Position numbers and translations under genes: made by a program. The notes beneath the pieces are model-generated. The model had not been told where the DNA came from and made no database searches. It saw nothing but the letters and a program-made list of their open reading frames with translations. Positions 1 to 64,000 of a stretch of 64,000 bases of DNA are shown piece by piece; positions within the stretch are counted from its first letter, which is position 1; the number at the start of each line of letters is the position of its first letter. The DNA is from Symbiobacterium thermophilum IAM 14863 (lineage in GTDB: Bacteria > Bacillota > Sulfobacillia > Symbiobacteriales > Symbiobacteriaceae): the NCBI RefSeq assembly GCF_000009905.1, contig NC_006177.1, positions 1,488,001 through 1,552,000 on the forward strand, written 5' to 3'.

Positions 1-1171
1 CCGGCTGGAGGGGGCACTGCTCGTGCTCGGCTCCGCGACGCCGGCCCTGGAGTCGTTTCACCTGGCGCAGACCGGCGTCTACCGGCTGGTTTCGTTGGGA
101 CACCGGATCGACAACCGGCCGCTGCCGCCGGTGACCCTGGTGGACATGCGGGAGGAGCTGCGGGCGGGCAACCGCTCGATCTTCTCCCGGGCGTTGGTCG
201 AGGCGCTGGACCAGACGCTGTCGGCCCGGGAGCAGGCAATTCTCTTTCTCAACCGCAGGGGTTACAATACATTTATCATGTGCCGGTCGTGCGGCGAGGC
301 GATCCAGTGCGTGCACTGCGCCGTCGCCCTGACCTATCACCTGGGCGACGACCACCTGGCCTGCCACTACTGCGGCTACACGGCGCCGGTGCCCTTGGTC
401 TGTCCGAGCTGCGGGTCCGACAAGATCCGGCACCTGGGGGCCGGCACCGAACGGGTGGAGCAGGAGCTTCAGCGGCTCTATCCGCACGTGCGGGTGGCCC
501 GCATGGACGTGGACACCACCCGGCGCAAGGGGGCCCACGCCGCAATCCTGAAGCGGTTCGCGGACCACGAGGTGGACGTCCTCGTCGGCACGCAGATGAT
601 CACCAAGGGGCTGGACTTCCCCGGCGTGACCCTGGTGGGCGTGGTCCTGGCCGACACCAGCCTGAACCTGCCGGACTTCCGGGCAGCGGAGCGCACCTTC
701 CAGCTGGTGACACAGGTCGCCGGCCGGGCGGGCCGGGGTGACCGGCCCGGCCGGGTGATCGTGCAGACGTACCAGCCCGATCACGCCGCGCTGCAGGCTG
801 CGGCCGAGCACGACTACCACCGCTTCTTCGCCGAGGAGATCCGCTTCCGGCAGGAACTGGATTACCCGCCGTTCGCCCACATGATCCATCTGGTGATCTC
901 GGGCGAGGATGAGGCCGCCGTGGCCGCCACCGCACAGAACGTGCACCGGGTGCTGGCGGAGGGCGGCTTCGGGGGGCAGATTCTGGGGCCGGCGCCGGCC
1001 CCGCTGGCCAAGCTCCGGGGCAAGTACCGGTACCACCTGGTGCTGAAGGGCCCGGACGTCCGGGCGATGGCGGCCGAGGTCAAGGCCTGTTTCGCCGCCG
1101 CCCGGGGGAAGTGGCGTGCTTCCCGGTCGGTCTCGCTCTCGGTGGACGTGGATCCGGTGAGCATACTGTAA
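1..1171 (+). CDS. priA: Primosomal protein N' (PriA helicase), C-terminal part
   Basis: The 3' part of the gene; the reading frame is open through the left window edge, so the N-terminal DNA-binding and first helicase regions lie outside. PriA is the 3'-5' helicase that reloads the replisome at stalled forks. Visible here are the paired zinc-binding cysteine clusters (CRSCG, CVHC, CHYCG, CPSCG) that interrupt the helicase core, and late superfamily 2 motifs: GTERVEQEL, GTQMITKGLDFP, and QVAGRAGRG with the arginine finger. It opens the conserved priA-def-fmt block, and def starts 20 bp downstream. No disruption is seen in the visible part. Confidence 0.97.
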   Translation, partial: RLEGALLVLGSATPALESFHLAQTGVYRLVSLGHRIDNRPLPPVTLVDMREELRAGNRSIFSRALVEALDQTLSAREQAILFLNRRGYNTFIMCRSCGEAIQCVHCAVALTYHLGDDHLACHYCGYTAPVPLVCPSCGSDKIRHLGAGTERVEQELQRLYPHVRVARMDVDTTRRKGAHAAILKRFADHEVDVLVGTQMITKGLDFPGVTLVGVVLADTSLNLPDFRAAERTFQLVTQVAGRAGRGDRPGRVIVQTYQPDHAALQAAAEHDYHRFFAEEIRFRQELDYPPFAHMIHLVISGEDEAAVAATAQNVHRVLAEGGFGGQILGPAPAPLAKLRGKYRYHLVLKGPDVRAMAAEVKACFAAARGKWRASRSVSLSVDVDPVSIL

Positions 1172-1191
1172 TTGACGGAGGGTCATTTTCG

Positions 1192-1845
1192 ATGGCAATT
1201 CTCGAGATCGTCAAGGAGCCGGCGGAGGTCCTGCGCAAGAAGGCCAAGCCGGTGACCAAGATCAACGCATCGATCCGCAAGCTGCTGGATGACATGACCG
1301 AAACGATGTACGCGGCCCCCGGCGTGGGTCTGGCCGCCCCGCAGGTGGGCGTCTCCAAGCGGCTGATCGTAGTCGACCCGCAGGACGGGTCCGGCCAGCT
1401 GTACCAGCTGATCAACCCGGAGATCGTGAAGGCCGAGGGCTGGGTGAAGGGCACGGAGGGCTGCCTTTCCATCCCGGGCATGGTGGGCGACGTGTGGCGC
1501 TACGAGAAGGTGCAGGTGGTGGCCCTGGACCGCACCGGCAAGAAGGTGTGGATCGACGCCGAGGGGTACCTGGCCCGCATCTTCCAGCACGAGATCGACC
1601 ACCTGGACGGCATCCTCTACACCGACAAGTGCACCAACCTGCGGCCGGTCTCCGAGGACGGCGAGGAGGAAGAGGAGGCTGAGGTCGCCGAGGTGATGCC
1701 CGAGCCCGAAGCGGAGGGCGCCGGGGAGCCGTCGGCGGAGGGCGCCGGGCAGGCGGCTGCGGAGGCCGGGGCCGAAGAGGGCGAGCAGGTGACGACCGGG
1801 GTCAGCGGCGAGCGCAGGGGATCGGCCGCCGCGAAGGAGGAGTAG
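1192..1845 (+). CDS. def: Peptide deformylase with acidic C-terminal tail
   Basis: Removes the N-formyl group from nascent proteins. All three signature motifs are present: GVGLAAPQVG, EGCLSIP (metal-binding Cys) and QHEIDHLDG (two metal His and catalytic Glu). The ATG at 1192 has a GGAGGGT ribosome site 8 bases upstream and gives the usual MAILEIV start. Length is 217 residues. The catalytic domain ends near residue 150 and is followed by about 60 residues rich in Glu, Ala and Gly that ordinary deformylases lack; this tail is likely disordered. The gene sits between priA and fmt, whose product adds the formyl group this enzyme removes. Confidence 0.96.
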   Translation: MAILEIVKEPAEVLRKKAKPVTKINASIRKLLDDMTETMYAAPGVGLAAPQVGVSKRLIVVDPQDGSGQLYQLINPEIVKAEGWVKGTEGCLSIPGMVGDVWRYEKVQVVALDRTGKKVWIDAEGYLARIFQHEIDHLDGILYTDKCTNLRPVSEDGEEEEEAEVAEVMPEPEAEGAGEPSAEGAGQAAAEAGAEEGEQVTTGVSGERRGSAAAKEE

Positions 1846-1847
1846 GC

Positions 1848-2828
1848 TTGCTGAAGATCCTCTTCATGGGAACGCCGGAGTTCGCCGCGGTCTCGCTGCG
1901 TGCCCTCCTGGAAGCCGGCTATCCCGTCGTCGGGGTGGTGACCCAGCCGGACAAACCGGCGGGCCGGGGCGGCAAGCTGCGGCCCTCGCCGGTGAAGGAG
2001 GTCGCCCTGGCGCACGGCCTCCCGGTGTTCCAGCCCCGGCGGCTGCGCCGGCCCGAGGTCGTCGCCCAGCTGAAGGAGCTGGGATCGGACCTCACGGTGG
2101 TCGTGGCTTACGGGCAGATCCTCTCCCGGGAGGCCCTGGAGATCAGTCCCCTGGGTTCGATCAACGTGCACGCCTCTCTCCTGCCCCGCTGGCGGGGGGC
2201 GGCGCCGATTCAGCGGGCCATTATGGCCGGGGACGTCGAGACCGGTGTCTGCACCATGTGGATGGACGAGGGCATGGATACCGGCGACGTCTGCCTCACG
2301 GCCCGGGTGCCCATCGGCCCCGACACCACCGGCGGCGAGCTCCACGACGAGCTGGCCCGGGTCGGGGCGGAGCTCCTCTTGGAGACGGTTCGGCGGGTGG
2401 AGGCCGGGGACGCGCCCCGCATCCCCCAGCCGGCCGAGGGCGTGACCTACGCCGCCAAGCTGGAGCCGGCCGACGAGGTCATCGACTGGGCGCGTCCGGC
2501 GGAGGAGCTGTACAACCAGATTCGGGCGCTGAACCCCTGGCCGGGCGCTTATACCAACGGACCCCGGGGCAGGCTGAAGATATGGCGGGCCTCGGTGGTG
2601 CCGAACCCTGAGCCGGGGGCGGAGCCCGGCACCGTGGTCGCGCTGGTCCGGCGCGAGGGCTTCACCGTGGCGGCGGGCGACGGCGCCCTGCTGGTGCGGG
2701 AAGTCCAGCCCCACGGCAAGGCCCGGATGGACGCGCAGTCCTTCGTCAACGGCGGCGGCGTCCAGGTCGGTACCCGATTTTCACCGCCCGAGGCTCCCCA
2801 GCGCGAACCTGCGCCGGGGGAGGCATAG
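1848..2828 (+). CDS. fmt: Methionyl-tRNA formyltransferase
   Basis: Transfers a formyl group from 10-formyl-tetrahydrofolate to initiator Met-tRNA. The N-terminal domain begins LKILFMGTPEFA and carries the folate-site signature HASLLPRWRGAAPIQ near residue 110, followed by the C-terminal OB-like domain. Length is 326 residues, slightly long because of a short Pro/Glu-rich tail. It starts at TTG 1848, two bases after the def stop, with AAGGAGGA at 1834-1841 overlapping the end of def, so the two genes are probably translationally coupled. Confidence 0.96.
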   Translation: MLKILFMGTPEFAAVSLRALLEAGYPVVGVVTQPDKPAGRGGKLRPSPVKEVALAHGLPVFQPRRLRRPEVVAQLKELGSDLTVVVAYGQILSREALEISPLGSINVHASLLPRWRGAAPIQRAIMAGDVETGVCTMWMDEGMDTGDVCLTARVPIGPDTTGGELHDELARVGAELLLETVRRVEAGDAPRIPQPAEGVTYAAKLEPADEVIDWARPAEELYNQIRALNPWPGAYTNGPRGRLKIWRASVVPNPEPGAEPGTVVALVRREGFTVAAGDGALLVREVQPHGKARMDAQSFVNGGGVQVGTRFSPPEAPQREPAPGEA

Positions 2829-2914
2829 TCTTTATAAACAAAGGCTTGGTCACCCGGCTGCCGTCACTGGGCTGGGGACCGGAACTTCGGGTGCGCAGAC
2901 GGGAGGGTCCTGAC

Positions 2915-3619
2915 TTGTACTTCTACCCGATGTTTGATCCGACCATGATCTTCCTGTTGCCGGCGATCATCCTGGTCATCTGGGCACAGGCGCGGGTGCG
3001 CAGCTCGTTCAACGAGTGGTCGCAGGTCGGCACGCGCTCGGGGGTGACAGCCGCCCAGGTCGCCCGGGACATCCTCGACCGGCATGGGCTCACCGACGTG
3101 CCCGTGGAACGGGTCCGGGGCTACCTGAGCGACCACTATGATCCCCAGAAGCGGGTGGTTCGCCTCTCCGATTCGACCTACTCCAGCAACTCGATTGCGG
3201 CGATCGGCGTGGCCGCCCACGAGGTGGGGCACGCCATCCAGCACGAGCTCTCCTACACGCCGCTGCAGGTCCGCAACCTGATCTGGCCGGTGGCCCGCAT
3301 CGGCGACAGCCTGGGGCCGTTCCTGGTGATCATCGGCCTCATCTTCGGCGGCTACTCGGGCCAGATGCTGATGGACATCGGCATCCTGCTGTTCCTGGGG
3401 GCGGTGCTGTTCTACCTGATCACCCTGCCCGTGGAGTTCAACGCCTCCAGCCGGGCGGTGGAGATCCTGGAGACCGGCGGATACATGACCCGCGAAGAGG
3501 TGGCCGGCGCCAGGAAGGTGCTGAACGCTGCGGCGCTCACCTACGTGGCCGGCGCGGCGACGGCGATCATGAGCCTGGTGCGGCTGCTGTTCCTGCGGAG
3601 CATGGCGTCGGATGACTAG
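2915..3619 (+). CDS. YugP-family zinc metallopeptidase, membrane-anchored
   Basis: A 234-residue integral membrane protein of the YugP (peptidase M48-like) family. Residues 10-30 form a hydrophobic anchor. The zinc motif AAHEVGHAIQHE lies near residue 103 and the preceding DHYDP...VRLS segment is typical of the family. Two to three more hydrophobic segments follow. I chose TTG 2915 because GGGAGGG lies 8 bases upstream and the protein then begins MYFYPMFDPTM; a longer frame starting at 2846 has no good ribosome site. The substrate is unknown. The gene occupies its usual clostridial place after fmt. Confidence 0.88.
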   Translation: MYFYPMFDPTMIFLLPAIILVIWAQARVRSSFNEWSQVGTRSGVTAAQVARDILDRHGLTDVPVERVRGYLSDHYDPQKRVVRLSDSTYSSNSIAAIGVAAHEVGHAIQHELSYTPLQVRNLIWPVARIGDSLGPFLVIIGLIFGGYSGQMLMDIGILLFLGAVLFYLITLPVEFNASSRAVEILETGGYMTREEVAGARKVLNAAALTYVAGAATAIMSLVRLLFLRSMASDD

Positions 3620-3626
3620 CGGAACG

Positions 3627-3657
3627 AACCGGCTTGCCCGTGCGGGCGAGCCGGTTT
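3627..3657 (+). terminator. Rho-independent terminator after the YugP gene; intron landing site
   Basis: A 13-bp stem (ACCGGCTTGCCCG against CGGGCGAGCCGGT, one G-T wobble) with a 2-base loop and a following TTTT. It ends the def-fmt-protease transcript. A group II intron begins six bases further on, the placement expected of class C introns, which use terminator stems as targets. Confidence 0.85.
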
Positions 3658-4068
3658 TCTCGGTGTGCCCGGCATGGGCGCTGACTTGGCGGTGAAAGTC
3701 CGCTACGGGCGAGGCAGCACCAGCCCGTTAGCCAAAGGCAAGGGTGTCCGTCGTGAGGCGGAATCTGAAGGAAGCCCGAGGCAAAGCCACGACCCGAGGA
3801 ACACGAACCCCATAGGAGGCTGTGCCGCTCGGGTGAGCTGGCCGAACACAGCAAAACCCGAAGCTGCCAAAGGGCGGTGCGGTAGATGGGGCGGGTGCGG
3901 GGTGAAGGTCAGCGTTCTTACCCGGGGAGATCTGCCGGGAACGCCAGCAACGCTGGTAACCTGCGTCGGGAGACGCAGCTGAACCGGCAGAAGTCAGCAA
4001 AGGCCATAGTACCGGCAGGGGGACGCCCCAACCGGGAAGGGCCGAACGTCAGGAAAGGGGTGAACCCG

Positions 4069-5508
4069 TTGCGTTCGAGCAGCCCGCGACAAACGCAGAA
4101 GACCCCGAACGGGACCTGCTCGCCGGAGGTAGCGGTGAAGCCGCAAGGGACGGCGAGAGGGCGGAGTGGGCAGCCGGCACAAGACGGAACGTTACCCCGC
4201 GGGGAGCACAGCAACCTGATGGAGCAGGTGGTGGCCAGGGAGAACATGCTGGCCGCCCTGAAACGGGTGGAGCGGAACGGAGGCGCTCCCGGCGTGGACG
4301 GTGTCCCCACCGAACGGCTGCGGGACCAGATTCGCGTGGAGTGGAGCCGCATCCGTGAGGGACTGCTCCAGGGGACCTACAGACCGCAGCCAGTCCGCCG
4401 GGTCGAAATCCCGAAACCGGGCGGCGGCAAGCGGATGCTGGGGATTCCCACCGTGATGGACCGCCTGATCCAACAGGCACTCCTGCAAGTACTGACGCCG
4501 ATCTTTGACCCGACATTCTCCGAATCCAGCTACGGCTTTCGGCCGGGGCGGCGGGGTCATGATGCGGTCAGGAAGGCACGTCAGTACGTGGAGGAAGGGT
4601 ACGACTGGGTCGTGGACATGGACCTGGAGAAGTTCTTCGACCGGGTCAACCACGACGTGCTGATGGCCCGCGTGGCGCGGCGGGTAACGGATAAGCGTGT
4701 GCTGCGGCTGATCCGGCGGTACTTACAGGCTGGGGTCATGCTGAACGGGGTAGTCGTGGCGACGGAGGAAGGGACGCCGCAGGGCGGTCCGCTGAGCCCG
4801 CTGCTGGCGAACATCCTGCTGGATGACCTCGACAAGGAGCTGGAGCGCCGCGGGCACCACTTCGTCCGGTACGCCGATGACTGCAACATCTACGTCCGCA
4901 GCAAGCGGGCGGGAGAACGGGTCTACAGGAGCGTGCGCCACTTCCTGCAGGAGCGGTTACGGCTGAAGGTCAACGAGGAGAAGAGCGCAGTGGACCGGCC
5001 GTGGAAGCGGCAGTTCCTCGGGTTTAGTTTCTACAAGCACCGGGGAGTGCGCATCCGGCTGGCCCCGAAGAGCCTGAAGCGCGTGAAGGACAAGCTCCGC
5101 ACGCTGACGGACCGCAACCGCAGCCAGAGCATGGAGGACCGAATCCGGCGCCTGAATGCTTACTTGCGGGGCTGGGTTGGGTACTATGCGCTCTCCGATG
5201 CCAGGTCAGCCTTTGAAAGACTCGAAGGATGGCTGAAGCGTCGGCTGCGAGCATGCGTATGGAAGCAGTGGAAGCGTGTACGCACGCGCTTTCGGGAGTT
5301 GCGCGCCCTCGGTTTGCCCGAATGGGTAGTCCACCAACTCGCCAACAGCCGCAAAGGCCCGTGGCGGATGGCAGGTGGCCCACTAAACAGCGCCCTGGGC
5401 GACGCCTACTGGCGTGCCCAGGGGCTGATAAGCCTGACCGAATGCTATGAAGCGACTCGTCAATCCTGGCGAACCGCCGGATGCGGACCCGCATGTCCGG
5501 TGGTGTGA
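4069..5508 (+). CDS. ltrA: Group II intron reverse transcriptase/maturase
   Basis: Splices and mobilises the surrounding intron. Reverse transcriptase motifs are intact: GAPGVDG, KPGGGKRMLGIP, SSYGFRPGR, DMDLEKFFD, GTPQGGPLSPLL and the catalytic YADD followed by CNIYV. The maturase (X) region follows, with RLNAYLRGWVGYY. No HNH endonuclease domain is present, which fits class C introns. I place the start at TTG 4069, preceded by GGAAAGGGG; ATG 4219, just before the catalytic domain, is the alternative. Length is 479 residues from TTG 4069. The stop codon lies inside or just after domain V, a compact arrangement usual in this class. Confidence 0.93.
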   Translation: MRSSSPRQTQKTPNGTCSPEVAVKPQGTARGRSGQPAQDGTLPRGEHSNLMEQVVARENMLAALKRVERNGGAPGVDGVPTERLRDQIRVEWSRIREGLLQGTYRPQPVRRVEIPKPGGGKRMLGIPTVMDRLIQQALLQVLTPIFDPTFSESSYGFRPGRRGHDAVRKARQYVEEGYDWVVDMDLEKFFDRVNHDVLMARVARRVTDKRVLRLIRRYLQAGVMLNGVVVATEEGTPQGGPLSPLLANILLDDLDKELERRGHHFVRYADDCNIYVRSKRAGERVYRSVRHFLQERLRLKVNEEKSAVDRPWKRQFLGFSFYKHRGVRIRLAPKSLKRVKDKLRTLTDRNRSQSMEDRIRRLNAYLRGWVGYYALSDARSAFERLEGWLKRRLRACVWKQWKRVRTRFRELRALGLPEWVVHQLANSRKGPWRMAGGPLNSALGDAYWRAQGLISLTECYEATRQSWRTAGCGPACPVV

Positions 5509-5542
5509 GAGGACGGGGGCTAGCCGCCCCCTCCTACTCGAT
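5471..5542 (+). ncRNA. Group II intron domains V and VI
   Basis: Domain V starts at GAACCGCC (5471) and folds as a long hairpin: GGATGCGGACC pairs with the following GCATGTCC-containing arm. Domain VI is the GGGGGC/GCCCCC hairpin at 5513-5532, followed by the unpaired region with the likely branch-point A at 5536, six to seven bases from the 3' splice site. Domain V overlaps the last codons of the reverse transcriptase gene. Confidence 0.75.
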
Positions 5543-5590
5543 CGCCATGGGGCGATCACCTGGTCAGCGCCCGTCTGGTCCCGCGGGGCG

Positions 5591-6070
5591 TTGGAGGCGG
5601 AATGTACAGTCGGCTCGGGTGGCCGGGTGTACAATCCGCCTCGAACCGTGGACCCGCGGCACAGTTGGAGGCGGAATGTGCAGTCGGCTCGGGTGGCGGG
5701 GTGCACAATCCGCCTCGAACTGTGGACCCGCGGCGCAGTTGGAGGCGGAATGTGCAGTCGGCTCGGGTGGTCGGGTGCACAACCCGCCTCGAACCTCGGA
5801 CCTGCGGGGTCGTTGGAGGCGGAATGTGCGGTCGGCTCGGGTGGCGGGGTGCACAATCCGCCTCGAACCGTGGTCCTGCGGGGTCGGTGGAGGCGGAATG
5901 TGCAGTCGGCTCGGGTGGTCGGGTGCACAACTCGCCTCGAACCTCGGACCTGCGGGGTCGTTGGAGGCGGAATGTGCAGTCGGCTCGGGTGGCGGGGTGC
6001 ACAATCCGCCTCGAACGACAGACCGGAGGGGGAGTTGACGGCGGAATGTCCAACCGAGCTGGATGGTTTG
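5591..6070. repeat. Tandem array of 74-bp hairpin repeats (6 units plus a degenerate 7th)
   Basis: Units begin at 5591, 5665, 5739, 5813, 5887 and 5961, all exactly 74 bp apart, with a decayed copy at 6035. Each unit carries a 15-bp inverted repeat (first unit 5594-5608 and 5628-5642) around a 19-base loop, starting GAGGCGGAATGT and closing ACAATCCGCCTC, with a constant A-A mismatch. In unit 1 a G-C pair has become A-T on both arms, a compensatory change. The array is nearly free of stop codons on both strands, so long open frames run through it, but 74 is not a multiple of 3 and no fixed peptide repeat results. The long frames are artefacts. Function unknown. Confidence 0.9.
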
Positions 6071-6119
6071 AGACCGGGCCTGGGGCGGCTCTACGCCCCC
6101 GGAGATACTCCTGCAAGAG

Positions 6120-6302
6120 ATGCGGCGGTGCCTCGCCTACCTGCTTGGGCACCTGATCGTGGCGGCCGAGTACCTCGATACTGACGTGCTGCAGCAGTAC
6201 GTGGCCTGGAGCGAGGAGCTGGGGGTGACGCTGCCCGAAGTTCCCTACCGCCCCCTGCCGGGTTACCCGCCTTATCCGCAAGTCGAAGCCAGGGAGGGGT
6301 GA
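6120..6302 (+). CDS. Small hypothetical protein
   Basis: An open frame of 60 residues beginning MRRCLAYLLGHLIVAAEYL, downstream of the hairpin array. The first half looks like a regular amphipathic helix and the last third is Pro/Tyr-rich. GGAGATA lies 12 bases before the ATG. The frame is open upstream to a stop at 6069, so it may be the tail of a longer ancestral protein cut by the repeat array. I do not recognise a family, and coding status is uncertain. Confidence 0.4.
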   Translation: MRRCLAYLLGHLIVAAEYLDTDVLQQYVAWSEELGVTLPEVPYRPLPGYPPYPQVEAREG

Positions 6303-6406
6303 AGCGGCGGCACTTTGGACGCCGCTGCTTTCGCGGGAATGGCCCGCGTGAAGAGCCTCCGCGCGCGGGAATGCTACCTGCACATCTCCGGCGGGAGGCC
6401 GTCAAC

Positions 6407-6754
6407 GTGAACCACACCCCTGTTTCTTTCCGCGTCACCGCTTCCGACCGGGACGAGGAGCGGCTGGCCATCGAGATCCGGGGCACGCCGGCGGGCGAGG
6501 CGGTGATCCGGTACGGCTCCGGCACCGCCACCGTCGATGCCCGGGTGCAGCTGAGCGAGTTCCCCCAGGTGATCATGGCGCTGGACCGGTTCCACCACGA
6601 GTTCGCCGCCGAACTGCTGGCTTACGTCCTCGACCGGGGGGCGATGGCGCAGGAGTCGGACGGCTCGATCATCTACGACCTGGGATCGGCACTGCACGCG
6701 GTGCCGCTTCCGGCGAACCACGAGGTCGGCCTCGGCTACCCCAACTCGTGGTGA
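6407..6754 (+). CDS. Hypothetical protein, 115 residues
   Basis: Begins at GTG 6407 with GGGAGG about 9 bases upstream and reads NHTPVSFRVTASDRDEERL. The composition is that of a normal globular cytoplasmic protein, with alternating strands, a helix with FHHEFAAELLAYVL, and no membrane segment. An in-frame extension to ATG 6299 is Arg-rich and less protein-like, so I favour the shorter start. It lies alone between the repeat array and rsmB. No family recognised. Confidence 0.6.
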   Translation: MNHTPVSFRVTASDRDEERLAIEIRGTPAGEAVIRYGSGTATVDARVQLSEFPQVIMALDRFHHEFAAELLAYVLDRGAMAQESDGSIIYDLGSALHAVPLPANHEVGLGYPNSW

Positions 6755-6847
6755 CCCCCTGGAAAGCCGGGGGACTGGGCGAGCGTCCGCGATCCGGGCA
6801 GGGCGGGGTACTCCCCGCACGGGGGTCCGGAGATGACCGGGTGAGGC

Positions 6848-6957
6848 GCCGGCGAAGGCGGCGAAGGCGGCGGCGAAGGCAGCGGCGAAGGCGCCGGCAA
6901 AGGTGGCGAAGGCAGCGGCAACGGTGGCGAAGGCAGCGGCGACGGCGGCGGACGGCT
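6848..6957. repeat. GGCGAA/GGCAGC microsatellite-like tract in a non-coding gap
   Basis: About 110 bases of imperfect GGCGAAGGC-type hexamer/nonamer repeats on the + strand, such as GGTGGCGAAGGCAGCGGC occurring twice. The flanking gap 6755-7138 has no convincing gene. Translated on the minus strand the tract gives only Ala-rich or Pro/Ser-rich low complexity, and on the plus strand only Arg-rich low complexity. Probably slippage-generated sequence. Confidence 0.65.
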
Positions 6958-7071
6958 CCCCCTCGGGCTCGCCCGGGTCTCCTCCGGCGGGTTGCTCCTG
7001 GCTGTCCGAGGGCCGGCCTGGTCCCCGGAGGCGCCGGCTCCGGATGGCCTGAGGCAAATCATCCGTCCGTC

Positions 7072-7113
7072 TTGGCTCAGAGCCGCCGGTTGCGGTACAC
7101 TCTCCAGAGAGTG
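7072..7113 (+). promoter_or_regulatory. Promoter with perfect palindrome ahead of rsmB
   Basis: A sigma A-like promoter: TTGGCT (7072-7077), 18-bp spacer, TACACT (7096-7101). Overlapping the -10 and expected start point is a perfect 7-bp inverted repeat CACTCTC-CA-GAGAGTG (7098-7113), which could be an operator. It restarts transcription of the rsmB operon after the intron and repeat interruption. Confidence 0.5.
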
Positions 7114-7138
7114 ACAACCCTGCGCTGGAGGCGAGTTC

Positions 7139-8518
7139 ATGCCGCGTCCCAAGTCCGGGCCCCCGCGCACCGGCCGCGAGGCGGCCCTGCGCGCGCTCTA
7201 CGACGTCGACATCAAGGCAGCCTACGCGAACCTGGCCCTCGACCATCATCTCTCCCGCAGCCAGTTGGACGGGCGGGAGCGCGCCCTGGCCACGGAACTG
7301 GCCTACGGGGTGACCCGCCGCCGGGCCACCCTGGACTGGGCCATCGGCCAGGTGGCGGCAAGGCCCCTGGAGAAGATGGACCCCTGGGTGCGCAACATCC
7401 TCCGGGAAGCCGCCTATCAGATCCTCTACATGGACCGCATCCCCCCTGCCGCCGCCGTGGACCAGGCGGTGGAACTGGCGCGCCAGTACGGGCACGAAGG
7501 GGTGGCCAAGTTCGTCAACGGCGTGCTGCGCAACCTGATCCGCAGGCTGCCCGGGCTGCCGTGGCCGGACGAGGCCGCCGACCCCGTCCGGGCGCTGGCG
7601 GTGCAGCACTCTTACCCGGAGTGGCTGGTCGCCCAGTGGCTGGAGCGGTTCGGGCGGGGCGAGGCCGTGCGGCTGCTGGAGGCGGGCAACCAGGTTCCGC
7701 CCCTCACCGTCCGGGTCAACCGGCTGAAGGCGACCCGGGAGGAGGCGGCGGCTGCCCTGGCGGCGGAGGGGGTCCGCACCGAGCCCACCCGCCATTCGCC
7801 GCAGGGGCTGATCATCCAGGACCTCACGTCGGCCTCTTCGCTGGAGCGGCTGGAGGCGATGAAGCAGGGGCTGATCACCGTCCAGGACGAGTCGTCGATG
7901 CTGGCCGCGGCGGTGCTCAACCCACAGCCGGGCTGGATGGTGATCGACGTCGCCGCGGCCCCGGGGGGCAAGGCCACCCACCTGGCGGAGCTCATGGACA
8001 ACCGGGGGCGGGTGATCGCCCTGGACATCCATCCGCACAAGGTGGCGCTCATCGAGGAGAACGCGGAGCGGCTGGGCACGACCATCGTGGAAGCGGTCTG
8101 CCTGGATGCCCGCCGGGTGGGGGAGGCCATGCCGGAACGGGCCGACGCCGTCCTCTGCGACCTGCCCTGCTCCGGCCTGGGCACGCTGGCCAGGCGGCCG
8201 GACGCGCGGTGGCGGAAAAGCCCGGAGGACGTGGAGGCCCTGGTACCGATCCAGCGGGCCATCCTGGAGTCAGCGGCGAAGGCCCTGAAGCCGGGTGGCG
8301 TTCTGGTCTACTCCACCTGCACGATCCAGCCGAAGGAGAACGAGGAGCTGGTGGAGGGGTTCGTCGCCGACCACCCCGAGTTCCGGTTCGACCGCGTCTG
8401 GGACTACCTGCCCGGGACCATCTCCCCGGAAGGCCAGGCGGAGGGCTACGTGCAGCTCCTGCCCCACGTGCACGGGACGGACGGCTTCTTCATCGCCAGG
8501 ATGGTGAAAACTGGATAA
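7139..8518 (+). CDS. rsmB: 16S rRNA (cytosine-967 C5)-methyltransferase RsmB
   Basis: Methylates C967 of 16S rRNA. Residues 1-140 form the NusB-like RNA-binding domain. The rest is the SAM-dependent RNA m5C methyltransferase, with SAM-binding DVAAAPGGKATHL, motif IV CDLPCSGLGTLARRPDARW (catalytic PC) and motif VI YSTCTIQPKENE carrying the second catalytic Cys. Length of 459 residues is normal. ATG 7139 follows a GGAGGCGAG site. In related genomes it directly follows the YugP/fmt genes; here 3.5 kb of intron, repeats and small genes intervene. Confidence 0.96.
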   Translation: MPRPKSGPPRTGREAALRALYDVDIKAAYANLALDHHLSRSQLDGRERALATELAYGVTRRRATLDWAIGQVAARPLEKMDPWVRNILREAAYQILYMDRIPPAAAVDQAVELARQYGHEGVAKFVNGVLRNLIRRLPGLPWPDEAADPVRALAVQHSYPEWLVAQWLERFGRGEAVRLLEAGNQVPPLTVRVNRLKATREEAAAALAAEGVRTEPTRHSPQGLIIQDLTSASSLERLEAMKQGLITVQDESSMLAAAVLNPQPGWMVIDVAAAPGGKATHLAELMDNRGRVIALDIHPHKVALIEENAERLGTTIVEAVCLDARRVGEAMPERADAVLCDLPCSGLGTLARRPDARWRKSPEDVEALVPIQRAILESAAKALKPGGVLVYSTCTIQPKENEELVEGFVADHPEFRFDRVWDYLPGTISPEGQAEGYVQLLPHVHGTDGFFIARMVKTG

Positions 8519-8581
8519 AACCCCGGTTGAAACGGGCGCAGACCCCCGTTCCGTCCAAGAGGGCGGAAGGGGGTCATTGCG

Positions 8582-9373
8582 ATGCGAAATCACACGCGGA
8601 TGCTTCCCATCGCCGCCACGCTCCTGCTCGCGCTGCTCGCCGCCGGCTGCGCTGCCTCTCCGGGCGACCTGGCGAGCTTCGAGGATGCCGGGAGCAGGGA
8701 GATCGCGCATACCGGAGGCAGGGAGCCCGCAGGCGGCACGCTGGTCGACGGGGGCGGCAACGCCGCCGCCTGGGTCGATCCGGACGCCCTCCCGGCGTCG
8801 GGCGGCCGCCTGGCACAGGCAGTGGATCCCGACGCGCCCGTGTCGTCGGGCCAGCTCATGCCGGCGCCCGACGCCCCCATTCCGTCCCGGCCCGTCGGGT
8901 CCGGGAACGGCGGGGCTTCCGGCGGCGGGTCGTCGGGGATGGAGCCCGGCGTGATCTACCCCACGGCCCCGGCCGAGGGAGCGGGATCGAGCGGCTTCGC
9001 CGGTGAAGTCGGCGATCTCCGGTTGCTGTACTGCGGCGAGGACAAGTACGTTCACGGCCGCGGACGCGACCTGGATGCCCGCAAGTGCCTCTGGGACGCG
9101 TATCTTTCCAACCGGGCGGCGGCGTTCCGGACGGTGGCCTACACCATCGAGGGCGATCCGATCGCCTATGATCTGGACGCGCTGGGGCCGGACCGCATCC
9201 AGGTCCTGGTCGACAGCGAGGATCGATTCGGCGCCACGGGGGAGTTCCTGTATACGTGCACGGCCATGGAGTTCACCGATGACCTCGGCTTCGTCCTGAA
9301 GGGGTGCGCGCCCAACGAACCCGAGGGGAGCCGGGCCTTCCTGTCCGAGGAAGGGGAGCTGTACGTTCCCTGA
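8582..9373 (+). CDS. Putative lipoprotein of unknown function
   Basis: The first 21 residues form a lipoprotein signal: basic MRNHTR, hydrophobic LLLALLA and lipobox LAAGC with the modified Cys at 21. Residues 25-140 are Gly/Pro/Ala-rich and probably flexible. Residues 145-263 form a compact domain (GDLRLLYCGEDKYVHG..., with further Cys) that I cannot assign. ATG 8582 has a GGAAGGGGG site. It stands between rsmB and rlmN, where the conserved block normally has nothing, so it looks like a lineage-specific insertion. Located on the outer face of the membrane. Confidence 0.75.
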   Translation: MRNHTRMLPIAATLLLALLAAGCAASPGDLASFEDAGSREIAHTGGREPAGGTLVDGGGNAAAWVDPDALPASGGRLAQAVDPDAPVSSGQLMPAPDAPIPSRPVGSGNGGASGGGSSGMEPGVIYPTAPAEGAGSSGFAGEVGDLRLLYCGEDKYVHGRGRDLDARKCLWDAYLSNRAAAFRTVAYTIEGDPIAYDLDALGPDRIQVLVDSEDRFGATGEFLYTCTAMEFTDDLGFVLKGCAPNEPEGSRAFLSEEGELYVP

Positions 9374-9432
9374 CACCGGACGTGATGGGGAAGGGGCCGG
9401 CGAAACGGCAACCGAGAGCACGCATTGCGGCA

Positions 9433-9462
9433 GGCCGCGGGCGGCAGGCGCCCGCGGCCCTT
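9433..9462 (+). terminator. Terminator after the lipoprotein gene
   Basis: Perfect 11-bp GC stem GGCCGCGGGCG / CGCCCGCGGCC with a 5-base loop, followed by CTTT. It separates the rsmB-lipoprotein transcript from the next one. Confidence 0.75.
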
Positions 9463-9864
9463 TCGCGGAAGGGGGCAGGGTGCCACGTGGCTCTCCGGTC
9501 GGGGAGCCGCTGTCGGTGGGGGGCTCACCGTGGACCAGGAGCTGGCCGTTGTCGCCAGTGCGCCGCCCGCCCCCGGACTGCCGGCCGTTTGACGCCCTGC
9601 GGCTGCCGTGATAGATTCGAGCGTAGAATCCACGCATTGCGAAGATTGCACAACAAGGAGTATCCAACACGCAGCGTGCTCCCCGCCGTTCACCCCATGC
9701 CTTGCCGGACCGCGCAACCACTCTTTCGGTGGGGGAGGAGAACATGCTTGTGCCGCATGCAAGCGGAGGGGACGCACTGCGTCCAGGTGAACAGTGAGGA
9801 CGGCGGCGTGCTTCACGCCGCCGTCGCCGCCAGCGGTTGAGGCGGCCGGGGCTGCATGAAACGT
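9463..9864. other. 400-bp gap without a recognisable gene; contains a strong hairpin
   Basis: Open frames here are short and of atypical composition. A perfect 12-bp stem GACGGCGGCGTG / CACGCCGCCGTC with a 3-base loop stands at 9799-9825, without a T-run. A small inverted repeat GATTC/GAATC occurs near 9611-9627. I see no tRNA or known riboswitch. It may hold an unrecognised structured RNA or simply a decayed gene. Confidence 0.4.
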
Positions 9865-9893
9865 TTGCCCAACCGCTGCCCGCGGGGTAAACT
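9865..9893 (+). promoter_or_regulatory. Promoter of the rlmN-stp-prkC operon
   Basis: TTGCCC (9865-9870), a 17-bp spacer and TAAACT (9888-9893), about 50 bases ahead of the rlmN start. A good sigma A-type match. Confidence 0.6.
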
Positions 9894-9944
9894 CAAAGGT
9901 AGGCCCTGTCTCCAGTGGAATCATTTCGAACAGGAGGACCCCGA

Positions 9945-11060
9945 GTGCAGGAATCCGGCTATGTGCCGCTGAAAATCGCCGACCCGGCCCTGCTCTTCGC
10001 CGAGCTCGGCCGGCAGCCCCTCCCGGGTATGAGCCTGGAGGAGATGGCCGACCTGATGGCGGACCTGGGCGAGCCCCGGTTCCGCGCCAAGCAGCTCTTC
10101 CAGTGGGTCTACCAGAAGGGGGTCAAGGACTTCGACGCCATGACCAACCTGCCGGCCCGGCTGCGGCAGCACCTGGCCGGCACGACCATGCTGCGGCTGC
10201 TGGAGAAGGAGACCGAGCAGCACGACCGGCGTACGGGCACCACCAAGTACCTGTTCCGCCTGGCCGACGGGTCGCAGGTGGAGTCGGTGCTGATGCGCCA
10301 GTCGTGGGGCAACTCGGTCTGCGTGACCACGCAGGTCGGCTGCCGGATGGGCTGCACCTTCTGCGCCTCCACGGTGGGCGGGCTGGTGCGGAACCTGACG
10401 GCGGGCGAAATCGTCGATCAGATTGTCATGATGCAGCGGGAGCTGCCCCAAGGCGAGCGGATCAGCACCGTCGTGCTGATGGGCTCGGGCGAGCCCCTGG
10501 AGAACTATGACCACGTGCTGAAGGCCGTGCGGCTGGTGCACGACCCCGAGGGGCTCAACATCGGCTACCGGCACATCACCATCTCCACGTCGGGCATCGT
10601 CCCGGGCATGCGGCGGCTGGCGGAGGAGGGGCTTCCAATCACGCTGGCGCTGTCGCTGCACGCCCCGACCGACGAGCTGCGCCGGCAGCTGATGCCCGTG
10701 GCCCGCATCTGGCCCCTCGCCGAGGTGCTCGCGGCGGCCCGGGAGTACGGCGAGAAGACCGGTCGGCGCGTCACCTACGAGTACATCCTCATCGAGGGCG
10801 TCAACGACGGCCCGGAGGAGGCGCGGCAGCTGGCCCGCCTCCTGAAAGGGGCCCTGGCGCACGTGAACCTCATTCCGATGAACCCGGTGGCGGAGCGGCC
10901 CCAGTACCGGCGGCCCGGTCCGGAGCGCGTCAACCGGTTCAAGGAGATCCTGGAGTCCAACGGCATTGCCACCACGGTGCGGCGGGAGATGGGCGGTGAG
11001 ATCGACGCCGCCTGCGGCCAGCTGCGAAACCGTGCGCAGCGCAAGCATATGGGGAGATGA
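9945..11060 (+). CDS. rlmN: Dual-specificity 23S rRNA/tRNA adenine C2-methyltransferase RlmN
   Basis: Radical SAM enzyme that methylates C2 of A2503 in 23S rRNA and A37 in some tRNAs. The CxxxCxxC iron-sulfur motif is seen in CRMGCTFCAST; GSGEPLENYD, the HITISTSG stretch and a C-terminal Cys in DAACGQL are also characteristic. GTG 9945 has AGGAGG 8 bases upstream, giving 371 residues, slightly longer than usual at the N terminus. Followed within 10 bp by the PP2C gene, as in Bacillus. Confidence 0.96.
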   Translation: MQESGYVPLKIADPALLFAELGRQPLPGMSLEEMADLMADLGEPRFRAKQLFQWVYQKGVKDFDAMTNLPARLRQHLAGTTMLRLLEKETEQHDRRTGTTKYLFRLADGSQVESVLMRQSWGNSVCVTTQVGCRMGCTFCASTVGGLVRNLTAGEIVDQIVMMQRELPQGERISTVVLMGSGEPLENYDHVLKAVRLVHDPEGLNIGYRHITISTSGIVPGMRRLAEEGLPITLALSLHAPTDELRRQLMPVARIWPLAEVLAAAREYGEKTGRRVTYEYILIEGVNDGPEEARQLARLLKGALAHVNLIPMNPVAERPQYRRPGPERVNRFKEILESNGIATTVRREMGGEIDAACGQLRNRAQRKHMGR

Positions 11061-11067
11061 GATCACC

Positions 11068-11814
11068 GTGAGGCTGGTGTACGGCGAGCGGACCGATCCC
11101 GGCAGAGTGCGGCCGAGCAACCAGGACGCCTACCTGTTCGAGCCGCTGTCGGTACCGGGCGGCGGCGCCCTCCTGGCGGTGGCGGACGGCATGGGCGGCT
11201 ACGACGGCGGCGAGGTCGCCTCGCGCCTCGCCATCCAGACGCTGCGCGCCTACGTGCCCCCCCGGGTGGAGGCGTGGGTGCGGGAGGGCTCCGTGGGCGA
11301 GGGGCTGGTCGAGGCGATCCATGAGGCGAACCACGCCATCCTGCAGGAGCAGATGGCCCGCGCGGAGCTGGCGCACATGGGCACGACGGTCACGGCGGTC
11401 GTCGTCATGGGGCCGCGCCTGTACGTCGGCCACGTGGGCGACAGCAAGGCGTTCCTCGTCGGTCCCCGGGAGGCCCGCCAGATCACCTCGGACCACAACG
11501 TGCCCGGGGAGCTGCTCCAGAGCGGCCACCTCACCCGGGAGGAGGCAGCCAACCATCCGCAGCGGCACGTGCTCACCCGCGCTCTGGGCGTCCGGCCGGA
11601 CCTGCCGGTGGAGCAGCGGGAACTGGAGTGGGCCGTGGGCGATCTGCTGCTGCTTTGCACCGACGGCCTCTCCAACCTGGTCGCGCTGGAGGAGATCCGC
11701 GAAGCCGCACTCCGGCTCGAACCCGACGCCCTGGCAGAGTGGCTGGTCAACCTGGCCAACAGCCGCGGAGGCTACGACAACATCACTGTGCTTGCCGCCA
11801 GGTGGGAGGGATAA
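11068..11814 (+). CDS. prpC: PP2C-type protein serine/threonine phosphatase
   Basis: Metal-dependent phosphatase that opposes the kinase encoded immediately downstream. PP2C motifs are in order: GRVRPSNQD (metal Asp), ADGMGGYDGGE, GTTVTAVV, HVGDSKAF, LCTDGLSN and GGYDNITV. Length is 248 residues. GTG 11068 lies 7 bases after the rlmN stop, with GGGGAGA upstream. Pairing with the PASTA kinase is conserved and suggests control of cell-wall growth, translation GTPases and germination. Confidence 0.95.
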   Translation: MRLVYGERTDPGRVRPSNQDAYLFEPLSVPGGGALLAVADGMGGYDGGEVASRLAIQTLRAYVPPRVEAWVREGSVGEGLVEAIHEANHAILQEQMARAELAHMGTTVTAVVVMGPRLYVGHVGDSKAFLVGPREARQITSDHNVPGELLQSGHLTREEAANHPQRHVLTRALGVRPDLPVEQRELEWAVGDLLLLCTDGLSNLVALEEIREAALRLEPDALAEWLVNLANSRGGYDNITVLAARWEG

Positions 11815-11820
11815 CGGTCC

Positions 11821-13713
11821 TTGATCGGCACAATTCTCGGCAACCGCTACAGAATCGAGGAGCGCATCGGCGGCGGCGGCATGGCCGTGGTCTTCCGGGC
11901 CACGGACCTGCAACTGGGCCGGGAGGTCGCGGTGAAGACCCTCCGCGGCCAGTTCGGCGCGGACGACGAGTTCGTGCGCCGCTTCCGGCGCGAGGCGCAC
12001 AACGCCGCCAGCCTTTCCCACCCCAACATCGTCCAGACCTACGACGTGGGGGAGGACGGCGGCGTCCACTACATCGTGATGGAACTGGTCACGGGCAAGA
12101 CCCTGAAGGCGCTGATCCAGGAGCAGGGGCCGCTGCCGCCGGGCGACGCGGCGCGCATCGGCATCGCGATCGCCGACGCCCTGGCCCACGCCCACGCCCA
12201 GGGGATCGTACACCGGGACATCAAGCCCCACAACATCCTGCTGGGGCAGGACGGGCGGGTGAAGGTGGCCGACTTCGGCATCGCCCGGGCAGTCACCACC
12301 GACACCCTCACCCGCACCGGCTCGTGGATGGGCTCGGCCCACTACTTCAGCCCCGAGCAGGCCGACGGCCAGCCGGCGTCCGCCAAGTCGGACCTGTACT
12401 CGCTGGGCGTCGTCCTCTACGAGATGGTGACGGGCACCGTGCCCTTCCAGGGCGAGAGTCCGATCACCGTCGCTCTGAAGCACCTGAGGGAGCGGGTGGA
12501 CCCGCCGTCGCACCTGAACCCAGAGGTGCCGGTGGAGCTGGACGAGATCATCCTGCGGGCGATGGAGAAGGAGCCCGAGGACCGCTTCGACAGCGCGGTG
12601 GAGATGCGGGACGCCCTGGCGGACTTCCTGCAGCTTCACCTGGAGGGCCGGACCCACATGCCGAGCGGGGACTTCCCCACGATGGACGTGCGGGCCGCCC
12701 GCGCCCGGTCGGCCGGCCAGCGGCGGGAGCGGGGACGGGCCAAGCGGCAGCGGGATCCCGAAACGGCCCGCAGGCGGGCCCGCATCCGGAACATCGTCAT
12801 CGTCTCCGCCGTGGTGCTGGTGCTGCTGGGCGGCTTGGGGGCGGGCGGCTGGGCCCTGTGGAAGTTCCTGGACGTACCTGAGGTCCAGGTGCCGCCCATT
12901 GTCGGGGTGCACATCACCCAGGCCGAGGAGATGCTGGCTGCGGCGAAGCTGCAGCGGGCCATCGTCTCGGAGCGGCACAGCGACCTGGAGCAGCTGTACA
13001 TCATCGAGGCCCGGCCCGAGCCCGGGTCCTGGGTGAAGGAAGGCGCCGTGATCGAGCTGGTGGTCTCGAAGGGGCCGGAGATCGTGGAGCTGCCCGACGT
13101 GGTGGGCATGAACCTCGACCAGGCCCGGGCCCGCCTGAAGAGCGAGCGGTTCGGGGTCGGCGAGATCAAGGAGCAGATCTCGAACCGGCCCGCAGGCGAG
13201 GTCATCGCCCAGGCGCCGCCGGCCCGCACGCCGCTGAAGGTCGGTTCCACCGTCACCCTCACGGTCTCCCTGGGGCCGCTGAAGGTGCCGGACGTGGCGG
13301 GCATGGCGTTGGACGACGCCCGCAAGGCCATCACCGACGCGGGGCTGGTGCCCGGCAGCGTCACGGAGCGGCCGGACGCCCAACCGGCGGGCACGGTGCT
13401 GGCCACCGTTCCGGCCGAGGGGAGCCAGGTGGAGCCTGGGCAGCGGGTGGACCTGGTGGTCTCCTCCGGACCGGAGCTGCTGGGGACCGAGTTCAGCAAG
13501 GAGCTGATCGTGCCGGGACCGTCGACGCAGAAGGTCCGGTTCCAGGTGGTGCTGATCGATCAGATCGACGGCGCCGAGGAGCCGCGCGTGCTGGTGGATG
13601 AGGAGCTGGAGGGCGGCCAGCGCGTCGTCGTTTCGGACAAGTTCTACGGCAGCGACGCCTACCTGATCATCAGCGTCAACGGCGTGGAGGCAGGCTGGGT
13701 GGAGCTGCCCTGA
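11821..13713 (+). CDS. prkC: PASTA-domain serine/threonine protein kinase
   Basis: Membrane kinase that senses peptidoglycan fragments. Residues 1-275 are the kinase domain: GGGGMAVVF glycine loop, VAVKTL lysine, HRDIKPHN catalytic loop, DFGIA, and the PEQADGQPA segment. A basic stretch and one transmembrane helix (about 322-345) follow. Three PASTA repeats come outside the cell (about 355-420, 421-490, 491-555), and a C-terminal beta-rich domain of about 75 residues. In Bacillus the homologue triggers spore germination. It starts at TTG 11821, 6 bases after the phosphatase gene. Length 630 residues. Confidence 0.95.
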   Translation: MIGTILGNRYRIEERIGGGGMAVVFRATDLQLGREVAVKTLRGQFGADDEFVRRFRREAHNAASLSHPNIVQTYDVGEDGGVHYIVMELVTGKTLKALIQEQGPLPPGDAARIGIAIADALAHAHAQGIVHRDIKPHNILLGQDGRVKVADFGIARAVTTDTLTRTGSWMGSAHYFSPEQADGQPASAKSDLYSLGVVLYEMVTGTVPFQGESPITVALKHLRERVDPPSHLNPEVPVELDEIILRAMEKEPEDRFDSAVEMRDALADFLQLHLEGRTHMPSGDFPTMDVRAARARSAGQRRERGRAKRQRDPETARRRARIRNIVIVSAVVLVLLGGLGAGGWALWKFLDVPEVQVPPIVGVHITQAEEMLAAAKLQRAIVSERHSDLEQLYIIEARPEPGSWVKEGAVIELVVSKGPEIVELPDVVGMNLDQARARLKSERFGVGEIKEQISNRPAGEVIAQAPPARTPLKVGSTVTLTVSLGPLKVPDVAGMALDDARKAITDAGLVPGSVTERPDAQPAGTVLATVPAEGSQVEPGQRVDLVVSSGPELLGTEFSKELIVPGPSTQKVRFQVVLIDQIDGAEEPRVLVDEELEGGQRVVVSDKFYGSDAYLIISVNGVEAGWVELP

Positions 13714-13733
13714 CAAAGAGGTGGGGTCGAAGT

Positions 13734-14612
13734 GTGCCGGTAGGTCAGGTGATCCGATCGCATTCGAACATCTACTACGTGCTGGTGGACGGCCGTGAGG
13801 TGGAGTGCCGCCCCCGGGGCAAGTTCCGGCTGGACAGGCTGCAGGTGCGGGCCGGCGACGAGGTTGAGGTCACGCTCGCGCCCGACGGGGAGGGGCGCAT
13901 CGAGAAGGTGCTGCCCCGCCGCAACTGCCTGGAGCGCCCGCCGGTGGCCAACGTGGACCAGTGCCTGGTGGTCTTCACCCTCGTCGAGCCCGAGGCCGAC
14001 TACCTCTTCCTCGACCGGGTGCTGGTGCACGTGGAGCAGGCCGGGGTCGAGCCGCTGATCCTGCTCAACAAGATCGACCTGGTGGAGGAAGCGGATGTCG
14101 CCGCCTTCGTCCGGCTCTACGGCGACCTGGTGGGGTACCGGGTGCTGCCGATCTCGGCCGCCGAGGGCCGGGGACTGGACGAGCTCAGGCGCCACCTGGC
14201 GGGCAAGACGTCGGTGCTGGCAGGCCACTCGGGGGTGGGCAAGTCCCGGCTGGTCCGGGCGCTGGAGCCCCAGCGGGCGGACGTGCGCATCGGGGATCTG
14301 TCCGCCAAGTCGCGCAAGGGTCGGCACACCACGCGCCACGTGGAGCTCATCCCGCTCACGGGCGGGGGCCTGCTGGCCGACGCGCCGGGCTTCACGTACC
14401 TGGAGTTTCAGGACATCGACAAGTGGACGCTCCGCGACTGCTTCCGGGAGTTCGCCCGTTACCAGGCGGAGTGCCGGTACGCGGACTGCCTGCACCGCAA
14501 GGAGCCCGACTGCGCGGTGCGGGATGCGGTGGAGGCGGGGGCGATTCCGGAGAGCCGCCATCGCAATTACCTGATGTTCCTCGACGAAGTAGAGGCCATG
14601 AAGAGGTGGTAG
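13734..14612 (+). CDS. rsgA: Ribosome small subunit-dependent GTPase RsgA
   Basis: Circularly permuted GTPase that checks 30S subunit maturation. An N-terminal OB fold (residues 1-65) is followed by G motifs in permuted order: NKID (G4), GHSGVGKS (G1), the TTRH region (G2) and DAPGF (G3), then a C-terminal zinc domain with Cys and His in CRYADCLHRKEPDC. Start GTG 13734, 292 residues. Its stop overlaps the rpe start by one base, indicating coupled translation. Confidence 0.95.
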   Translation: MPVGQVIRSHSNIYYVLVDGREVECRPRGKFRLDRLQVRAGDEVEVTLAPDGEGRIEKVLPRRNCLERPPVANVDQCLVVFTLVEPEADYLFLDRVLVHVEQAGVEPLILLNKIDLVEEADVAAFVRLYGDLVGYRVLPISAAEGRGLDELRRHLAGKTSVLAGHSGVGKSRLVRALEPQRADVRIGDLSAKSRKGRHTTRHVELIPLTGGGLLADAPGFTYLEFQDIDKWTLRDCFREFARYQAECRYADCLHRKEPDCAVRDAVEAGAIPESRHRNYLMFLDEVEAMKRW

Positions 14613-15298
14613 TGCCCGTGTTCGAACCCAGGCGCTTGAAGGTTGCCCCGTCCCTGCTTTCCGCTGACTTCGCGGCGCTGGGCGCGGAACTGGCCGCCAT
14701 CGAGGCGGCGGGAGCCGATTGGGCTCACCTGGACGTGATGGACGGCCACTTCGTGCCCAACATCACCTTTGGTCCGCCCGTCATCGCCAAGCTGCGGCCG
14801 CGGTCGAAGCTCTTCTTCGACGCGCACCTGATGATCCGCCATCCCGAGCGGTACATCGGCGACTTCGTCAAGGCGGGGGCGGACCTGATCACCGTCCACG
14901 CTGAAGCCTGCGACCACCTGCACCGGGTGCTGGGCCAGATCCGGGAGGCCGGCGTGAAGGCCGGCGTCGCCCTCAACCCCCACACGCCCGTGAGCGTGCT
15001 GGCCCACGTGCTGGACATGGTGGACCTGGTGCTGATCATGACCGTCAACCCGGGCTTCGGCGGCCAGCGCTTCATCGACGCGTGTCTGCCCAAGGTCCGG
15101 CAGGCCAGAGCGATGCTGGCCGAGGCCGGGCTGGCCGACCGGGTGGAGATCCAGGTGGACGGCGGGGTCGACCCGCACACCGCCCCCCGGTGCGTGGAAG
15201 CGGGGGCGACGGTGTTGGTGGCGGGGACGGCGGTGTTTGGCAAGGATGACTATGCGGCGGCCATCGCCGCCCTGCGGGGACAGCCGAGCGCCGACTGA
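14612..15298 (+). CDS. rpe: Ribulose-phosphate 3-epimerase
   Basis: Interconverts ribulose-5-phosphate and xylulose-5-phosphate in the pentose phosphate pathway. TIM-barrel signatures are LSADFAALG, the metal-binding HLDVMDGHFVPN, DAHLMI, MTVNPGFGGQ and QVDGGV. Length is 228 residues from GTG 14612; a second GTG at 14618 is possible. It is in its conserved position after rsgA. Confidence 0.96.
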   Translation: MPVFEPRRLKVAPSLLSADFAALGAELAAIEAAGADWAHLDVMDGHFVPNITFGPPVIAKLRPRSKLFFDAHLMIRHPERYIGDFVKAGADLITVHAEACDHLHRVLGQIREAGVKAGVALNPHTPVSVLAHVLDMVDLVLIMTVNPGFGGQRFIDACLPKVRQARAMLAEAGLADRVEIQVDGGVDPHTAPRCVEAGATVLVAGTAVFGKDDYAAAIAALRGQPSAD

Positions 15299-15318
15299 GA
15301 CAAAGGAGGTTGCATAGC

Positions 15319-15750
15319 ATGGCGGCCGGCCAGTACGTGATCTTCCGTCTCGATGAGCAACTCTACGGTGCGGACATCGCGGTCGTGCGCGAGGTGAGCT
15401 ACCTGGCCCCGGTCACGCGCCTGCCCAACACCCCCCACTTCGTGGAAGGCGTGATCGACCTGCGGGGCGAGGTCATGCCGGTGATCGACCTGCGCAAGCG
15501 GCTGGGGCTGCCGTCCCGGCCGGCGGACGGCGACAGCCGCATCATGATCCTCACCGTCGGCGGCGTCACGGCTGCGCTGGTCGTGGACGGCGTGGAGCAG
15601 GTGGCGACCATCGCAGACGAGGCCGTCAGCCTGCCCGACGACAGCCTGACGGTGGTCGGGCAGGATTACGTGTACGGCGTCGCCCGGATGAACGGTCGGC
15701 TGGTGGTGCTGATCGACCTGTCCCGGATGCTCTCCATCGCGGTGGCCTGA
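15319..15750 (+). CDS. cheW: CheW-like chemotaxis coupling protein
   Basis: A single CheW domain of 143 residues. Features include the beta-barrel start YVIFRLDEQLYGADI, GVIDLRGEVMPVIDLRKRLGL (the conserved receptor/kinase-binding stretch) and GVARMNGRLVVLIDL near the end. ATG 15319 has an excellent AAAGGAGGT 8 bases upstream. No other chemotaxis gene is in the window, so it is an orphan here. It occupies the place of thiN in the Bacillus block. It may couple receptors to CheA encoded elsewhere. Confidence 0.92.
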   Translation: MAAGQYVIFRLDEQLYGADIAVVREVSYLAPVTRLPNTPHFVEGVIDLRGEVMPVIDLRKRLGLPSRPADGDSRIMILTVGGVTAALVVDGVEQVATIADEAVSLPDDSLTVVGQDYVYGVARMNGRLVVLIDLSRMLSIAVA

Positions 15751-15846
15751 GTTCATGGTCCCGCTCCCGTTTCCGGAGGCAAGTTTTCCCCCCTGCCTAC
15801 GTATGTTGGGGGAAGAACGGGTTCGCCGGGACGGGGAGGGGTCGCC

Positions 15847-16014
15847 GTGCGGGTGAGGCTGGGCAGGCGGAGGCCGCCGCGCAGGACCTTGGTGGGCTTC
15901 GTGCTGATCCTGGCGGGTGTCTCGATCGTGCTCACCGCCTTGCCTGGCTTCGTCTACGCCGCGGTGATCGGCGGACTGATCGCCTACATCGGCTACACGT
16001 TGATCGGCCGGTGA
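15847..16014 (+). CDS. Small two-helix membrane protein
   Basis: A 55-residue protein from GTG 15847 with GGGAGGGG just upstream. A basic N terminus (RVRLGRRRPPR) leads into two short hydrophobic segments, LVGFVLILAGVSIVL and AAVIGGLIAYIGYTLI, with the turn at LPGF. The pattern resembles short uncharacterised membrane proteins of clostridia. An inverted repeat TTCCCCC/GGGGGAA (15786-15792, 15808-15814) lies in its upstream region. Function unknown; its position directly before the spoVM-like gene may hint at a sporulation role. Confidence 0.6.
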   Translation: MRVRLGRRRPPRRTLVGFVLILAGVSIVLTALPGFVYAAVIGGLIAYIGYTLIGR

Positions 16015-16043
16015 GCCATGGGACAGGGAAGGGGGGCACCTGT

Positions 16044-16148
16044 GTGCGCATCACCGTCATCCGACTGCCACGACCCTTAGGCAGAATGCTGATGGCCATC
16101 ATGCGATTGTTTTCCGGCAAGCGGGGGGAAGGCAGGGACGCCGCGTAA
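16044..16148 (+). CDS. spoVM: SpoVM-like sporulation peptide
   Basis: A 34-residue peptide starting GTG 16044 with GGAAGGGGGG upstream. It begins MRITVIRLPRPLG and continues with an amphipathic helix ending RLFSGKR. This aligns without gaps to Bacillus SpoVM (known start MKFYTIKLPKFLGG) at Met1, Ile6, Leu8, Pro9, Leu11 and Gly12, with Arg/Lys swaps at 2, 7 and 10. Pro9 is known to be important for membrane-curvature recognition there. SpoVM embeds in the forespore outer membrane and anchors SpoIVA to begin coat assembly. Synteny agrees: in Bacillus spoVM lies between rpe and rpmB. The C-terminal extension of about 8 residues is extra. Confidence 0.82.
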   Translation: MRITVIRLPRPLGRMLMAIMRLFSGKRGEGRDAA

Positions 16149-16207
16149 GCCGCACCGGGCCCGCCTGCCGCCCGCTGGCCGGCCGCATCGGCCCTCTGTC
16201 CGCGAGG

Positions 16208-16251
16208 CACCCCGGCGGTCGATTGCCGCCGGGGTGATGCTTGGCTATAAT
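16208..16251 (+). promoter_or_regulatory. Strong promoter of hslO overlapping a terminator-like hairpin
   Basis: TTGCCG (16223-16228), a 17-bp spacer and a perfect TATAAT (16246-16251). The -35 lies within a hairpin CACCCCGGCGG / CCGCCGGGGTG (16208-16218, 16226-16236) that may terminate the upstream spoVM transcript. The start codon is 35 bases downstream. Confidence 0.72.
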
Positions 16252-16285
16252 AGGGAAGACTTGCCGCTTGGAGGTCGAAACGATC

Positions 16286-17173
16286 ATGGCCGACTACTTG
16301 GTACGGGCCATTGGCGCAGGCGGGAACGTGCGCGCTTTTGCCGCGGTGACCACGGCGCTGACGGAGGAGGCCCGGCGCCGCCACGACACCTGGCCCGTGG
16401 CCACCGCCGCCCTGGGGAGGGCGCTGACCGGCACGGCGCTTCTGGCCGCGACCCTGAAGGATCCCAACGAGTCTCTGACCCTGCGGGTGGCCGGCGACGG
16501 CCCGCTGCGGGGCATTCTCTGTGACGCGGACGAGCAGGGCCACGTACGCGGCTACGTCACCGAGCCCCACGTGGACCTGGAACCCGCCGCGCGGGGCAAA
16601 CTGAACGTGGGCGCCGCCGTGGGCACCGGCATGCTCTACGTCACCCGCCAGCTCGCGCTGCAGGGCATCTACACCGGCTCGTCCGAACTGGTCTCCGGCG
16701 AGATCGCCGAGGATCTGGCCTACTACCTCACCCGCTCGGAGCAGACGCCCTCGGCCGTGGGCCTGGGCGTGCGGGTGGGGCCGGACGGCGCCGTGGTGGC
16801 CGCGGGCGGTTACATGGTGCAGCTCCTGCCGGCAACGCCGGACGCCGACCGGGACCGGCTGGAGGAGAACCTGGGCCGGCTGGGCTCCGTCAGCCTGGCG
16901 GTGGAGCAGGGCATGACGCCCGAGGAGATCCTGTCCGTGGTGCTGACCGGGATCGACTACCAGATCCTGGAGCGCCGTGACCTGAGCTTCCCGTGCCGGT
17001 GCAGCCGGGAGCGGGCCCTGGGCGCAATCGCGCTGCTGGACGAGACCGAGCTCTCCGGCCTCGTGGAGGAGGGGCGGGGGGCCGAGCTCACCTGCCACTT
17101 CTGCAACGCCGTCTACCGGTTCTCGCCGGAGGAGGTCCTGCAGGTCCAGCGGGGGATGAAGGACAAGCAGTGA
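16286..17173 (+). CDS. hslO: Hsp33 redox-regulated chaperonin
   Basis: Cytosolic holdase activated by oxidation. The start MADYLVRAIG, the GPLRGILCDAD stretch, the EPHVDLEP segment and the C-terminal zinc redox switch CRCS ... CHFC (CxC plus CxxC) are diagnostic. ATG 16286 has GGAGG 11 bases upstream; 295 residues, normal length. It has its own strong sigma A-type promoter and is followed by a terminator shared with the convergent rpmB. Confidence 0.95.
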   Translation: MADYLVRAIGAGGNVRAFAAVTTALTEEARRRHDTWPVATAALGRALTGTALLAATLKDPNESLTLRVAGDGPLRGILCDADEQGHVRGYVTEPHVDLEPAARGKLNVGAAVGTGMLYVTRQLALQGIYTGSSELVSGEIAEDLAYYLTRSEQTPSAVGLGVRVGPDGAVVAAGGYMVQLLPATPDADRDRLEENLGRLGSVSLAVEQGMTPEEILSVVLTGIDYQILERRDLSFPCRCSRERALGAIALLDETELSGLVEEGRGAELTCHFCNAVYRFSPEEVLQVQRGMKDKQ

Positions 17174-17194
17174 CCGGTCCCGTGCGCAATGGCG

Positions 17195-17222
17195 AAAACC
17201 CGGCCGCTTTCTGCGGCCGGGT
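17195..17222 (-). terminator. Terminator of rpmB, between convergent genes
   Basis: Perfect stem ACCCGGCCGC / GCGGCCGGGT with a TTTCT loop. On the minus strand it is followed by TTTT (AAAA at 17195-17198), so it chiefly serves rpmB, and may also stop hslO transcription. Confidence 0.78.
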
Positions 17223-17242
17223 CTCATGACGAACGGGGAAGG

Positions 17243-17434
17243 TTAGATCGCCCGCTGCACCTTCCCGCTGCGGAGGCAACGGGTGCAGACGGTGATGCGC
17301 TTGACGCGGCCGTCCACGACCGCCCGGACAGTCTGCACGTTGGGCGACCAGGTCCGCTTGGTCTTGTTCTCAGCGTGGCTGACGTTGTGGCCGTGCGACA
17401 CGCCCTTGTTGCAAACCTCGCACCGACGAGCCAA
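17243..17434 (-). CDS. rpmB: 50S ribosomal protein L28, zinc-binding form
   Basis: A 63-residue ribosomal protein beginning (M)ARRCEVCNKGVSHGHNVSH. Four cysteines in two CxxC pairs (CEVC, CTRC) mark the zinc-binding C+ type. TTG 17434 is the start with an AAGAGGGGG site upstream; longer frames have no ribosome site. Encoded opposite to its neighbours, as is usual in this block. Confidence 0.95.
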   Translation of the reverse strand: MARRCEVCNKGVSHGHNVSHAENKTKRTWSPNVQTVRAVVDGRVKRITVCTRCLRSGKVQRAI

Positions 17435-17491
17435 GGTCTGACACCCCCTCTTGGCGGAGCTCCAGCTCACCTCGTTCAAAGCACGATCCAT

Positions 17492-17521
17492 ATCATAACA
17501 CAACGTGTGCAAACATGACAA
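17492..17521 (-). promoter_or_regulatory. Promoter of rpmB
   Basis: On the minus strand: TTGTCA (-35), an 18-bp spacer and TATGAT (-10). It gives a leader of about 50 bases before the rpmB TTG start. Confidence 0.6.
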
Positions 17522-17610
17522 GCGCGGGAGCGGCCGCCAATTGGGTGTGCCCGGCAGGAATTCGGCCGCCACAGGAAGAACATAACGCCGCTGGAAAGGG
17601 GGGAGCCCCG

Positions 17611-17970
17611 GTGGGGAAGGAGTTGATCACCGAACGGGGACGGATCTATGTCTCCAACGAGGTCATCGCCACCCTCGCCGGCATCGCCACCACGGAGTGC
17701 TACGGCATTGTGGGCATGGCCTCCTCCCGCATCCAGGACGGCATTTCGGAGCTTTTGGGCCGCGAGAACCTGGCCCGGGGCGTCTCGGTGGAGGTCGACG
17801 GCGACTCGGTGGAGATCGACCTCTACATCGTGGTCGGGTATGGCACCCGCATCTCGGAGATCGGGCGGAACGTCACCGACCAGGTGCGTTACGTCGTCGA
17901 GAGCTACACAGGGCTGAAGGTGCGGGCTGTCCGCATTCATGTCCGCGGCGTCAAGCTTGGACAGTCCTGA
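17611..17970 (+). CDS. yloU: Asp23/YloU family envelope-stress protein
   Basis: A 119-residue Asp23-domain protein: RGRIYVSNEVIATLAG, TECYGIVGMA and VDLYIVV-type strands, ending in VRAVRIHVRGV. In Firmicutes the gene is fixed next to fakA and rpmB. The domain is thought to act at the membrane in envelope homeostasis and fatty-acid metabolism. GTG 17611 with AAAGGGGGG upstream is the start; the longer frame from 17515 lacks a good site. Confidence 0.93.
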   Translation: MGKELITERGRIYVSNEVIATLAGIATTECYGIVGMASSRIQDGISELLGRENLARGVSVEVDGDSVEIDLYIVVGYGTRISEIGRNVTDQVRYVVESYTGLKVRAVRIHVRGVKLGQS

Positions 17971-18040
17971 GCCGACGCCGCTTCAGGCACCCATTTCAGC
18001 CCCGCCGGACCTGCCGGTGGGGATGAGGAGGAACTCGTCC

Positions 18041-19792
18041 TTGAGTATTCAGACCATTGACGGCAAGGCGTTGAAGCAGATGATCCTCCGCGCGGCGGCG
18101 AGGCTGGACGCCGAAAAGGACGCGGTCAACGCCTTGAACGTCTTCCCCGTGCCCGACGGCGACACCGGAACCAACATGTCGATGACGCTGACCTCGGCGA
18201 ACCGGGAGGTGGAGCGGGCCGGCGACCGGACGGTGGGCGAGGTGGCCGCCGCCCTGGCCCAGGGCTCGCTCATGGGCGCCCGGGGCAACTCGGGGGTCAT
18301 CCTGTCGCAGCTGTTCAGAGGTTTTGCGAAGTACCTGGACGGGAAGGTCACCATCGACGGCCGTGACCTGGCCAGGGCCCTGCAGGAGGGCGTTGATACC
18401 GCCTACAAGGCGGTGATGAAGCCCGTCGAGGGCACGATCCTCACCGTGGCCCGGGAAGCGGCTGCCGCAGCGCAGCAGGCCAGCCGGAAGGACCGGTCGG
18501 CGGCGGCCGTCATGCGTGCCGCCGTGGAGGCCGCCGAGGCCGCCCTGGCCAGGACGCCGGAGCTGCTGCCGGTGCTGAAGAAGGCCGGTGTCGTCGACTC
18601 GGGCGGCAAGGGCCTGACCGTTATCTACCACGGCTACTACGAGGCGCTCTCGGGCGAGGCGTCTGACGTGGCCACCGTCCCGACCCAGATTCCGCCGGAG
18701 GAGGAGCCCGTCCGCACTCGGCACGACACCTCGCCGGCGACGCAGGTGGCCTTCCGGGTGGACGAGGAGATCTCCGACATCCGCTTCCCGTACGACTGCG
18801 AGTTCTTCATCCGGCGGTACCGGGACGGCGGCCCGATCCCGATGGACCACATCGCCAGGGAGCTGGAGCAGTGGGGCGACTCCATCTACGTGGTCGGCAG
18901 CGAGGACCTGGCCAAGGTCCACGTGCACGCCTCGAACCCCGGTCCGGTGCTGTCGCTGGCGATCCAGTACGGCGACCTGATCGATATCGTCATCCACAAC
19001 ATGCGGGAGCAGCACGCTGACCTGTTGCGCAATGCCCAGCCTGCGCCGGAGGGGGTGGACGCGCCCCAGGCCGCGGTGGCGGGCGTCGCCCCGGCTGCGC
19101 AGGCGGAGGCCCCCGCCCCGGAGGAGGAGCTCCCCACCGCCGTGGTGGCCGTCGCGGCCGGCGACGGGATGGCGCAGATCTTCCGTTCCCTGGGCGTGAG
19201 CCAGGTCATCGAGGGCGGCCAGACGATGAACCCGTCCACCCAGGACCTGCTGGATGCCGTGGAGCGGTGCCCCAGCCGGCAGGTGTTCCTGCTGCCCAAC
19301 AACAAGAACATCATCCTCGCGGCCGAGCAGGTGGTCGCGCTGACCGACAAGAAGGTCTACGTGGTGCCGACCCGCTCCGTGCCCGAGGGGATCTCGGCCA
19401 TGGTGGCCTGGATGCCCGACGAGGAGGACGGCGAGCGGCTCTTCCACAACATGAAGCAGGCCATCGCCGCGGTCCAGACCGGCGAGGTCACCTACGCCGT
19501 GCGGGACACGGTGTACGAGGACCTGGAGATCCGTCAGGGCGACATCCTCGGCCTGTGGAACGGCAGAATCCGCAAGGTCGGGAAGGAGCCCGAGGCGGTG
19601 CTGACCGAGCTGCTGGAGGCGATGGTGGCCGAGGCCGGCGGCGAGGTGATCGCGGTGTACTACGGCAACGGGATCAATGCCGAGCGGGCCGAGGCCGTGG
19701 CCGAGCAGCTCAGGGAGCGCTTCCCCGACCACGAGGTCGAGATGCAGTACGGCGGCCAGCCGCTCTACCACTACGTGTTCTCTCTCGAATAA
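18041..19792 (+). CDS. fakA: Fatty acid kinase subunit FakA (DegV-partner, DAK-like)
   Basis: Phosphorylates fatty acids held by a FakB (DegV) protein for phospholipid synthesis. The N-terminal DhaL-type ATP-binding domain contains ALNVFPVPDGDTGTNM (metal Asps) and GARGNSGVILSQ. Middle and C-terminal domains follow, with LLPNNKNIILAAEQ, EGISAMVAW and YYGNGINAERAE characteristic of YloV. TTG 18041 has GAGGAGG 9 bases upstream and gives SIQTIDGKAL, matching family starts; ATG 18023 is an alternative. A hydrophilic Ala/Glu/Pro linker occupies about residues 335-370. Length 583 residues. Confidence 0.94.
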   Translation: MSIQTIDGKALKQMILRAAARLDAEKDAVNALNVFPVPDGDTGTNMSMTLTSANREVERAGDRTVGEVAAALAQGSLMGARGNSGVILSQLFRGFAKYLDGKVTIDGRDLARALQEGVDTAYKAVMKPVEGTILTVAREAAAAAQQASRKDRSAAAVMRAAVEAAEAALARTPELLPVLKKAGVVDSGGKGLTVIYHGYYEALSGEASDVATVPTQIPPEEEPVRTRHDTSPATQVAFRVDEEISDIRFPYDCEFFIRRYRDGGPIPMDHIARELEQWGDSIYVVGSEDLAKVHVHASNPGPVLSLAIQYGDLIDIVIHNMREQHADLLRNAQPAPEGVDAPQAAVAGVAPAAQAEAPAPEEELPTAVVAVAAGDGMAQIFRSLGVSQVIEGGQTMNPSTQDLLDAVERCPSRQVFLLPNNKNIILAAEQVVALTDKKVYVVPTRSVPEGISAMVAWMPDEEDGERLFHNMKQAIAAVQTGEVTYAVRDTVYEDLEIRQGDILGLWNGRIRKVGKEPEAVLTELLEAMVAEAGGEVIAVYYGNGINAERAEAVAEQLRERFPDHEVEMQYGGQPLYHYVFSLE

Positions 19793-19847
19793 CATGAGCC
19801 GTGTGCGCCGGCGGGCGCACGCGGGCTTCACGCACATGCCGTGTCAG

Positions 19848-19888
19848 GCTGACCCGGCGGAGCCGCAGGCTCCGCCGGGTCAGCTTTT
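19848..19888 (+). terminator. Strong terminator ending the housekeeping block
   Basis: A perfect 17-bp stem (starting GCTGACCCGGCGG) with a GCA loop and a TTTT tail. It cleanly separates the fakA transcript from the glycan cluster. Confidence 0.92.
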
Positions 19889-19900
19889 GCGCGCGGTGGC

Positions 19901-19926
19901 ACTCCGGCCCCAGTTTACATAGTGTG
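19901..19926 (+). promoter_or_regulatory. Candidate mother-cell sigma (E/K-like) promoter of the glycan operon
   Basis: AC (19901-19902), 15 bases, CATAGTGTG (19918-19926), 39 bases before the first glycosyltransferase gene. The same nine bases with the same spacing precede the gerP-like genes at 53807. No sigma A promoter of comparable quality is seen here. Confidence 0.45.
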
Positions 19927-19964
19927 ATGGAGCACTGCGTCTGCGCGGACGGGAGGGGTGAGCG

Positions 19965-20693
19965 GTGCCCGACAACCCCAAGGTCACGGTCGTGATTCCC
20001 GCCTACAACGCAGCCCGCTACCTGGCCGAGGCGGTGGAGAGCGCCCTGAACCAGACCTACAGCAACCTGGAGGTGCTGGTGGTGGACGACGGCTCCACCG
20101 ACCGGACGCCTTTCCTGCTGGAGCGGTACGGCAGGGCCATCCGCACCATCCGCAAGCGCAACGGCGGGACTCCGTCGGCCCTGAACGAGGGGATCCGGCA
20201 GGCGAGGGGCGAGTGGATCGCCTGGCTGAGCGCGGACGACGCCTTCCTGCCGGAGAAGCTGGCAAAGCAGATGGCGTACGCGGAGGCCCATCCCGAATGC
20301 GCGCTCATCTACACCAACTGGTTCGTGGTGGATGGACGCGGGAAGACGGTCTCCCACCTGGCCTCACCCACCTTCCGTTCCCGGGCCGACCAGGTCGAGA
20401 AGCTGCTGCGCGGGTGCGTGATCAACGGGTCCACGACCCTGGTCCGCCGGGACGTCTACCTGCGGGCGGGCCTCTTTGACGAGTCGCTGCCCCAGGCCCA
20501 CGACTGGGACATGTGGCTGCGGCTCGCCCGGGACTACCGCTTCGGCCACGTGGCCGAGCCGCTCCTGCGCTACCGCTGGCACGGCGAGAACCTGAGTGCC
20601 CGCCCCGACGCCCTGGCCTACAACGACCGGGTGCTGGCGAAGGCGCGGGCCTACCTGCAAGGGTGGCTGCCCGGAGGGGGAGGTGGAACCTAG
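19965..20693 (+). CDS. Family 2 glycosyltransferase
   Basis: Cytoplasmic GT-A fold transferase of 242 residues: VTVVIPAYNAARYL nucleotide-binding start, VVDDGSTDRT, and the acceptor metal motif LSADDAF in place of the usual DxD. C-terminal signatures are TTLVRRDVYLRAG and AHDWDMWLRLA. GTG 19965 is preceded by GGAGGGGTGAGCG. First gene of the glycan operon; its stop shares a base with the next start. Confidence 0.9.
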   Translation: MPDNPKVTVVIPAYNAARYLAEAVESALNQTYSNLEVLVVDDGSTDRTPFLLERYGRAIRTIRKRNGGTPSALNEGIRQARGEWIAWLSADDAFLPEKLAKQMAYAEAHPECALIYTNWFVVDGRGKTVSHLASPTFRSRADQVEKLLRGCVINGSTTLVRRDVYLRAGLFDESLPQAHDWDMWLRLARDYRFGHVAEPLLRYRWHGENLSARPDALAYNDRVLAKARAYLQGWLPGGGGGT

Positions 20694-22930
20694 TGACGCA
20701 GCGGAAGAACCCGCGCCTGCTGGTACTGGCCTGTGACGGGCTCGACCCCGATGTGATCCTGCACAACCTGCACCGGCTGCCTTTCATCCGGAGCCTCTGT
20801 CAGGGCGGGGGCCACGGGGTGGTGGAGTCGGCGGTGCACTCCTGCGACATCTGGACCACCCACTACACCGGGCTGCCCCCGGAACAGCACGGCGTCCAGT
20901 TCAGCCGGCTGGCCCTGGCCAAGCAGCCCGCTGACCTGAGCGCGGTGAAGACCGACCTGTTCCTGTGGGACTGGCTGAACCGCCACGGCCTCACCGTGGG
21001 CTTCGTGGAGCCCCTGCACGCCTATCCCGCCCCCCGGGTGCAGGGCTTCTTCGTCTCGGGCTCGCCCAGGCCCAGCCTGGCGCAGACCGACCGGGCCGTC
21101 TGGCCGCCGGCGCTGAAGCCGCTCATCGACCGGGAGTATATGGCCAGCCTGCCCAAGCCGCCTTCCCTGAAGGACCTGGGCGTTGACAAACCCTTCAACG
21201 AGCTCACGGACGCCGAACTGCTGAAGCTCCTGGACGGCTACTTCGCCGACGCGCCGGCCCTGCTCCGGCCGCACCTGAACTGGTACCTGGACCTGGTCGA
21301 GCGGCTGTGGACCGAGGTCCCGTGCGACGTGCTCTGGGTCTACTTCATGGAGACCGATGTGCTGGGCCATTTCCTGTTCAACGCCGACCCGCCCGAGGTG
21401 CTGGTGCAGGTGTACGCCGAGATGGACCGGGGGTTCGCCCGCCTCGCCCAGCGAACCGGCGCGGAGGCGGTGCTGCTGCTCTCTGACCACGGCATGACGC
21501 CCATCGCCCGGCTGCTGACGCAGCCACAGTCCACCCCGCTCATGCGGAACCTGGCCGAGGAGTACCGGGTCGCCGGGACCCGGCTGCTCCGCCCGGATCT
21601 CGCCGTGGTGCAGGGCTACAACCGCGGCCTCTGCACGGGCACCCACCGGGACCGGGCGTTCTACGCCGTGCGCTCGCCCCGGGTGCGGTCAGGCGTCAGG
21701 GCCGACGTGCACTTTCACGACCTCTTCGGCCTCTTGCTGCGCGTGCTCGGGCTCCCGGTTCCCCCGGGGCGCCGGGCCTACCGCGGTCCGCTGTTTCCCG
21801 AGCCGGCTCCGGCCCCGGGTCCCGCCCGTGCTCCGACCCCGGGCCCCGGCACGGCGCCCCGTGCCGCAACGGCTCCGGGGACCACACCAACCGTAACGAC
21901 GAAGGGGGTGCGGCCCTTGCGCATCGGCATTCTCACCTACGGGATCCACAAGGGCGGGCGCGGGCGCACGGTCGCCCGTCTGGCCGAGGGGCTGGCCCGC
22001 CGGGGGCACGACACGTTCATCCTTATGCTGGAAGGCCAGCCGGTCGCCTATCCGGTCAGGGTGCCCATCCACCGGATGCCCGCTTTCGAGCCGCACAAGT
22101 TCCCTCAGGCGGACGTCATCATCCCCGCGTCCCTGGGGCTCATTCCCAAGGCCCTGGGCCGCTCCTCCCACGTGACCGTTCCGCTGCACTTCCGCTTCGA
22201 ACCGGACGTCGCCTACGACGCGCGCACCGCCCTTCACGTGGTCAGCCTGCCTTACCGCTCCATGGCCACCGCCGCGCCGGTGGCGGCCCGGGTGCAGCAG
22301 CAGAGCGGCAGGCCGTGCCACCCGGTGCCGCCGGGGGTCGACACGGCGATCTTCAAGCCGGGGGCGCGTCCTCCCGGGGGCCCGAGGCGGGTCGGATTCA
22401 TCTACCGCAGCCCGGCCCTGGGCTACGGCTTCAAGGGCGCGGACTGCTTCTTCACCGCCATGCAGCGGGTGCTGCACGAGGAGCGGGACGTGCGGGTGTG
22501 CCTGCTCAACCCCGACGGGCTGCCGGTGGACGCGCCGATCCCGGTGGAGGTGGTGGAGGCGCGCAGCGACGAGGAGATCGCCCGGTTCTACCGCAGCCTG
22601 GACGTGTTTGTCACCGCCTCCGTCAGCGACGGCGCGCAGCTCGGCGTGCTGGAGGCCATGGCCTGCGGCACGCCGGTGGTGGCCACCGACGCGGGCGGAA
22701 TCCGGGAGTATGCCACCCCGGGGATCAACTGCTTCATGGGTCTTCCCAACCATCCCAAGATGCTGGGCGACCTGGTGCTGGCGGCCCTGCGGGACCGGAA
22801 CCGTGCCAGGGGCTTCGCGAACGCCGCCCTGCAGATGGTCCGCACCCGGACCTGGGACGCGTTCGTGGATGCGGCGGAGGCGGCCGTGCAGGCGGCCTGC
22901 GCCGAGCGACGGAGGGAGGCGAAGCCATGA
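20693..22930 (+). CDS. Fusion of type I phosphodiesterase domain and family 4 glycosyltransferase
   Basis: A 745-residue two-domain protein. Residues 1-365 are an alkaline phosphatase-superfamily phosphodiesterase: metal Asp in LACDGLDPD, nucleophile region IWTTHYTGLPPEQHG, METDVLGH, LSDHGMTP and GTHRDRAFY, so all metal ligands appear intact. Residues 367-405 are a Pro/Ala linker. Residues 408-740 are a GT4 transferase: FIYRSPALGYGFKG, ASVSDGAQLGVLEAMACGTPVVATDAGG. Starts GTG 20693. An internal AAGGGGG site before TTG 21917 could also yield the transferase alone. The phosphodiesterase half is paralogous to the next gene. The substrate is unknown; a nucleotide-sugar or phosphoglycan is plausible. 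Confidence 0.88.
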   Translation: MTQRKNPRLLVLACDGLDPDVILHNLHRLPFIRSLCQGGGHGVVESAVHSCDIWTTHYTGLPPEQHGVQFSRLALAKQPADLSAVKTDLFLWDWLNRHGLTVGFVEPLHAYPAPRVQGFFVSGSPRPSLAQTDRAVWPPALKPLIDREYMASLPKPPSLKDLGVDKPFNELTDAELLKLLDGYFADAPALLRPHLNWYLDLVERLWTEVPCDVLWVYFMETDVLGHFLFNADPPEVLVQVYAEMDRGFARLAQRTGAEAVLLLSDHGMTPIARLLTQPQSTPLMRNLAEEYRVAGTRLLRPDLAVVQGYNRGLCTGTHRDRAFYAVRSPRVRSGVRADVHFHDLFGLLLRVLGLPVPPGRRAYRGPLFPEPAPAPGPARAPTPGPGTAPRAATAPGTTPTVTTKGVRPLRIGILTYGIHKGGRGRTVARLAEGLARRGHDTFILMLEGQPVAYPVRVPIHRMPAFEPHKFPQADVIIPASLGLIPKALGRSSHVTVPLHFRFEPDVAYDARTALHVVSLPYRSMATAAPVAARVQQQSGRPCHPVPPGVDTAIFKPGARPPGGPRRVGFIYRSPALGYGFKGADCFFTAMQRVLHEERDVRVCLLNPDGLPVDAPIPVEVVEARSDEEIARFYRSLDVFVTASVSDGAQLGVLEAMACGTPVVATDAGGIREYATPGINCFMGLPNHPKMLGDLVLAALRDRNRARGFANAALQMVRTRTWDAFVDAAEAAVQAACAERRREAKP

Positions 22931-24759
22931 GGACGCCCAGACTGCTCGTGCTGGCGTGCGATGCCGCCGATCCCCACCTGATCCTGGCCCACCGACGGCG
23001 GCTGCCCACGCTGGACCGGCTGTGCCGGGAGGGCAGCTACGGCATCATCGACTCGCTCACCCGTTCCGGCGACGTCTGGACCACCTATTACACGGGCCTG
23101 CCCCCCGAGGTGCACGGCATCCAGGCCGTGCGTCTCTCCAAGTCCAAGGAGCCGGCCGACCTCACCAAGGTGAAAACGGACCTGTTCCTGTGGGACTGGC
23201 TCAACCGCTGGGGGCTGAGCGTCGGCTTCGTGGAGTCCCTCTACACCTTCCCCGCGCCGCAGGTGAACGGGTTCTTCGTGTCCGGCGTTCCCCGCCCGCC
23301 CCACAGCCAGACCGACCGGTCCGTGCACCCGCCCGAACTGCGCGCGCTGATCGACCGGGAGTACGTGGCCGGCATCCCGAAGCCCCCGAAGCTGAGGGAT
23401 CTGGGGATCACCAAGCCCTTTGCCGAGCTGTCGGACCAGGAGCTGAGGGAGACCCTGGCCCGCGGCTACTGGACCAACATGCCGGAGCTGCTGCGGCCGC
23501 ACCTGGAGCGGTACGCGGACCTGGTATTCCGCCTGTACGAGCGGCGCCCGGTGGATGTGCTCTGGGTCTATTTCCTGGAGGCGGACTACGCCGGCCACTT
23601 CCTGATGCACGAGCAGCCGCCGCGCACCATGGTCCGGGCCTACGCCGAGCTCGACCGCATCTTCGGCCGCCTCATCGCGCGGCTGCGGCCCGAGACCGTC
23701 CTGTTCATCTCCGACCACGGCATGCTGCCCATCGGTCACCTGCTCACCCGGGAGCCCCCGAACCCGGTGATGGCGGAGATGGTCTGGGAGTACCGGCAGA
23801 CACGGTACCGGCTGCTCTCGCCCGACCTGGCGGTGCTGGAGGGGCAGAACGGGGGCATCTACAGCGGGACGCACAACTACCAGGGGTTCTACGCGCTGCG
23901 GGGGCCGGGGGTCTACCGGGGGCAGCGCTCCGATATCCACTTCCACGACGGCTTCCGGCTGATCGTGCGCGCCGCCGGGCTGCCGGTGCCGGCCGGGCGG
24001 GCCGGGCGGACGCCGCCGGTTTTCAACGAATTCTCGCAGCGCCGCGCGGCGGAATACGACCAGCAGCAGTGGGCGTCCAACCCGGATTATCTGTCCGCCT
24101 TCCTCGCCTTTGCGGACCTCAGGCCGGAGCACCATGTGCTCGAGGCAGGGGTCGGCACCGGCCAGGTGGCGGCCGCCGGGGCACCGCGGGTGGCGCGGTA
24201 CGTCGGGCTCGACAACTCGGAGGAGATGCTGGTCCAGGCGCGGCGGAAGGTGCCGGGGCTCCCCCTGGTGCACGCCGACCTGCGGGCCGTGCCCCTGCCG
24301 GACCGGTCCTTCGACCGGGTGCTGGCCCGCTCCGTGCTGCACCACGTGACCCAGGGGCTCGACCAGGTGATGCGGGAACTGTACCGGGTGCTGCGCCCGG
24401 GCGGACGGCTGGTGATCGGGGAGGGCATTCCGCCTTCGCCGGAATCGGTGGCCCACTTCACCGAGGTCTTCTCCCTGAAGGAGGAGCGGCTGGTGCTCCT
24501 GCCGGAGCACCTGGTGCAACTGCTGGAGCGGGCCGGATTCGTCGACATCCGGTTCCGGCGGTATGTGATGCCCCAGGTGAGCGTAAGGGGCTGGCTGGAG
24601 CGGTCGGACCTGTCGGATGCGCTGAAGGCCCGTCTGCTGGAGATGCATCGGACGACGCCCCCGGCGGTGCAGCGGGCCTACCGCACCACCATCACGGAGG
24701 ACGACGTCCTGGTCGACTTCACGTTCGCCCTGGTGAGCGGCAGCCGCCCCCATTGGTGA
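22927..24759 (+). CDS. Fusion of type I phosphodiesterase domain and SAM-dependent methyltransferase
   Basis: A 610-residue protein. Residues 1-360 are paralogous to the N-terminal half of the preceding protein, with the same metal and nucleophile motifs: LACDAADPH, VWTTYYTGLPPEVHG, EADYAGH, ISDHGMLP, GTHNYQGFY. Residues 365-610 are a class I methyltransferase: EFSQRRAAEYDQQ lead-in, SAM motif LEAGVGTGQ, DLRAVPLPDRSFD and ARSVLHHV. ATG 22927 overlaps the previous stop as ATGA. The pair of fusions suggests two related steps on one substrate, such as hydrolysis of a phosphodiester and glycosylation or methylation of the product. Confidence 0.88.
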   Translation: MRTPRLLVLACDAADPHLILAHRRRLPTLDRLCREGSYGIIDSLTRSGDVWTTYYTGLPPEVHGIQAVRLSKSKEPADLTKVKTDLFLWDWLNRWGLSVGFVESLYTFPAPQVNGFFVSGVPRPPHSQTDRSVHPPELRALIDREYVAGIPKPPKLRDLGITKPFAELSDQELRETLARGYWTNMPELLRPHLERYADLVFRLYERRPVDVLWVYFLEADYAGHFLMHEQPPRTMVRAYAELDRIFGRLIARLRPETVLFISDHGMLPIGHLLTREPPNPVMAEMVWEYRQTRYRLLSPDLAVLEGQNGGIYSGTHNYQGFYALRGPGVYRGQRSDIHFHDGFRLIVRAAGLPVPAGRAGRTPPVFNEFSQRRAAEYDQQQWASNPDYLSAFLAFADLRPEHHVLEAGVGTGQVAAAGAPRVARYVGLDNSEEMLVQARRKVPGLPLVHADLRAVPLPDRSFDRVLARSVLHHVTQGLDQVMRELYRVLRPGGRLVIGEGIPPSPESVAHFTEVFSLKEERLVLLPEHLVQLLERAGFVDIRFRRYVMPQVSVRGWLERSDLSDALKARLLEMHRTTPPAVQRAYRTTITEDDVLVDFTFALVSGSRPHW

Positions 24760-24819
24760 GCGGGGGCGTCAGCGGTTCAGGCAGGACCCACCGGGTGCGG
24801 GGTCGAATGGAAATAGGGC

Positions 24820-24858
24820 ACCCCCTGGCAGGCCGCGGGGAAGTCCTGCCAGGGGGTT
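24820..24858 (+). terminator. Terminator between the fusion genes and the acyltransferase gene
   Basis: Perfect 12-bp stem CCCCCTGGCAGG / CCTGCCAGGGGG (24821-24832, 24845-24856) followed by TTCGTCTT. Possibly leaky, since the next gene follows 45 bases later with no clear promoter. Confidence 0.7.
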
Positions 24859-24902
24859 CGTCTTCCACAGGGAATCGGTGGGAGCCATTGCAGGAGGACC
24901 TC

Positions 24903-25982
24903 GTGAAGCAGAAAGTCATCGTTCCTGAGCTGATCATCATACGGGCCGTGTCGTGCCTGGCCGTGGTCCTGATGCACTCGATCACAATGCTGATCGGGGA
25001 CCCCGAGGTGAACCGCGGCCTCAACACCGCCCGGCTGTTGCTCCTGTTCGCGACGCCCACGTTCGCCTACATGTCCGCGTTCCTGATCGGCTACTCCAAG
25101 TCGCAGCGCCCGTACTTTGAGACGCTCTGGCTGCGGGTGAAGTACCTGATCCTGCCCTACCTGATCTTCGCCGTGGGTTACGCCTGCTGGCAGCACTACC
25201 AGTGGGGGGCGCCCCTGGTGGACCGGATCCGGTACAACATCGCGGGCGGCTACCACGGGTACTTCGTGCTGGTCGTCTTCCAGTTCTACCTGTTCCACCC
25301 GCTGTTCCGGCCGATCCTGGAGCGGGTGCCGGCGTGGGTGGGCGTGCCGGCCGCGGGCCTGGTGAACATCGGGTACCTGGCGGCCCTCAACCTGGGCCTG
25401 GTCTCGATCCCCTACCTCGGCTTCCACGCGTACCGGCTGCTGCCCGCCTGGTTCTTCTATTACGTGCTCGGATACTATTCCGGCCGGGACCGGGACCAGT
25501 TTCAACTGGTGCTGCGCCGGTGGTGGCCGCTTTCGGCGGCGCTCCTGGCGTGCGGCGCGGGGCTGCTGCTGCGAAACGCCCTGAGCGGCTTCCTGCCGGA
25601 CGTGACCTCGCAGCGGTTTGAAGTGGTGCTGTACGCGGCGGGGGTCATCCTCCTCGCCTTCCCGCTGGCGGGACGGGCCCGGCGGATCCCCTCGGTGCTG
25701 AACCTCGTCAACCGGGCCTCTTTCGGGATCTACCTGCTGCACTGGTTCTTCCTGGAGCTGTTCCGCCGGTGGGTCGTGCGGATTCCGGGCCTGCCGAAAC
25801 CGGCGGGGATTCTGCTGCTCTTCGTGCTGGCCGCGACCGCGGCGGCGCTGGTGACCTTCGCGCTCAACCGCTGGCGGTGGGGCGCCTACGTGGTGGGCCG
25901 GCTCGGGGTGGACGGCAGCAAGGCCAGGCTGGCGCCGCCGCCTGGGTCTGCCGCAGCCCCCGCCGAGGCGGCAACTCGTTGA
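24903..25982 (+). CDS. Acyltransferase family 3 membrane protein
   Basis: A 359-residue polytopic membrane protein with about ten hydrophobic segments. The first helix carries the family signature ELIIIRAVSCLAVVLMHS (Arg and His as catalytic residues), and LLHWFFLEL near the end is also typical of OafA/WecH-like enzymes. Such proteins O-acetylate or acylate extracellular sugars. GTG 24903 has GGAGGA upstream. Its place in the glycan cluster fits modification of the surface polymer. Confidence 0.87.
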   Translation: MKQKVIVPELIIIRAVSCLAVVLMHSITMLIGDPEVNRGLNTARLLLLFATPTFAYMSAFLIGYSKSQRPYFETLWLRVKYLILPYLIFAVGYACWQHYQWGAPLVDRIRYNIAGGYHGYFVLVVFQFYLFHPLFRPILERVPAWVGVPAAGLVNIGYLAALNLGLVSIPYLGFHAYRLLPAWFFYYVLGYYSGRDRDQFQLVLRRWWPLSAALLACGAGLLLRNALSGFLPDVTSQRFEVVLYAAGVILLAFPLAGRARRIPSVLNLVNRASFGIYLLHWFFLELFRRWVVRIPGLPKPAGILLLFVLAATAAALVTFALNRWRWGAYVVGRLGVDGSKARLAPPPGSAAAPAEAATR

Positions 25983-25989
25983 ACGCGCA

Positions 25990-26036
25990 GCCATCGAGGC
26001 CGGGCGTTGCGCTCTGTCGCCTCGATGGCCTGCTTT
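25990..26036 (+). terminator. Terminator after the acyltransferase gene
   Basis: Stem GCCATCGAGGC / GCCTCGATGGC (25990-26000, 26019-26029) with an 18-base loop and a CTGCTTTTT tail. It lies between convergent operons. Confidence 0.8.
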
Positions 26037-26051
26037 TTCGGCCGTGTCCGG

Positions 26052-27053
26052 TCAGGTCCCTCTGCTCGCCTCGTGAATGGCCGTGAGCGCTTCGTGCATC
26101 TCCTTCCAGGTGCGCTGCCAGCTCCAGTCGCGGGCGGTGGCGACGCCGGCGGCGCCCAGCCGCTGCCGGAGGGCCGGATCGCCCAGGACAGTGAGGATCG
26201 CCTGCGCAAGGGCCATCGGGGTCCGGGGGGGTACCAGCAGGCAGTTGACCTGGTGCCGGGCGTACTCGCCAATGCCCCCGCAGTTGGTCGCGACCACGGC
26301 CGCGCCGCAGCTCATGGCCTCCAACGGCGGCATGGAGAAGCCCTCGAACCAGGAGGTGGAGACGAAGACCGCCGCCTGCTGATAGAGCTCGGCCAGCTCC
26401 GCGTCCGTGGGCGCGACCACCACCCGGTGCGGGTACGGCAGATGGACGCGGCAGGCCACGGGCGTGACGATGGTGAGGGGAAGGCGGGGGTAGCGCTGCA
26501 TGACCGGGCCCAGGGCCTGGACGAAGTCGTCGGTGCCCTTGAAGCCGTACCCCAGGGTCTTGTCCCGCCAGATATACAGGATGCCCGACCGGGGCGGGGC
26601 GTCGGGAGGCGGCGGCACGAAGGTCTCCTGCTCGATGCCGAGGTGGATGACCTGCGGTCGCCGGCCGGCCACGGCTTCGATGCGGCTGGCCAGCCACTGG
26701 GAGATGGCCAGGGTGGGGATGGGGAGCAGGTAGGTCTCCTTCGCCCGGGGGTCCTTCACCCACAGCGGCTCGTAGCCCAGGCTGAACCGGACCACCTGCC
26801 CCGCGCCGCTCTCCCAGGCCGGCGGCACGGTGCTCCAGAAGTTGGTCAGGATGATGTCGGACTTGGGGAACGCATCGGGGACGATCCAGGGAACCGAGAT
26901 CACCGGAACGGTGACCTTCCACTGGATGCCCCCCCGCTCCGGGATCAGGAACGCGACGTCGTGGCCGTAGGCCGCCAGCCCTTCGGCCACCCGGACGAGG
27001 GTGCGCGTGCCCCCGCCCAGCTCCAGGTTGAACGCCGGAATGGTGATCTTCAC
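26052..27053 (-). CDS. Family 4 glycosyltransferase
   Basis: A 333-residue GT-B transferase: ITIPAFNLELGGGTRTLV start, ILYIWRDKTLGYGFKGTDDF at the domain boundary and the donor-site ending STSWFEGFSMPPLEAMSCG then ATNCGGI. GTG 27053 has AGGAGG upstream and overlaps the end of the preceding gene by 4 bases. It is a close paralogue of its neighbour and of the transferase half of the phosphodiesterase fusion, sharing the GY-KG motif. Confidence 0.9.
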   Translation of the reverse strand: MKITIPAFNLELGGGTRTLVRVAEGLAAYGHDVAFLIPERGGIQWKVTVPVISVPWIVPDAFPKSDIILTNFWSTVPPAWESGAGQVVRFSLGYEPLWVKDPRAKETYLLPIPTLAISQWLASRIEAVAGRRPQVIHLGIEQETFVPPPPDAPPRSGILYIWRDKTLGYGFKGTDDFVQALGPVMQRYPRLPLTIVTPVACRVHLPYPHRVVVAPTDAELAELYQQAAVFVSTSWFEGFSMPPLEAMSCGAAVVATNCGGIGEYARHQVNCLLVPPRTPMALAQAILTVLGDPALRQRLGAAGVATARDWSWQRTWKEMHEALTAIHEASRGT

Positions 27054-28087
27054 GGGTCCCTTGCCTCCTGCGGCTGGACATGCCCCTGCATGATCTGCCG
27101 GAGGGCGTCCTCCAGCTGGTCGCCGAAGCGCTTCCACGTCCACACCGCCGCGGTGCGCAGGCCGCCCTCCGCCAGCCGGGACCGCAGGTCAGGCTCCCTG
27201 AGCACGCTCAGGATGTACCCGGCCAGGCGGTCGGGCTGCTTCGGCGGGCTGAGCAGGCAGTTCTCGCCCGGGCGGGCGTAGTCGCGCACGCCGCCGCAGT
27301 CGGTGAGCACCACCGGCGTGCCGCAGGCCATGGCCTCCAGCGGGGGCAGCGAGAGCGCTTCAAACCAGGAGGCCAGCACGTAGACGGCCGCACGGTTGTA
27401 GGCCTCGGCCATCGCCCGGTCGTCCTCGGGCCGGATTTCGGTGAAAGGGAAGGCGAAGGGGGGAGGCGGGGTTCCGGGGGAGTCGCCTTCCGTGGCAGCC
27501 ACCAGCACCCGCACGTCCGGCATCTGGCGGCGGACGAGCTCCATGGCCGCCGCGAAGTCGCCGTTGCCCTTATAGTGGTAGCCGTGCGCCTCCGACCGGT
27601 AGATGAAGAACACCGTCCGACCGTCTCTCGGCGCGCCGTCCAGCGGACGGAAGACGCGGCCGTCCACGCCGGGCTGGGCGATGAAGCAGTCCTGTCCGGT
27701 CGCCTCCCGGATGATCCTGCGCAGATGCGGCCCCAGTGTGATCACCGGAAAGCCCTGGAGGTACGTGTCCAGGGCCGCTTTGTTCTCGGGCACCCACATG
27801 GGCTCGAACCCGGTGCTGAACCGGACGACCCGGCCCTTGCCGCTTTCGGCGGCGGGCCTGACCGTCGGCCAGAAGTTGGGCAAGATCACGTCGGCCTCCG
27901 GGATCACCGACGGCGTGATCTTGCTGACCCGTTTGACCCGGGATTTGAGCGGATAGGCAAGGGGGAGGCCCTCGAGCACGACCACGGTGACGTCGTGACC
28001 CCGCTCGACCAGCTGGTTGGCTGCCTCGGCGATGACCCGGCAGCCGCCGCCGCGGTGGAGGTGCAACACGGGGATGACGACCCGCAC
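27050..28087 (-). CDS. Family 4 glycosyltransferase
   Basis: A 345-residue GT-B transferase, first gene of a two-gene minus-strand operon. Starts RVVIPVLHLHRGGG; contains VFFIYRSEAHGYHYKGNGDF and ASWFEALSLPPLEAMACGTPVVLTDCGG. GTG 28087 is preceded by GGAGGGG. It is paralogous to the downstream gene. The upstream region carries a candidate sporulation-type promoter. Confidence 0.9.
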   Translation of the reverse strand: MRVVIPVLHLHRGGGCRVIAEAANQLVERGHDVTVVVLEGLPLAYPLKSRVKRVSKITPSVIPEADVILPNFWPTVRPAAESGKGRVVRFSTGFEPMWVPENKAALDTYLQGFPVITLGPHLRRIIREATGQDCFIAQPGVDGRVFRPLDGAPRDGRTVFFIYRSEAHGYHYKGNGDFAAAMELVRRQMPDVRVLVAATEGDSPGTPPPPFAFPFTEIRPEDDRAMAEAYNRAAVYVLASWFEALSLPPLEAMACGTPVVLTDCGGVRDYARPGENCLLSPPKQPDRLAGYILSVLREPDLRSRLAEGGLRTAAVWTWKRFGDQLEDALRQIMQGHVQPQEARDP

Positions 28088-28203
28088 AGCGGACCCCTCC
28101 AGTCACTGAACTGCTTCCGCCTGCGCGGCGCCGCGCGGGCGTTTGGCGCGCGGCTGCGGCGCCCCTTCGGCGGTTGTCGGAAGCTGCGGTGTCTGCACTG
28201 CTC

Positions 28204-28229
28204 CAGTGTATGGAGGGCCGGGCGGGGGT
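28204..28229 (-). promoter_or_regulatory. Candidate mother-cell sigma promoter for the minus-strand transferase operon
   Basis: On the minus strand: AC, 15 bases, CATACACTG. CATACACT matches the sigma E -10 consensus (CATACA.T) well. It is back to back with the next promoter, forming a divergent control region. Confidence 0.45.
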
Positions 28230-28242
28230 GTGTCGACCGGTC

Positions 28243-28270
28243 ACCTTATTATGTCGACGCACATACCCTG
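28243..28270 (+). promoter_or_regulatory. Candidate mother-cell sigma promoter for the UDP-sugar operon
   Basis: AC (28243-28244), 17 bases, CATACCCTG (28262-28270), 30 bases before the TTG start of the dehydrogenase gene. Confidence 0.42.
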
Positions 28271-28300
28271 ATGCAGACCGAGACGCCAGGGGGGTGACCG

Positions 28301-29380
28301 TTGGCCGTGAAGGTCTGTGTCGTGGGCGTGGGCAACATCGGAACCAATCTGCTGACCTCCCTGCGCCGCAAGGGGGTGCAGGCGGTCGGCGTGGAGATTA
28401 ACCCGGACCGACGGGCCGCGCTGGCGGCGGCCGGGGTGGACGGCGTCTTCGCCGGTCCGGACGAGGCCGGCGCCCCGGACGTCTGGATCCTCACCACCTC
28501 GACGGGGCCGGGGATGAGCCACATCCTGAGCGCCGTCCGCAGCCTGTCTCCCAAGCCCGGGGCGCTGGTCTCGGTGGAGTCGACCCTGCCGGTCGGGGGG
28601 ACCGCCCGGCTGGCCGAGGCGTTCCGGGAGCGGGGGTACGTGCCCGGGGAGACCTTTCACCTGGCACACGTGCCGCACCGAATCCTGTTCGGCGTGGAAG
28701 AGACCGTCTTCGACGCGCCGCGGGTGGTGGCGGGGGTCACGCCCGCCTGCCGGGATGCGGCCATCGCCTTCTACCGGCCGCTGGTCCCGGTGCTGTACCC
28801 GGTGGACGACGTGCGGGTGGCGGAACTGTCCAAGATCGTGGAGAACGGGCTGCGGTACCTCAACATCGCGTTTGCTGAGGCGCTGTTCGGCTACTGCCTG
28901 GAACACGGGCTGGATTGGGCCCAGCTCCACGGGGCCGTGAACACCAAGCCCAACGTGGAGCTGCTCAACGTGGACTTCGGCATCGGCGGCGAGTGCCTGC
29001 CGAAGGACATGGGCTTCCTGCAGGAGGCCCTGCAGTCGCCCCTGCTGGAAGCGGCCGTCGCGGCCGACGAGGCCCACCGGGCCCGGCTGCGCCGGCTGGC
29101 GGGCCCGCACCGGCGGGTGCTGGTGATGGGGCTGACCTTCAAGCCGGGCTTCCCGGACACCCGGTTCAGCCGGGCGCGGGAGCTCGCGGAGGCGCTTGCG
29201 GCCGACGGCAAGGAGGTCTACGTGTACGACCCGGCCCTCGGGCCGGAGAAGGTCACTGAGCTGGGCTTCCGGTGGGGGGATCCCGGCGGGGCGTACGACC
29301 TCATCTACCAGCGCCCCCTGGCGATTCGCACAGCAGCAGAGGAGGAGAAGCGTGGCCAGGATACTCGTGACGGGCAGTAA
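28301..29380 (+). CDS. UDP-glucose/GDP-mannose dehydrogenase family protein
   Basis: Oxidises a nucleotide sugar (UDP-glucose, UDP-ManNAc or similar) to its uronic acid. The N-terminal Rossmann motif is GVGNIGTNLL. The central helix has VAELSKIVENGLRYLNIAFAE, and the active-site Cys lies in GGECLPKD. The C-terminal domain holds LTFKPGFPDTRFSRA. Length is 359 residues, somewhat short for the family. TTG 28301 follows AGGGGGGTG. It overlaps the next gene by 29 bases, and it heads a six-gene nucleotide-sugar and glycosyltransferase operon. Confidence 0.88.
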   Translation: MAVKVCVVGVGNIGTNLLTSLRRKGVQAVGVEINPDRRAALAAAGVDGVFAGPDEAGAPDVWILTTSTGPGMSHILSAVRSLSPKPGALVSVESTLPVGGTARLAEAFRERGYVPGETFHLAHVPHRILFGVEETVFDAPRVVAGVTPACRDAAIAFYRPLVPVLYPVDDVRVAELSKIVENGLRYLNIAFAEALFGYCLEHGLDWAQLHGAVNTKPNVELLNVDFGIGGECLPKDMGFLQEALQSPLLEAAVAADEAHRARLRRLAGPHRRVLVMGLTFKPGFPDTRFSRARELAEALAADGKEVYVYDPALGPEKVTELGFRWGDPGGAYDLIYQRPLAIRTAAEEEKRGQDTRDGQ

Positions 29381-30266
29381 GGGGACCCTGGGGAGCCGGC
29401 TGGTGCAGCAACTGGAGCAGAACGGCCACGAGGTATGGCAGATGGACACCCGCCACGAGGCCGACGAGCGGTACTTCCGGGCGGACGTGGCCAACTGGCG
29501 GCAGCTGGAGCGGGTGTTCGAGCAGCCCTACGACTACGTGTACCACCTCGCCGCCGAGTTCGGGCGCATCAACGGCGAGGAGTATTACGACACGCTCTGG
29601 CGTACCAACGTGATCGGCACCCGCAACATCCTGGAGTTTCAGCGGCGCAAGGGCTTCAGGCTGATCTTCGCCAGCTCCTCCGAGGTCTACGGCGAGACGA
29701 AGGCCGAGGTGCTGGACGAGGATCTGCCCCTGCGCCAGCCCATCATCCCGCACAACGATTACGCCCTCACCAAGTGGGTCAACGAGATCCAGATCATGAA
29801 CTTCGAGCGCCGCTACGAGGTGCCGGTGGTCCGGCTGCGCTTCTTCAACGCCTACGGCCCGGGCGAGCGCTACCACAACTACCGGAGCGTGGTCTGCCTG
29901 ATGGCGTACCGCGCCCTCACCGGCCGGCCGTGGACCGTGTACGAGGGCTACTACCGCACGTTCATGTATATCGACGATTTCATCCCGACGCTGGCCCGGG
30001 TCGCGGACCGCTTCAAGCCCGGCGAGGTGTACAACATTGGCGGGACGGACTTCCGGAGCGTGCGGGAGCTGAGCGACCTCATCCTGCAGCTCACCGGCGC
30101 CGACCCGGGGCTGGTCACGTACCTGCCCGAAGACAAGCACAACACGGTGAGCAAGCGGCCGGACATCACCAAGGCCATGCGGGACCTGGGCCACAACCCG
30201 AAGGTGACCCTGGAGGAGGGCCTCCCGCCCACCATCGACTGGCTGCGGCGGGAGTACGGGCTGTAA
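29352..30266 (+). CDS. NAD-dependent sugar epimerase/dehydratase
   Basis: Extended short-chain dehydrogenase of 304 residues. NAD motif is TGSKGTLGSRL (a variant of GxxGxxG), then HLAAEFG, catalytic ASSSEVYG and YALTK (Tyr and Lys), and RFFNAYGPGERYHNY. Probably acts on the product of the preceding dehydrogenase or on a dTDP/UDP sugar. GTG 29352 has AGGAGGAG upstream and lies inside the end of the previous gene. Exact sugar unknown. Confidence 0.88.
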   Translation: MARILVTGSKGTLGSRLVQQLEQNGHEVWQMDTRHEADERYFRADVANWRQLERVFEQPYDYVYHLAAEFGRINGEEYYDTLWRTNVIGTRNILEFQRRKGFRLIFASSSEVYGETKAEVLDEDLPLRQPIIPHNDYALTKWVNEIQIMNFERRYEVPVVRLRFFNAYGPGERYHNYRSVVCLMAYRALTGRPWTVYEGYYRTFMYIDDFIPTLARVADRFKPGEVYNIGGTDFRSVRELSDLILQLTGADPGLVTYLPEDKHNTVSKRPDITKAMRDLGHNPKVTLEEGLPPTIDWLRREYGL

Positions 30267-30279
30267 GGGGGGAGCTGCC

Positions 30280-31272
30280 GTGGGGGAGTGGCAGAGCAAG
30301 AAGGTCCTGGTGACCGGCGGAACGGGCTTCATCGGCAGCCACGTGGTGCAGGCGCTGCTGGCGGAGGGCGCCCGGGTGCGGGTGCTGGCCCACTACAACG
30401 GCGGCGGCCACCTGGGCAACCTGGCCGAACTCGCTCCCCAGGAGCGGGCGGAGGTGGAGGTGGTCTGGGGCGACCTGCGCGATCCCGATTCGGTGCGCCG
30501 GGCGGTGCAGGGAATGGAACGGGTGCTGCACCTGGGCGCCCTGATTTCCATCCCCTACTCCTACCTCGACCCCCGCAGCTACGTGGATGTGAACGTCACC
30601 GGCACGCTGAACGTGTTGCTGGCCTGCCGCGACCTGGGCGTGGAGCGGCTGGTCCACACCTCCACCAGCGAGGTGTACGGGACGCCGGACACGGTGCCCA
30701 TCGCGGAGACCCACCCGCTGCGGGGCCAGTCGCCGTATGCCGCCAGCAAGATCGGGGCCGACAAGCTGGCCGAAAGCTTCCACCGTTCCTACGGCCTGCC
30801 GGTGGTGACCCTGCGCCCCTTCAACGCCTACGGGCCGCGGCAGTCCACCCGTGCCCTGATCCCGACCATCCTCACCCAGGCCCTCTGGGCGCCGGAGATC
30901 CGGCTGGGGAGCCTGTGGCCGCGGCGGGACTACACCTACGTCACCGACACGGCGCAGGCGTTTCTCCGGGCCGGCAGCGCGCCCGGGGTCGAGGGGATGG
31001 TGCTCAACGCCGGCTACGGCGCCGACGTCTCGGTGCAGGAGCTGGTGGAGATGGCCCTGCGGCTCACGGGCCGCCGGGTGCCGGTGGTGGAGGCGGCGGA
31101 GCGGGTGCGGCCCGCCGCCAGCGAGGTGGCCCGGTTGCTCTGCGACCGGACCCTGGCCGAACGGCGGCTGGGCTGGCGGCCGCAGGTGACGCTGGAGGAG
31201 GGGCTGCGCCGCACGCTGGCCTTCATCGAGCGCCGGTTCACGCCGGATATCCTGAAGCAGACCATCGTGTAG
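30280..31272 (+). CDS. NAD-dependent sugar epimerase/dehydratase
   Basis: A 330-residue extended short-chain dehydrogenase. Motifs: TGGTGFIGSHVVQ, HLGALISIPYSY, TSEVYGTP, and the catalytic SPYAASK with Tyr and Lys. The ISIPYSY stretch and LRPFNAYGPRQS resemble enzymes of the GDP-mannose 4,6-dehydratase/UDP-GlcNAc 4,6-dehydratase branch. GTG 30280 follows GGGGGGAG. Works with its neighbours to make one or more activated sugars. Confidence 0.88.
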   Translation: MGEWQSKKVLVTGGTGFIGSHVVQALLAEGARVRVLAHYNGGGHLGNLAELAPQERAEVEVVWGDLRDPDSVRRAVQGMERVLHLGALISIPYSYLDPRSYVDVNVTGTLNVLLACRDLGVERLVHTSTSEVYGTPDTVPIAETHPLRGQSPYAASKIGADKLAESFHRSYGLPVVTLRPFNAYGPRQSTRALIPTILTQALWAPEIRLGSLWPRRDYTYVTDTAQAFLRAGSAPGVEGMVLNAGYGADVSVQELVEMALRLTGRRVPVVEAAERVRPAASEVARLLCDRTLAERRLGWRPQVTLEEGLRRTLAFIERRFTPDILKQTIV

Positions 31273-31289
31273 GAGGCGGGGGAGTGCGC

Positions 31290-31997
31290 ATGCGGGCCGT
31301 GATCATGGCGGGTGGGGAGGGCGTGCGGCTCCGCCCCTACACCCGCATCCTGCCCAAGCCCATGCTGCCCCTGGGCCACCGGCCGATCCTGGCCTGGCTG
31401 CTGGACCGGCTGGTGGCCGGCGGCGTGACCGAGGTCACGCTGGCCGTGCGCTACCTGGGCTACGTCTTCCGCAGCTACTTCGGGGACGGCGAGCGCGTGG
31501 GGGTGCCGGTGCGGTACGTGGAGGAGGCCCAGCCGATGGGAACCGCCGGCGCCCTCCGGCTCATTCCGGGGCTGGATGAGCCCTTCCTGGTGGTGAACGC
31601 GGACATCGTCACGGGGCTTGACTTCGGCGACTTCATCGCCTTCCATCGCAGCCGGGGCGGGTGGCTGACGGTGGCGACCCAGCTGCGGCGGGAGCGGCTG
31701 AACCTGGGCGTGCTGGAGGTCGAAGGGGAGCGGGTGGTGGCGTACCACGAGAAGCCGGAGCGGGTAGAGCGGCTGGGGCTGGGCATCTACGCCGTCGATC
31801 CCCGCGCCCTGGCGTGCCTGCCGGACACGGGGCCGGTGGACATGCCGGAGTGGATCGCCCGGCTGCTCGCTGAGGGGCGGCCGGTGTTCCAGTACGAGAC
31901 CGACGCGCCCTGGTTCGACCTGGGCTCCCCGGAGCAGTACGCGGCGGTGCTGGACCGCTGGCCGCAGCTGGAGGAGCGGCTGGGGGGCCGGCCATGA
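31290..31997 (+). CDS. Sugar-phosphate nucleotidyltransferase
   Basis: Activates a sugar phosphate with NTP. The N-terminal signature MAGGEGVRLRPYTRILPKPMLP is diagnostic, with acceptor-metal VNADIVTG and the YVEEAQPMGTAGAL segment. Length 235 residues, a single catalytic domain without the C-terminal beta helix. I use ATG 31290; GTG 31284 in the same frame has slightly better spacing from AGGAGG. It overlaps the next gene by 4 bases. Confidence 0.9.
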   Translation: MRAVIMAGGEGVRLRPYTRILPKPMLPLGHRPILAWLLDRLVAGGVTEVTLAVRYLGYVFRSYFGDGERVGVPVRYVEEAQPMGTAGALRLIPGLDEPFLVVNADIVTGLDFGDFIAFHRSRGGWLTVATQLRRERLNLGVLEVEGERVVAYHEKPERVERLGLGIYAVDPRALACLPDTGPVDMPEWIARLLAEGRPVFQYETDAPWFDLGSPEQYAAVLDRWPQLEERLGGRP

Positions 31998-32992
31998 GCC
32001 GCCGGGCGCTGATCACGGGGGTGACGGGCGTGCTCGGGCGGGAGCTGGCCGGCTGCCTGCGCCGCCGGGGTTACGCGGTGTACGGCGCCGCCCGCCGGCC
32101 CCTGGAGGGGTGGCAGGACGGCCTCGACTGGCTTCCCATCGAGTGCGACGTCACGGATGACGCCTCGGTCCTGCGGGCCATCCGGCTTAGCCGCCCGGAG
32201 CTGATCTTCCACCTGGCGGCCGCCCAGGCCAGCGCCACCCGGAGCCCGTCGGTGGACCGGCTGTTTGCCGTGAACGTGGGCGGCACCCTGCGGCTGCTTA
32301 CGGCCGCCGCCGAGGCGGCGCCGGGGGCCCGGGTGATCGTGGCCAGCACGGGGGCGGTGTACGGCCCCAACACCGGCCCCCGGCACCGCTGGCGGGAGGA
32401 CGCCCCGCTGCGGCCGCCCTCCCCGTACGCCGCCAGCAAGGCCGCGATGGAGCTGGCGGCGCGGGGGGCGGCGGCCGGCCTCGGGGTCGAGGTGGTCGTG
32501 GCCCGGCTGTTCAACCTGATCGGCGTGAGCCCGGGGGCCGACAGCGCCCCGGCCGGCTTCGCCCGGCAGATCGCCGCCATGGCGGCCGCGGGGCGCCCGC
32601 GCCCGCTCCGGACCGGCAACCTGGATGCCGTGCGCGACTACCTGGACAGCCGGGACGCCGCCCGCGCCCTGACCCTGCTGGGGGAGCTGCCTGATCCCGA
32701 CCCCGTGTACAACGTGTGCTCCGGTAGGGGCGTGCGGCTGCGGTGGGTGGCCCGACAGCTGTGGCGGCTGGGCGGGGCGGGCGCCCCGTTCCTGGCCGAG
32801 GGCGACATCGGGACGGCCAAGCTGCCCGGAGGGGCGGGATCCCATCCCCCCGACCGGCTGGTGGGCGACCCCGGCCGGATTCGGGCGGCCACCGGCTGGG
32901 CCCCCGAGGTGCCGCTCACCCGGTCCCTGGAGCGGCTGCTGGCCTACTGGCAGACCCGAGCCACCGCCGGGCGGGAGGAGGAACGGCCGTGA
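31994..32992 (+). CDS. NAD-dependent epimerase/dehydratase (GDP-mannose dehydratase-like)
   Basis: A 332-residue extended short-chain dehydrogenase: TGVTGVLGRELAG cofactor loop, HLAAAQASATRSP, ASTGAVYG, catalytic SPYAASK, and LFNLIGVSPG. The RSPSVDRLFAVNVGGT segment is close to Gmd/Rmd reductases of the GDP-rhamnose pathway. The third such enzyme in this operon, and less like the other two. ATG 31994 overlaps the preceding stop; the final codons overlap the next start (GTGA). Confidence 0.86.
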   Translation: MSRRALITGVTGVLGRELAGCLRRRGYAVYGAARRPLEGWQDGLDWLPIECDVTDDASVLRAIRLSRPELIFHLAAAQASATRSPSVDRLFAVNVGGTLRLLTAAAEAAPGARVIVASTGAVYGPNTGPRHRWREDAPLRPPSPYAASKAAMELAARGAAAGLGVEVVVARLFNLIGVSPGADSAPAGFARQIAAMAAAGRPRPLRTGNLDAVRDYLDSRDAARALTLLGELPDPDPVYNVCSGRGVRLRWVARQLWRLGGAGAPFLAEGDIGTAKLPGGAGSHPPDRLVGDPGRIRAATGWAPEVPLTRSLERLLAYWQTRATAGREEERP

Positions 32993-34083
32993 AGCGGGTC
33001 GCGGTGCTGGCCCCCGCGTTCCTGGGCCCCCGGGGTGAGCCGCCCGTGCAGGGCGGGGCCGAGCGCCACCTGATCGAGCTGTGCCGGCTGCTGGAGGAGC
33101 GGGGCTACGCCGTCACCCTGTTCCAGGCCGCCGCCCACGACTTCCGGGCCGTGCACGACGGGCGGGTGGTGCACGGCCTGGGCCCGACGGTGGTGCAGGG
33201 CGGCGCCTGGACGGTGACCAACCGGCGGTTCCGCGACGCCGCCCGCGGCTATGACCACCATCTGTTCCACCTGTGGTCCATGGCCTACCCCGAAGCGCCG
33301 CCGGGCAGCGTGGGGGTCTCCCACTCGCTGTGGTGGGACGACGGCGCGGTGGTGCGTCGACCGGTCCCGAACTTCACCCCGAGGCTCCGGGAGGCGCTCC
33401 GGAACCTGGCGGTGGTGGTGGCCAACGACACCAACATCATCAACTGGGTGCGCGCCACCTGGCCGGAGATGGAAGGGCGGTTCCGATTCATCCCCAACTT
33501 CGTGGACCTGGCGCAGTTTGCGCCGGCGCCCCCGCGCACCCACGGCGGGCCGCTGCGTGTGCTGGTGCCGTGCCGGCTGGAGCCGCAGAAGGGGCTGGAG
33601 CCCATGCTGGAGGCGGCCCTCATGCTGACCGAGCAGCCGGGGATCGAGGTGCATTTTGTCGGCCCCGGCCCCGCCGAGGCGGTGCGCCGGCTGCAGGCCG
33701 TCGCAGCCGGACGGCCGGCCATCCGCTACCGCAGCCGGGTCATGGCGGAGATGCCGGCGGAGTACCGGGACGCGGACGTGGTGGTGATCCCCTCGGTGGC
33801 CACCGAGGGCACCAGCCTGAGCTGCCTGGAGGCGATGGCGTCGGGCCGCCCGGTGGTGGCCGGCTGGGTGGGGGGTCTCTCCAACCTCATCATCCATGAG
33901 TACAACGGGCTGCTGCTGCGTCCGACCGCCGCGAACCTGGCGGCCGCCGTCCGGCGGCTCTGGCAGGACGGCGAGCTGCGTTCCCGGATGGCGGCCCGGG
34001 CAGCGGAAGTCGCCCGGGTCCACTCCCTGGAGCGCTGGCGCCGGGCGTGGGGGGAAGTGCTGGACGAGTGCTGGGGTGGTTGA
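32989..34083 (+). CDS. Family 4 glycosyltransferase
   Basis: A 364-residue GT-B transferase, last in the operon. Features are GGAERHLIELCRLLEERGY near the N terminus, VPCRLEPQKGLEPMLEA, and the donor-site motif SVATEGTSLSCLEAMASGRPVVAG followed by GGLSNLI. It is not of the GY-KG subtype seen in the other three transferases. GTG 32989 overlaps the previous stop by 4 bases. Confidence 0.9.
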   Translation: MKRVAVLAPAFLGPRGEPPVQGGAERHLIELCRLLEERGYAVTLFQAAAHDFRAVHDGRVVHGLGPTVVQGGAWTVTNRRFRDAARGYDHHLFHLWSMAYPEAPPGSVGVSHSLWWDDGAVVRRPVPNFTPRLREALRNLAVVVANDTNIINWVRATWPEMEGRFRFIPNFVDLAQFAPAPPRTHGGPLRVLVPCRLEPQKGLEPMLEAALMLTEQPGIEVHFVGPGPAEAVRRLQAVAAGRPAIRYRSRVMAEMPAEYRDADVVVIPSVATEGTSLSCLEAMASGRPVVAGWVGGLSNLIIHEYNGLLLRPTAANLAAAVRRLWQDGELRSRMAARAAEVARVHSLERWRRAWGEVLDECWGG

Positions 34084-34087
34084 CATA

Positions 34088-34115
34088 ACCATTCGCCGGC
34101 AAAGCGCATAGACTG
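34088..34115 (+). promoter_or_regulatory. Candidate mother-cell sigma (K-like) promoter
   Basis: AC (34088-34089), 17 bases, CATAGACTG (34107-34115), 42 bases before the next start. The nine-base box is identical to that at 39513. A TTGACA at 34080 has no matching -10. Confidence 0.48.
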
Positions 34116-34157
34116 ATTCGGGGAACCCATGGTCCCACGCCTGAAGGAGGGTTCTGA

Positions 34158-34721
34158 ATGGTCTTCAAGCTTCGCACCCGCAACGCCGAGTTTGAGACCG
34201 GCACGTTCATCCCATGGGTTGCCAGCGGCGACGCCACCGTGTCGGACGATGTCGCCTGCAGCGGTTTCTGGACGGCCCGCCTCGGGCCGGGCACCGGCTA
34301 TATCCAGCAGGACGGCGTCGCCTACCCGAACCGCAGCTTCGAGGTCCAGTTCCGGGTCGGGGCGGTCGGCGGCATGGCCACCTCGCCGCTGGTGATGACG
34401 CTTGACTTCTACGACCAGCCCCAGTTCGGCCGGCTGTTCCAGTGGGAGCAACAGCGCGAGCGGCTTGGCGGGGCGTACCTGCCTGAACCGGAGCCGCAGC
34501 CGCAGGGACGGCTGCTGCGCCGGTTCACCCTCACCATCCCTGCGGCTGACATCCCGACCGTCGACGGTGCGACCCCGGTGGGCTGCCTGCAGTTGAATGT
34601 GGACGCGGGCCTGTCTCCCAACAACACCCGCCGCTTCCGCCTCACCTTCGCCAAGCCGACCGCAGGCGGCGCCGACCTGATCGTGGACGCGATCCACGTG
34701 ATCGAGCGCACGGTTCCCTGA
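34158..34721 (+). CDS. Putative spore-surface carbohydrate-binding-like protein
   Basis: A 187-residue beta-rich protein without signal peptide. The start TRNAEFETGTFIPWVASGDATVSDD, the SGFWTARLGPGTGYIQQDG stretch and the spaced aromatic residues resemble the NTTRR-F1 type domain seen at the N terminus of collagen-like surface proteins in spore formers, and carbohydrate-binding jelly rolls. No collagen-like Gly repeats follow. ATG 34158 has GAAGGAGGG upstream. A monocistronic unit with its own sporulation-type promoter. The family assignment is from recall and tentative; coding status is firm. Confidence 0.68.
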   Translation: MVFKLRTRNAEFETGTFIPWVASGDATVSDDVACSGFWTARLGPGTGYIQQDGVAYPNRSFEVQFRVGAVGGMATSPLVMTLDFYDQPQFGRLFQWEQQRERLGGAYLPEPEPQPQGRLLRRFTLTIPAADIPTVDGATPVGCLQLNVDAGLSPNNTRRFRLTFAKPTAGGADLIVDAIHVIERTVP

Positions 34722-34743
34722 TCCGCATACCGTACCGTTCGAA

Positions 34744-34767
34744 GGGGGAGGCTCCGGTGCCTCCCCC
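34744..34767. terminator. Hairpin between convergent genes
   Basis: Perfect 9-bp stem GGGGGAGGC / GCCTCCCCC with a 6-base loop. No T-run, so termination efficiency is uncertain. Confidence 0.55.
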
Positions 34768-34784
34768 TGTCGCCGCTGCCGCGG

Positions 34785-35486
34785 CTACCCTTCCGGCCCC
34801 CCGTCCCCTTCCTGCATCAGGTGGCGGCAGACCACGCCGGTGTCGACCCAGGGCTGGAAGCCGGCCGCCTTCGCCTGGCGGCAGAAGCCCTCATCCTCGC
34901 CCGTGCCGGCCGGCGCGTACCGGCAGCCGGCCTCCAGCACGGCCCGGGCGATCAGCACCGCGGCGCCCACGACGTCCACCGACATCAGGGCGTCGGGGGG
35001 AAAGGACCGGGGGTGGCGGAGCCGCCCCCGGTCGTCCGCGCAGAGGAAGTTACAGCGCCAGTGCTCGCCGGGCAGGTGCAGGTCGTTGGGGACCCGCGCG
35101 CCCACGATCGGCCGGGCCGCGGCCAGCAGCCGCCGCAGGGCGTGGGGTGGCGGCAGGACGTCGCTGTCCACGGAGAACAGGTAGTCCGCCCCGCTCCGCA
35201 GGGCCTCCTCGATAAGCAGGTTGCGGAGCAGGGCGAGGTTGGCGTAGGAGTAGTGGCCCCGCCGCCACCGGGGAAAGCCCAGGTCGCAGCGGAGGAGCGC
35301 CGTTGGGCGCCGCTCGGCGAAGGCGCGCAGAATGGCTTCGCTCTCGTCCACCGAGTCGTTGAGGACGAAGGCGAACCGGAGCCGCCCGGGCGGGTAGTCC
35401 ATCGCCTCCAGGGCGGACAGATAGGCGGGCAGCACCCGGGCGCGGTTGCGCACGGGGCAGCCGACGAGCACCAGCGGAAGCGACAC
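34785..35486 (-). CDS. Family 2-like glycosyltransferase
   Basis: A 233-residue transferase. It starts LPLVLVGCPVRNRARVLPAYL, with LNDSVDES in place of the usual DDgS motif, and FSVDSDVLPPPHAL as the metal-binding DxD region; DVVGAAVLIARAVLEAG and GEDEGFCRQAKAAG follow. Resembles GT2/anp1-like transferases. I chose GTG 35486, which lies about 12 bases after GGGAGGGAGG; the frame extends upstream to 35606 without a ribosome site. Probably co-transcribed with the next upstream gene. Confidence 0.82.
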   Translation of the reverse strand: MSLPLVLVGCPVRNRARVLPAYLSALEAMDYPPGRLRFAFVLNDSVDESEAILRAFAERRPTALLRCDLGFPRWRRGHYSYANLALLRNLLIEEALRSGADYLFSVDSDVLPPPHALRRLLAAARPIVGARVPNDLHLPGEHWRCNFLCADDRGRLRHPRSFPPDALMSVDVVGAAVLIARAVLEAGCRYAPAGTGEDEGFCRQAKAAGFQPWVDTGVVCRHLMQEGDGGPEG

Positions 35487-35556
35487 CGGACGCACCTCCC
35501 TCCCGGCCGTGGGGCCGGTTCGGTCAGGCTCCTGGCCCCCGTGTCCCGCCTTTCCG

Positions 35557-36549
35557 TCAGGGGCCCCCGTCCAGCAGATCGGCCAGTTCCGCCTGAATCC
35601 TTGCAAAGCGGGCTACCCAGCTGTTCTGCGCAGCCACCTGCCGGCGCGCCTGCCGGCGTTCCGGCGTGTCGGTCTGCCACGCAGCCTCAATGGCCCGGGC
35701 GAATCCGTCCGGATCCGACGCAAAGCGCACGTGCTCGCCGAGCGGCAGCACCTCCGGGAGGGGCGTGGAGACCACCGGCAGCCCGACCCCCAGGTACTCC
35801 CAGAGCTTCACCGGATTGGCCGCGCGGGTGACCGGGGTGATCTGGAACGGGATGAGCCCCACGTCCAGATGGCGCAGGTAGCGGCCCAACTCCCCGTGGG
35901 CGCGGTGCCCCAGGTGGTGGATGTTGCGCCCCCGCGCCGGGCGTCGGCCGTGAAGCGGGCCGATGATGACGAACTGCCAGCGGGGCAGCCGCGCGGCGAC
36001 CTCCTCCAGCAGCCTGCCGTCGACCCAGGGGGCCCAGGCGCCCACGAACCCGGCCACCGGCGACGGCGGCAGGTCGGCGGGACGGGGGAGGAGCGGCCCC
36101 CGGGCCAGATCCTTGTCCCAGCCGTTGGGGACCAGGACCACCCGGGAATGCAGCCCGGAGAGCCGCTCAAACAGGCTGCGGGCGGTGGTCACCACGGCAT
36201 CGGCGCGGCGCAGCATCGGCCCCTCGTACGGCCGCCACTCGGGGAAGTCGTCCACCGCGTCGAACACGACCGCGGTGGGCCGGTAGCGATCCAGGGTGTC
36301 GTGGAGCTTGGGCCAGGAGCACCAGACCAGCCGCGCTCCGCCGGGCAGCCCCCCGGCGACGAAGGCCTCGTGGTCGTGGACCACCCAGAGGTTGGGGGCG
36401 ACGGGCTCCGGCGCTCGACCGGGGGTCTGCGTGAGGTTGCAGAAGTAGGTCGGGTAGCCGTGCCGGGCGAACTGGCGCATGAGCTGCTGGGGCCGCTGTA
36501 TGAGCCAGGGCCAGTCCAGCGTGGGCGGGTAGATGACCGAGCAGGTCAT
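35557..36549 (-). CDS. Glycosyltransferase, TuaH-like (family 4 fold)
   Basis: A 330-residue GT-B transferase. The N terminus SVIYPPTLDWPWLIQRPQQLMRQ (a W-x(4)-RP-x2-L pattern) matches TuaH/WsaF-type transferases that work on teichuronic or S-layer glycans. The C-terminal domain has PVKLWEYLGVGLPVVSTPLPE. ATG 36549 is preceded by AAGGAGG. First gene of a minus-strand pair, with a candidate sporulation promoter upstream. Confidence 0.87.
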   Translation of the reverse strand: MTCSVIYPPTLDWPWLIQRPQQLMRQFARHGYPTYFCNLTQTPGRAPEPVAPNLWVVHDHEAFVAGGLPGGARLVWCSWPKLHDTLDRYRPTAVVFDAVDDFPEWRPYEGPMLRRADAVVTTARSLFERLSGLHSRVVLVPNGWDKDLARGPLLPRPADLPPSPVAGFVGAWAPWVDGRLLEEVAARLPRWQFVIIGPLHGRRPARGRNIHHLGHRAHGELGRYLRHLDVGLIPFQITPVTRAANPVKLWEYLGVGLPVVSTPLPEVLPLGEHVRFASDPDGFARAIEAAWQTDTPERRQARRQVAAQNSWVARFARIQAELADLLDGGP

Positions 36550-36587
36550 GGGGGCCTCCTTGCAGCCATAAGTAACGAACCGAGGAC

Positions 36588-36614
36588 CGGACTATGCCCG
36601 GCCCTCGGCGACGT
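36588..36614 (-). promoter_or_regulatory. Candidate mother-cell sigma promoter
   Basis: On the minus strand: AC, 16 bases, CATAGTCCG, about 40 bases before the TuaH-like start. Weaker than the other members of the set. Confidence 0.35.
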
Positions 36615-36649
36615 TGGAAAGCAGGGCACGCCCGCTACATCGGGGGCGC

Positions 36650-36892
36650 TCAGCCCTTTTCCTGCGCGTGAAAGCCCAGACTGCGCAGCGCGGCGACCAG
36701 CTCCTGAGTAATTCCCCGTCGGGGAGTGTGAGTAACGCTTATCCTGCGGAGGGGCACATTCATGGAGATCTGCTGGACGCCGTCGATCTGGCGCAGGGCG
36801 TCGTACGCCCTCTGGGCTGCCGCGGCATCCCGCATCCCGTAGACCTTCAGACTCGTCGCAACCAGGTTCTCTGCCACGGACTGCGCGCTCAC
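36650..36892 (-). CDS. Small HMA-fold-like protein lacking metal cysteines
   Basis: An 80-residue protein with the beta-alpha-beta-beta-alpha-beta pattern of heavy-metal-associated domains (TSLKVYGM, ALRQIDGVQQISMNV, RISVTH, LVAALRSLGF) but without the CxxC metal site. GTG 36892 lies 15 bases after the preceding stop in the same operon; its ribosome site is weak. Function unknown; the fold may have been kept for protein contacts. Confidence 0.6.
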   Translation of the reverse strand: MSAQSVAENLVATSLKVYGMRDAAAAQRAYDALRQIDGVQQISMNVPLRRISVTHTPRRGITQELVAALRSLGFHAQEKG

Positions 36893-36907
36893 CTCGCAGG
36901 TCGGCGG

Positions 36908-37552
36908 CTAGCCCTGGCTGCTGCCGGCCTTGCGCGCCCTTCCCTGGGTGAGGGGGCCGCAGGCAGGCGGCGGGGTGGTCGGCGGCGGGCACTGGAACGG
37001 CTTCTGGCCCGGCTGGCAGGCGTCCGGCAGGCAGTAGTCGTTGATGTTGATGCTGACCGTGACGTCCGCCGTCACCTGGATGTTCTGGCAGATGAACAGC
37101 TCGACCTGCACCGCCGGCGTGCCGTTGATCACGGTCATGAAGGCCCGGGCGGCCGCATCGGTGATCTCGCACGTCAGGGTGGTGCCGTCCGGCGCGCAGA
37201 CGCGGATGAACTCGTCGAAGAAGCGGGACCGGGTCTGCGTGGTCACCTCGACGCCGTTGACGATGACCGGAACGGGGTTGCCGTTCACGTCGACGAAGGT
37301 GAGCTCGAAGGTGACCAGCCGCCGGATTGTGACATTGGCCAGACCGCTCGGATCCTGGTCCCGGTCGATCTCAGCGCACTCCACGCTGATGATGGCGGCC
37401 TCGATCCCCGCCACCACAGAGGTGTCCGCCGGGAACACGATGTCGGGAAGCAACACGCTTGTGGTGCCGTTCAGATAGCACCAGTCGTAGACCTGAGTGG
37501 TTCGAATGCAAATGGGTTCCAGCTGAGCTGGCTGCAGACGCTCCTCGGGCAC
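36908..37552 (-). CDS. Putative sporulation-associated SPOCS/DUF3794-like protein
   Basis: A 214-residue beta-rich protein without signal peptide, starting at GTG 37552 after AGGAGGG. ICIRTTQVYDWCYL near the start, paired cysteines (VECAEID, RVCAPDG, CEITDA, FICQNIQVTADV) and the Pro/Cys-rich tail resemble clostridial spore-coat-type proteins with SPOCS-like repeats. Ser/Thr/Val-rich alternation suggests an assembled beta structure. The family call is from recall and uncertain. The location between glycan genes and amidase genes supports a spore-surface role. Confidence 0.62.
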   Translation of the reverse strand: MPEERLQPAQLEPICIRTTQVYDWCYLNGTTSVLLPDIVFPADTSVVAGIEAAIISVECAEIDRDQDPSGLANVTIRRLVTFELTFVDVNGNPVPVIVNGVEVTTQTRSRFFDEFIRVCAPDGTTLTCEITDAAARAFMTVINGTPAVQVELFICQNIQVTADVTVSININDYCLPDACQPGQKPFQCPPPTTPPPACGPLTQGRARKAGSSQG

Positions 37553-37677
37553 GGTGGTCCCTCCTGACAGGTGTAGGATTGGTTCATTATGTGCGTCTCG
37601 CAGGGGGAATGTTACTCCGGCGGCCGCATAGGCTCTGGTAACGTCCCATGCGCGTGCTCAGCGAGGGGAGGGTGGCC

Positions 37678-39456
37678 ATGCGGGCAGACACGATGGCTGA
37701 CAGGATGTCCCTGCCGCTGACCGGCCGGCTCCTGGTGCTGGATGCGCTGGCCCACGGCGAGGCCTCGCCGCCCTGGGAGCAGGCGGTGCTGAACATCGCC
37801 GGCTACACCGCTGAAATGCTGGAGGCCCACGGCGCATCCGTCCTGGTGACCTCCGGCACCCCGGCCCAGGCCTCGGTGGCCGCCAGGGCCCGGCAGATCG
37901 AACAACACGGGGCGGAAGTGGTGCTCTTCCTCCGGACCGGAAGCCATCCCTCCACCCAGATCCGCGGGGTGCGGGCCCTGGTCCCCAGCCCCTACGCCCT
38001 GTCCAGCCGCCGCCTGGCCGAACGGCTGCTGAAACGGGTCTCCGCCCGCACCGGACTGCCGTCGCGGGGCGTCCCCCTCTGGTCCTGGTTCCCGCCGGAC
38101 CTGTCCGCCATGATCCGGGGGCACCGCCCGGTCAGCCTCATGCTGGAGTGCGCGACGCCCACCTGCCCGGCGGACGAACTGCTGCTCATGCGGCGCAGTT
38201 TCCAGCTGCGGGTGGCCCACGGCCTGATGGAAGGACTCCTGGACTACTTCGGGCTGCGGCCGGACGAGGAGAACGCGCCGGATGCCGCAGCCGGTGTGGG
38301 CTTCCTCGTCACCGGGGCCGGTGTGGACGGCACAGACGACGGAACGGAGGCGGAACGGGCGGGGGAGTCCGACGACGTCACGGCGCCGGAGCCGGCGGGT
38401 GGGCCGGACATCGTCGCGGCTCCGGACCCGGGCGGCGGGTCAGAGGGCGCCGCAGCTCCGACTCTGATCGGCGGGCCAGATGATGGGGCGGCGGCGAACC
38501 TGGCCGGTGAGCCCGACGGCGCCGCGGCCCCGGACCTGGCGGAAGAACCGGCGGACGGCGCGGCAGCCCCGGACGTGGCCTTCACCGGCCTGCCCACGAT
38601 GGTGGTCACCGCCCGGCCGCCGGGCAAGCCCGACCGCGAGCCGCGCGCGGAGGTGCCCTCCGCAGCAGACGCGCCGGGGCAGGAGCTGTTCCCTGCCGAG
38701 CCGCCCGGAGGCGGCCCGGATGAGGCGAATCTCCCGGCAACTGGGGACCAGGTCCTGGAAGGCGCCGCGTTTCAGCCGCCTGCGGCGGAGGGGCTCCGTT
38801 CCGGAAGGGCGGGGCCCGGGCGGCCGCCCGCCGCGGGGCCTCAGCGACCCGGGGAGCCCGCCGCGCACGCCGGCGGACCGCCCGCGCCCGCATCAGGGGG
38901 GCAGCCTGAGCCGTCCCCGGCGCCGGGCCAGGGGCAGCGGGCCCGGCCGGCCTGGGCGAAGAAGATCCTGGCGGTGTGGCCCGCGGACCCGAACCAGCCC
39001 GTGCAGCGCACGGTCACGCCGGCCTGGCAGCAACCCAGCTCTCCGATTCCGGTCCCCCAGTACCAGGGACCGGTCCCGCCCATCGGGTTCGTCCAGACCG
39101 GCCAGCGGCCGCCGTGGACGGGCGCTTCGCAACCGCCGCCCGGCCCGCAGCACGCCCCGCACGCCCCCTGGCCGGCTCAGGACCCGACCCGACCGCCGAT
39201 CAACACCCCGGCACCGCCTGCAGGGGCGCAGCCCGGCCCGCGGCCGTCGACTTCGGCCGCACACGCCCCGGCGGCCGGGCAGGAGCCGGGACCTGCAGCC
39301 CAGGTTCCCTTCCTCGGGAATCCGGGCGGGCCGGAACCGATGATCGTCTGGCCGGACGGCTCGCTGGTCTCGCCCCGGGCGCAGATCCTCATGCGGCTGC
39401 AGACCCGGAGCGCGGCGGACAAGGAGAAGAAGGCAACGGAAAGCCCGACGGAGTAA
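37678..39456 (+). CDS. Amidase_3-like protein with long Pro/Ala-rich C-terminal region
   Basis: A 592-residue protein. Residues 12-195 resemble the N-acetylmuramoyl-L-alanine amidase (Amidase_3) fold: LVLDALAHGEAS with a His where LDAGHGG is expected, WEQAVLNIAGYTAEML with the metal Glu, LMLECATPTC with the catalytic Glu, and the closing RVAHGLMEGLLDYFGL. The second metal His is not where expected (FLRTGSHPS), so activity is doubtful. Residues 200-592 are low-complexity Pro/Ala/Gly/Gln, probably disordered. No signal peptide, unlike secreted amidases, as expected of a protein added to the spore from the mother cell. ATG 37678 has GAGGGGAGGG upstream; ATG 37648 is possible. Confidence 0.7.
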   Translation: MRADTMADRMSLPLTGRLLVLDALAHGEASPPWEQAVLNIAGYTAEMLEAHGASVLVTSGTPAQASVAARARQIEQHGAEVVLFLRTGSHPSTQIRGVRALVPSPYALSSRRLAERLLKRVSARTGLPSRGVPLWSWFPPDLSAMIRGHRPVSLMLECATPTCPADELLLMRRSFQLRVAHGLMEGLLDYFGLRPDEENAPDAAAGVGFLVTGAGVDGTDDGTEAERAGESDDVTAPEPAGGPDIVAAPDPGGGSEGAAAPTLIGGPDDGAAANLAGEPDGAAAPDLAEEPADGAAAPDVAFTGLPTMVVTARPPGKPDREPRAEVPSAADAPGQELFPAEPPGGGPDEANLPATGDQVLEGAAFQPPAAEGLRSGRAGPGRPPAAGPQRPGEPAAHAGGPPAPASGGQPEPSPAPGQGQRARPAWAKKILAVWPADPNQPVQRTVTPAWQQPSSPIPVPQYQGPVPPIGFVQTGQRPPWTGASQPPPGPQHAPHAPWPAQDPTRPPINTPAPPAGAQPGPRPSTSAAHAPAAGQEPGPAAQVPFLGNPGGPEPMIVWPDGSLVSPRAQILMRLQTRSAADKEKKATESPTE

Positions 39457-39495
39457 TCCGGCGGGCTTGTCCCGTGCCGGGCCGGTGGCGCGGGC

Positions 39496-39521
39496 ACGGG
39501 CGCCGTTTCGCCCATAGACTG
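39496..39521 (+). promoter_or_regulatory. Candidate mother-cell sigma promoter of the amidase gene
   Basis: AC (39496-39497), 15 bases, CATAGACTG (39513-39521), 33 bases before the GTG start. Identical box to 34107-34115. Confidence 0.45.
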
Positions 39522-39554
39522 TAGCCACGGGCGGAGTGACGGGAGGGGAAGGCG

Positions 39555-40805
39555 GTGACCTGGAACGCACCGATCATGGGAAGAAGCCTGGCCAGGCCCG
39601 AGCAGATGACTGCATACGCCCTGCGGGATAACCCCTTCGCCCCGGACCTGGCCGGGCTGTACCTGGGCCTCGCGTCAAGGCTCGGGGTCCGGGGCGACGT
39701 GGCCTATGCCCAGGCCCTGGTGGAGACCAACGGCTTCCGCATGGACGGCTGGGCGGAGCGGGGGCGCTATAACTTCGGCGGCCTCGGGGTGACCCGCCCC
39801 GGGGACCCCGGGATCAGCTTCCGTTCACCGGAGGAGGGGGTGCTGGCTCACCTGCAGGCGCTTAGCCGACAGGCCGGCGGCGGTCCCCTGCCGCCGGACA
39901 TGCCTGATCTGACGCCGTTTCTGTCGCCGGAGGACCGGGGCCGGATTCGGCGGGTGGGCGACCTGCGCCGTCCGGGCTGGCCCGAGGACGAGGAGTACGG
40001 CGAGGCGGTGGCCCGGACCCTGGCCGCCATCCTCTTGGAACCGGCGGAGGGGGAGCCTTACCGGATCGAACAGGACCTGCTGCCGCCCGGATCCCCCGCC
40101 AGACCAGGCGCCCGGGACGGGACCGGCCGCTGGCAGGGGGGCGGAGGCATCGTGATCTACCGCTCCGCCAGCCCGCACCTGGACGGTCCCGGGATGCGGG
40201 CGCTGCTGGAGCGGCCCGTGGCCGGGGAGGTGCGCTCTTTCCACTTCGTGATCGACGGACGGTCGATTCGGCAGCTGGTACCGCTGGGCGAGATCGCCTA
40301 CCACACCGATGGCCGCAACCACCGGGACATCGGGGTCATGATCTGCGAACGCGGCTGGGGCACTTCGGAGTGGGAGGAAGGGTACCGCAGGTTGGTCTGG
40401 CTGGCGGCACGGCTGATGGTGGTGCTCGGGATCGGGATTGAGGGGCTCTCCGGGGGGTTCTGGTGGAATCCGGTCCGGCATCCCTACGATCCCACCCATC
40501 TGGGATGGAAGCCGGAGGACGGTCCAGCCACCGGCCTGTTCCACTGGAACCGGCTGGTGGCGGACGTGGCGGCCGCCCGGCCTGCGGTGGAGAAGCTCTT
40601 CGGCCTGCACCCGGCGGAACCCCAGGTTTCGCCGGCGGCACAGGGCAGAAACCCGCCCGCCGGCGATCGGCCGGGTACGGCGACACAGGGCAGAAACCTG
40701 TCCATCGGCCATACGGGGGCGGCGGGGGGCGGGAAGCCGCCCCGCGGCAACTGGGTCCAGGCGGCCCGCACCCGTTCCGCACGGTACTCCAGCCGGCGCC
40801 GGTAA
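39555..40805 (+). CDS. N-acetylmuramoyl-L-alanine amidase (Amidase_2) with N-terminal glucosaminidase-like domain
   Basis: A 416-residue putative cell-wall hydrolase without signal peptide. Residues 15-150 resemble the glucosaminidase/LytG-like domain: DVAYAQALVETNGFRMDGWAE, YNFGGLG, SPEEGVLAHLQAL. Residues 190-345 are an Amidase_2/PGRP domain with zinc-type FHFVIDG, AYHTDGRNHRDIGVMICE and the ending HPYDPTHLGW. The C-terminal 60 residues are low complexity with two AQGRN repeats. GTG 39555 has GGAGGGGAAGG upstream. Likely trims peptidoglycan of cortex or mother cell; the sporulation-type promoter supports this. Confidence 0.82.
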   Translation: MTWNAPIMGRSLARPEQMTAYALRDNPFAPDLAGLYLGLASRLGVRGDVAYAQALVETNGFRMDGWAERGRYNFGGLGVTRPGDPGISFRSPEEGVLAHLQALSRQAGGGPLPPDMPDLTPFLSPEDRGRIRRVGDLRRPGWPEDEEYGEAVARTLAAILLEPAEGEPYRIEQDLLPPGSPARPGARDGTGRWQGGGGIVIYRSASPHLDGPGMRALLERPVAGEVRSFHFVIDGRSIRQLVPLGEIAYHTDGRNHRDIGVMICERGWGTSEWEEGYRRLVWLAARLMVVLGIGIEGLSGGFWWNPVRHPYDPTHLGWKPEDGPATGLFHWNRLVADVAAARPAVEKLFGLHPAEPQVSPAAQGRNPPAGDRPGTATQGRNLSIGHTGAAGGGKPPRGNWVQAARTRSARYSSRRR

Positions 40806-40824
40806 TTGGCGGCGGTCACACCCG

Positions 40825-41580
40825 TCAGTGCTGGCCGCTGAGCCGCAGCAGCCGGGCGTAGGGCCGCAGCCTGTACGTTTCGTAGGGCAAGGTGTGGGCG
40901 CCCAGGGCGTCGGTCACCCGCACCTGGAAGTGGGGGCGGGTTACCCACTGGCTTACGGTGTCTGCACGGAGTTGGACGAAGGCCGCTTCCAAGGTCTCCG
41001 GAGAGGAGGACAGCCGTCCGCCTACCGCGACGCCCCGGAAAACCAGGTTGCAGACCCTGCCCCGGGCGGTGGAGTAATACACCCCGGTCAGGCCCTGGAT
41101 CTCGGCCTCAATCCCGGTCTCCTCCCGGATCTCCCGCACCAGGGCGGTCACCGGGTCCTCACCCGCCTCCACCTGCCCCCCGGGCAGCTCCCAGGTGTCG
41201 CTGCGCAGGCGGGTACGAACCAGCAGAACCCGTCCTTCGCCATCGGCGATGAAGCCGGAGACCGCCAGGGTGTGGCGTGGCGGGCCGTACCGATCCATGG
41301 GCTCCAGCAGCTCTTCCCGGCGCGTTTCCACCAGTTCGTCCGTCCAGCCATCCTCCGGCCACAGCGGATCCCGGCGCGCCTCTGCGATGATCCGCCGGTG
41401 CTCGGCAAGCTGGGGACAGTCCCAGATGATCACCATCTCTCCATCCGCCGGGGCGACCCACCATCCGATCAGCGCGGCCCCGTGCTTCACACAAGCGGGG
41501 ATGAGTCGATCCGACAGCACCCGGGCCAGCGCGTCGGTCCTTCCCGGTTTTGCCCGGTAGGTCTCCCGCAGGTGAACCAT
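40825..41580 (-). CDS. Nudix hydrolase with N-terminal ferredoxin-like (NIPSNAP-type) domain
   Basis: A 251-residue fusion. Residues 1-100 (MVHLRETYRAKPGR..., IGWWVAPADGEMVIIWDC, DPLWPEDGW) resemble NIPSNAP/monooxygenase-like alpha-beta sandwich domains. Residues 105-240 are a Nudix domain with a complete box: G-QVEAG-E-DPVTALV-REIREETGI. Hydrolyses a nucleoside diphosphate derivative, possibly a nucleotide sugar given the neighbours. ATG 41580 has GGAGG upstream. Convergent with the amidase gene. Confidence 0.87.
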   Translation of the reverse strand: MVHLRETYRAKPGRTDALARVLSDRLIPACVKHGAALIGWWVAPADGEMVIIWDCPQLAEHRRIIAEARRDPLWPEDGWTDELVETRREELLEPMDRYGPPRHTLAVSGFIADGEGRVLLVRTRLRSDTWELPGGQVEAGEDPVTALVREIREETGIEAEIQGLTGVYYSTARGRVCNLVFRGVAVGGRLSSSPETLEAAFVQLRADTVSQWVTRPHFQVRVTDALGAHTLPYETYRLRPYARLLRLSGQH

Positions 41581-41766
41581 CGTCGCATACCTCCATCCCC
41601 AAATCTACGCAATCGGACGTCCCGGGCGGCTGGCAAGTCGCACACTGCTCCCGCAGCAGGTACGCCGGGTCTCCTGGGCGCCTGGCAGCGTCCGGCCGTG
41701 GACAGGCGAACCTTTCCGAACCGTCCGGCGCACCACAAGGTATTAAAGGTGCGAGGTGATGCCGGG

Positions 41767-41946
41767 ATGGACGAGGCCGCCCTGATCCGGGCAGCGCAGC
41801 AGCGCGAGTGCCTGCAGCGGGATTACGGCACCGGGTACGGCACGGCGGGGTGCCGGTGGACCGTGGATTCCATGGTGGTGATCCTGGTGGGACCGGATCT
41901 TCCGTCGGTGGTGGAGCTGGCCGGAAGCGCGGTGAACCATCCGTGA
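41767..41946 (+). CDS. Small hypothetical protein, 59 residues
   Basis: Starts MDEAALIRAAQQRECLQRDYG and contains GYGTAGCRWTVDSMVVILVG. GCGAGGTGA lies 9 bases before the ATG. An inverted repeat GCACC/GGTGC flanks a short AT-rich stretch just upstream. Composition is protein-like, with two Cys. No family recognised. Confidence 0.45.
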   Translation: MDEAALIRAAQQRECLQRDYGTGYGTAGCRWTVDSMVVILVGPDLPSVVELAGSAVNHP

Positions 41947-42048
41947 GGTTCAGAGGGGCGGTGCCCTCCGGGGGGGGGGAGGGGTCGCCCCTGGCCCATT
42001 CGCAGTAGCCGACGAAAGATCTGAATCGAGCGATGAGACAGAAAACCG

Positions 42049-42078
42049 TAGACCGCATGTTGCCGAATCGGGTATACT
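42049..42078 (+). promoter_or_regulatory. Promoter of the SdpI-like gene
   Basis: TAGACC (42049-42054), 18-bp spacer, TATACT (42073-42078). Good -10, moderate -35, about 75 bases ahead of the start. Confidence 0.42.
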
Positions 42079-42152
42079 TATGACAGGTATGTTGCGAAAC
42101 CGGCTGACCCGGACCTTCGGGCGTTTCGCCAGTTATCTTCGATGTGGGGGGA

Positions 42153-42836
42153 ATGGCTGTGGCGATGAAGGAGTTCACCTATCGGGTTGACCGCCTGACC
42201 GTGGCCGGCGACTGGCCGTTCTTCGCCTTCCTGCTGGCAACCATTGCCGTCACCGCCTGGGCCTTCCCGCGCCTGCCGGACCAGGCGGCGGTCCACTTCG
42301 ACGCCGCCGGCACCGCCGACCGGTTCGCCGGCCCCTGGTTTCTCGCCCTGTGGTGGCCGATTTTTGCCACTGGCCTCTACTTGCTGCTTCTCGTTCTCCC
42401 GTTGGCTGACCCCAGACGGGCCAATTATGCGTCCTTCGGTCGCATCTACGGCTATCTCCGTCAGGCGACGCCCGCCTTCCTGCTGGTCATTCACCTTGCA
42501 CAACTGGCCGATGCGCTGGGCATGCCCATCTCACCGCTTTCGGTTGCGCTGGTGGCGATGTCTGCGCTCTTCCTGCTGCTGGGTCTGGTGATGGACCGGT
42601 TCCGCTACAACTACTTCGTTGGCTTCCGCACCCCCTGGACCCTGGCCAGCGAGGAGGTGTGGAATCGCACCCACGCCTTCGGCAGCCGGGTCTGGGTGGC
42701 GTTGAGCCTGCTTAACGCCCTGGTGGTGTTGCTGCCGCTTCACCTGCAGTTGTGGGCGTCGATGGGCGTGATTGCGGTGATGGTGGTGGTGCCGGTGGTG
42801 TACTCCCATCTGGTCTTCCGGCAGGTGAACGCCTGA
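42153..42836 (+). CDS. SdpI/DUF1648-family membrane protein
   Basis: A protein of about 227 residues with six hydrophobic segments. The first is followed by FPRLPDQAAVHFDAAGTADRF, the signature of DUF1648 (P-x-HF-x2-G-x2-D), and the C-terminal half has NYFVGFRTPWTLASEEVWNRTHAFG, the SdpI signature. SdpI gives immunity to the SDP toxin in Bacillus and serves as signal receptor; most relatives are uncharacterised. Start may be ATG 42153, GTG 42159 or ATG 42165. Confidence 0.85.
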   Translation: MAVAMKEFTYRVDRLTVAGDWPFFAFLLATIAVTAWAFPRLPDQAAVHFDAAGTADRFAGPWFLALWWPIFATGLYLLLLVLPLADPRRANYASFGRIYGYLRQATPAFLLVIHLAQLADALGMPISPLSVALVAMSALFLLLGLVMDRFRYNYFVGFRTPWTLASEEVWNRTHAFGSRVWVALSLLNALVVLLPLHLQLWASMGVIAVMVVVPVVYSHLVFRQVNA

Positions 42837-43011
42837 ACGGCCGTACCGCCGGGTGGGACGGCGCGGGACGGTGGCAACAGGGGGCAGACGCGGTGCAAGC
42901 GCGGCGTCGCCCCCCTTTTCCGTTCTTGGATGGCTGGCTGGGGCGCCTCCATTCCCCCGGCACAGGAATTGTTCGGTCCCCTGGCGAACAGGTCTGGGTG
43001 AGGTGAGTTGG

Positions 43012-45141
43012 GTGACACCCACCAGCGGCGGTGATGCAAAGCGCGGCGCACAGCGCTATTTTGGCGATCCCCTGAGCATGCCCGTGCAGTACCTGAAGGG
43101 CATCGGCCCGGCGCGCGCCAGGGACCTGGCCAAGCAGGGGATCGCCACCGTGCGCGACCTGATCGAGCGGGTTCCCCGGGCGTACCGGGATTACTCCCAG
43201 ATCAAGCCCATCGCCCAGGCCCAGAATGGCCAGCCCGAGTCGCTGATGGGCACGGTGGTGATGGTCGACGACCGGCGGGTGCGGGGCAACCTGCACCTGA
43301 CCCGGGTCATCATCTCCGACGGCTCCGGCACCGCCGCCGGGGTCTGGTTCAACCAGCCCTGGCAGGCCAAGCGCTTCCCCGTCGGCATGAAGGTCCTCTT
43401 CGCCGGGACGGTGGAGCGGCGGGGGGCCCAGATCCAGATCACCAATCCCGAGTGGGAGATCATCGACGAGGAATCGTCCTCCGACCCGCTGCACGCCGGC
43501 CGGATCGTGCCGGTCTACCCGCTCACCGGCGGGCTCAACCCCCGGGACGTGCGGCGGGCGGTTTACCTAGCCCTGCAGACGGCCGCGGATCTGATGCCCG
43601 ACACCATCCCGGGGCCGGTCCGGGAGCGGCAGGGGCTGATGCCTGCGGCCGAGGCCTGGCGGGCCATCCACTTCCCCGACTCCGGGGGGCAGCGGGAGCG
43701 GGCCCGCGCCACCCTGGCCTTCGAGGAGCTGTTCGTGCTGCAGGTGGGCCTCGCCCTGGTCCGGCGGCAGACGGTGGTGGAGCAGGCGGGCATCGCCCAC
43801 GGGCCCGACGGCGAGGTGACCCGCCGGCTGCGGGCGGGCCTGCCGTTCCGGCTCACGGCCGCGCAGGAGCGGGTGATCCGCCAGGTGGCGGCCGACATGG
43901 AGTCGTCCCGGCCCATGAACCGGCTCGTGCAGGGGGATGTGGGCTCCGGCAAGACGATGGTGGCCGTCTTCGCCCTGGCCAAGGCGGTGGACTCCGGCCA
44001 CCAGGGCGCCCTGATGGCCCCGACGGAGATCCTGGCTGAGCAGCACTACCTGAACCTGCGCCGCATCTTCGCCCCGCTGGGGGTGGAGGTGGTGCTGGTG
44101 AGCGGCAGCCTCACCAAGAAGGAGCGGGACGCGAACCTGGGGCTGCTGCAGATGGGCGCGGCCCACATCGCGGTGGGCACCCATGCGCTCATCGAGGACC
44201 GGGTGGCCTTCAAGGATCTGAGCCTCGTGATCACCGACGAGCAGCACCGCTTCGGCGTGCGCCAGCGGGCGCGCCTGCAGCAGAAGGGCGAGGTGATGCC
44301 GGACACGCTGGTGATGACCGCCACGCCCATCCCGCGCACCCTGGCGCTCACGCTGTACGGCGACCTGGACGTCTCGGTGATCGACGAGCTGCCCCCGGGG
44401 CGGCGGCCGGTCGGCACGTACTGGCGGCCGGAATCGGCGCGCCGGCAGGTCTACGACCACCTGATGCGCACCGAGGTGCCCGCCGGCCGGCAGGGCTACG
44501 TGGTCTGCCCCCTGATCGAGGAGTCGGACAAGCTCCAGGCCCAGGCGGCCACCGAGTGGTACGAGCGGCTGAAGGCGCAGTACCCGGACGTCCGGCTCGG
44601 CCTGCTCCACGGCCGGCTCAGGCCCGCTGAGAAGGAAGCGGTGATGGAGGCCTTCCGGGCCGGGGAGATTCAGGTGCTGGTGACGACCACGGTCATCGAG
44701 GTCGGCGTGGACGTGCCCAACGCCACCATGATGATCATCGAGGGGGCCGACCGCTTCGGCCTGGCGCAGCTGCACCAGCTGCGCGGGCGGGTGGGCCGCG
44801 GCAGCCACCAGTCCTACTGCGTCCTGATCGCCGATCCCAAGACCGCGGAGGCCCGGGAGCGGCTGATGATCATGCAGAAGTACAGCGACGGCTTCGCCCT
44901 GGCCGAGAAGGACCTGGAGCTCCGGGGCCCAGGCGAGTTCTTCGGCACCCGGCAGCACGGCATGCCCGACCTGAAGGTGGCCAACCCGATCGCCGACCTG
45001 GCCATCCTGGAGCGGGCGCGGGCCGAGGCGATGCGGCTGGTGGAGGAGGATCCGCACCTTCGCCTCCCCGAGCACCAGGCCCTGCGCCAGGCGGTGAAGG
45101 AGCGGCTGGGGGAGCAGTTCGGCTTCATCCTGGTCAGTTGA
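43012..45141 (+). CDS. recG: ATP-dependent DNA helicase RecG
   Basis: Branch-migration helicase for stalled forks and Holliday junctions. The wedge/OB domain (residues 20-190) includes VQYLKGIGPARARDL. Helicase motifs are GDVGSGKTMVA (I), TEILAEQHY (Ia), DEQH (II), TATPIPRTLAL (III), STSVIDELPPGR-type region, and motif VI QLRGRVGRG. ELRGPGEFFGTRQHG is the RecG-specific TRG motif. GTG 43012 has GAGGTGAG upstream; 709 residues. Confidence 0.96.
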   Translation: MTPTSGGDAKRGAQRYFGDPLSMPVQYLKGIGPARARDLAKQGIATVRDLIERVPRAYRDYSQIKPIAQAQNGQPESLMGTVVMVDDRRVRGNLHLTRVIISDGSGTAAGVWFNQPWQAKRFPVGMKVLFAGTVERRGAQIQITNPEWEIIDEESSSDPLHAGRIVPVYPLTGGLNPRDVRRAVYLALQTAADLMPDTIPGPVRERQGLMPAAEAWRAIHFPDSGGQRERARATLAFEELFVLQVGLALVRRQTVVEQAGIAHGPDGEVTRRLRAGLPFRLTAAQERVIRQVAADMESSRPMNRLVQGDVGSGKTMVAVFALAKAVDSGHQGALMAPTEILAEQHYLNLRRIFAPLGVEVVLVSGSLTKKERDANLGLLQMGAAHIAVGTHALIEDRVAFKDLSLVITDEQHRFGVRQRARLQQKGEVMPDTLVMTATPIPRTLALTLYGDLDVSVIDELPPGRRPVGTYWRPESARRQVYDHLMRTEVPAGRQGYVVCPLIEESDKLQAQAATEWYERLKAQYPDVRLGLLHGRLRPAEKEAVMEAFRAGEIQVLVTTTVIEVGVDVPNATMMIIEGADRFGLAQLHQLRGRVGRGSHQSYCVLIADPKTAEARERLMIMQKYSDGFALAEKDLELRGPGEFFGTRQHGMPDLKVANPIADLAILERARAEAMRLVEEDPHLRLPEHQALRQAVKERLGEQFGFILVS

Positions 45142-45199
45142 ACCTCATCTTTATAAACGTCGCGGGATTGGGCAAGAAACTTGAAGGGAGGGTCCGCGC

Positions 45200-46339
45200 A
45201 TGGTCCGTCTAACCAGGTGTCGGCGCCGGACGCTGTTGCTTCTGGCGGCGCTGGCCCTGGCGCTCCTGCCCGCCGGCGCACTGGCCAACGCCGGTCCGCC
45301 CCGGCGGGCGGGCGACACCGGCGGGCCGCTGCTGCCGGGAACCAGCGACCAGGTGCACGTGCTGGGCGAGGAGCTGCGGTTCGACCTGGGCCCGGACCTG
45401 GGCAGCGCCACCGTCACGGCCCGCTACCGGCTCGCCAACCGGGGGCCGGATCTGGAAGACCAGCGGTTCGTCTTCGTGGTGCAGGACGTCGGCGGCCGCA
45501 CGGACCTGGCGGTCTCGTGGAACGGGGAGCCCGTGCCGGTGCGGCTGGGGATGGACCAGCTCGGACCGGAGGAGCTGGCGGAGATGGCCCGGGCCTGGAC
45601 GTCGGTGGACCAGTGGCTGGACCCGGTTACCGGTGAGCCGTACGAGGCCGAGTTCTACGGCAGCGATCCGGTGCTCCGCTACTACCTGTTTTCCCTGGAC
45701 ATGCCCGCGGGCGCGGAGGGCGAACTGGCGGTCACCTACGACCATACCGCGGGGTCGGACCGGACCCGCTACACCTACCGGGTCCATCACTACAGCTACC
45801 TGCTGCTGCCGGCCCGGGGATGGGCGTCCTTCGGCCCGCTGCAGATCCGGGTGGCCGCCCCGGCGGGCAGCCGCTACTACTTCGCCGCCAACCTGGATTT
45901 CCGGGACGAGGGCGGCGAGTACGTCGCCGAGTACCCCGGTCTGCCTGAGGCGAACCTCACCTTCGCCGTGATGAACCGGGCGGGCCTCTTCCTCGGTCCG
46001 CAACCCGGCCCCTACTACGGGCTGGGCTTCGCCCTGGTGCTGGTGCTGTCCGCGGCCGTCGGCGTTGGCATCGGGCGGCTGGCGGGTCGGCTGCCCCGGC
46101 CCGCTCTCGCGACGGGCGTCGGCGTTCTGGCGGCGCTCGTCCCCACAGGTCCGGCGCTGGTGTGGCTATCCGTCCTGCTGCTCTCCTCCGGGCTCCCGCA
46201 GCTCAGGGATCAGGCCTACGCCTCCGCCTTCGCGGGCTTCGCAACGGGGCTGGTGGGCGCGGCGCTCTGTGCCGCCGTGGCCGGCTGGACGGCCCGGGGC
46301 ACCTGGCGACGGCGGCGTCCGGCCGGAGGCCCGGGATGA
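45200..46339 (+). CDS. Secreted/membrane protein of unknown function, first gene of the PspA operon
   Basis: A 379-residue protein. Signal peptide residues 1-30 (RRRTLLLLAALALALLPAGALA). Residues 35-270 are a beta-rich extracytoplasmic domain (SATVTARYRLANRG, FVVQDVGGRTDL, LAVTYDHTAG) ending in a membrane segment. Three further hydrophobic segments lie at about 275-300, 305-335 and 345-365, then a basic cytoplasmic tail. ATG 45200 has GAAGGGAGGG upstream. I recognise no family. It precedes an AAA+ ATPase and PspA, so it may be the membrane sensor of that system. Confidence 0.7.
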   Translation: MVRLTRCRRRTLLLLAALALALLPAGALANAGPPRRAGDTGGPLLPGTSDQVHVLGEELRFDLGPDLGSATVTARYRLANRGPDLEDQRFVFVVQDVGGRTDLAVSWNGEPVPVRLGMDQLGPEELAEMARAWTSVDQWLDPVTGEPYEAEFYGSDPVLRYYLFSLDMPAGAEGELAVTYDHTAGSDRTRYTYRVHHYSYLLLPARGWASFGPLQIRVAAPAGSRYYFAANLDFRDEGGEYVAEYPGLPEANLTFAVMNRAGLFLGPQPGPYYGLGFALVLVLSAAVGVGIGRLAGRLPRPALATGVGVLAALVPTGPALVWLSVLLLSSGLPQLRDQAYASAFAGFATGLVGAALCAAVAGWTARGTWRRRRPAGGPG

Positions 46340-46429
46340 GGCCCGGACCGCTGCTGCGCACGAACTTTTTCGGACTCTGCACGCGTCTTTGCTAGCGAGA
46401 TCGCCCTTCGGGAGTAGGGAGGCCAAGGG

Positions 46430-48118
46430 ATGCGCCCGGCGTGGCTCGAGGACCTGATCTTCAAGTACCGAAGCTCCATCGCCAACCTGTTCGTGCTGCA
46501 CTTCAACGTCAACGACTACGCGGGCCCGGACAACCGGCGGGTGCGCGACGTGGTGATTCAGGACTTCCTGGAGAACCCCGCCTACGCCCCGAAGGGGAAG
46601 CCCCGCCGGGTGGTGGCGATCTACAACCGCGCCGAGGGCATCACCTTCGCCCGGCCGGGGATGCGGGAGGAGTTCATCCGCATTCTGACGGGGGAGCGGG
46701 TGGGTCCGGAGGATCCGATCAAGCTGCCGGTCGCCCCGGGCCAGGCGTTTGCCCTGCTCGACAGGCTGATCTACAGCGAGCCGGCGGCGGTGCTCATCGA
46801 ACAGGCGGAGACCGTTCTGCCGGCGGAGGATCTGGCCCACATGGATCAGGAGGAGCTCCGGGCGCTCACCTTCGTGAAGAAGTGGGCGGGGGACGTGCGG
46901 CTCAACCGGATGGGCAGCCCGGTCGTGCTGCTGGCCGGGTCTCTGGCGGAGCTGCACCCGCACCTGCGGTTGGCCTCCACCAAGATCGAGACGATCCTGG
47001 TGCCGCTGCCCGACCTGGAGGCCCGCCTGAACTACATCGAGGCCATGGTCGAGAAGCGGAAGCTGGAACTGGCCGTGGACATCCAGGACCTGGCCAACGC
47101 CACCGCCGGCCTCTCCCGGATCCTGATCGAGGACATCGGCCTCCGGGCCGAGGCCACGGGGCAGCCTGTCACCCTCGACTTCGTCCGGGACCGTAAGGAG
47201 TCGCTGATCCGGGCCGAGTTCGGCGACGTGTTGGAGATCGTCGAGCCCCGCTTCGACTTCACCGCCCTGGGCGGGCTGACCGAGGCGAAGCTGTTCGCCG
47301 CCCGGAACATCGTGGTGCCCCTGCGCACCGGCAACTACCGGCGGGTGCCGCTGGGCGTGCTGCTCACCGGCCCCTCGGGCACCGGCAAGTCGGCGTTCTT
47401 CTACGCCCTGGTGGCGGAGGCCGGCGTCAATGGGGTCAAGCTCAACTTCGGCAAGATCCTCGGCCCGTACGTGGGCCTCTCGGAGCAGAACCTGGAGAAG
47501 GCGCTCCTGGGCATCCAGTCACTGGCCCCGTGCCTGGTCCTGATCGACGAGATCGACCAGCTGCTGCAGCGGGGGAGCGGAGGCGACTCGGGGGTGCAGC
47601 AGCGGCTCTTCGCCCGCATGCTGGACTTCATGTCGAACCCCCACAACCGCGGGCGCATCGTCTTCGTGGCGGCCACCAACCGCCCGGACCTGATCGACCC
47701 GGCCCTGAAGCGGCCCGGCCGCTTCGACCGGAAGATCCCCTTCCTGCTGCCGGGCTGGGCCGAGCGGGTGGCGATCCTGCAGGCGGTGCAGAAGCGCTAC
47801 GGCATGGCCGGGGAGCCCGACTGGGAGGAGGCCGCCCGCCGGACCGAAGGCTACACCGGCGCCGAGCTGGAGTCGGTGGTGCTGAAGGCCTGGGAGCTGG
47901 CCGAGGACGCCGGGCGGGCCGAGATTACCCGGGAGGACATCGAGGGCGCCCTGGAGCGGATCCGTCCCTCCACGGCGCAGGTGGAGTTCATGACCGACCT
48001 GGCGATCCTGGAGTGCGACGACAAGGATGTGCTTCCCCCGGAGTTCCGGGACCTGCTGGACGACCGCAGGGCCCTGGAGGAGCGGGTGCAGCGCTATAAG
48101 TTGATGAACCTGCGCTAA
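46430..48118 (+). CDS. AAA+ ATPase (Ycf46/Vps4-like architecture) adjacent to PspA
   Basis: A 562-residue protein. Residues 1-240 are a degenerate N-terminal AAA-like domain (VAIYNRAEGITF, AVLIEQAETVLP, VVLLAGSLAELHP) without Walker motifs, as in Ycf46 proteins. Residues 255-500 are a full AAA+ module: GPSGTGKS Walker A, VLIDEIDQLLQ Walker B, ATNRPDLIDPALKRPGRFDR with sensor 1 and arginine fingers, and GYTGAELESVVLKA sensor 2. ATG 46430 follows GGGAGG. The pspA gene starts 24 bases later. The pairing suggests an ATPase that remodels PspA polymers, by analogy with Vps4 and ESCRT-III. Confidence 0.88.
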   Translation: MRPAWLEDLIFKYRSSIANLFVLHFNVNDYAGPDNRRVRDVVIQDFLENPAYAPKGKPRRVVAIYNRAEGITFARPGMREEFIRILTGERVGPEDPIKLPVAPGQAFALLDRLIYSEPAAVLIEQAETVLPAEDLAHMDQEELRALTFVKKWAGDVRLNRMGSPVVLLAGSLAELHPHLRLASTKIETILVPLPDLEARLNYIEAMVEKRKLELAVDIQDLANATAGLSRILIEDIGLRAEATGQPVTLDFVRDRKESLIRAEFGDVLEIVEPRFDFTALGGLTEAKLFAARNIVVPLRTGNYRRVPLGVLLTGPSGTGKSAFFYALVAEAGVNGVKLNFGKILGPYVGLSEQNLEKALLGIQSLAPCLVLIDEIDQLLQRGSGGDSGVQQRLFARMLDFMSNPHNRGRIVFVAATNRPDLIDPALKRPGRFDRKIPFLLPGWAERVAILQAVQKRYGMAGEPDWEEAARRTEGYTGAELESVVLKAWELAEDAGRAEITREDIEGALERIRPSTAQVEFMTDLAILECDDKDVLPPEFRDLLDDRRALEERVQRYKLMNLR

Positions 48119-48142
48119 GCGAACAGGAGGAGGATGAGGTAG

Positions 48143-48871
48143 ATGGGCTTCTTCGCACGTCTCGCCCGTTTGATCCGCGGCTTCTTCTCCCTCTTCATCG
48201 GCGGACTCGAGGAGAGAAACCCGGAGGCGATGCTCGAGGACCTGAAGAACCAGCTGAACGCCGCCAAGGTGCGGTACCACACGACCACGGCCAACATCAT
48301 CGCCCGGGAGAAGACGGCGGCCGCCAAGCTGAAGTCCGCCGAGAAGGAGCTGGAGGAGTGCCGGCTGCAGATCCAGGAGGCCAAGCGGCTGAACGACCGC
48401 GAGCTGGCCCTGCAGCTGCTGATCCAGGAGGAGCACCTGGAGGCGGCCTACAACACCGCCCTGGAGGCGTACAACGCCATCAAGGCCGAGGCCGACCGGG
48501 CCCGGGAGGAGTTCAAGAACTTCGAGGCGGAGATGGAACTGAAGATGAGCCAGATCCGCCAGCTGAAGGTGCAGAACGAGCTGGCCGACCTGAAGAAGGA
48601 GATGAACGCGCTCCGGTCCAACTACGCCACCGAGACCGGCGCCGGCCGGATCAACGAGGGGCTCAAGCAGGCGGAGGAGCTGATCCAGGGCAAGCTGGCC
48701 AAGGAGGAGGCCATCGCCGAACTGGGCCAGAACTCGCTGGACACCCGCATGCGGAGCCTGAAGGGCTCCATGGCCCGGCGCCGGGCCGAGGAGAAGCTGG
48801 CCGCGCTCTTCGGCGACGAGCCGGCGCAGATGGAGGAGGGTCGGGTGGTCAAGGAGAGGGTGCAGGAGTAG
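48143..48871 (+). CDS. pspA: PspA/IM30 (Vipp1) family membrane-remodelling protein
   Basis: A 242-residue coiled-coil protein. An amphipathic N-terminal helix (FFARLARLIRGFFSLFIGG) is followed by long alpha-helical hairpins rich in Glu, Lys, Ala and Leu, the ESCRT-III-like fold of PspA/IM30. The start MGFFARLARLIRG and the PEAMLEDL segment are typical. ATG 48143 has AACAGGAGGAGGATGAG upstream. Last gene of the three-gene operon; probably protects the membrane under stress. It is followed by a strong hairpin. Confidence 0.9.
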   Translation: MGFFARLARLIRGFFSLFIGGLEERNPEAMLEDLKNQLNAAKVRYHTTTANIIAREKTAAAKLKSAEKELEECRLQIQEAKRLNDRELALQLLIQEEHLEAAYNTALEAYNAIKAEADRAREEFKNFEAEMELKMSQIRQLKVQNELADLKKEMNALRSNYATETGAGRINEGLKQAEELIQGKLAKEEAIAELGQNSLDTRMRSLKGSMARRRAEEKLAALFGDEPAQMEEGRVVKERVQE

Positions 48872-48940
48872 GTCGCACCCCGTGGCGTCCCTGCGCGGAT
48901 GCACGGGTTCACCCGCCGGGCAGGACAGCGGAGTACAGCC

Positions 48941-48982
48941 GGCGGCTGCCCCGGCGAGCGTATCGCTCCCGGGGCAGCCGCC
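48941..48982 (+). terminator. Large hairpin after pspA
   Basis: A 14-bp stem GGCGGCTGCCCCGG / CCGGGGCAGCCGCC extended by an inner GAGCG/CGCTC-type stem. The tail is TTCGT, so termination is likely but not strong. The rest of the gap 48872-49219 has the next promoter and no gene. Confidence 0.65.
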
Positions 48983-49126
48983 TTCGTGCTGCATGGACGG
49001 CCCCGAGCACCGGTGACCGCGGTTCCGTGCGCCGTCTCAGGGGAGTCAGGGAGACGGCAGGCGTGGGGACGAGACACGGCAGGTGGATAAACACGACATT
49101 TTTAATCTGTCGATTCAGTTCCCCAG

Positions 49127-49194
49127 TTGACACCTTGTTTCGACGCACCCTAAAATCATCTCCGACGAAGCCTCCAAGTAAATTAGATCGGAGA
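49127..49194 (+). promoter_or_regulatory. Strong sigma A promoter with downstream inverted repeat ahead of the YedE gene
   Basis: TTGACA (49127-49132), 18-bp spacer, TAAAAT (49151-49156). Just after it, arms TCTCCGA (49159-49165) and TCGGAGA (49188-49194) enclose 22 bases. The repeat lies across the start of the transcript and could bind a sulfur- or redox-responsive regulator, or fold in the leader. Confidence 0.65.
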
Positions 49195-49219
49195 ACTCTG
49201 ATTTAGGGGTGGGTTTGCG

Positions 49220-50314
49220 GTGATCCAGGTGATCCTGGCCGGGGGGCTGACGGGGATTCTGTTCGGCTTCGTGCTGCAGCGGGGAAGGTTCTGCATGACC
49301 AGCGGCTTCCGCGATCTGTTCCTGACCCGGGATGCGACGCTGTTCAAGGCTTACGTGTTGGCCCTGGCGGTCCAGTCCACCGGCATCTTCGTCCTGCAGG
49401 CGGCAGGCATCATCCGGTTAGGTGCCGATCCATTCCAGTGGCTGGCGGCCGCGGTCGGCGGGCTGATCTTCGGTATCTCGCTGATTCTGTCCGGCGGGTG
49501 CGCCTCGGGTACATACTACCGCATCGGCGAGGGAATGGTGGGGTCGCTGATCGCCGCCGTCTTCTTCGGCATCGGCGCCCTGGCCTCCCGGGGAAGCGGG
49601 ATCCTTGCGCCGCTGGCGCAGCGGATCCAGGCGCACACCCTGACCGTGAACGGCGCCACCAGCCTCCACGAAGCGCTGGGCGTGAGCCCGTGGGTCCTGG
49701 TGGCGGGGCTGTGGGTGGCGGCGATCCTGTTCCTGGTGCGCGCCCGGCGGGCTCCCGCCCCGGCCTGGCAGCCGCCGGTGGATGAGAGCCGATCCTGGCT
49801 CTGGCGGGCGGTCTTCGGCCGCGGCTGGTCCTGGCAGGTGACGGGACTGGCCGTGGGGCTGGTGGCGGTCCTCGCCTGGCTGACCTCGGTCAGCACCGGC
49901 CGAATGGGCGGCCTGGGAATCACCGGCGCCACGGCGGGGCTGCTGCGGTTGGTGGTGGCGTCCGGGGACGTCTCGGCGCTGGACTGGAGCGCCTTCCTGG
50001 TGCTGGGGATCCCTGTGGGCAGCTTCATCGCCGCCAGGGCGGCCGGCGAGTTCCGGCTGCGTGCGCCCGGCCCTGCCCGGCTGCTCCAGCACATCGCCGG
50101 TGGCCTGGGAATGGGCTTCGGCGCCACGCTGGCCCGGGGCTGCAACATCGGCAACGGGCTGGTGGCCGTCTCCCAGTTCTCGCTCAACGGCTGGACCGCC
50201 ACCCTGTTCATCATCCTGGGCACGTGGCTGGGCGCCTACCTGTTCCTGGTGCTGCCCGCCCGCCGGGCGGAGAGCCGGCAGGTGGCGTCCCCCGGCCTGG
50301 CGCACGGCGACTGA
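49220..50314 (+). CDS. YeeE/YedE family transporter (sulfur or selenium import)
   Basis: A 364-residue polytopic membrane protein with about nine to ten helices. The conserved Cys motifs are present: QRGRFCMTSGFRD, SGGCASGTYYRIGEG and ARGCNIGNGL. The family includes the thiosulfate importer TsuA, and others act with SirA/TusA-like proteins, one of which is encoded 16 bases downstream. GTG 49220 is the start. Likely imports thiosulfate or a related sulfur or selenium species. Confidence 0.88.
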   Translation: MIQVILAGGLTGILFGFVLQRGRFCMTSGFRDLFLTRDATLFKAYVLALAVQSTGIFVLQAAGIIRLGADPFQWLAAAVGGLIFGISLILSGGCASGTYYRIGEGMVGSLIAAVFFGIGALASRGSGILAPLAQRIQAHTLTVNGATSLHEALGVSPWVLVAGLWVAAILFLVRARRAPAPAWQPPVDESRSWLWRAVFGRGWSWQVTGLAVGLVAVLAWLTSVSTGRMGGLGITGATAGLLRLVVASGDVSALDWSAFLVLGIPVGSFIAARAAGEFRLRAPGPARLLQHIAGGLGMGFGATLARGCNIGNGLVAVSQFSLNGWTATLFIILGTWLGAYLFLVLPARRAESRQVASPGLAHGD

Positions 50315-50330
50315 GGGAGGAGGATGTGTG

Positions 50331-50621
50331 ATGGTTGCGGAGCTGCATCTGGACGTGTTGGGGGAAGCCTGCCCGTACCCGCTGATCATGGCCAAACAGA
50401 AGATCAACGAGGTGGCTCCCGGCGGCCGGCTGATCATCGATTTCGACTGCACCCAGGCCACCGAAACGCTGCCCCGTTGGGCCACCGAGTCGGGCCACGC
50501 GGTCGAGGAGTTCCGGAAGACCGGTCCGGCCCAGTGGCGGATCGTCATCCGCAAACAGGGGGATGGGTCGGAGCGGGTCACGCCCGACGACTACACCTGC
50601 TCCGTCCCCGGCCAGCGGTAG
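50331..50621 (+). CDS. TusA/SirA-like sulfur carrier protein
   Basis: A 96-residue protein with the diagnostic LGEACPYPLIMAK (CPxP, sulfur-carrying Cys) and the GGRLIIDFDCTQATETLPRWA segment. It probably accepts sulfur from the YedE-type transporter next to it. ATG 50331 has GGGAGGAGG upstream; GTG 50328 is possible. Confidence 0.88.
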   Translation: MVAELHLDVLGEACPYPLIMAKQKINEVAPGGRLIIDFDCTQATETLPRWATESGHAVEEFRKTGPAQWRIVIRKQGDGSERVTPDDYTCSVPGQR

Positions 50622-50835
50622 CGGCCTCCGGATCCGCAGGGGCGTCCCGGCGCGACCATCCGGCGAATTCCGGGGCCGCTCCCGCGCCTTGTGCGCACCC
50701 GGTCGCCGGCGATCGACAGGCTTGGGACGCGGAGCGTGAGCGGAGGGAATTTCGCGAGAAGTCTGCAGGACACCGGCGCCCGCGCGGCGAACACAGAAGC
50801 CGTGCCGAGGATCACGCGTGAAAGGGGTCGGTGAG

Positions 50836-51417
50836 ATGAGCGCGAAGAAGATCCTGATGATCGTTGGCGACTTCGTCGAGGACTACGAGGTCATGGTGCC
50901 GTTCCAGGCCCTGCAGGCGGTGGGCCACACGGTGCACGCCGTCTGCCCCGGCAAGAAGCCCGGCGAGAAGGTTCGCACGGCCATCCACGACTTTGAAGGC
51001 GACCAGACCTACAGCGAGAAGCCCGGCCACAACTTCGCCGTGAACGCCGACTTCGACGAGGTGAACCCCGAGGATTACGACGCGCTGGTGATCCCTGGCG
51101 GACGGGCGCCCGAGTACCTGCGGCTCAACGACAAGGTCGTCGCGATGGTGCGCCACTTCGGCGAGGCCAACAAGCCCATCGCGGCCATCTGCCATGGCGC
51201 CCAGCTGCTCGCGGCGGCCGACGTCCTGAAGGGAAAGGCCTGCTCCGCGTATTACGCCTGCGCCCCCGAGGTGAAGCTGGCAGGAGCCGAGTACGTGCAC
51301 CTGGAGGCGGACCAGGCGCACACCGACGGCAACCTGGTCACCGCTCCGGCCTGGCCGGCGCACCCGGCCTGGATCGCCCAGTTCCTGAAGGTACTGGGGA
51401 CGAAGATCGAACTGTAA
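50836..51417 (+). CDS. DJ-1/PfpI family protein
   Basis: A 193-residue class I glutamine amidotransferase-like protein: [21 protein letters not shown] start, [13 protein letters not shown], and the nucleophile elbow [14 protein letters not shown] with the reactive Cys. Relatives act as deglycases, chaperones or proteases; which is unclear. ATG 50836 has AAAGGGG 8 bases upstream; GTG 50818 is possible. The preceding gap 50622-50835 shows no gene. Confidence 0.9.
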
Positions 51418-51437
51418 GCGTTGCATTCGCCAACACC

Positions 51438-51474
51438 CAAGGCCCTCCGCCCCGGTCCAGGGCGGAGGGCCTTG
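51438..51474. terminator. Bidirectional terminator between the DJ-1 gene and mscL
   Basis: Perfect 15-bp stem CAAGGCCCTCCGCCC / GGGCGGAGGGCCTTG with a 7-base loop. Lies between convergent genes; the tails are GCGTTAG and GGGTGTTGG on the two strands. Confidence 0.78.
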
Positions 51475-51476
51475 CG

Positions 51477-51917
51477 TTAGCTTTCGGCGGTGAGGTCAGA
51501 TGTGCAGTGGGCACACCGCGTCGCCTTGACGGGCACCGTGGAGAGGCAGTAGGGGCACTCCTTGGTCTTGGGCGGCTCGGGCGGGGGCGTCGGGCGCCAC
51601 CGGTTGACCTGGCGGACCAGCAGGAACACGGCGAAGGCGACGATGAGGAAGTTGAGCAGGTTGTTGAGGAAGAGGCCGTAGGCAATGACGGGGGCCCCGG
51701 CCTCGCGCGCCTCGGCCAGCGAGGCGTAGGGCGTCAGGCTCAGGTTGAGGTACAGGTTCGAGAAGTCCATCTTGCCGACCAGGAATCCCAGCGGTGGCAT
51801 GATCACGTCGTTGACCAGCGAGTTGACGATCTGGTTGAACGCCGCCCCGATCACCACGCCGACGGCCAGATCCAGCACGTTTCCCCTCAGCGCGAACCGC
51901 TTGAACTCAGACAGCAT
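51477..51917 (-). CDS. mscL: Large-conductance mechanosensitive channel with C-terminal zinc ribbon
   Basis: Opens under membrane tension to release solutes. [24 protein letters not shown] is the canonical first helix, and [20 protein letters not shown] the second. The C terminus carries CPYC-x10-CAHC, a zinc ribbon appended after [10 protein letters not shown]. Length 146 residues. ATG 51917 has AGAGGAGGGG upstream. Confidence 0.94.
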
Positions 51918-51992
51918 CCCGGCCCCTCCTCTGTAAGAGATGTTTATATAGTCTAACACAAACGGTCGCGCACCAGACAGTCGTGCACCCGG

Positions 51993-52763
51993 TCAGAGGG
52001 GGACCAGCTCGGCGGGCAGCGGCTCATCCGACAGGTGTGCGGCGACTGCCCGGGCGAACAGGTCGGGGTGCTCCAGGCACCAGGTGTGCCCGGCGCCCGG
52101 GACCAGGTATGCCCTCGCGTGGGGCATGGTGCGGGCGAGGTCGCGGGCGCAGGCGCGGAGTAGCCGCCGCTCCCGCTCCCCCACCAGGGCGAGCAGCGGT
52201 ACCGGCGAGGTGGAGAGCGCCTCGGGCGGCCGGAACGCCATGTTCTCCGCCACCACGGCCTCCAGCCCGGCGGCGGTCGCCCGGAGCGTGTCGCTCCGGA
52301 ACGGCTCCAGGTAGGCGGGCGGGATCCCCAGCGCCCGCGCGTTGGCCCGGATCATCCACTCCCTGCGCGCCAGCGGATAGGTAAGGCGGAGGAGGAACCG
52401 GTATGGCGCAACACCGGGCAGGGGGCGGGTCAGGGTGCCTGAGACGAGGGCCCGGCCAACCAGTTCCGGATGGGCGGCGATCAGCCGCAGAGCGGTCTGG
52501 CCGCCAAGCGACACGCCGACGACGTGCACGGGGCCGTCGGCGACGCGGCGGACCAGGTCGGCCAGACCCGCTACCGCCCGCCCGAAGGTGAACGTCTCAC
52601 GGGTCCGTTCTCCGTGACCGGGCAGGTCCGGGACCAGGCAGCGGAAGCGGTGCTGGAGGCGGCTGACCACCGGCCCCCACATCCAGCCGCTCACGCCGCC
52701 GCCGTGCAGGAAGAGGACGGCCGGAGCCAACGGGGGCCCGAAGATCCCGCAGGGCAATGACAT
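51993..52763 (-). CDS. Alpha/beta hydrolase
   Basis: A 256-residue hydrolase: oxyanion motif FLHGGGVSGWMW, nucleophile elbow GVSLGG (Ser), acid residue in the LALVGERE region, and His in GAGHTWC. ATG 52763 follows GGAGGAGG. The substrate cannot be told; the family includes esterases and C-C hydrolases. Confidence 0.88.
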   Translation of the reverse strand: MSLPCGIFGPPLAPAVLFLHGGGVSGWMWGPVVSRLQHRFRCLVPDLPGHGERTRETFTFGRAVAGLADLVRRVADGPVHVVGVSLGGQTALRLIAAHPELVGRALVSGTLTRPLPGVAPYRFLLRLTYPLARREWMIRANARALGIPPAYLEPFRSDTLRATAAGLEAVVAENMAFRPPEALSTSPVPLLALVGERERRLLRACARDLARTMPHARAYLVPGAGHTWCLEHPDLFARAVAAHLSDEPLPAELVPL

Positions 52764-53008
52764 CGGATGCCTCCTCCTTCCGGAGGGAGATTTCCACACC
52801 CGCGCCCCGGCTCCCTGGCGGTGGTGCCGTCAACGAGCGGATCATCCCATCCGGGCTTCGGGACTCCCGAGCCGGACGGGCCGGGGGATCAGCCCGTCCG
52901 GGCGGGGCGTTACCCCGGGATTTTGCGCCCAAAGGGTCATTGACCGTCGCACGTGACTGTCCATCATAATTGGAAGAGTTGTGCTTTTTTACCGCAGGGG
53001 GTAAGGAA

Positions 53009-53413
53009 ATGGCCCTCCGCTGGTACAGCGCACTGGAGACCGGAATCGAGGAGATCGACGGGCAGCACAGGCAGCTGTTCGAGCAGATCGACCGTCTGCT
53101 GGAATCCGCCAAGTCCGGCGCCGGGCAGGATGCGTGCCTGCGCATCCTGGACTTTCTGGGCGGTTACGTTGTCGAGCATTTCGCCACCGAGGAAAGGTAC
53201 ATGGAGCGCTACGGCTACCCCAAAAAGGCCGAGCACAAGCAGCAGCACGCGGAGCTGGTCGAGTATTACCGGAAGATGCGCGCGCGGGTTGAGGCCGAGG
53301 GTGCGAAACCGACCCTGATCATCCAGCTCCAGCATTCCCTGGTGGAGTGGCTGAACAACCACATCCTGAAGTCGGATCGCGATCTGGGCGACTTCCTGAA
53401 GTCGAAGCGGTGA
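53009..53413 (+). CDS. Bacteriohemerythrin
   Basis: A 134-residue four-helix oxygen-binding protein with a di-iron site. Ligands visible in order: His in EIDGQHRQLF, His and Glu in VVEHFATEERYM, His pair in EHKQQHAELV, and HILKSDRDLGDF. Start MALRWYSALETGIEEIDGQH is typical. ATG 53009 has GGGGGTAAGG upstream. A possible promoter TTGACC-(19)-CATAAT lies at 52940-52970. Confidence 0.94.
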   Translation: MALRWYSALETGIEEIDGQHRQLFEQIDRLLESAKSGAGQDACLRILDFLGGYVVEHFATEERYMERYGYPKKAEHKQQHAELVEYYRKMRARVEAEGAKPTLIIQLQHSLVEWLNNHILKSDRDLGDFLKSKR

Positions 53414-53429
53414 TGCTCTGGCAATCTCC

Positions 53430-53525
53430 GGCGGTCCCGCCTGCGCGGTGGGACCGCCCGTGTACGGCCCCTGGGGGGCGGCCGTTTCGCAACATAGCGC
53501 CATCGCCGCGGGGCGGCGATGGCGC
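53430..53525. terminator. Two hairpins between hemerythrin and the gerP-like gene
   Basis: First stem GGCGGTCCC / GGGACCGCC (53430-53438, 53450-53458). Second stem GCGCCATCGCCG / CGGCGATGGCGC (53497-53508, 53514-53525), 12 bp perfect. Neither has a clear T-run. They separate convergent transcripts; no gene lies between 53414 and 53542. Confidence 0.6.
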
Positions 53526-53542
53526 AGCGGTGTGGGATGGCG

Positions 53543-53770
53543 TCACTCCGCCTGGGCGACCTGCCAGGCGGGGGTGTCGATGTAGTCGCGGTCATCGATG
53601 GCGTTAACAAGGCTCGGCAGGCTGCTGTAATCGCCCGTGACCGCGTTGCCCCCGCTGACCGATTTGCTCTGGCTGCCGAAACCGATCAGCAGATTGGTAC
53701 CGATGGTGAACGCGGACGACGAATCGATCCCGTTCACCTTGATCATATGGATGTGAAACTCGATGGTCAA
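53543..53770 (-). CDS. GerPD-like spore-coat permeability protein
   Basis: A 75-residue protein beginning at TTG 53770 after AAAGGGGGG. IHMIKVNGIDSSSAFTIGTNLL matches the GerPD/GerPB pattern (I-x-M-NG-x-SSS-x2-IG-x). The middle is Ser/Gly-rich and the end acidic, with DDRDYIDTPAW. GerP proteins help nutrients pass the spore coat to the germinant receptors. Divergent from the next gerP-like genes across a shared promoter region. Assignment rests on motif recall. Confidence 0.68.
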   Translation of the reverse strand: MTIEFHIHMIKVNGIDSSSAFTIGTNLLIGFGSQSKSVSGGNAVTGDYSSLPSLVNAIDDRDYIDTPAWQVAQAE

Positions 53771-53788
53771 AGCGACCCCCCTTTCTGT

Positions 53789-53815
53789 CACCATATGCCG
53801 CGGCCGCATAGTGTG
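53789..53815. promoter_or_regulatory. Overlapping divergent sporulation-type promoters
   Basis: Plus strand: AC (53790-53791), 15 bases, CATAGTGTG (53807-53815). Minus strand: AC (53814-53813), 15 bases, CATATGGTG (53797-53789). Both share the AC-N15-CATA geometry of the sites at 19901, 28229 and 39496, and each points at a gerP-like gene. Confidence 0.5.
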
Positions 53816-53854
53816 AAGATAGCGGCGGAGCCGCAGCACCGGGGGGTGGAGAGG

Positions 53855-54082
53855 TTGGACCGGCTGAACATCGGTGCGGTGAAAGTGACGAACGTCTCGG
53901 GCGTAGTCTCGACCGGTTTCGCGTACATCCGCCGCAGCCGCACGTCCGGAAAGGGCACGGTGGGCGGCAGCGCCATCACCGGCGACTGCGGGATCGCTCC
54001 GTTGTATTTCGGGGTGCTGGTCGACAGCGATGCGGTTGACGCGCCCTTCTGGTGGACCGTGAACGGGTGGGGACCGGCATGA
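53855..54082 (+). CDS. GerP-family-like spore protein 1
   Basis: A 75-residue protein starting at TTG 53855 after GGGGGGTGGA. LNIGAVKVTNVSGVVSTGF is the GerPA/GerPF-type start (I-G-x-V-x-V-x3-S-G-V-x2-G). It ends with DSDAVDAPFWW, like its neighbours' DTP-x-A motif. Overlaps the next gene as ATGA. First gene of a run of six. Confidence 0.65.
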   Translation: MDRLNIGAVKVTNVSGVVSTGFAYIRRSRTSGKGTVGGSAITGDCGIAPLYFGVLVDSDAVDAPFWWTVNGWGPA

Positions 54083-54360
54083 TGTTCGGGTTCGCCCCCG
54101 TCTGGCCCGCCGCGGCCCCGCTGTTCGCCGCGCCGGTCATCAACGTCTGGTGGTACGAACTCAAGAACGTGAGCAGCGGCGGCGTCGTCTCCACGGGTGT
54201 GCTGGATCTGGGCTTCCTTACCAGCAACAGCAAGGGCAACTCCCTGACGGACCAGGGCGGCGACGCAACCTACAGCGCCACCTGGTACGGCTTCCTCAGC
54301 GACACGGACTGGGTGGACACCCCGTACGCCAACATGGCCGGCTTCCAGGTGGGGGGGTGA
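54079..54360 (+). CDS. GerP-family-like spore protein 2
   Basis: A 93-residue protein. The N-terminal 25 residues are hydrophobic (FAPVWPAAAPLFAAPV), then ELKNVSSGGVVSTGVLDLGFLTSNSKG, a Gly/Ser/Asn-rich region and SDTDWVDTPYAN. It shares the SGGVVSTG core and the D-x-VDTP-x-A end with the flanking genes, so they are tandem paralogues. ATG 54079 overlaps the previous stop. Confidence 0.65.
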   Translation: MMFGFAPVWPAAAPLFAAPVINVWWYELKNVSSGGVVSTGVLDLGFLTSNSKGNSLTDQGGDATYSATWYGFLSDTDWVDTPYANMAGFQVGG

Positions 54361-54821
54361 GCGGTTTGGCGGTGCTGCCCTGGCTGCCCGTTCTCCGCTC
54401 CGCCGCCGTCAACATCGGCGTGGTGCAGGTCAGCGGACAGAGCGGCGGGGCCGTGAACTTCGGGGTCGCGTCCATCCGGGAAGGCGGCGGAGCAGGGGGA
54501 AGCACCAACCAGCTCGTCAGCATCGCCGGGGACGGCGGCCTCTCCTGGATCAACGTGGGGACGGTGTGCACGTGCACGGATGACGGCACGGCGCCGGACG
54601 GAAAGCCCGGCGCCTCCCCGGAAGGAGGCGGGTGGCAGGCGGCCCGGATGGTGGAGTCCGCCGTGCCGGCCACCTTCCGGTTCCGGTGGGACGGCCCCGC
54701 AGCCGTGGTCCGCACGGATGCGCCGGCGAAGGAGGGTCGGCATGCGCGCAGACCGCCCGCAGCATCCCGGGGACCCGGGGAGGTCGCCCGCCGTGGAGCA
54801 ACTGGCGGCGCAGCTCGATAG
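54357..54821 (+). CDS. GerP-family-like spore protein 3
   Basis: A 154-residue protein from GTG 54357 (GTGA overlap). VNIGVVQVSGQSGGAVNFGVASI is the GerPA/PF-like core; the rest is Gly-rich and then basic and low complexity. The last 27 codons overlap the next gene in another frame, so the natural C terminus may be less conserved. Probably a spore-coat component. Confidence 0.6.
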   Translation: MSGLAVLPWLPVLRSAAVNIGVVQVSGQSGGAVNFGVASIREGGGAGGSTNQLVSIAGDGGLSWINVGTVCTCTDDGTAPDGKPGASPEGGGWQAARMVESAVPATFRFRWDGPAAVVRTDAPAKEGRHARRPPAASRGPGEVARRGATGGAAR

Positions 54822-55476
54822 GGTCATCCAGGCCCTGGGCCGCCTCGTGCTGGTCCTGGAGGAGCTTACGGCCCGGCCGCCCGTGCACCTGCAGGTGGAG
54901 CGGCTGGAGGTGCAGACCCTGGCGTTCCACCTGGGCGACATCGACGTCGAGCAGCTGGAGGGCCAACTGAACATCGGCATTACCCACAGCCTGACGCTGG
55001 AGTCCGGGCCGTCCCCCGGAGAGGACGAGCCCGTCCGGCCTCCCGGGGCGCCCCGGGCACGGCCCTTTGAGGTGGATCCGGCCAGGCCGGCGCCGTTCGG
55101 CGCGGGAACGCCGGGCAGGCGGGCGGCGGGCGAGTCCGCGCCGGACGGTCGGGCGGGGGGCAAACCCGGACCGGGCGATGACGATTCAGGCCGACCGCCG
55201 AGGGCGCTGCGCAACAGCGTGGTCAGCCGGTGGCTGGCGCAGCCCGGGCAGGGAGCCCCGGCCCGATCGGGGCGGCCTGCCGGGGACCGGCCGGAGCAGG
55301 CGGGGCCGGCCTGTGAGACAGCCCCCGCCGGGACACACCCGGAGGCGGCAGGTCCTGCCGATGCGGGGCCGGCTGCTGCGGATGGTTCATCCCCGCCCCG
55401 GATCCAGATCTGGCCCCCGCCGGACGCCGAAGGGAGCGAGACAGATGGCGAAGGTCAACCAGGGGCCGTCCGCTGA
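54742..55476 (+). CDS. GerPC-like protein with long Pro/Ala/Gly-rich tail
   Basis: A 244-residue protein. Residues 15-45 form a short coiled coil (AVEQLAAQLDRVIQALGRLVLVLEEL). Residues 50-85 have VERLEVQTLAFHLGDIDVEQLEGQLNIGIT, matching the GerPC ending pattern (L-x-V-x-L-G-x-LNIG). The remaining 155 residues are low-complexity and probably disordered, an extension that GerPC lacks. ATG 54742 has AAGGAGGG and overlaps the previous gene by 80 bases. Confidence 0.65.
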   Translation: MRADRPQHPGDPGRSPAVEQLAAQLDRVIQALGRLVLVLEELTARPPVHLQVERLEVQTLAFHLGDIDVEQLEGQLNIGITHSLTLESGPSPGEDEPVRPPGAPRARPFEVDPARPAPFGAGTPGRRAAGESAPDGRAGGKPGPGDDDSGRPPRALRNSVVSRWLAQPGQGAPARSGRPAGDRPEQAGPACETAPAGTHPEAAGPADAGPAAADGSSPPRIQIWPPPDAEGSETDGEGQPGAVR

Positions 55477-55831
55477 GCGTTCAGGCCCGCCGGTCGATCT
55501 CGTCCGCCGGGGCGACCGCCTGATCCTCCTGGCCTCGTTGCCGGGGGTGAGACCCTCCGACCTGCGGGTCTCGATCGTGGGTGACCGCCAGGTGGTACTG
55601 GAGGGGGAGGTGGCTTACCGCCACCCGCTCCCGCGGGAAAACCTGGCGCTCAACGAGTGCACATACGGACCGTTTTCCCGGACCGTGCACCTGCCCCTGC
55701 CCGTGGACGCCGCCGGGGTGGCCGTCAACCTGCAGGACGGGGTGCTGACCGTCGACATGCGGGTGCGGGCGGAGGCCGTGCACCTGCACTGGCAGCCGAA
55801 GGAGGCGGGTTCCGGTGAACGACCCGGGTAA
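55445..55831 (+). CDS. Hsp20-like (alpha-crystallin) protein, spore-coat type
   Basis: A 128-residue protein. The alpha-crystallin pattern is visible: DLVRRGDRLILLASLPGVRPSDLRVSIV, VVLEGEVAYRHP, FSRTVHLPLPVDAAGVAVNLQDGVLTVDM (the A-x-x-x-GVLT motif). Spore coats of Bacillus contain similar proteins (CotM, CotP). ATG 55445 overlaps the end of the GerPC-like gene. No signal peptide. Confidence 0.8.
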   Translation: MAKVNQGPSAERSGPPVDLVRRGDRLILLASLPGVRPSDLRVSIVGDRQVVLEGEVAYRHPLPRENLALNECTYGPFSRTVHLPLPVDAAGVAVNLQDGVLTVDMRVRAEAVHLHWQPKEAGSGERPG

Positions 55832-56321
55832 GGTCGTGCAGCGCATTGCCGAGCAACTGGAAGCGCTGGGTGACGCGTTCGGCGAGGAGTTATTTCGGGA
55901 GCTGGGCCGGGCGGGAACGCCCCGGCCGAAGGGGCAGTCGGGCGGCAGGATCGGGGGCCGCGCCAGGACCGGGGCCGCGGCCGGCCCCCCGCTCGACATC
56001 TACGTGACCCCCTCTGAGGTGGTGGTGGAGGCGATCCTGCCGGGGCTGGGCGGCCCTCACCAGGTGACCGTCAGCCTGGCGGGCCCCGCCGAGCTGCTGA
56101 TCGAGGCGTTCCTGCCCGACCGCCTGCCCGACGGGCTGTACATACAGCGCGAGCGGTTCGTCGGCTACTGCGTGCGTATGGTCACGCTGCCCGCCACCGT
56201 GCTGCCCGCGGCGTCGGCCCGGTACCGTCATGGAATCCTGCAGCTGCGGTTTCCGCGGGCCACCCCGGGATCCGGCGGAGAGGGCGTGGCGGTGCTCCAC
56301 GTCCCGCCGACGGGCGGCTGA
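55815..56321 (+). CDS. Divergent Hsp20-like protein
   Basis: A 168-residue protein from GTG 55815, overlapping the previous gene by 17 bases. The N-terminal helix VVQRIAEQLEALGDAFGEELFREL and a Gly/Arg linker precede a crystallin-like domain: LDIYVTPSEVVVEAILPGLGGPHQVTVSL, YCVRMVTLPATVLPAASARYRHGILQLRFPR. Less conserved than its neighbour. Last gene of the gerP-like cluster; no clear terminator follows. Confidence 0.72.
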   Translation: MNDPGKVVQRIAEQLEALGDAFGEELFRELGRAGTPRPKGQSGGRIGGRARTGAAAGPPLDIYVTPSEVVVEAILPGLGGPHQVTVSLAGPAELLIEAFLPDRLPDGLYIQRERFVGYCVRMVTLPATVLPAASARYRHGILQLRFPRATPGSGGEGVAVLHVPPTGG

Positions 56322-56381
56322 CGCGCAGGTGCGGCCGTGTGGGTGCAGACCTCGGCAGCCGGGCGCGGCGGCCGACAGCCG

Positions 56382-56437
56382 TTGAAGCCCGAACGGTGTT
56401 TGGGGTAAACTTCCCCCAGACGAATCGCCTGGGGGAG
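56382..56437 (+). promoter_or_regulatory. birA promoter and a hairpin covering its ribosome site
   Basis: TTGAAG (56382-56387), 18-bp spacer, TAAACT (56406-56411). The transcript then folds CCCCCAG (56413-56419) with CTGGGGG (56429-56435), which includes the GGGGGAG ribosome site of birA. This could limit birA translation or be part of an operator. Confidence 0.5.
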
Positions 56438-56443
56438 TCTGCC

Positions 56444-57451
56444 ATGACGTCACGCACCGCACCGGAGCTCCTGTCCCTGCTCACGGCCGCCGGCGGGGGA
56501 TGGGTGAGTGGGGCGGAGATCTCCCGCCGGCTGGGGGTGAGCCGCACCGCCATCTGGAAGCACATAGAGGCCCTGCGGCTCCTGGGCTACGAGATCGAGG
56601 CGGCGCCCCGCAAGGGCTACAGGCTCGTCGCCAGGCCCGACCTGCTCACGCCCGAGGAGGTGCGGGCGGGCCTGGCCACCCGGCGGCTCGGCCGGGTGGT
56701 GGAGTACCGGGAGACCGTGGGCTCCACCAACGACCTGGCCAAGGAGATGGCCCGGCAGGGCGCGCCGGAAGGGCTGCTGGTGCTCGCCGAGCAGCAGACG
56801 GCCGGCAAGGGGCGGCTGGGCCGCTCCTGGACCACGCCGCCGGGGGCCGCCATCGCCATGTCGCTGGTGCTCCGCCCCGACCTGCCGCCGCACGCGGCGC
56901 CGCGCATCACCCTCGCGGCCGCGGTGGCGGTCACCGAGGCGGTGCGGGAGGCGGCGGGCGTGGCGGCGGGCATCAAGTGGCCCAACGACGTCCAGGTGAA
57001 CGGGCGCAAGCTCTGCGGCATCCTCACCGAGATGGAGGCGGAGATGGACCGGGTCGCCTTCGTGGTCCTGGGCATCGGGCTGAACGTGACCCTGCGGCGG
57101 GAGCAGATGGACCCGTCCTTCCGGGAGACGGCCACGTCCCTGGCCCTGGAGGGCGCTCCGCCCGTCCGGCGGGCCGCCCTGGTGCAGGCGATCCTCGCCC
57201 GGTTTGAGGCGGTTTACGACGAGCTGCTCGGGGACCGGTTCGACCGGGTGCTCGACCGGTGGCGGGCGCTTTCCGTAACGTTGGGACAGGCTGTGCGCGC
57301 GCTGGGGCTGGACGGACAGCCGGTCCTGGAGGGTGTGGCCGAGGAGGTGGACCAGGAGGGGGCCCTGCTGGTGCGGGACGGCGCCGGGCAGGTTCACCGG
57401 GTGGTCTCCGGGGAGGTCTCGCTGCGGCCTGCCCATGCGCAGGACCGGTAG
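56444..57451 (+). CDS. birA: BirA biotin-protein ligase and biotin repressor
   Basis: A group II bifunctional BirA of 335 residues. The N-terminal winged helix (residues 8-70) has WVSGAEISRRLGVSRTAIWKHIEAL for DNA binding. The ligase core has TVGSTNDLAKEMA, the biotinyl-AMP loop QQTAGKGRLGRSW, IKWPNDV and KLCGILTEM, and the C-terminal SH3-like domain. A matching operator is found at bioY, 2.6 kb downstream. ATG 56444 follows the hairpin-embedded GGGGGAG. Confidence 0.95.
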   Translation: MTSRTAPELLSLLTAAGGGWVSGAEISRRLGVSRTAIWKHIEALRLLGYEIEAAPRKGYRLVARPDLLTPEEVRAGLATRRLGRVVEYRETVGSTNDLAKEMARQGAPEGLLVLAEQQTAGKGRLGRSWTTPPGAAIAMSLVLRPDLPPHAAPRITLAAAVAVTEAVREAAGVAAGIKWPNDVQVNGRKLCGILTEMEAEMDRVAFVVLGIGLNVTLRREQMDPSFRETATSLALEGAPPVRRAALVQAILARFEAVYDELLGDRFDRVLDRWRALSVTLGQAVRALGLDGQPVLEGVAEEVDQEGALLVRDGAGQVHRVVSGEVSLRPAHAQDR

Positions 57452-57455
57452 CCGG

Positions 57456-58571
57456 TCATAAGCTCCAGCCCTGCTCCAGGATCTCCAGGTCGGTGACCAC
57501 CATCCGCCCGTCCTCGGCGGTAGCGATGACGGCCCGACCGGTCCGGTAGGTGCCGCCCTCATACTGCTGCACCACGGCCAGGAACTCCACCGCCCCGTCG
57601 TCTCCGGGCGAAGCGGGCTCGATCCGGGGCCCGGTCTCCCCTTCCACCAGCCGGCCCACCTGGACCGGGAGGGGCCAGTAGCGGATCTCGTCCATCTCCT
57701 GGTTCAGGAACGCCTCCCGGACGACGGGGTCCGGGATATACTGCTCCAGCTGATCGGTGAGTCCGTACCATCTGGCGAGGAACACCGCGGTCAGAAGATC
57801 CGCGGCGCTGGTCGGATACGGACCCGGCGTCACCTCCTGGCTCACCAGCACGGCCTGGTAGGGCCAGGAAGACTCCGGCGGGGCCTTCTCCATGCGGTAC
57901 TGCCGGACAAATGTGTAGCCGGCCAGGCTGCCCGTGATGTCCACGGTGCCGTCTGGCCGGATCGTGTAGCCCTGGCCGTGGGCCAGACTGTTCTTCGGGA
58001 GCCATCCCTGGGGCGAGACGAACCGGTCACCCTCCATCCAGATGAACTGAATCGAGTGCCAGTCCCCGGGGTCGCCCACCTGGTTGACCAGGACCGCGTC
58101 CGCCACACCCGGGACAGCTACGAGATCGACCCGGCCCTGGGAGAAGGAGGACAGCGTGTCATTCAGGATCAGCAGGGGGGCGCCTCCGCCGTCCACGACG
58201 ATGACCTCGTCGCGGTGCCACTCGCCCAGCGCGCCGATGATGCCCTCGACCCGGCCGTCCCCGTTCAGGTCCACTTCCCTCACCGGGCGACCGTGCTCCG
58301 CGGCCGCCCGGATCCGCTCGATGGTGTACCCGGCATCCTCCCGACCAGAACCGTGGGTCGCGGGGTCAGCCGCCGTGCCGGCGGGCCATTCGGCCGGCTC
58401 AGACGGGAAGGATGCGCCGCTGGCAGCATTGGGCGGCTCCGGCTGTGCCGATGTCCCGCCCCCCTGACCTGGCGTCTGCGCCCCTGCGGGGTGGGGGGTG
58501 GAGGTCCGGGCGCCGCAACCTGTCAGCAGGACGATCCCGGTGATGAGTGCCACAAGACGCGTTCGCTTCAT
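57456..58571 (-). CDS. Putative lipoprotein, unknown function
   Basis: A 371-residue protein with a lipoprotein signal: MKRTRLVALITGIVLLTGC, modified Cys at residue 19. Residues 20-75 are a Pro/Ala/Gly linker. The rest is a globular domain with VDLNGDGRVEGIIGALGE (an EF-hand-like D-x-N-x-D-x-R loop, also seen in FG-GAP-like repeats) and two further strand-rich segments. ATG 58571 has GGAGGAAG upstream. Convergent with birA, with only 4 bases between stops. No family recognised. Confidence 0.78.
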   Translation of the reverse strand: MKRTRLVALITGIVLLTGCGARTSTPHPAGAQTPGQGGGTSAQPEPPNAASGASFPSEPAEWPAGTAADPATHGSGREDAGYTIERIRAAAEHGRPVREVDLNGDGRVEGIIGALGEWHRDEVIVVDGGGAPLLILNDTLSSFSQGRVDLVAVPGVADAVLVNQVGDPGDWHSIQFIWMEGDRFVSPQGWLPKNSLAHGQGYTIRPDGTVDITGSLAGYTFVRQYRMEKAPPESSWPYQAVLVSQEVTPGPYPTSAADLLTAVFLARWYGLTDQLEQYIPDPVVREAFLNQEMDEIRYWPLPVQVGRLVEGETGPRIEPASPGDDGAVEFLAVVQQYEGGTYRTGRAVIATAEDGRMVVTDLEILEQGWSL

Positions 58572-58927
58572 ATGGACTTCCTCCGCTTTCCCTTTCCGGG
58601 CGGTTGATCGCCGCGCATTCCGTTCTGCGCCGCCAGGGGCACGTACCCGCCCCCTGCGCGCACCCAGGTGACCACCGCGGGCCCGGGGCCCAGAGCACCC
58701 GCCACTGGTCCCCTTCCCGGCGCAGCAGAACTCCCGCCACCCCGATGAGGAGCAGGGGACGGCGTCGTGGTTCGTTCTGCCGCATGCCAGGATCCCTCCC
58801 GCGACCGATCGAGGCGCGGGGCGGCGCCGTCGCAACGGTGCCATGCGCACGCTCACCCGTTGGACGCCCGGCGGGGGACCCTTGTTTCGACGATTCCGCC
58901 AAACGCGCGCGGTGCAGCCTGCCCCGG
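58572..58927. other. Gap without a convincing gene
   Basis: About 350 bases between the lipoprotein start and the decayed acetyltransferase. A minus-strand frame beginning MRQNEPRRRPLLLIGVAGVLL (from about 58786) has a short hydrophobic stretch but runs into the lipoprotein gene in another frame, and I cannot support it. Possibly gene debris. Confidence 0.4.
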
Positions 58928-59163
58928 CTACCTCCCCACGGCGCGGGCGAAGTAGAGCGCGACCTCGCCGCCGGCCGGGCCCTCGGGATCCTATAGGGAG
59001 ACGTCCAGGCCGCACCAGCGGAACCCGAGCCGCCGGTAGAACTGGATCGCCGGATCGTCGAGGTTCGAGGTCTCCAGCCACAGGCAGCGGGCGCCTACGG
59101 CCGCGGCGAACGCCTCCACCGATCCGACCAGGGCCCGGCGCAGGCCGTCCGGACGCCGTCGTG
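58928..59163 (-). pseudogene. Decayed GNAT acetyltransferase (truncated, with an amber codon)
   Basis: The minus strand encodes the C-terminal half of a GNAT enzyme: RRALVGSVEAFAAAVGARCLW, ETSNLDDPAIQFYRRLGFRW and CGLDVSL, then a TAG (plus-strand 58991-58993), then in the same frame DPEGPAGGEVALYFARAVGR and a final TAG at 58928-58930. Family members commonly read ...LYDP... across this point, so the amber codon most likely replaces a Tyr codon. The N-terminal half, including the start, is missing; the cof promoter region lies there instead. Both lesions argue for a pseudogene. Confidence 0.75.
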
Positions 59164-59229
59164 ATCCCGGCAGGGGTGGCGGTTTTGGTCGCGATCGGTT
59201 AACCTATCGATGATCAATATCTACTAGGG

Positions 59230-60063
59230 ATGGGTGACAGATTGCAGTACGATCTCGTGATCTCCGACATGGACGGTACTCTGCTGCGCGACGACAAGAC
59301 GATCTCCGACCGCACCAAGGAGGCCATCCGGCGGTTCGAGGCCGCCGGCGGCCGGTTCTCGTTCGCCACGGGCCGCGGCGTGCACGCCTCGCGGCGGTAC
59401 TTTGAAGACCTGGGGCTTCGGACGCCGCTGGTCCTGCTCAACGGATCGCTCCTCTACGATCCGGTCGCCGACCGGGAGCTGATGGTCCGTCCCCTGGATC
59501 CGGCGGCGATCGCGGCCGTGTGGCCCCGGCTGGAGGAGGCGGGGCTTCACATTCTGGTCCACGAGACGCGCAGGGCGGTGGTGCGGGAGATCACTCCGAC
59601 CATCGACGAGCACCTGCGGCTGGACGGCATCACCGTGGACGTGCAGCCGGACCTTTCGCCGGCCACCTGCGGAGACATCGTGAAGATCCTCTCCATCGGG
59701 GAGCCGGAGCAGCTGGACCGGGCCGAGGCGGCCATCCTGGCCGCGAACCTGCCGGTCAAGCTGGTGCGGTCGTTCCGCACCTACCTGGAGGTGCTTCCGC
59801 CGACCGGCGGCAAGGGCACCGGCCTGCGGGCGCTGCTGGCCCACCTGGGCATCCCCCGGGAGCGTTGCCTGGCGGTGGGCGACTACCTGAACGACCTGGA
59901 CCTGCTGGCCGAGGCCGGGCTGGCTGTCGTGGTGCGGAACGCGCACCCGGGCGTCCGGGCCGTCGCCCAGCGGGAGACGCTGTCCAACGAGGAGGACGGC
60001 GTCGCCGCCGTGCTGGACGCGCTGGTGGAGGGGCGGGAGATCGGTTTCCCGATCGGGGGCTGA
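59230..60063 (+). CDS. Cof-type HAD-superfamily phosphatase
   Basis: A 277-residue HAD hydrolase of the Cof subfamily: motif I VISDMDGTLL (nucleophile Asp), motif II FATGR, motif III Lys in GGKGTGL, motif IV VGDYLNDLDLL. The C2 cap lies between residues 85 and 190. Acts on small phosphorylated metabolites such as sugar phosphates or flavin/pyridoxal phosphates. ATG 59230 or TTG 59242 could be the start; the latter has a better ribosome site. Confidence 0.9.
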   Translation: MGDRLQYDLVISDMDGTLLRDDKTISDRTKEAIRRFEAAGGRFSFATGRGVHASRRYFEDLGLRTPLVLLNGSLLYDPVADRELMVRPLDPAAIAAVWPRLEEAGLHILVHETRRAVVREITPTIDEHLRLDGITVDVQPDLSPATCGDIVKILSIGEPEQLDRAEAAILAANLPVKLVRSFRTYLEVLPPTGGKGTGLRALLAHLGIPRERCLAVGDYLNDLDLLAEAGLAVVVRNAHPGVRAVAQRETLSNEEDGVAAVLDALVEGREIGFPIGG

Positions 60064-60083
60064 GCGGTTGCCCCTCCGGCCAC

Positions 60084-60121
60084 CATATGTTAACCTATCA
60101 TTGTGATCTGGTTGACATATG
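60084..60121 (+). promoter_or_regulatory. BirA (biotin) operator ahead of bioY
   Basis: CATATGTTAACC (60084-60095), 14 bases, GGTTGACATATG (60110-60121): 12-bp arms with 11 of 12 complementary, matching the Firmicutes BirA site TTAACC-N14-16-GGTTAA. It lies 15-50 bases before the bioY start and overlaps a possible -10 (TAACCT, with TTGCCC at 60068). Biotin-loaded BirA, encoded nearby, would repress bioY here. Confidence 0.85.
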
Positions 60122-60135
60122 GGGGTGACGGCGTC

Positions 60136-60714
60136 ATGCACGGCGCGCGACTGCGCAACCTGGTGCTGGCCGGCGTGATGGCGGCGCTCCTCGCCGCCGT
60201 CGCGCCGGTCCGTTTCTTCCTGCCCGGCGTGCCGGGGGTGCCGGTGACGCTGCAGGTGCTGGTGGTCCTCCTGGCCGGGGGACTCTTCCGGCCTGCCTGG
60301 GGCGCCGCGGCGATGGGACTCTACTTGCTGCTGGGGGCCGCGGGCCTGCCGGTGTTCGCCGGGGGCAACGCAGGGCTGCAGGTGCTGGTGGGGCCGACAG
60401 CCGGGTATCTGTGGAGTTACCCGCTGGCCGCGGCGGTGGTGGGGGCGCTGGCCCTTCCGGCTGGTCATGGAGCGGACGCTTCGGTTCGGCCCGGGCGTGT
60501 GCGCATGTTCGGCGCCATGCTGGCCGGTCTGGCCGTGATCTACGTATGCGGGGCCGGGTGGGCCTGGCTCATCGGCGGTCAGGGGCTGGCGGCCGTACTG
60601 GCCGGGTGGGTGCTGCCCTTCGTCCCCTTCGACCTGGTCAAGGCGGCGGTGGCCGCCGAGGGCGCCGCGGCATTGAGAAGGGCCCTGGCGCGGGCGGGGC
60701 TGTTGGCCGTGTGA
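60136..60714 (+). CDS. bioY: BioY biotin transporter substrate-binding component
   Basis: A 192-residue membrane protein with six hydrophobic segments, the S-component of a biotin ECF transporter. Signatures are VPVTLQVLVVLLAGGLF near residue 40, the LGAAGLPVFAGG-x-G-LQ-x-LVGPTAGYLWSYPLAA stretch, and VLPFVPFDLVKAAVA near the end. ATG 60136 has GGGGGTGACG upstream. ECF ATPase genes are not in the window. Control by the upstream BirA operator is expected. Confidence 0.93.
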   Translation: MHGARLRNLVLAGVMAALLAAVAPVRFFLPGVPGVPVTLQVLVVLLAGGLFRPAWGAAAMGLYLLLGAAGLPVFAGGNAGLQVLVGPTAGYLWSYPLAAAVVGALALPAGHGADASVRPGRVRMFGAMLAGLAVIYVCGAGWAWLIGGQGLAAVLAGWVLPFVPFDLVKAAVAAEGAAALRRALARAGLLAV

Positions 60715-60823
60715 GGGGGCTCCGCGGCGCCGCCCGGCTGTCGGCGCTCGGGTCACCCGGCGCATCCCGTGCGGCCGGCTCATGAACCTGCAGAAGACGC
60801 CTGTGGATGTCGAAGGCGCCTAC

Positions 60824-60855
60824 ACCCGCCGGTAACCTTGCCGGCGGGTCCTTCG
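60824..60855 (+). terminator. Terminator after bioY
   Basis: Stem ACCCGCCGG / CCGGCGGGT (60824-60832, 60841-60849) with an 8-base loop and a CCTTCGTT tail. Confidence 0.68.
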
Positions 60856-60940
60856 TTGTACGAGGTGCAGGCACGGACGGTTCACCCGTGTCCACCGCGT
60901 CCGCAGCGGGCGCAGTCGATTCCGGACGGAGGTGTTGTGC

Positions 60941-62692
60941 GTGAGGCTGGCACGGCTGATCGCCGGGTTCTTGATCCTCCCGCTGGTTCTTGGCTTTGGG
61001 GCCGCCAGGCCGGCTGCCGCGGCCGAAGCCGCCGGCGTTGCGGCCCCGGGCAGCGGTTTTCGCCTGGAGAGGTCTGAACTGGGCGGCCAGGAAGGGCCCG
61101 CTGCGGTGTCCGTGTTCGACGGCGTCGCCTACCTCCTGGACGCCGAGGAGCACCGGATTGTGGCCTTTGGCGCCATCGCCGGCAAGAAGATGGACGTGAT
61201 CCGGTATCCGGACCGGTACGCCGCCACGGATATGGCCTTTGACGGCAAGCACTTCCATCTCCTGGATATTTCCCGACAGCGGTACGCGGTGCTGGACGCG
61301 CGCGGGAACGTGGTGTCCGACTCCCCGGCGCCGGCCGACGCGGCGTTCCGCCAAGTCGGAACGGACGTGCGGCTGGCGGAGCGCACCGCCGGCACGCAGC
61401 CGCTTCCGGTGCACGGCGGGCTAATGACCATGAGCCGGACCGACGGCTTCGGGGCCATCTCCGTCTCGGTGGACGGCGGAGCATCGTTTGCCATCGAGAG
61501 CCGGTATCTCCTGGGTGGCGCCGACCTGCTGGGTTCCAACGCGTACGGGTACTACTTCGTCGTCGAAGAGCTGCTGGACAGCCATGAGGTCACCGCGGAG
61601 CGCAGCGTCCGGTGGTACGGCCCGGACGGCCAACTCCGGGGGATCTACGAGGTGCCTTTCTGGGAGTACGCCGCCTATCCGACCCGGGACGTGGCGTTCG
61701 ATCCGGTGTCCGGGGCGGTATACAACCTGATCGTCCGGGATGAGGAGATCGAGGTGCGGACGGTGACCTGGACCGACCCCGGCGCGTACACCGGCCGCCT
61801 GGCCAGGTTGAGTCGGCAGGGCGAAGCGCCCGAAGGCCGCCCGGCGACGGAAGGCGCGAGTGCCGCGCCACCCGGGCCTGAGGTGCTGGCCGGACCGGCC
61901 CTGCAGAACCGCTCCGGGCGCGAACTGCCCGGAGATCTCTCCCGGCTCGCGGCGGCCCTGGCGGCGGAGAGTCCGGTGCGCTACCGGATCCTGGTGGTGG
62001 CCAGCGCCGAGGGGGAGGATCTCACCGGCTACCTGGACCGGGTGGTGGCCCAGTGGGGGCCGCCGGAACCGGATATGCTCTACCTGCTCATCTTCGCCGA
62101 GCAGAACTACAACATCCGCTTCTACATGGGCGCTGACTTCCGCACATCCGGGGTCGACGTGGACGAGATGTTCAACCTCGTGTACGCCTATTACCTCCTC
62201 GGCAAGCGGGACGGCGACGTGGCCGGCTCGCTGGCCCGCCTGATCGGGGCGGTGAACCGGCGCATGGCCGGCGAATGCCTCGTGTACACCCCGTACTATT
62301 CCCCGGGTCTCCGGCGCAGCGCGGCGCTGGATGCCCAGACGGTTGACGCCCTGCTCCGGTGTTACTTCGCCGGCCAGGAGGCGGAGGCGTTCCCTGACGA
62401 CCAGCGCCCGCTGGATGCCCGCTGGGACCCGGGCCTCGTCCGCGCCATCGGCGAGCTGCAGGCCGATCCGGCGGACGGGCCGGATGCGGGCGCGAGGCTG
62501 CTCTTTGAGGTCCCCTTCGACGTGCTTCCGGCTGCCGGTGCGGACTCCGTGTGGGCGAAGCAGGGCGGCGAACCGGGCGCCGACCGCTGGATCACCGGCC
62601 TGCGCTGGCGCGTTACGGTCGCACAGGAGGGCAAGTTCTGGCGGCTGGAGCGTTTCGGCCCGTATCAGCAGGATGGTACGGTCGGTCGGTGA
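60941..62692 (+). CDS. Secreted protein with propeller-like N-terminal and TPM-like C-terminal domain
   Basis: A 583-residue exported protein. The signal peptide has a hydrophobic core LIAGFLILPLVLGFG with a cleavage site near RPAAAAEA. Residues 35-290 look like a beta-propeller (repeating VFDGVAYLLDAEEHRIVAF, DMAFDGKHFHLLDISRQRY units). Residues 330-460 include GYLDRVVAQWG, DMLYLLIFAEQNYNIRFYMG and LARLIGAVNRRM, similar to TPM (repair-PSII) domains found in membrane maintenance proteins. GTG 60941 has GGAGGT upstream. Overall function unknown. Confidence 0.75.
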   Translation: MRLARLIAGFLILPLVLGFGAARPAAAAEAAGVAAPGSGFRLERSELGGQEGPAAVSVFDGVAYLLDAEEHRIVAFGAIAGKKMDVIRYPDRYAATDMAFDGKHFHLLDISRQRYAVLDARGNVVSDSPAPADAAFRQVGTDVRLAERTAGTQPLPVHGGLMTMSRTDGFGAISVSVDGGASFAIESRYLLGGADLLGSNAYGYYFVVEELLDSHEVTAERSVRWYGPDGQLRGIYEVPFWEYAAYPTRDVAFDPVSGAVYNLIVRDEEIEVRTVTWTDPGAYTGRLARLSRQGEAPEGRPATEGASAAPPGPEVLAGPALQNRSGRELPGDLSRLAAALAAESPVRYRILVVASAEGEDLTGYLDRVVAQWGPPEPDMLYLLIFAEQNYNIRFYMGADFRTSGVDVDEMFNLVYAYYLLGKRDGDVAGSLARLIGAVNRRMAGECLVYTPYYSPGLRRSAALDAQTVDALLRCYFAGQEAEAFPDDQRPLDARWDPGLVRAIGELQADPADGPDAGARLLFEVPFDVLPAAGADSVWAKQGGEPGADRWITGLRWRVTVAQEGKFWRLERFGPYQQDGTVGR

Positions 62693-62712
62693 CCGGCCGC
62701 CCGGCACCCCGC

Positions 62713-62741
62713 TTCTCCGCAGCCCTTTCAGGTGCTAGACT
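62713..62741 (+). promoter_or_regulatory. Possible promoter of the MFS gene
   Basis: TTCTCC (62713-62718), 17-bp spacer, TAGACT (62736-62741), 40 bases before the start codon. The -35 is weak. Confidence 0.35.
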
Positions 62742-62780
62742 GAGGGTGTCCGTTCCCCGAATCCACCTGGAGGGACTTGT

Positions 62781-64000
62781 GTGAACCTCACCGCCCGCCT
62801 CCGCGCCGCCGTTGACGGCTATCCCCGCATGCTGTGGTTCCTGGCGATAGGCAGCTTCCTGAACTCCACCGGAATGTCCTTCATCTGGCCCCTGACCACC
62901 ATTTACATTCACGAGCATCTGGGCCGGTCGATGACCGTCGCCGGCACCGTGCTGCTGCTCCACTCCGCCGGCGCCATGCTGGGGCAGCTGGCGGGCGGCT
63001 GGTGCCACGACCGGATCGGCCCGCGCCCGGTGATGCTGGGCGGCCTGCTGGCCGCCGCCGCGGTCACCGCGGTCCTGGGCTGGACCACGGCCTGGCCGGT
63101 CTACGTGGCCTGCATGGTCCTCTACGGTATTGCGGTCGCGCTGCCGCTTTCGCCGGTCAACGCCATGGTGGCCCGATCCTGGCCGGGGCAGGGGCGCCGG
63201 GCGTTCAACTTCAACTACGTGGCCAGCAACCTGGGCGTCGCCGCGGGAACTGCGCTGGGGGGCGTGCTCGCCGACCGGTCCTTCGCCCTGGCTTTCGGGG
63301 GAGCCTCGTGCCTCTTCCTGGTGTACACGCTCTTCACGGCGGCTTTCATCCGGGAGGAGCGGCTGCCTGCGGAGCCGTTTGACGAAGGGGCGTACCCGAG
63401 GCGGGAGGCCGTTCCGGAGGGGCCCGTACCCTGGGCGCCCATTGCGGCCCTCTGTGCCGGCTTCCTCTGCGTCACCCTGGTCTACAGCCAGTGGCAGACG
63501 GGCAACTCCATCCGGACCCAGGAGCTGGGCTTTGGCCTGTCCGCCTTCTCCCTGCTCTGGACGCTGAACGGGGCCCTGATCTTCGTGGGGCAGCCGGTGA
63601 TCGGCCTCATCGCCCGGGTCCTCCAACGCGCCGCCAGCCAGATGATGCTCGGCGTGGCGCTGCTGGCCCTCGCCTTCGGCGTGCTGCTCACCTCCGACCG
63701 CTACGGCATCTTCGTCCTCTCCATGGTGCTGCTCACCTTCGGCGAGATGCTCCTCTGGCCGGTCTTCCCCGCCAGCGTCGCGCACCTGTCGCCGCCTTCG
63801 ATGCGGGGACGGCTGCAGGGGTTCATCCTCTCCAGCGGCACCATCGGGCGGATGATCGGGCCGCTGCTGGGCGGAATGTTGTATGACGCCTTCGGTTACG
63901 CCACCCAGATCTCCGTGATGACCGCCGGCCTGGTGGTGCCCGCGCTGGCCATCCTGGTGTACGAGCGAACCCGCCGGGTGGCGGAGGCCGGGGTGGAGCC
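62781..64000 (+). CDS. Major facilitator superfamily transporter (runs off the window)
   Basis: Open from GTG 62781 (GGAGGGA upstream) to the right window edge, at least 406 residues. Twelve hydrophobic segments are expected and most are visible. The loop 2-3 signature GGWCHDRIGPRPVMLGG and the equivalent after the sixth helix are typical of drug/sugar MFS efflux proteins. The central loop is acidic and Pro-rich. The substrate cannot be deduced. Confidence 0.9.
   Translation, partial: MNLTARLRAAVDGYPRMLWFLAIGSFLNSTGMSFIWPLTTIYIHEHLGRSMTVAGTVLLLHSAGAMLGQLAGGWCHDRIGPRPVMLGGLLAAAAVTAVLGWTTAWPVYVACMVLYGIAVALPLSPVNAMVARSWPGQGRRAFNFNYVASNLGVAAGTALGGVLADRSFALAFGGASCLFLVYTLFTAAFIREERLPAEPFDEGAYPRREAVPEGPVPWAPIAALCAGFLCVTLVYSQWQTGNSIRTQELGFGLSAFSLLWTLNGALIFVGQPVIGLIARVLQRAASQMMLGVALLALAFGVLLTSDRYGIFVLSMVLLTFGEMLLWPVFPASVAHLSPPSMRGRLQGFILSSGTIGRMIGPLLGGMLYDAFGYATQISVMTAGLVVPALAILVYERTRRVAEAGVE

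What the first reader, a model, noticed from the sequence alone, without database searches (positions are those of the whole stretch)
5591..6070. 74-bp hairpin repeat array with a compensatory base change
Six units at exactly 74-bp spacing, each a 15-bp inverted repeat with a 19-base loop. Unit 1 has A-T where the others have G-C at one stem pair, so both arms changed together. That argues that the folded form, as RNA or cruciform DNA, matters. The array is nearly stop-free on both strands. It starts about 50 bases after the group II intron, so intron and array may be linked, for example as a preferred target or a recombination product. No CRISPR-like unique spacers are present.
Basis: partly seen in the sequence, partly recalled or inferred. 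Interest (0 to 1): 0.68.

Follow-up and report, generated by a model that had tools for sequence, protein, structure and literature searches.

The report
Helix-phased palindrome arrays in Symbiobacterium
The six-copy hairpin array is one of about fifteen such arrays scattered through this bacterium's chromosome; the paired arms lie exactly 19 bases apart and the copies repeat at whole turns of the DNA helix, which suggests they are phased landing sites for an unknown DNA-binding protein rather than a structured RNA.

Summary
The array is real: six units at exactly 74 bp, window 5594-6012, plus a decayed seventh copy in register. It is not a local duplication. The genome (size matches Symbiobacterium thermophilum; recalled) holds at least 71 units at 15 intergenic places, and one of two congeners examined holds at least 14 more at six places. 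No other genome searched clearly has the family. Between arrays the arms stay 78-86% identical while loop and linker are near chance, yet the arm gap is 19 nt in all 85 units scored. Array periods (74, 85, 107, 117, 127, 138, 172 bp) sit at whole helical turns (10.65 bp): R=0.92 over 15 linker-unrelated groups, p<2.5e-6; counting each size class once, p=8e-4. One orthologous array differs by one full turn between species although its linkers no longer align. The 'compensatory change' exists, but across 47 own-genome units the arms do not covary beyond shuffling. No other array locus scanned has a group II intron. Best reading: REPIN/BIME-like palindromic arrays without RAYT transposase or REP tags, constrained as double-stranded DNA, probably as same-face binding sites for an unidentified symmetric protein. 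Function is untested.

The parts
5594..5642 (+). unit 1: arms 5594-5608 and 5628-5642, 19-nt loop 5609-5627; carries the A-T pair
5668..5716 (+). unit 2 (arms 5668-5682, 5702-5716)
5742..5790 (+). unit 3 (arms 5742-5756, 5776-5790)
5816..5864 (+). unit 4 (arms 5816-5830, 5850-5864)
5890..5938 (+). unit 5 (arms 5890-5904, 5924-5938)
5964..6012 (+). unit 6 (arms 5964-5978, 5998-6012)
6038..6052 (+). decayed left arm of a seventh unit, in 74-bp register
5576..5593 (+). linker-like sequence before unit 1, the decayed edge of the array
3663..5542 (+). group II intron with reverse transcriptase ORF 3886-5508, inserted between upstream gene and array; a neighbour, not a part. The 5' end (GTGTG) is read by eye
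   Evidence: 5' end inferred
3627..3660 (+). terminator-like hairpin with T-rich tail after the Zn-peptidase gene (2846-3619), just before the intron; seen by eye, not listed by the terminator scan
   Evidence: not called

Best explanation
A dispersed family of palindromic units that works as double-stranded DNA. Each unit is two inverted 13-15 bp half-sites at a fixed distance (32 bp between equivalent points of the 13-mers, 3.0 turns of 10.65 bp). [quoted passage not shown] Shown: dispersal, arm conservation, the 19-nt gap, phase-locked periods, within-array homogeneity. Inferred: a symmetric DNA-binding protein reads the arms and touches its neighbours along one face, forming a nucleoprotein array placed mostly beyond gene 3' ends (chromosome organisation, supercoil handling or a boundary). 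Also inferred: arrays grow and are homogenised by tandem duplication and unequal exchange. The protein is not identified.
For: 71 own units at 15 places and 14 G002 units at 6 places, all with a 19-nt gap when the gap was left free between 5 and 44 (85 of 89 hits. The other four are two decayed edge copies, L027 and L029, and two hits judged chance, L023 position 646 and L050). Single-arm pattern: 68 of 69 genome hits lie in the 15 places, reversed control 0. Between arrays: left arm 86%, right arm 78%, loop 42% (chance 36%), linker 39.7% (chance 39.4%). Neighbouring linkers differ in length in 19 of 45 comparisons; the same rate predicts 7.6 loop indels, and all 85 units have 19 nt. Helical phase: all 18 arrays with two or more units lie within 0.16 turn of an integer at 10.65 bp; 15 linker-unrelated groups R(10.5)=0.916, 0 of 400,000 simulations; any period 4-40 bp, 0 of 20,000; one per size class (7) p=7.8e-4, own arrays only (13) p=5e-6. 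Orthologous array between glyS and a GyrI-like gene: 117 bp in own genome, 127.5 bp in G002, linkers unalike, both with the rare right arm GGTAT. E. coli K-12 BIMEs, same test on array means: R=0.25, p=0.75, n=5.
Against: The phase pattern was noticed before it was tested. Six of the 18 arrays rest on one spacing each. Linkers of the 85-bp class may share descent that the similarity test missed. No binding protein, transcript or chromatin data. G-U exceeds A-C mismatches on the array's + strand (38 against 24 array-by-pair events), a weak lean towards RNA. Congener G001 (99% complete) has none, so the function is dispensable in the genus. Phase could reflect how arrays are born, not what they do.
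Confidence: 0.5

Rival explanations
1. Selfish palindromic repeats of the REPIN/MITE kind: the arms are recognition ends for an enzyme that moves or copies units, and whole-turn spacing arises because pairing of neighbouring units on a short DNA segment needs the same helical face. No host function.
For: Dispersal to many intergenic places, turnover between species (the window place and the L053 place lack an array in G001 and G002), fixed-length doublets as in REPINs (PMC3116915, passages). Neutral linkers and loops.
Against: No Y1/RAYT transposase in the own genome (0 matches to PF01797; control rings in 5 of 14 genomes). Loops and linkers are saturated between arrays while arms are kept, so arms stayed constrained long after spread. 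No transposase recognised by eye among the flanking proteins printed.
Confidence: 0.26
2. RNA element: units are transcribed and the hairpins act in RNA, for example as 3' UTR stabilisers, terminators or small RNAs.
For: Strong folding of both strands (z -10.9 and -9.5); covariation above shuffles on the two-species alignment; slight G-U excess on one strand.
Against: No covariation beyond shuffles within the own genome; 24 of 47 own units lack a standard pair at columns 12/44; no inner stem; no T tract seen; no promoter-like site found; array strand runs against both neighbours at L021 and L022; RNA gives no reason for whole-helical-turn periods.
Confidence: 0.14
3. Recombination junctions: arrays serve as, or are tolerated as, exchange points between chromosomes and species.
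For: At the orthologous array L049/L056 DNA identity is 99-100% for about 3.2 kb on one side and about 81-92% past the array, with 71-95% again beyond the 3.2-kb block; one end of the block is the array.
Against: One case; G002 is a metagenome bin, and a mis-joined assembly at a repeat cannot be excluded. The L048/L059 place shows no such step in its flanking proteins (89% and 86%).
Confidence: 0.07
4. Simple local tandem duplication without function.
For: Exact 74-bp period, homogeneous copies.
Against: Fifteen places in the genome with conserved arms but unrelated linkers.
Confidence: 0.03

Closest known systems
REPIN (REP doublet forming a hairpin; Pseudomonas fluorescens SBW25)
   Same: Two conserved inverted ends at fixed distance with a variable spacer; intergenic; also in tandem arrays that include flanking sequence (PMC3116915, passages).
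   Different: Here no GTAG/CGTC tag, arms not hairpins, no RAYT gene; loop 19 nt; periods at whole helical turns. The SBW25 GI-GIII array repeat (112+72 bp in those passages) is not a whole number of turns.
BIME / REP arrays of enterobacteria
   Same: Tandem palindromic arrays outside genes, reported to bind gyrase, IHF and Pol I (PMC2817692, passages).
   Different: No tag; in 450 kb of E. coli K-12 the five clusters with same-orientation gaps were not phase-locked as array means.
CGTC-tagged REPs without a dedicated transposase
   Same: Palindromic family without its own enzyme (PMC3733652, passages).
   Different: No CGTC at unit ends (0 of 79); short 4-5 nt loops there. 'Symbiobacterium' and 'Firmicutes' do not occur in that main text.
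sopC-type partition arrays (recalled; one search gave listings only)
   Same: Tandem direct repeats each holding an inverted repeat bound by a protein.
   Different: Plasmid-borne, one locus; here about 15 chromosomal places and no known protein.

Membership tests
REP/BIME/REPIN | GTAG or CGTC tetranucleotide tag at the end of the element | tested here: not met
   0 of 79 units at the outer end for either tag
REP/BIME/REPIN | each REP half is itself an imperfect palindrome | tested here: not met
   longest internal stem 1-3 bp in 75 of 79 left arms (4 bp in 4) and in 79 of 79 right arms; window unit 2 arm folds -0.6 and 0 kcal/mol
REP/BIME/REPIN | RAYT (Y1 transposase) in the genome | tested here: not met
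   0 matches to PF01797 in own genome, control positive in 5 of 14
REP/BIME/REPIN | dispersed, intergenic, inverted doublet with conserved ends and fixed spacing | tested here: met
CRISPR array | unique spacers between identical repeats | tested here: not met
   linkers are repeats of each other within an array, 82% identical
Known structured RNA (Rfam) | match above gathering score | tested here: not met
   no array unit matched; only intron parts in the window and one tRNA in the 19 other loci scanned
Structured RNA in general | covariation beyond shuffles | tested here: inconclusive
   none in own-genome units, some in the two-species set
Phased protein-binding array | unit spacing in whole helical turns | tested here: met
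Phased protein-binding array | a protein that binds the unit | not testable with these tools
   needs binding or ChIP experiments

The most novel reading that the evidence does not exclude
A genus-restricted chromosome-architecture element: about fifteen phase-locked palindrome arrays on which an unknown protein forms one-faced nucleoprotein filaments, a chromosomal counterpart of a multi-site partition or boundary array, with selection preserving helical phase while the linker DNA turns over completely.
Probability: 0.33. Interest if true: 0.85.

Novelty: new variant of a known kind. Interest (0 to 1): 0.62.

Why it matters
Bacterial palindromic repeat families have been debated for decades: RNA hairpins, selfish elements or DNA-protein sites. 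Here the period itself is informative. If periods are whole helical turns in arrays whose linkers are unrelated, and stay so when an orthologous array changes length, the selected or generating event happens on double-stranded DNA. That makes the question testable with a 5-bp insertion.

Tried and rejected
CRISPR, Rfam families, RAYT/Y1 transposase, plasmid, phage and virus relatives: all negative. Inner stem in the loop: no support. Linkers growing by 10-11 bp sub-repeats as a trivial cause of quantisation: lag 10 z=-0.7, lag 11 z=2.0, lag 12 z=3.0, lag 21 z=-0.7, so no clear sub-repeat, though lag 12 is slightly raised. Intron-array link: not general. Pattern scan of the genome-contig collection: only JAMNXV01 contigs plus four single matches in unrelated genera, judged chance (the window's own genome may be left out of that collection). 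Empty site: G001 has a plain 246-bp gap with a hairpin at the window place; the glyS place in G001 is rearranged and its contig ends there, so no empty-site comparison there. Orientation to neighbours from my own simple gene caller: convergent 7, tandem 7, divergent 1 of 15; a weak ORF at L025 would make it 8:6:1, an overlapping weak ORF at L024 was ignored; convergent against divergent p=0.07, suggestive only. Replication co-orientation 12 of 15 (p=0.035) rests on a recalled origin position; by the sign of flank GC skew it is 10 of 15.

Rows dropped before counts: the 140-bp spacing of L022 was left out of its mean (13.1 turns); L056 (ortholog of L049) was left out of one test and kept in others, as labelled; the L054 period was set to 126.5 after a third, truncated copy was seen at the contig end. 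In one search one of the five sequences (L023) was a linker taken by mistake and is not used. In one search the pooled same-orientation gaps gave p=0.002, but 9 of the 13 come from one cluster; array means (n=5) gave p=0.75.

Limits: model searches scored only 150 candidates in the own genome, and one search counts 85 plus-strand matches but lists only part, so more decayed units, perhaps another array, may exist. R1, R2 and the pattern assume a 19-nt gap; searches do not.

Full report
Observation. Window 5594-6012 holds six units at exactly 74 bp, each two 15-nt inverted arms around a 19-nt loop; 12-14 of 15 pairs are Watson-Crick. A decayed seventh left arm follows in register at 6038, and linker-like sequence precedes unit 1, the usual decayed edges of a tandem array. 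Unit 1 has the A-T for G-C exchange described.

Dispersal. The window is G000:C1:1488001-1552000 of a 3,566,135-bp genome. That size equals S. thermophilum IAM 14863 by recall; no call named it. A unit finds 42 matches by blastn; a covariance model finds 138 rows on both strands (the palindromes ring on both). Arm matrices with a free gap give 71 units at 15 own-genome places: near 620, 700, 1206, 1249, 1494, 2105, 2369, 2553, 2572, 2741, 2771, 3189, 3366, 3441 and 3504 kb. Of 69 exact single-arm hits, 68 lie in these places. Of 61 genomes (own plus relatives), only own and congener G002 match; of 154 class genomes, again only these two at E 0.001. At E up to 1, G004 shows one weak match (0.06) and G007 two (best 0.002) that I did not follow; the three-mismatch pattern finds none in G007 or G001. 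G002 corresponds to the JAMNXV01 bin (inferred from equal contig lengths and positions), 88% complete; three of its arrays sit at contig ends.

What is conserved. Between arrays the left and right arms are 86% and 78% identical, the loop 42% (chance 36%), the linker 39.7% (chance 39.4%); within arrays all parts are 82-91%. If arms were alike only through recent copying, loops would be alike too; they are not. So arms were constrained after the spread, while tandem exchange keeps each array uniform. The gap between arms is 19 nt in 53 of 53 units with a free gap of 12-30 and in 85 of 89 hits with 5-44.

Helical phase. Periods are 74-75 (window, L023, L027, L028), 85-86 (L021, L024, L025, L029), 106-107 (L022), 117 (L048), 126-128 (L049, L054, L056, L059), 138-139 (L055, L057) and 171-172 (L051, L052). 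With 10.65 bp per turn these are 7, 8, 10, 11, 12, 13 and 16 turns, all within 0.16 turn and with no offset, as expected if equal copies face one side. The test is after the fact, but 10.5 bp is the textbook value and a scan of all periods from 4 to 40 bp gives the same answer. The strictest count, one value per size class, gives p=7.8e-4. The array between glyS and a GyrI-like gene is the same array in both species (flanking proteins 89% and 86% identical; shared odd right arm GGTAT) but has 5 units at 117 bp in one and 3 at 127.5 bp in the other, with linkers that do not resemble each other. A second shared place (L021/L054, neighbour 70% identical) has 85.6 against about 126.5 bp. E. coli BIMEs in 450 kb do not show phase locking as array means (R=0.25, five clusters), a small control.

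RNA or DNA. Covariation is absent among 47 own units and present among 79 units of both species, chiefly at one pair that is A-U in 14 units. Arms of a two-fold symmetric protein site change in the same way. G-U over A-C mismatches is 38 to 24, a slight lean to RNA that I cannot dismiss. The phase result concerns double-stranded DNA and decides the balance for me.

Setting. Neighbours are unrelated housekeeping or transport genes (proteins printed and named by eye; Pfam only for window genes). Most places lie beyond gene 3' ends: 7 convergent, 7 tandem, 1 divergent. At the window the intron (RVT_1 and maturase domains) lies between the Zn-peptidase gene and the array. None of the 14 other own places has an intron match. 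In G001 the window place is a short plain gap, in G002 an array-free stretch of about 780 bp.

A recombination hint. At L049/L056 the own and G002 sequences are 99-100% identical for about 3.2 kb ending at the array, with 71-95% beyond it on the far side and 81-92% past the array. One case, in a metagenome bin.

Literature. Searches for Symbiobacterium repeats, helical phasing and palindromic arrays listed nothing that describes this family by title or abstract; the genome paper (recalled DOI) is not held. Seen as passages only: PMC3733652, PMC3116915, PMC2817692, PMC1242344, PMC1924867. Absence from print is claimed only for those searches.

Verdict. A new, genus-restricted variant of dispersed palindromic repeat arrays that fails the REP tests; most likely a DNA-level, helically phased protein-binding array (0.5).

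Noticed in passing
L049 (G000:C1 about 700.6-704 kb) and L056/L102 (G002 C99, about 17.3-20.5 kb): A 3.2-kb block carrying ABC transporter genes is 99-100% identical between the two species, with 71-95% identity around it; one end is the hairpin array.
   Followed up: partly
L097 4172-4231 (G002, window-orthologous place): A single hairpin with 22-nt arms (82% complementary) and 16-nt loop containing GGAATGAGC/GCTCATT, perhaps a distant relative of the family.
   Followed up: no
L053 about 2839-2886; L082 (arms 6775-6788 and 6805-6818); many contigs of G001: Another dispersed hairpin (GGGGCTGTCCC...) is common in G001, often about 50 bases from contig ends, like an insertion-sequence end.
   Followed up: no
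L051 and L052 linkers: TACCCC...GGGGTA palindromes next to the units, resembling metal-regulator (CsoR-type) operators as recalled; the two loci share linker similarity.
   Followed up: no
window 6299-6754: ORF of 151 aa without Pfam match whose DNA is 77-82% identical in both congeners; conserved protein of unknown function.
   Followed up: no
window 6844-6951: GGCGGC/GGCGAA-rich short tandem repeats between genes.
   Followed up: no
L098 8-91 (G001 C47 contig end): A fragment 90% identical to the window's group II intron at the end of a G001 contig.
   Followed up: no

Follow-up and report, generated by a model that had tools for sequence, protein, structure and literature searches.

The PF01663 family includes the ENPPs and the Xanthomonas NPP. 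The catalytic nucleophile of the ENPPs is Thr, in agreement with the title of an ENPP5 structure entry, which reads 'inactive (T72A)'. Glycosyl transfer and phosphate removal are also known to share a polypeptide. Mannosyl-3-phosphoglycerate synthase/phosphatase occurs as fused pairs in which a glycosyltransferase and a phosphate-removing domain are joined.

In glycan assembly, WbdD phosphorylates and then methylates the end of the glycan (PMC3482155), and catalytic modules are redistributed between the proteins of such systems (PMC11231755). EboF, encoded in the ebo secondary-metabolite operon, represents another lineage of PF01663 and was left without a defined substrate; its eukaryotic homologues have no targeting sequences and are probably cytosolic (PMC5133447). 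In the open literature searched, nothing was found on PF01663 domains fused to a GT4 glycosyltransferase or to a methyltransferase (MT). Nor was any characterized pathway found there that has the gene pair described below, as the initial annotation of this DNA had held.

The window analyzed here is the whole stretch of 64,000 nucleotides from Symbiobacterium thermophilum IAM 14863, whose genome is a single contig of 3,566,135 bases. The GC content of the window is ~69-70%. Two adjacent plus-strand genes, P0001 (PDE/GT4, open from 20693 to 22930) and P0002 (PDE/MT, open from 22927 to 24759), each encode an N-terminal phosphodiesterase (PDE) domain followed by a different partner enzyme (Table 1). 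The GTG start of P0001 at 20693 overlaps the TAG stop of the upstream GT2 gene, and the ATG start of P0002 at 22927 forms an ATGA overlap with the stop of P0001. The coding pattern in GC by codon position is unbroken across the junctions of both fusions. Long open reading frames on the opposite strand (721 aa, minus) were rejected as true genes because the Pfam domains and the conservation sit in the plus-strand frames.

P0001 matches PF01663 (E 1e-13) and, at its C-terminus, Glyco_trans_1_4 (E 5.5e-17). P0002 matches PF01663 (E 4.2e-18) and, C-terminally, Methyltransf_11 (E 1.6e-23). All of these scores lie above the cut-offs: the two PF01663 domains reach 52.1 and 66.5 bits (cut-off 23), the GT4 models PF13692 and PF00534 reach 62.8 and 59.8 bits, and Methyltransf_11 reaches 83.5 bits. 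The SAM motif G-x-G-T-G appears in P0002 as GVGTG (residues 408-412), and its G, G, T and G are invariant in alignment A4. PDE1 of P0001 and PDE2 of P0002 are 56% identical over ~367 residues. The initial annotation had described adjacent genes with paralogous phosphodiesterase domains and complete metal and nucleophile motifs, one joined to GT4 through a Pro/Ala linker and the other joined directly to the methyltransferase. This description holds in each part: both reading frames are open, PF01663 is found in both, seven of seven catalytic residues are present in each, and P0001 has a linker of ~33 residues rich in Pro, Ala, Gly and Thr that has no comparable counterpart in P0002. In the sister species discussed below, the PDE/GT4 linker is lengthened by roughly three copies of a ~20-residue repeat (GPAQAGGAGSGRAQSTPAAV-like; L002:1800-2100) that is absent from the window.

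Table 1. Features of the fused gene pair and its surroundings, in window coordinates
Feature	Position	Strand	Evidence and remarks
GT2 glycosyltransferase gene	19965..20693	+	PF00535 (E 1.7e-35); stop overlaps P0001 start; counterpart upstream in sister locus L002
PDE1, alkaline-phosphatase-superfamily domain of P0001	20693..21808	+	PF01663; residue table of 30 relatives
P0001 linker, Pro/Ala/Gly/Thr-rich, variable	21809..21907	+	translation; alignment with L002 (longer and repetitive there)
GT4 glycosyltransferase domain of P0001, stop included	21908..22930	+	PF13692/PF00534; 33-36% identity to GT4 genes at 26052-28087 (-)
PDE2, paralogous domain of P0002	22927..24024	+	PF01663; AlphaFold2 pLDDT 92.7; ENPP-like fold, Z 24.5
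Class I SAM methyltransferase domain of P0002, stop included	24025..24759	+	PF08241 (E 1.6e-23); identity 91% to sister, 38-39% to G280/G307 fusions
Membrane acyltransferase (Acyl_transf_3), downstream	24903..25982	+	PF01757 (E 1.8e-30); hydrophobic segments; in sister operon at L002 5284-6378
GT4 gene related to fused GT4 half	26052..27143	-	Pfam and identity; true start may be internal to the ORF
Second GT4 gene related to fused GT4 half	27050..28087	-	identity comparison
Nucleotide-sugar dehydrogenase, same glycan cluster	28301..29380	+	PF00984/PF03721, TIGR03026

The surrounding glycan cluster contains a GT2, four GT4 domains or genes and an acyltransferase, along with a nucleotide-sugar dehydrogenase, a nucleotidyltransferase and an epimerase. 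We tentatively read P0001 and P0002 as two cytoplasmic bifunctional tailoring enzymes of this surface-glycan cluster. The full scheme, including the descent from a PDE/MT ancestor and the division of labor set out below, has a probability of roughly 45% in our estimate.

The two-metal ligand set of three Asp and three His, together with a Ser/Thr nucleophile, is present in both window domains. The complete set is D15, S50, D222, H226, D265, H266 and H318 in PDE1 and D12, S47, D220, H224, D263, H264 and H316 in PDE2. Across 30 PF01663 relatives the series D, S/T, D, H, D, H is conserved, the exceptions being the sister-species PDE2 and one Asp-to-Asn change in L043; the last His is seen in the closer relatives, and the alignment of 30 does not resolve it in the distant NPP-like ones. 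The nucleophile position is Ser in both window domains, versus the Thr of the ENPPs, and a profile alignment with ENPP4 and ENPP5 places Ser50/Ser47 at the ENPP catalytic Thr position. An AlphaFold2 model of the PDE2 domain alone, built from 30 sequences, reached a pLDDT of 92.7 and a pTM of 0.93. It matches the superfamily fold with a Z of 24.5 over 271 residues of ENPP3, and it superposes on ENPP3, ENPP1, ENPP7 and Xac NPP with Z ~24 and an rmsd of ~3.0-3.8 A over ~270-280 residues (figures are those of VIA-align; Foldseek's own rmsd is large, at 10-13 A). The ENPP-like fold thus spans the entire PDE domain. The full-length PDE/MT model, built from four sequences, is poor (pLDDT 50), so the mutual orientation of the halves is not readable from it.

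The combination of a Thr nucleophile and an Asn after the HG motif, which marks the NPP subfamily, was found in neither window domain. The Asn is present in 12 of 13 NPP-like relatives. Its place is taken by V/S in the window domains, across the intact fused domains by V, S, M or L, and in most glycan-cluster relatives by an aromatic or other residue. The domain therefore probably works on the NPP principle, yet falls outside the NPP subfamily by this feature. The same position bears on a reading in which the PDE domains hydrolyze nucleotide sugars or free nucleotides, controlling donor supply or removing by-products, and are fused to donor-using enzymes merely for co-localization. The nearest solved folds are nucleotide pyrophosphatases (ENPP1/3/4 and Xac NPP, including ENPP3 with UDP-GlcNAc), and the dehydrogenase, nucleotidyltransferase and epimerase of the cluster suit such a role. 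However, the NPP-type Asn is absent from the fused domains, a methyltransferase requires no nucleotide sugar, and a donor-degrading domain on a glycosyltransferase would be futile unless its specificity differs. We regard this reading as unlikely, though it deserves to be weighed.

The glycan-tailoring reading places both proteins in the cytoplasm, and this location is likely because both fusions lack any hydrophobic stretch of sufficient length to span a membrane or act as a signal peptide. This bears on another alternative, that the PDE transfers a head group (ethanolamine phosphate, choline phosphate or glycerol phosphate) to a glycan and the methyltransferase then modifies the head group or the glycan. 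Transferases do occur in the alkaline phosphatase superfamily, the GPI ethanolamine-phosphate transferases being one example. ENPP6/7, which are choline-phosphodiester enzymes, are among the nearest folds, and phosphoethanolamine N-methyltransferases are among the matches of the P0002 methyltransferase. Those matches are broad, though, with the best ones uncharacterized, and the MT and GT4 matches name no substrate. To our knowledge, the head-group transferases of this superfamily are membrane-bound and act outside the cytoplasm, whereas the two fusions have no membrane segment. A head-group transfer of this kind is distinctly improbable.

Tailoring by the pair as a unit is consistent with its conservation in a sister species. 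Locus L002 of a metagenome-assembled genome (MAG) in the Bacillota (contig G301 C14) has the order GT2, PDE/GT4, PDE/MT, acyltransferase, as in the window, with identities of 79% for PDE/GT4 and 81% for PDE/MT. Sequencing error, which the initial annotation had named as a possible refutation of the fusions, fails as an explanation since both recur here in the same order. Error or chance fusion is ruled out by the sister locus, by two other genera and by the continuous codon bias. Another genome of the genus, the third (completeness 99%), lacks both the PDE and the GT4 domain, and the cluster is accessory for this reason. Searches for the architectures covered the phylum and a plasmid collection. 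Of the 398 phylum genomes searched, G280 alone carries the PDE/MT fusion besides the window genome; a class-level search adds G307, and the full PDE/MT protein had no match in the plasmid collection. In G280 and G307, the PDE/MT protein is intact, has a separate GT4 gene and another methyltransferase gene in its vicinity, and is present without PDE/GT4. Stand-alone relatives of the methyltransferase occur in G376, G415, G066 and G352; no neighboring PDE or other functional clue was found at the loci of G376 and G352. The least probable of the alternatives is that the two fusions serve separate pathways and adjoin only through tandem duplication: the partner domains are unrelated and PDE/MT occurs without PDE/GT4 in two genera, but the start and stop codons of the pair overlap, the pair is kept as a unit in the sister species, and both are missing from the third genome.

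The glycan-tailoring scheme also includes an order of origin. The tree unites the four Symbiobacterium PDEs in a single clade (support 96/99) that excludes the PDE/MT proteins of G280 and G307. Together with the common MT half, this grouping makes PDE/MT the earlier architecture and PDE/GT4 a derived one, and it places the duplication of the PDE within the Symbiobacterium lineage, at a time when the PDE/MT fusion already existed. Along its length, the fused GT4 half shows 33-36% identity to two opposite-strand GT4 genes 3-5 kb away, which suggests that the new partner of PDE1 came from the cluster's own GT4 family. Gene duplication followed by partner swapping, as first proposed from the DNA alone, thus gains support from both the PDE clade and the related GT4 genes. 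The two GT4 genes are themselves overlapping or adjacent.

The sister PDE2 (L002:3121-4236) has lost catalytic residues, although the remainder of the protein is conserved. Read from one metagenome-assembled contig of one MAG, it carries D12E, S47A, H224R and H264C, through the codon changes GAT>GAA, TCC>GCC, CAC>CGC and CAC>TGC. Of the 20 columns without variation among the eight other close relatives, it differs at 4, every one of them catalytic. The chance that four changes hit only the seven catalytic positions among 20 is ~0.007 (35/4845). When the five remaining Symbiobacterium and PDE/MT sequences are each compared in this way, none differs at a column that is invariant in the rest, and the active site of the sister PDE1 is intact. 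In the sister P0002 homologue, the MT half is 91% identical to that of the window and the PDE half 74%. Overall constraint on PDE1 and PDE2 does not appear clearly different (rough NG86 dN/dS values of 0.32 for each), and the case for altered constraint on PDE2 is therefore drawn from the catalytic residues and not from the overall rate. The loss of these residues, with the fold kept, would suit a role in binding or docking, and points to a division of labor between one active copy and one binding-only copy. It also argues that the PDE/MT protein of the sister lineage contributes methylation and binding rather than a second phosphoester cleavage.

Together, these observations can be arranged into the following scheme. 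The PDE domain would bind a phosphate-bearing glycan or glycolipid intermediate, the glycan substrate being suggested by gene context, and would cleave or transfer its phosphoester by a two-metal, covalent-serine mechanism. PDE1 may remove or exchange phosphate on the glycan or lipid-linked intermediate while the fused GT4 adds a sugar, and the PDE/MT protein would methylate the same or the next intermediate. The paralogous domains, the overlapping genes and their co-inheritance suggest that both proteins may use one intermediate, in line with the two steps on one phosphorylated intermediate proposed in the initial annotation; the order of reactions is putative. The ancestor would have been PDE/MT, with the PDE duplicated in the Symbiobacterium lineage and one copy set before a GT4 of the local family. 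Labor would then have been divided, PDE1 retaining the phosphoesterase step and PDE2 being able to turn into a module for substrate binding or docking that serves the methyltransferase. The active site of PDE2 is complete in the window species, and in the sister the domain is apparently binding-only. A bolder and rather doubtful extension is that the PDE stands for a new class of glycan-tailoring module, a cytoplasmic phosphoesterase serving as an interchangeable front end for different transferases, in which a catalytically dead, substrate-docking paralog hands the intermediate to the methyltransferase and the active one serves the glycosyltransferase. The natural active/inactive PDE pair offers a built-in control for finding the substrate and, if confirmed, would be a clear case of a metabolic pseudoenzyme born inside a duplicated fusion.

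The wider family has a similar setting. On haloarchaeal plasmids, GT2, GT4, epimerase and, in one case, flippase genes lie near an 'alkaline phosphatase family protein'. Two Halorussus plasmids (L088 and L089) have a tandem GT2, a small hypothetical protein and an alkaline phosphatase family protein, with the GT2-then-PDE order of the window. A glycerol-3-phosphate acyltransferase gene (PF02660) lies between two PF01663-like genes at L040:7862-11410 and adjoins one such gene at L042:2109-4346. PF02660 neighbors are thus a recurrent lipid-related context for this PF01663 branch, seen in two genomes. At L041:4580-11019, two PF01663-like genes stand on either side of a polysaccharide flippase. 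Neighboring GTP-binding EF-Tu-like and PAPS-reductase-domain proteins there together resemble the sulfate-activating CysN/CysD. This branch recurs in surface-glycan clusters of bacteria and haloarchaea, where no assigned reaction was found, and the fusions indicate the reactions neighboring the phosphoesterase step, namely sugar transfer and methylation.

Compared with described systems, the window domains share with the PF01663 ENPPs and the Xanthomonas NPP the whole-domain fold (Z ~24), the metal ligands and the nucleophile position. They differ in having Ser for Thr, no NPP-type Asn, no signal peptide and a fused GT4 or MT. EboF, likened here by its description, is also a PF01663 protein of a bacterial biosynthetic operon (PMC5133447), but it is a stand-alone protein with other operon partners. 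The WbdD-type chain terminators likewise fuse a phosphate-handling domain to a methyltransferase in glycan assembly (PMC3482155, PMC11231755). Their phosphate-handling domain is a kinase, which was absent among the Pfam matches of P0001 and P0002, whereas that of the window is a phosphoesterase; they are a precedent for the logic, and no homology is claimed for this domain. Mannosyl-3-phosphoglycerate synthase/phosphatase unites a glycosyltransferase with a phosphate-removing domain as P0001 does, though its phosphatase belongs to another superfamily and its product is a small molecule.
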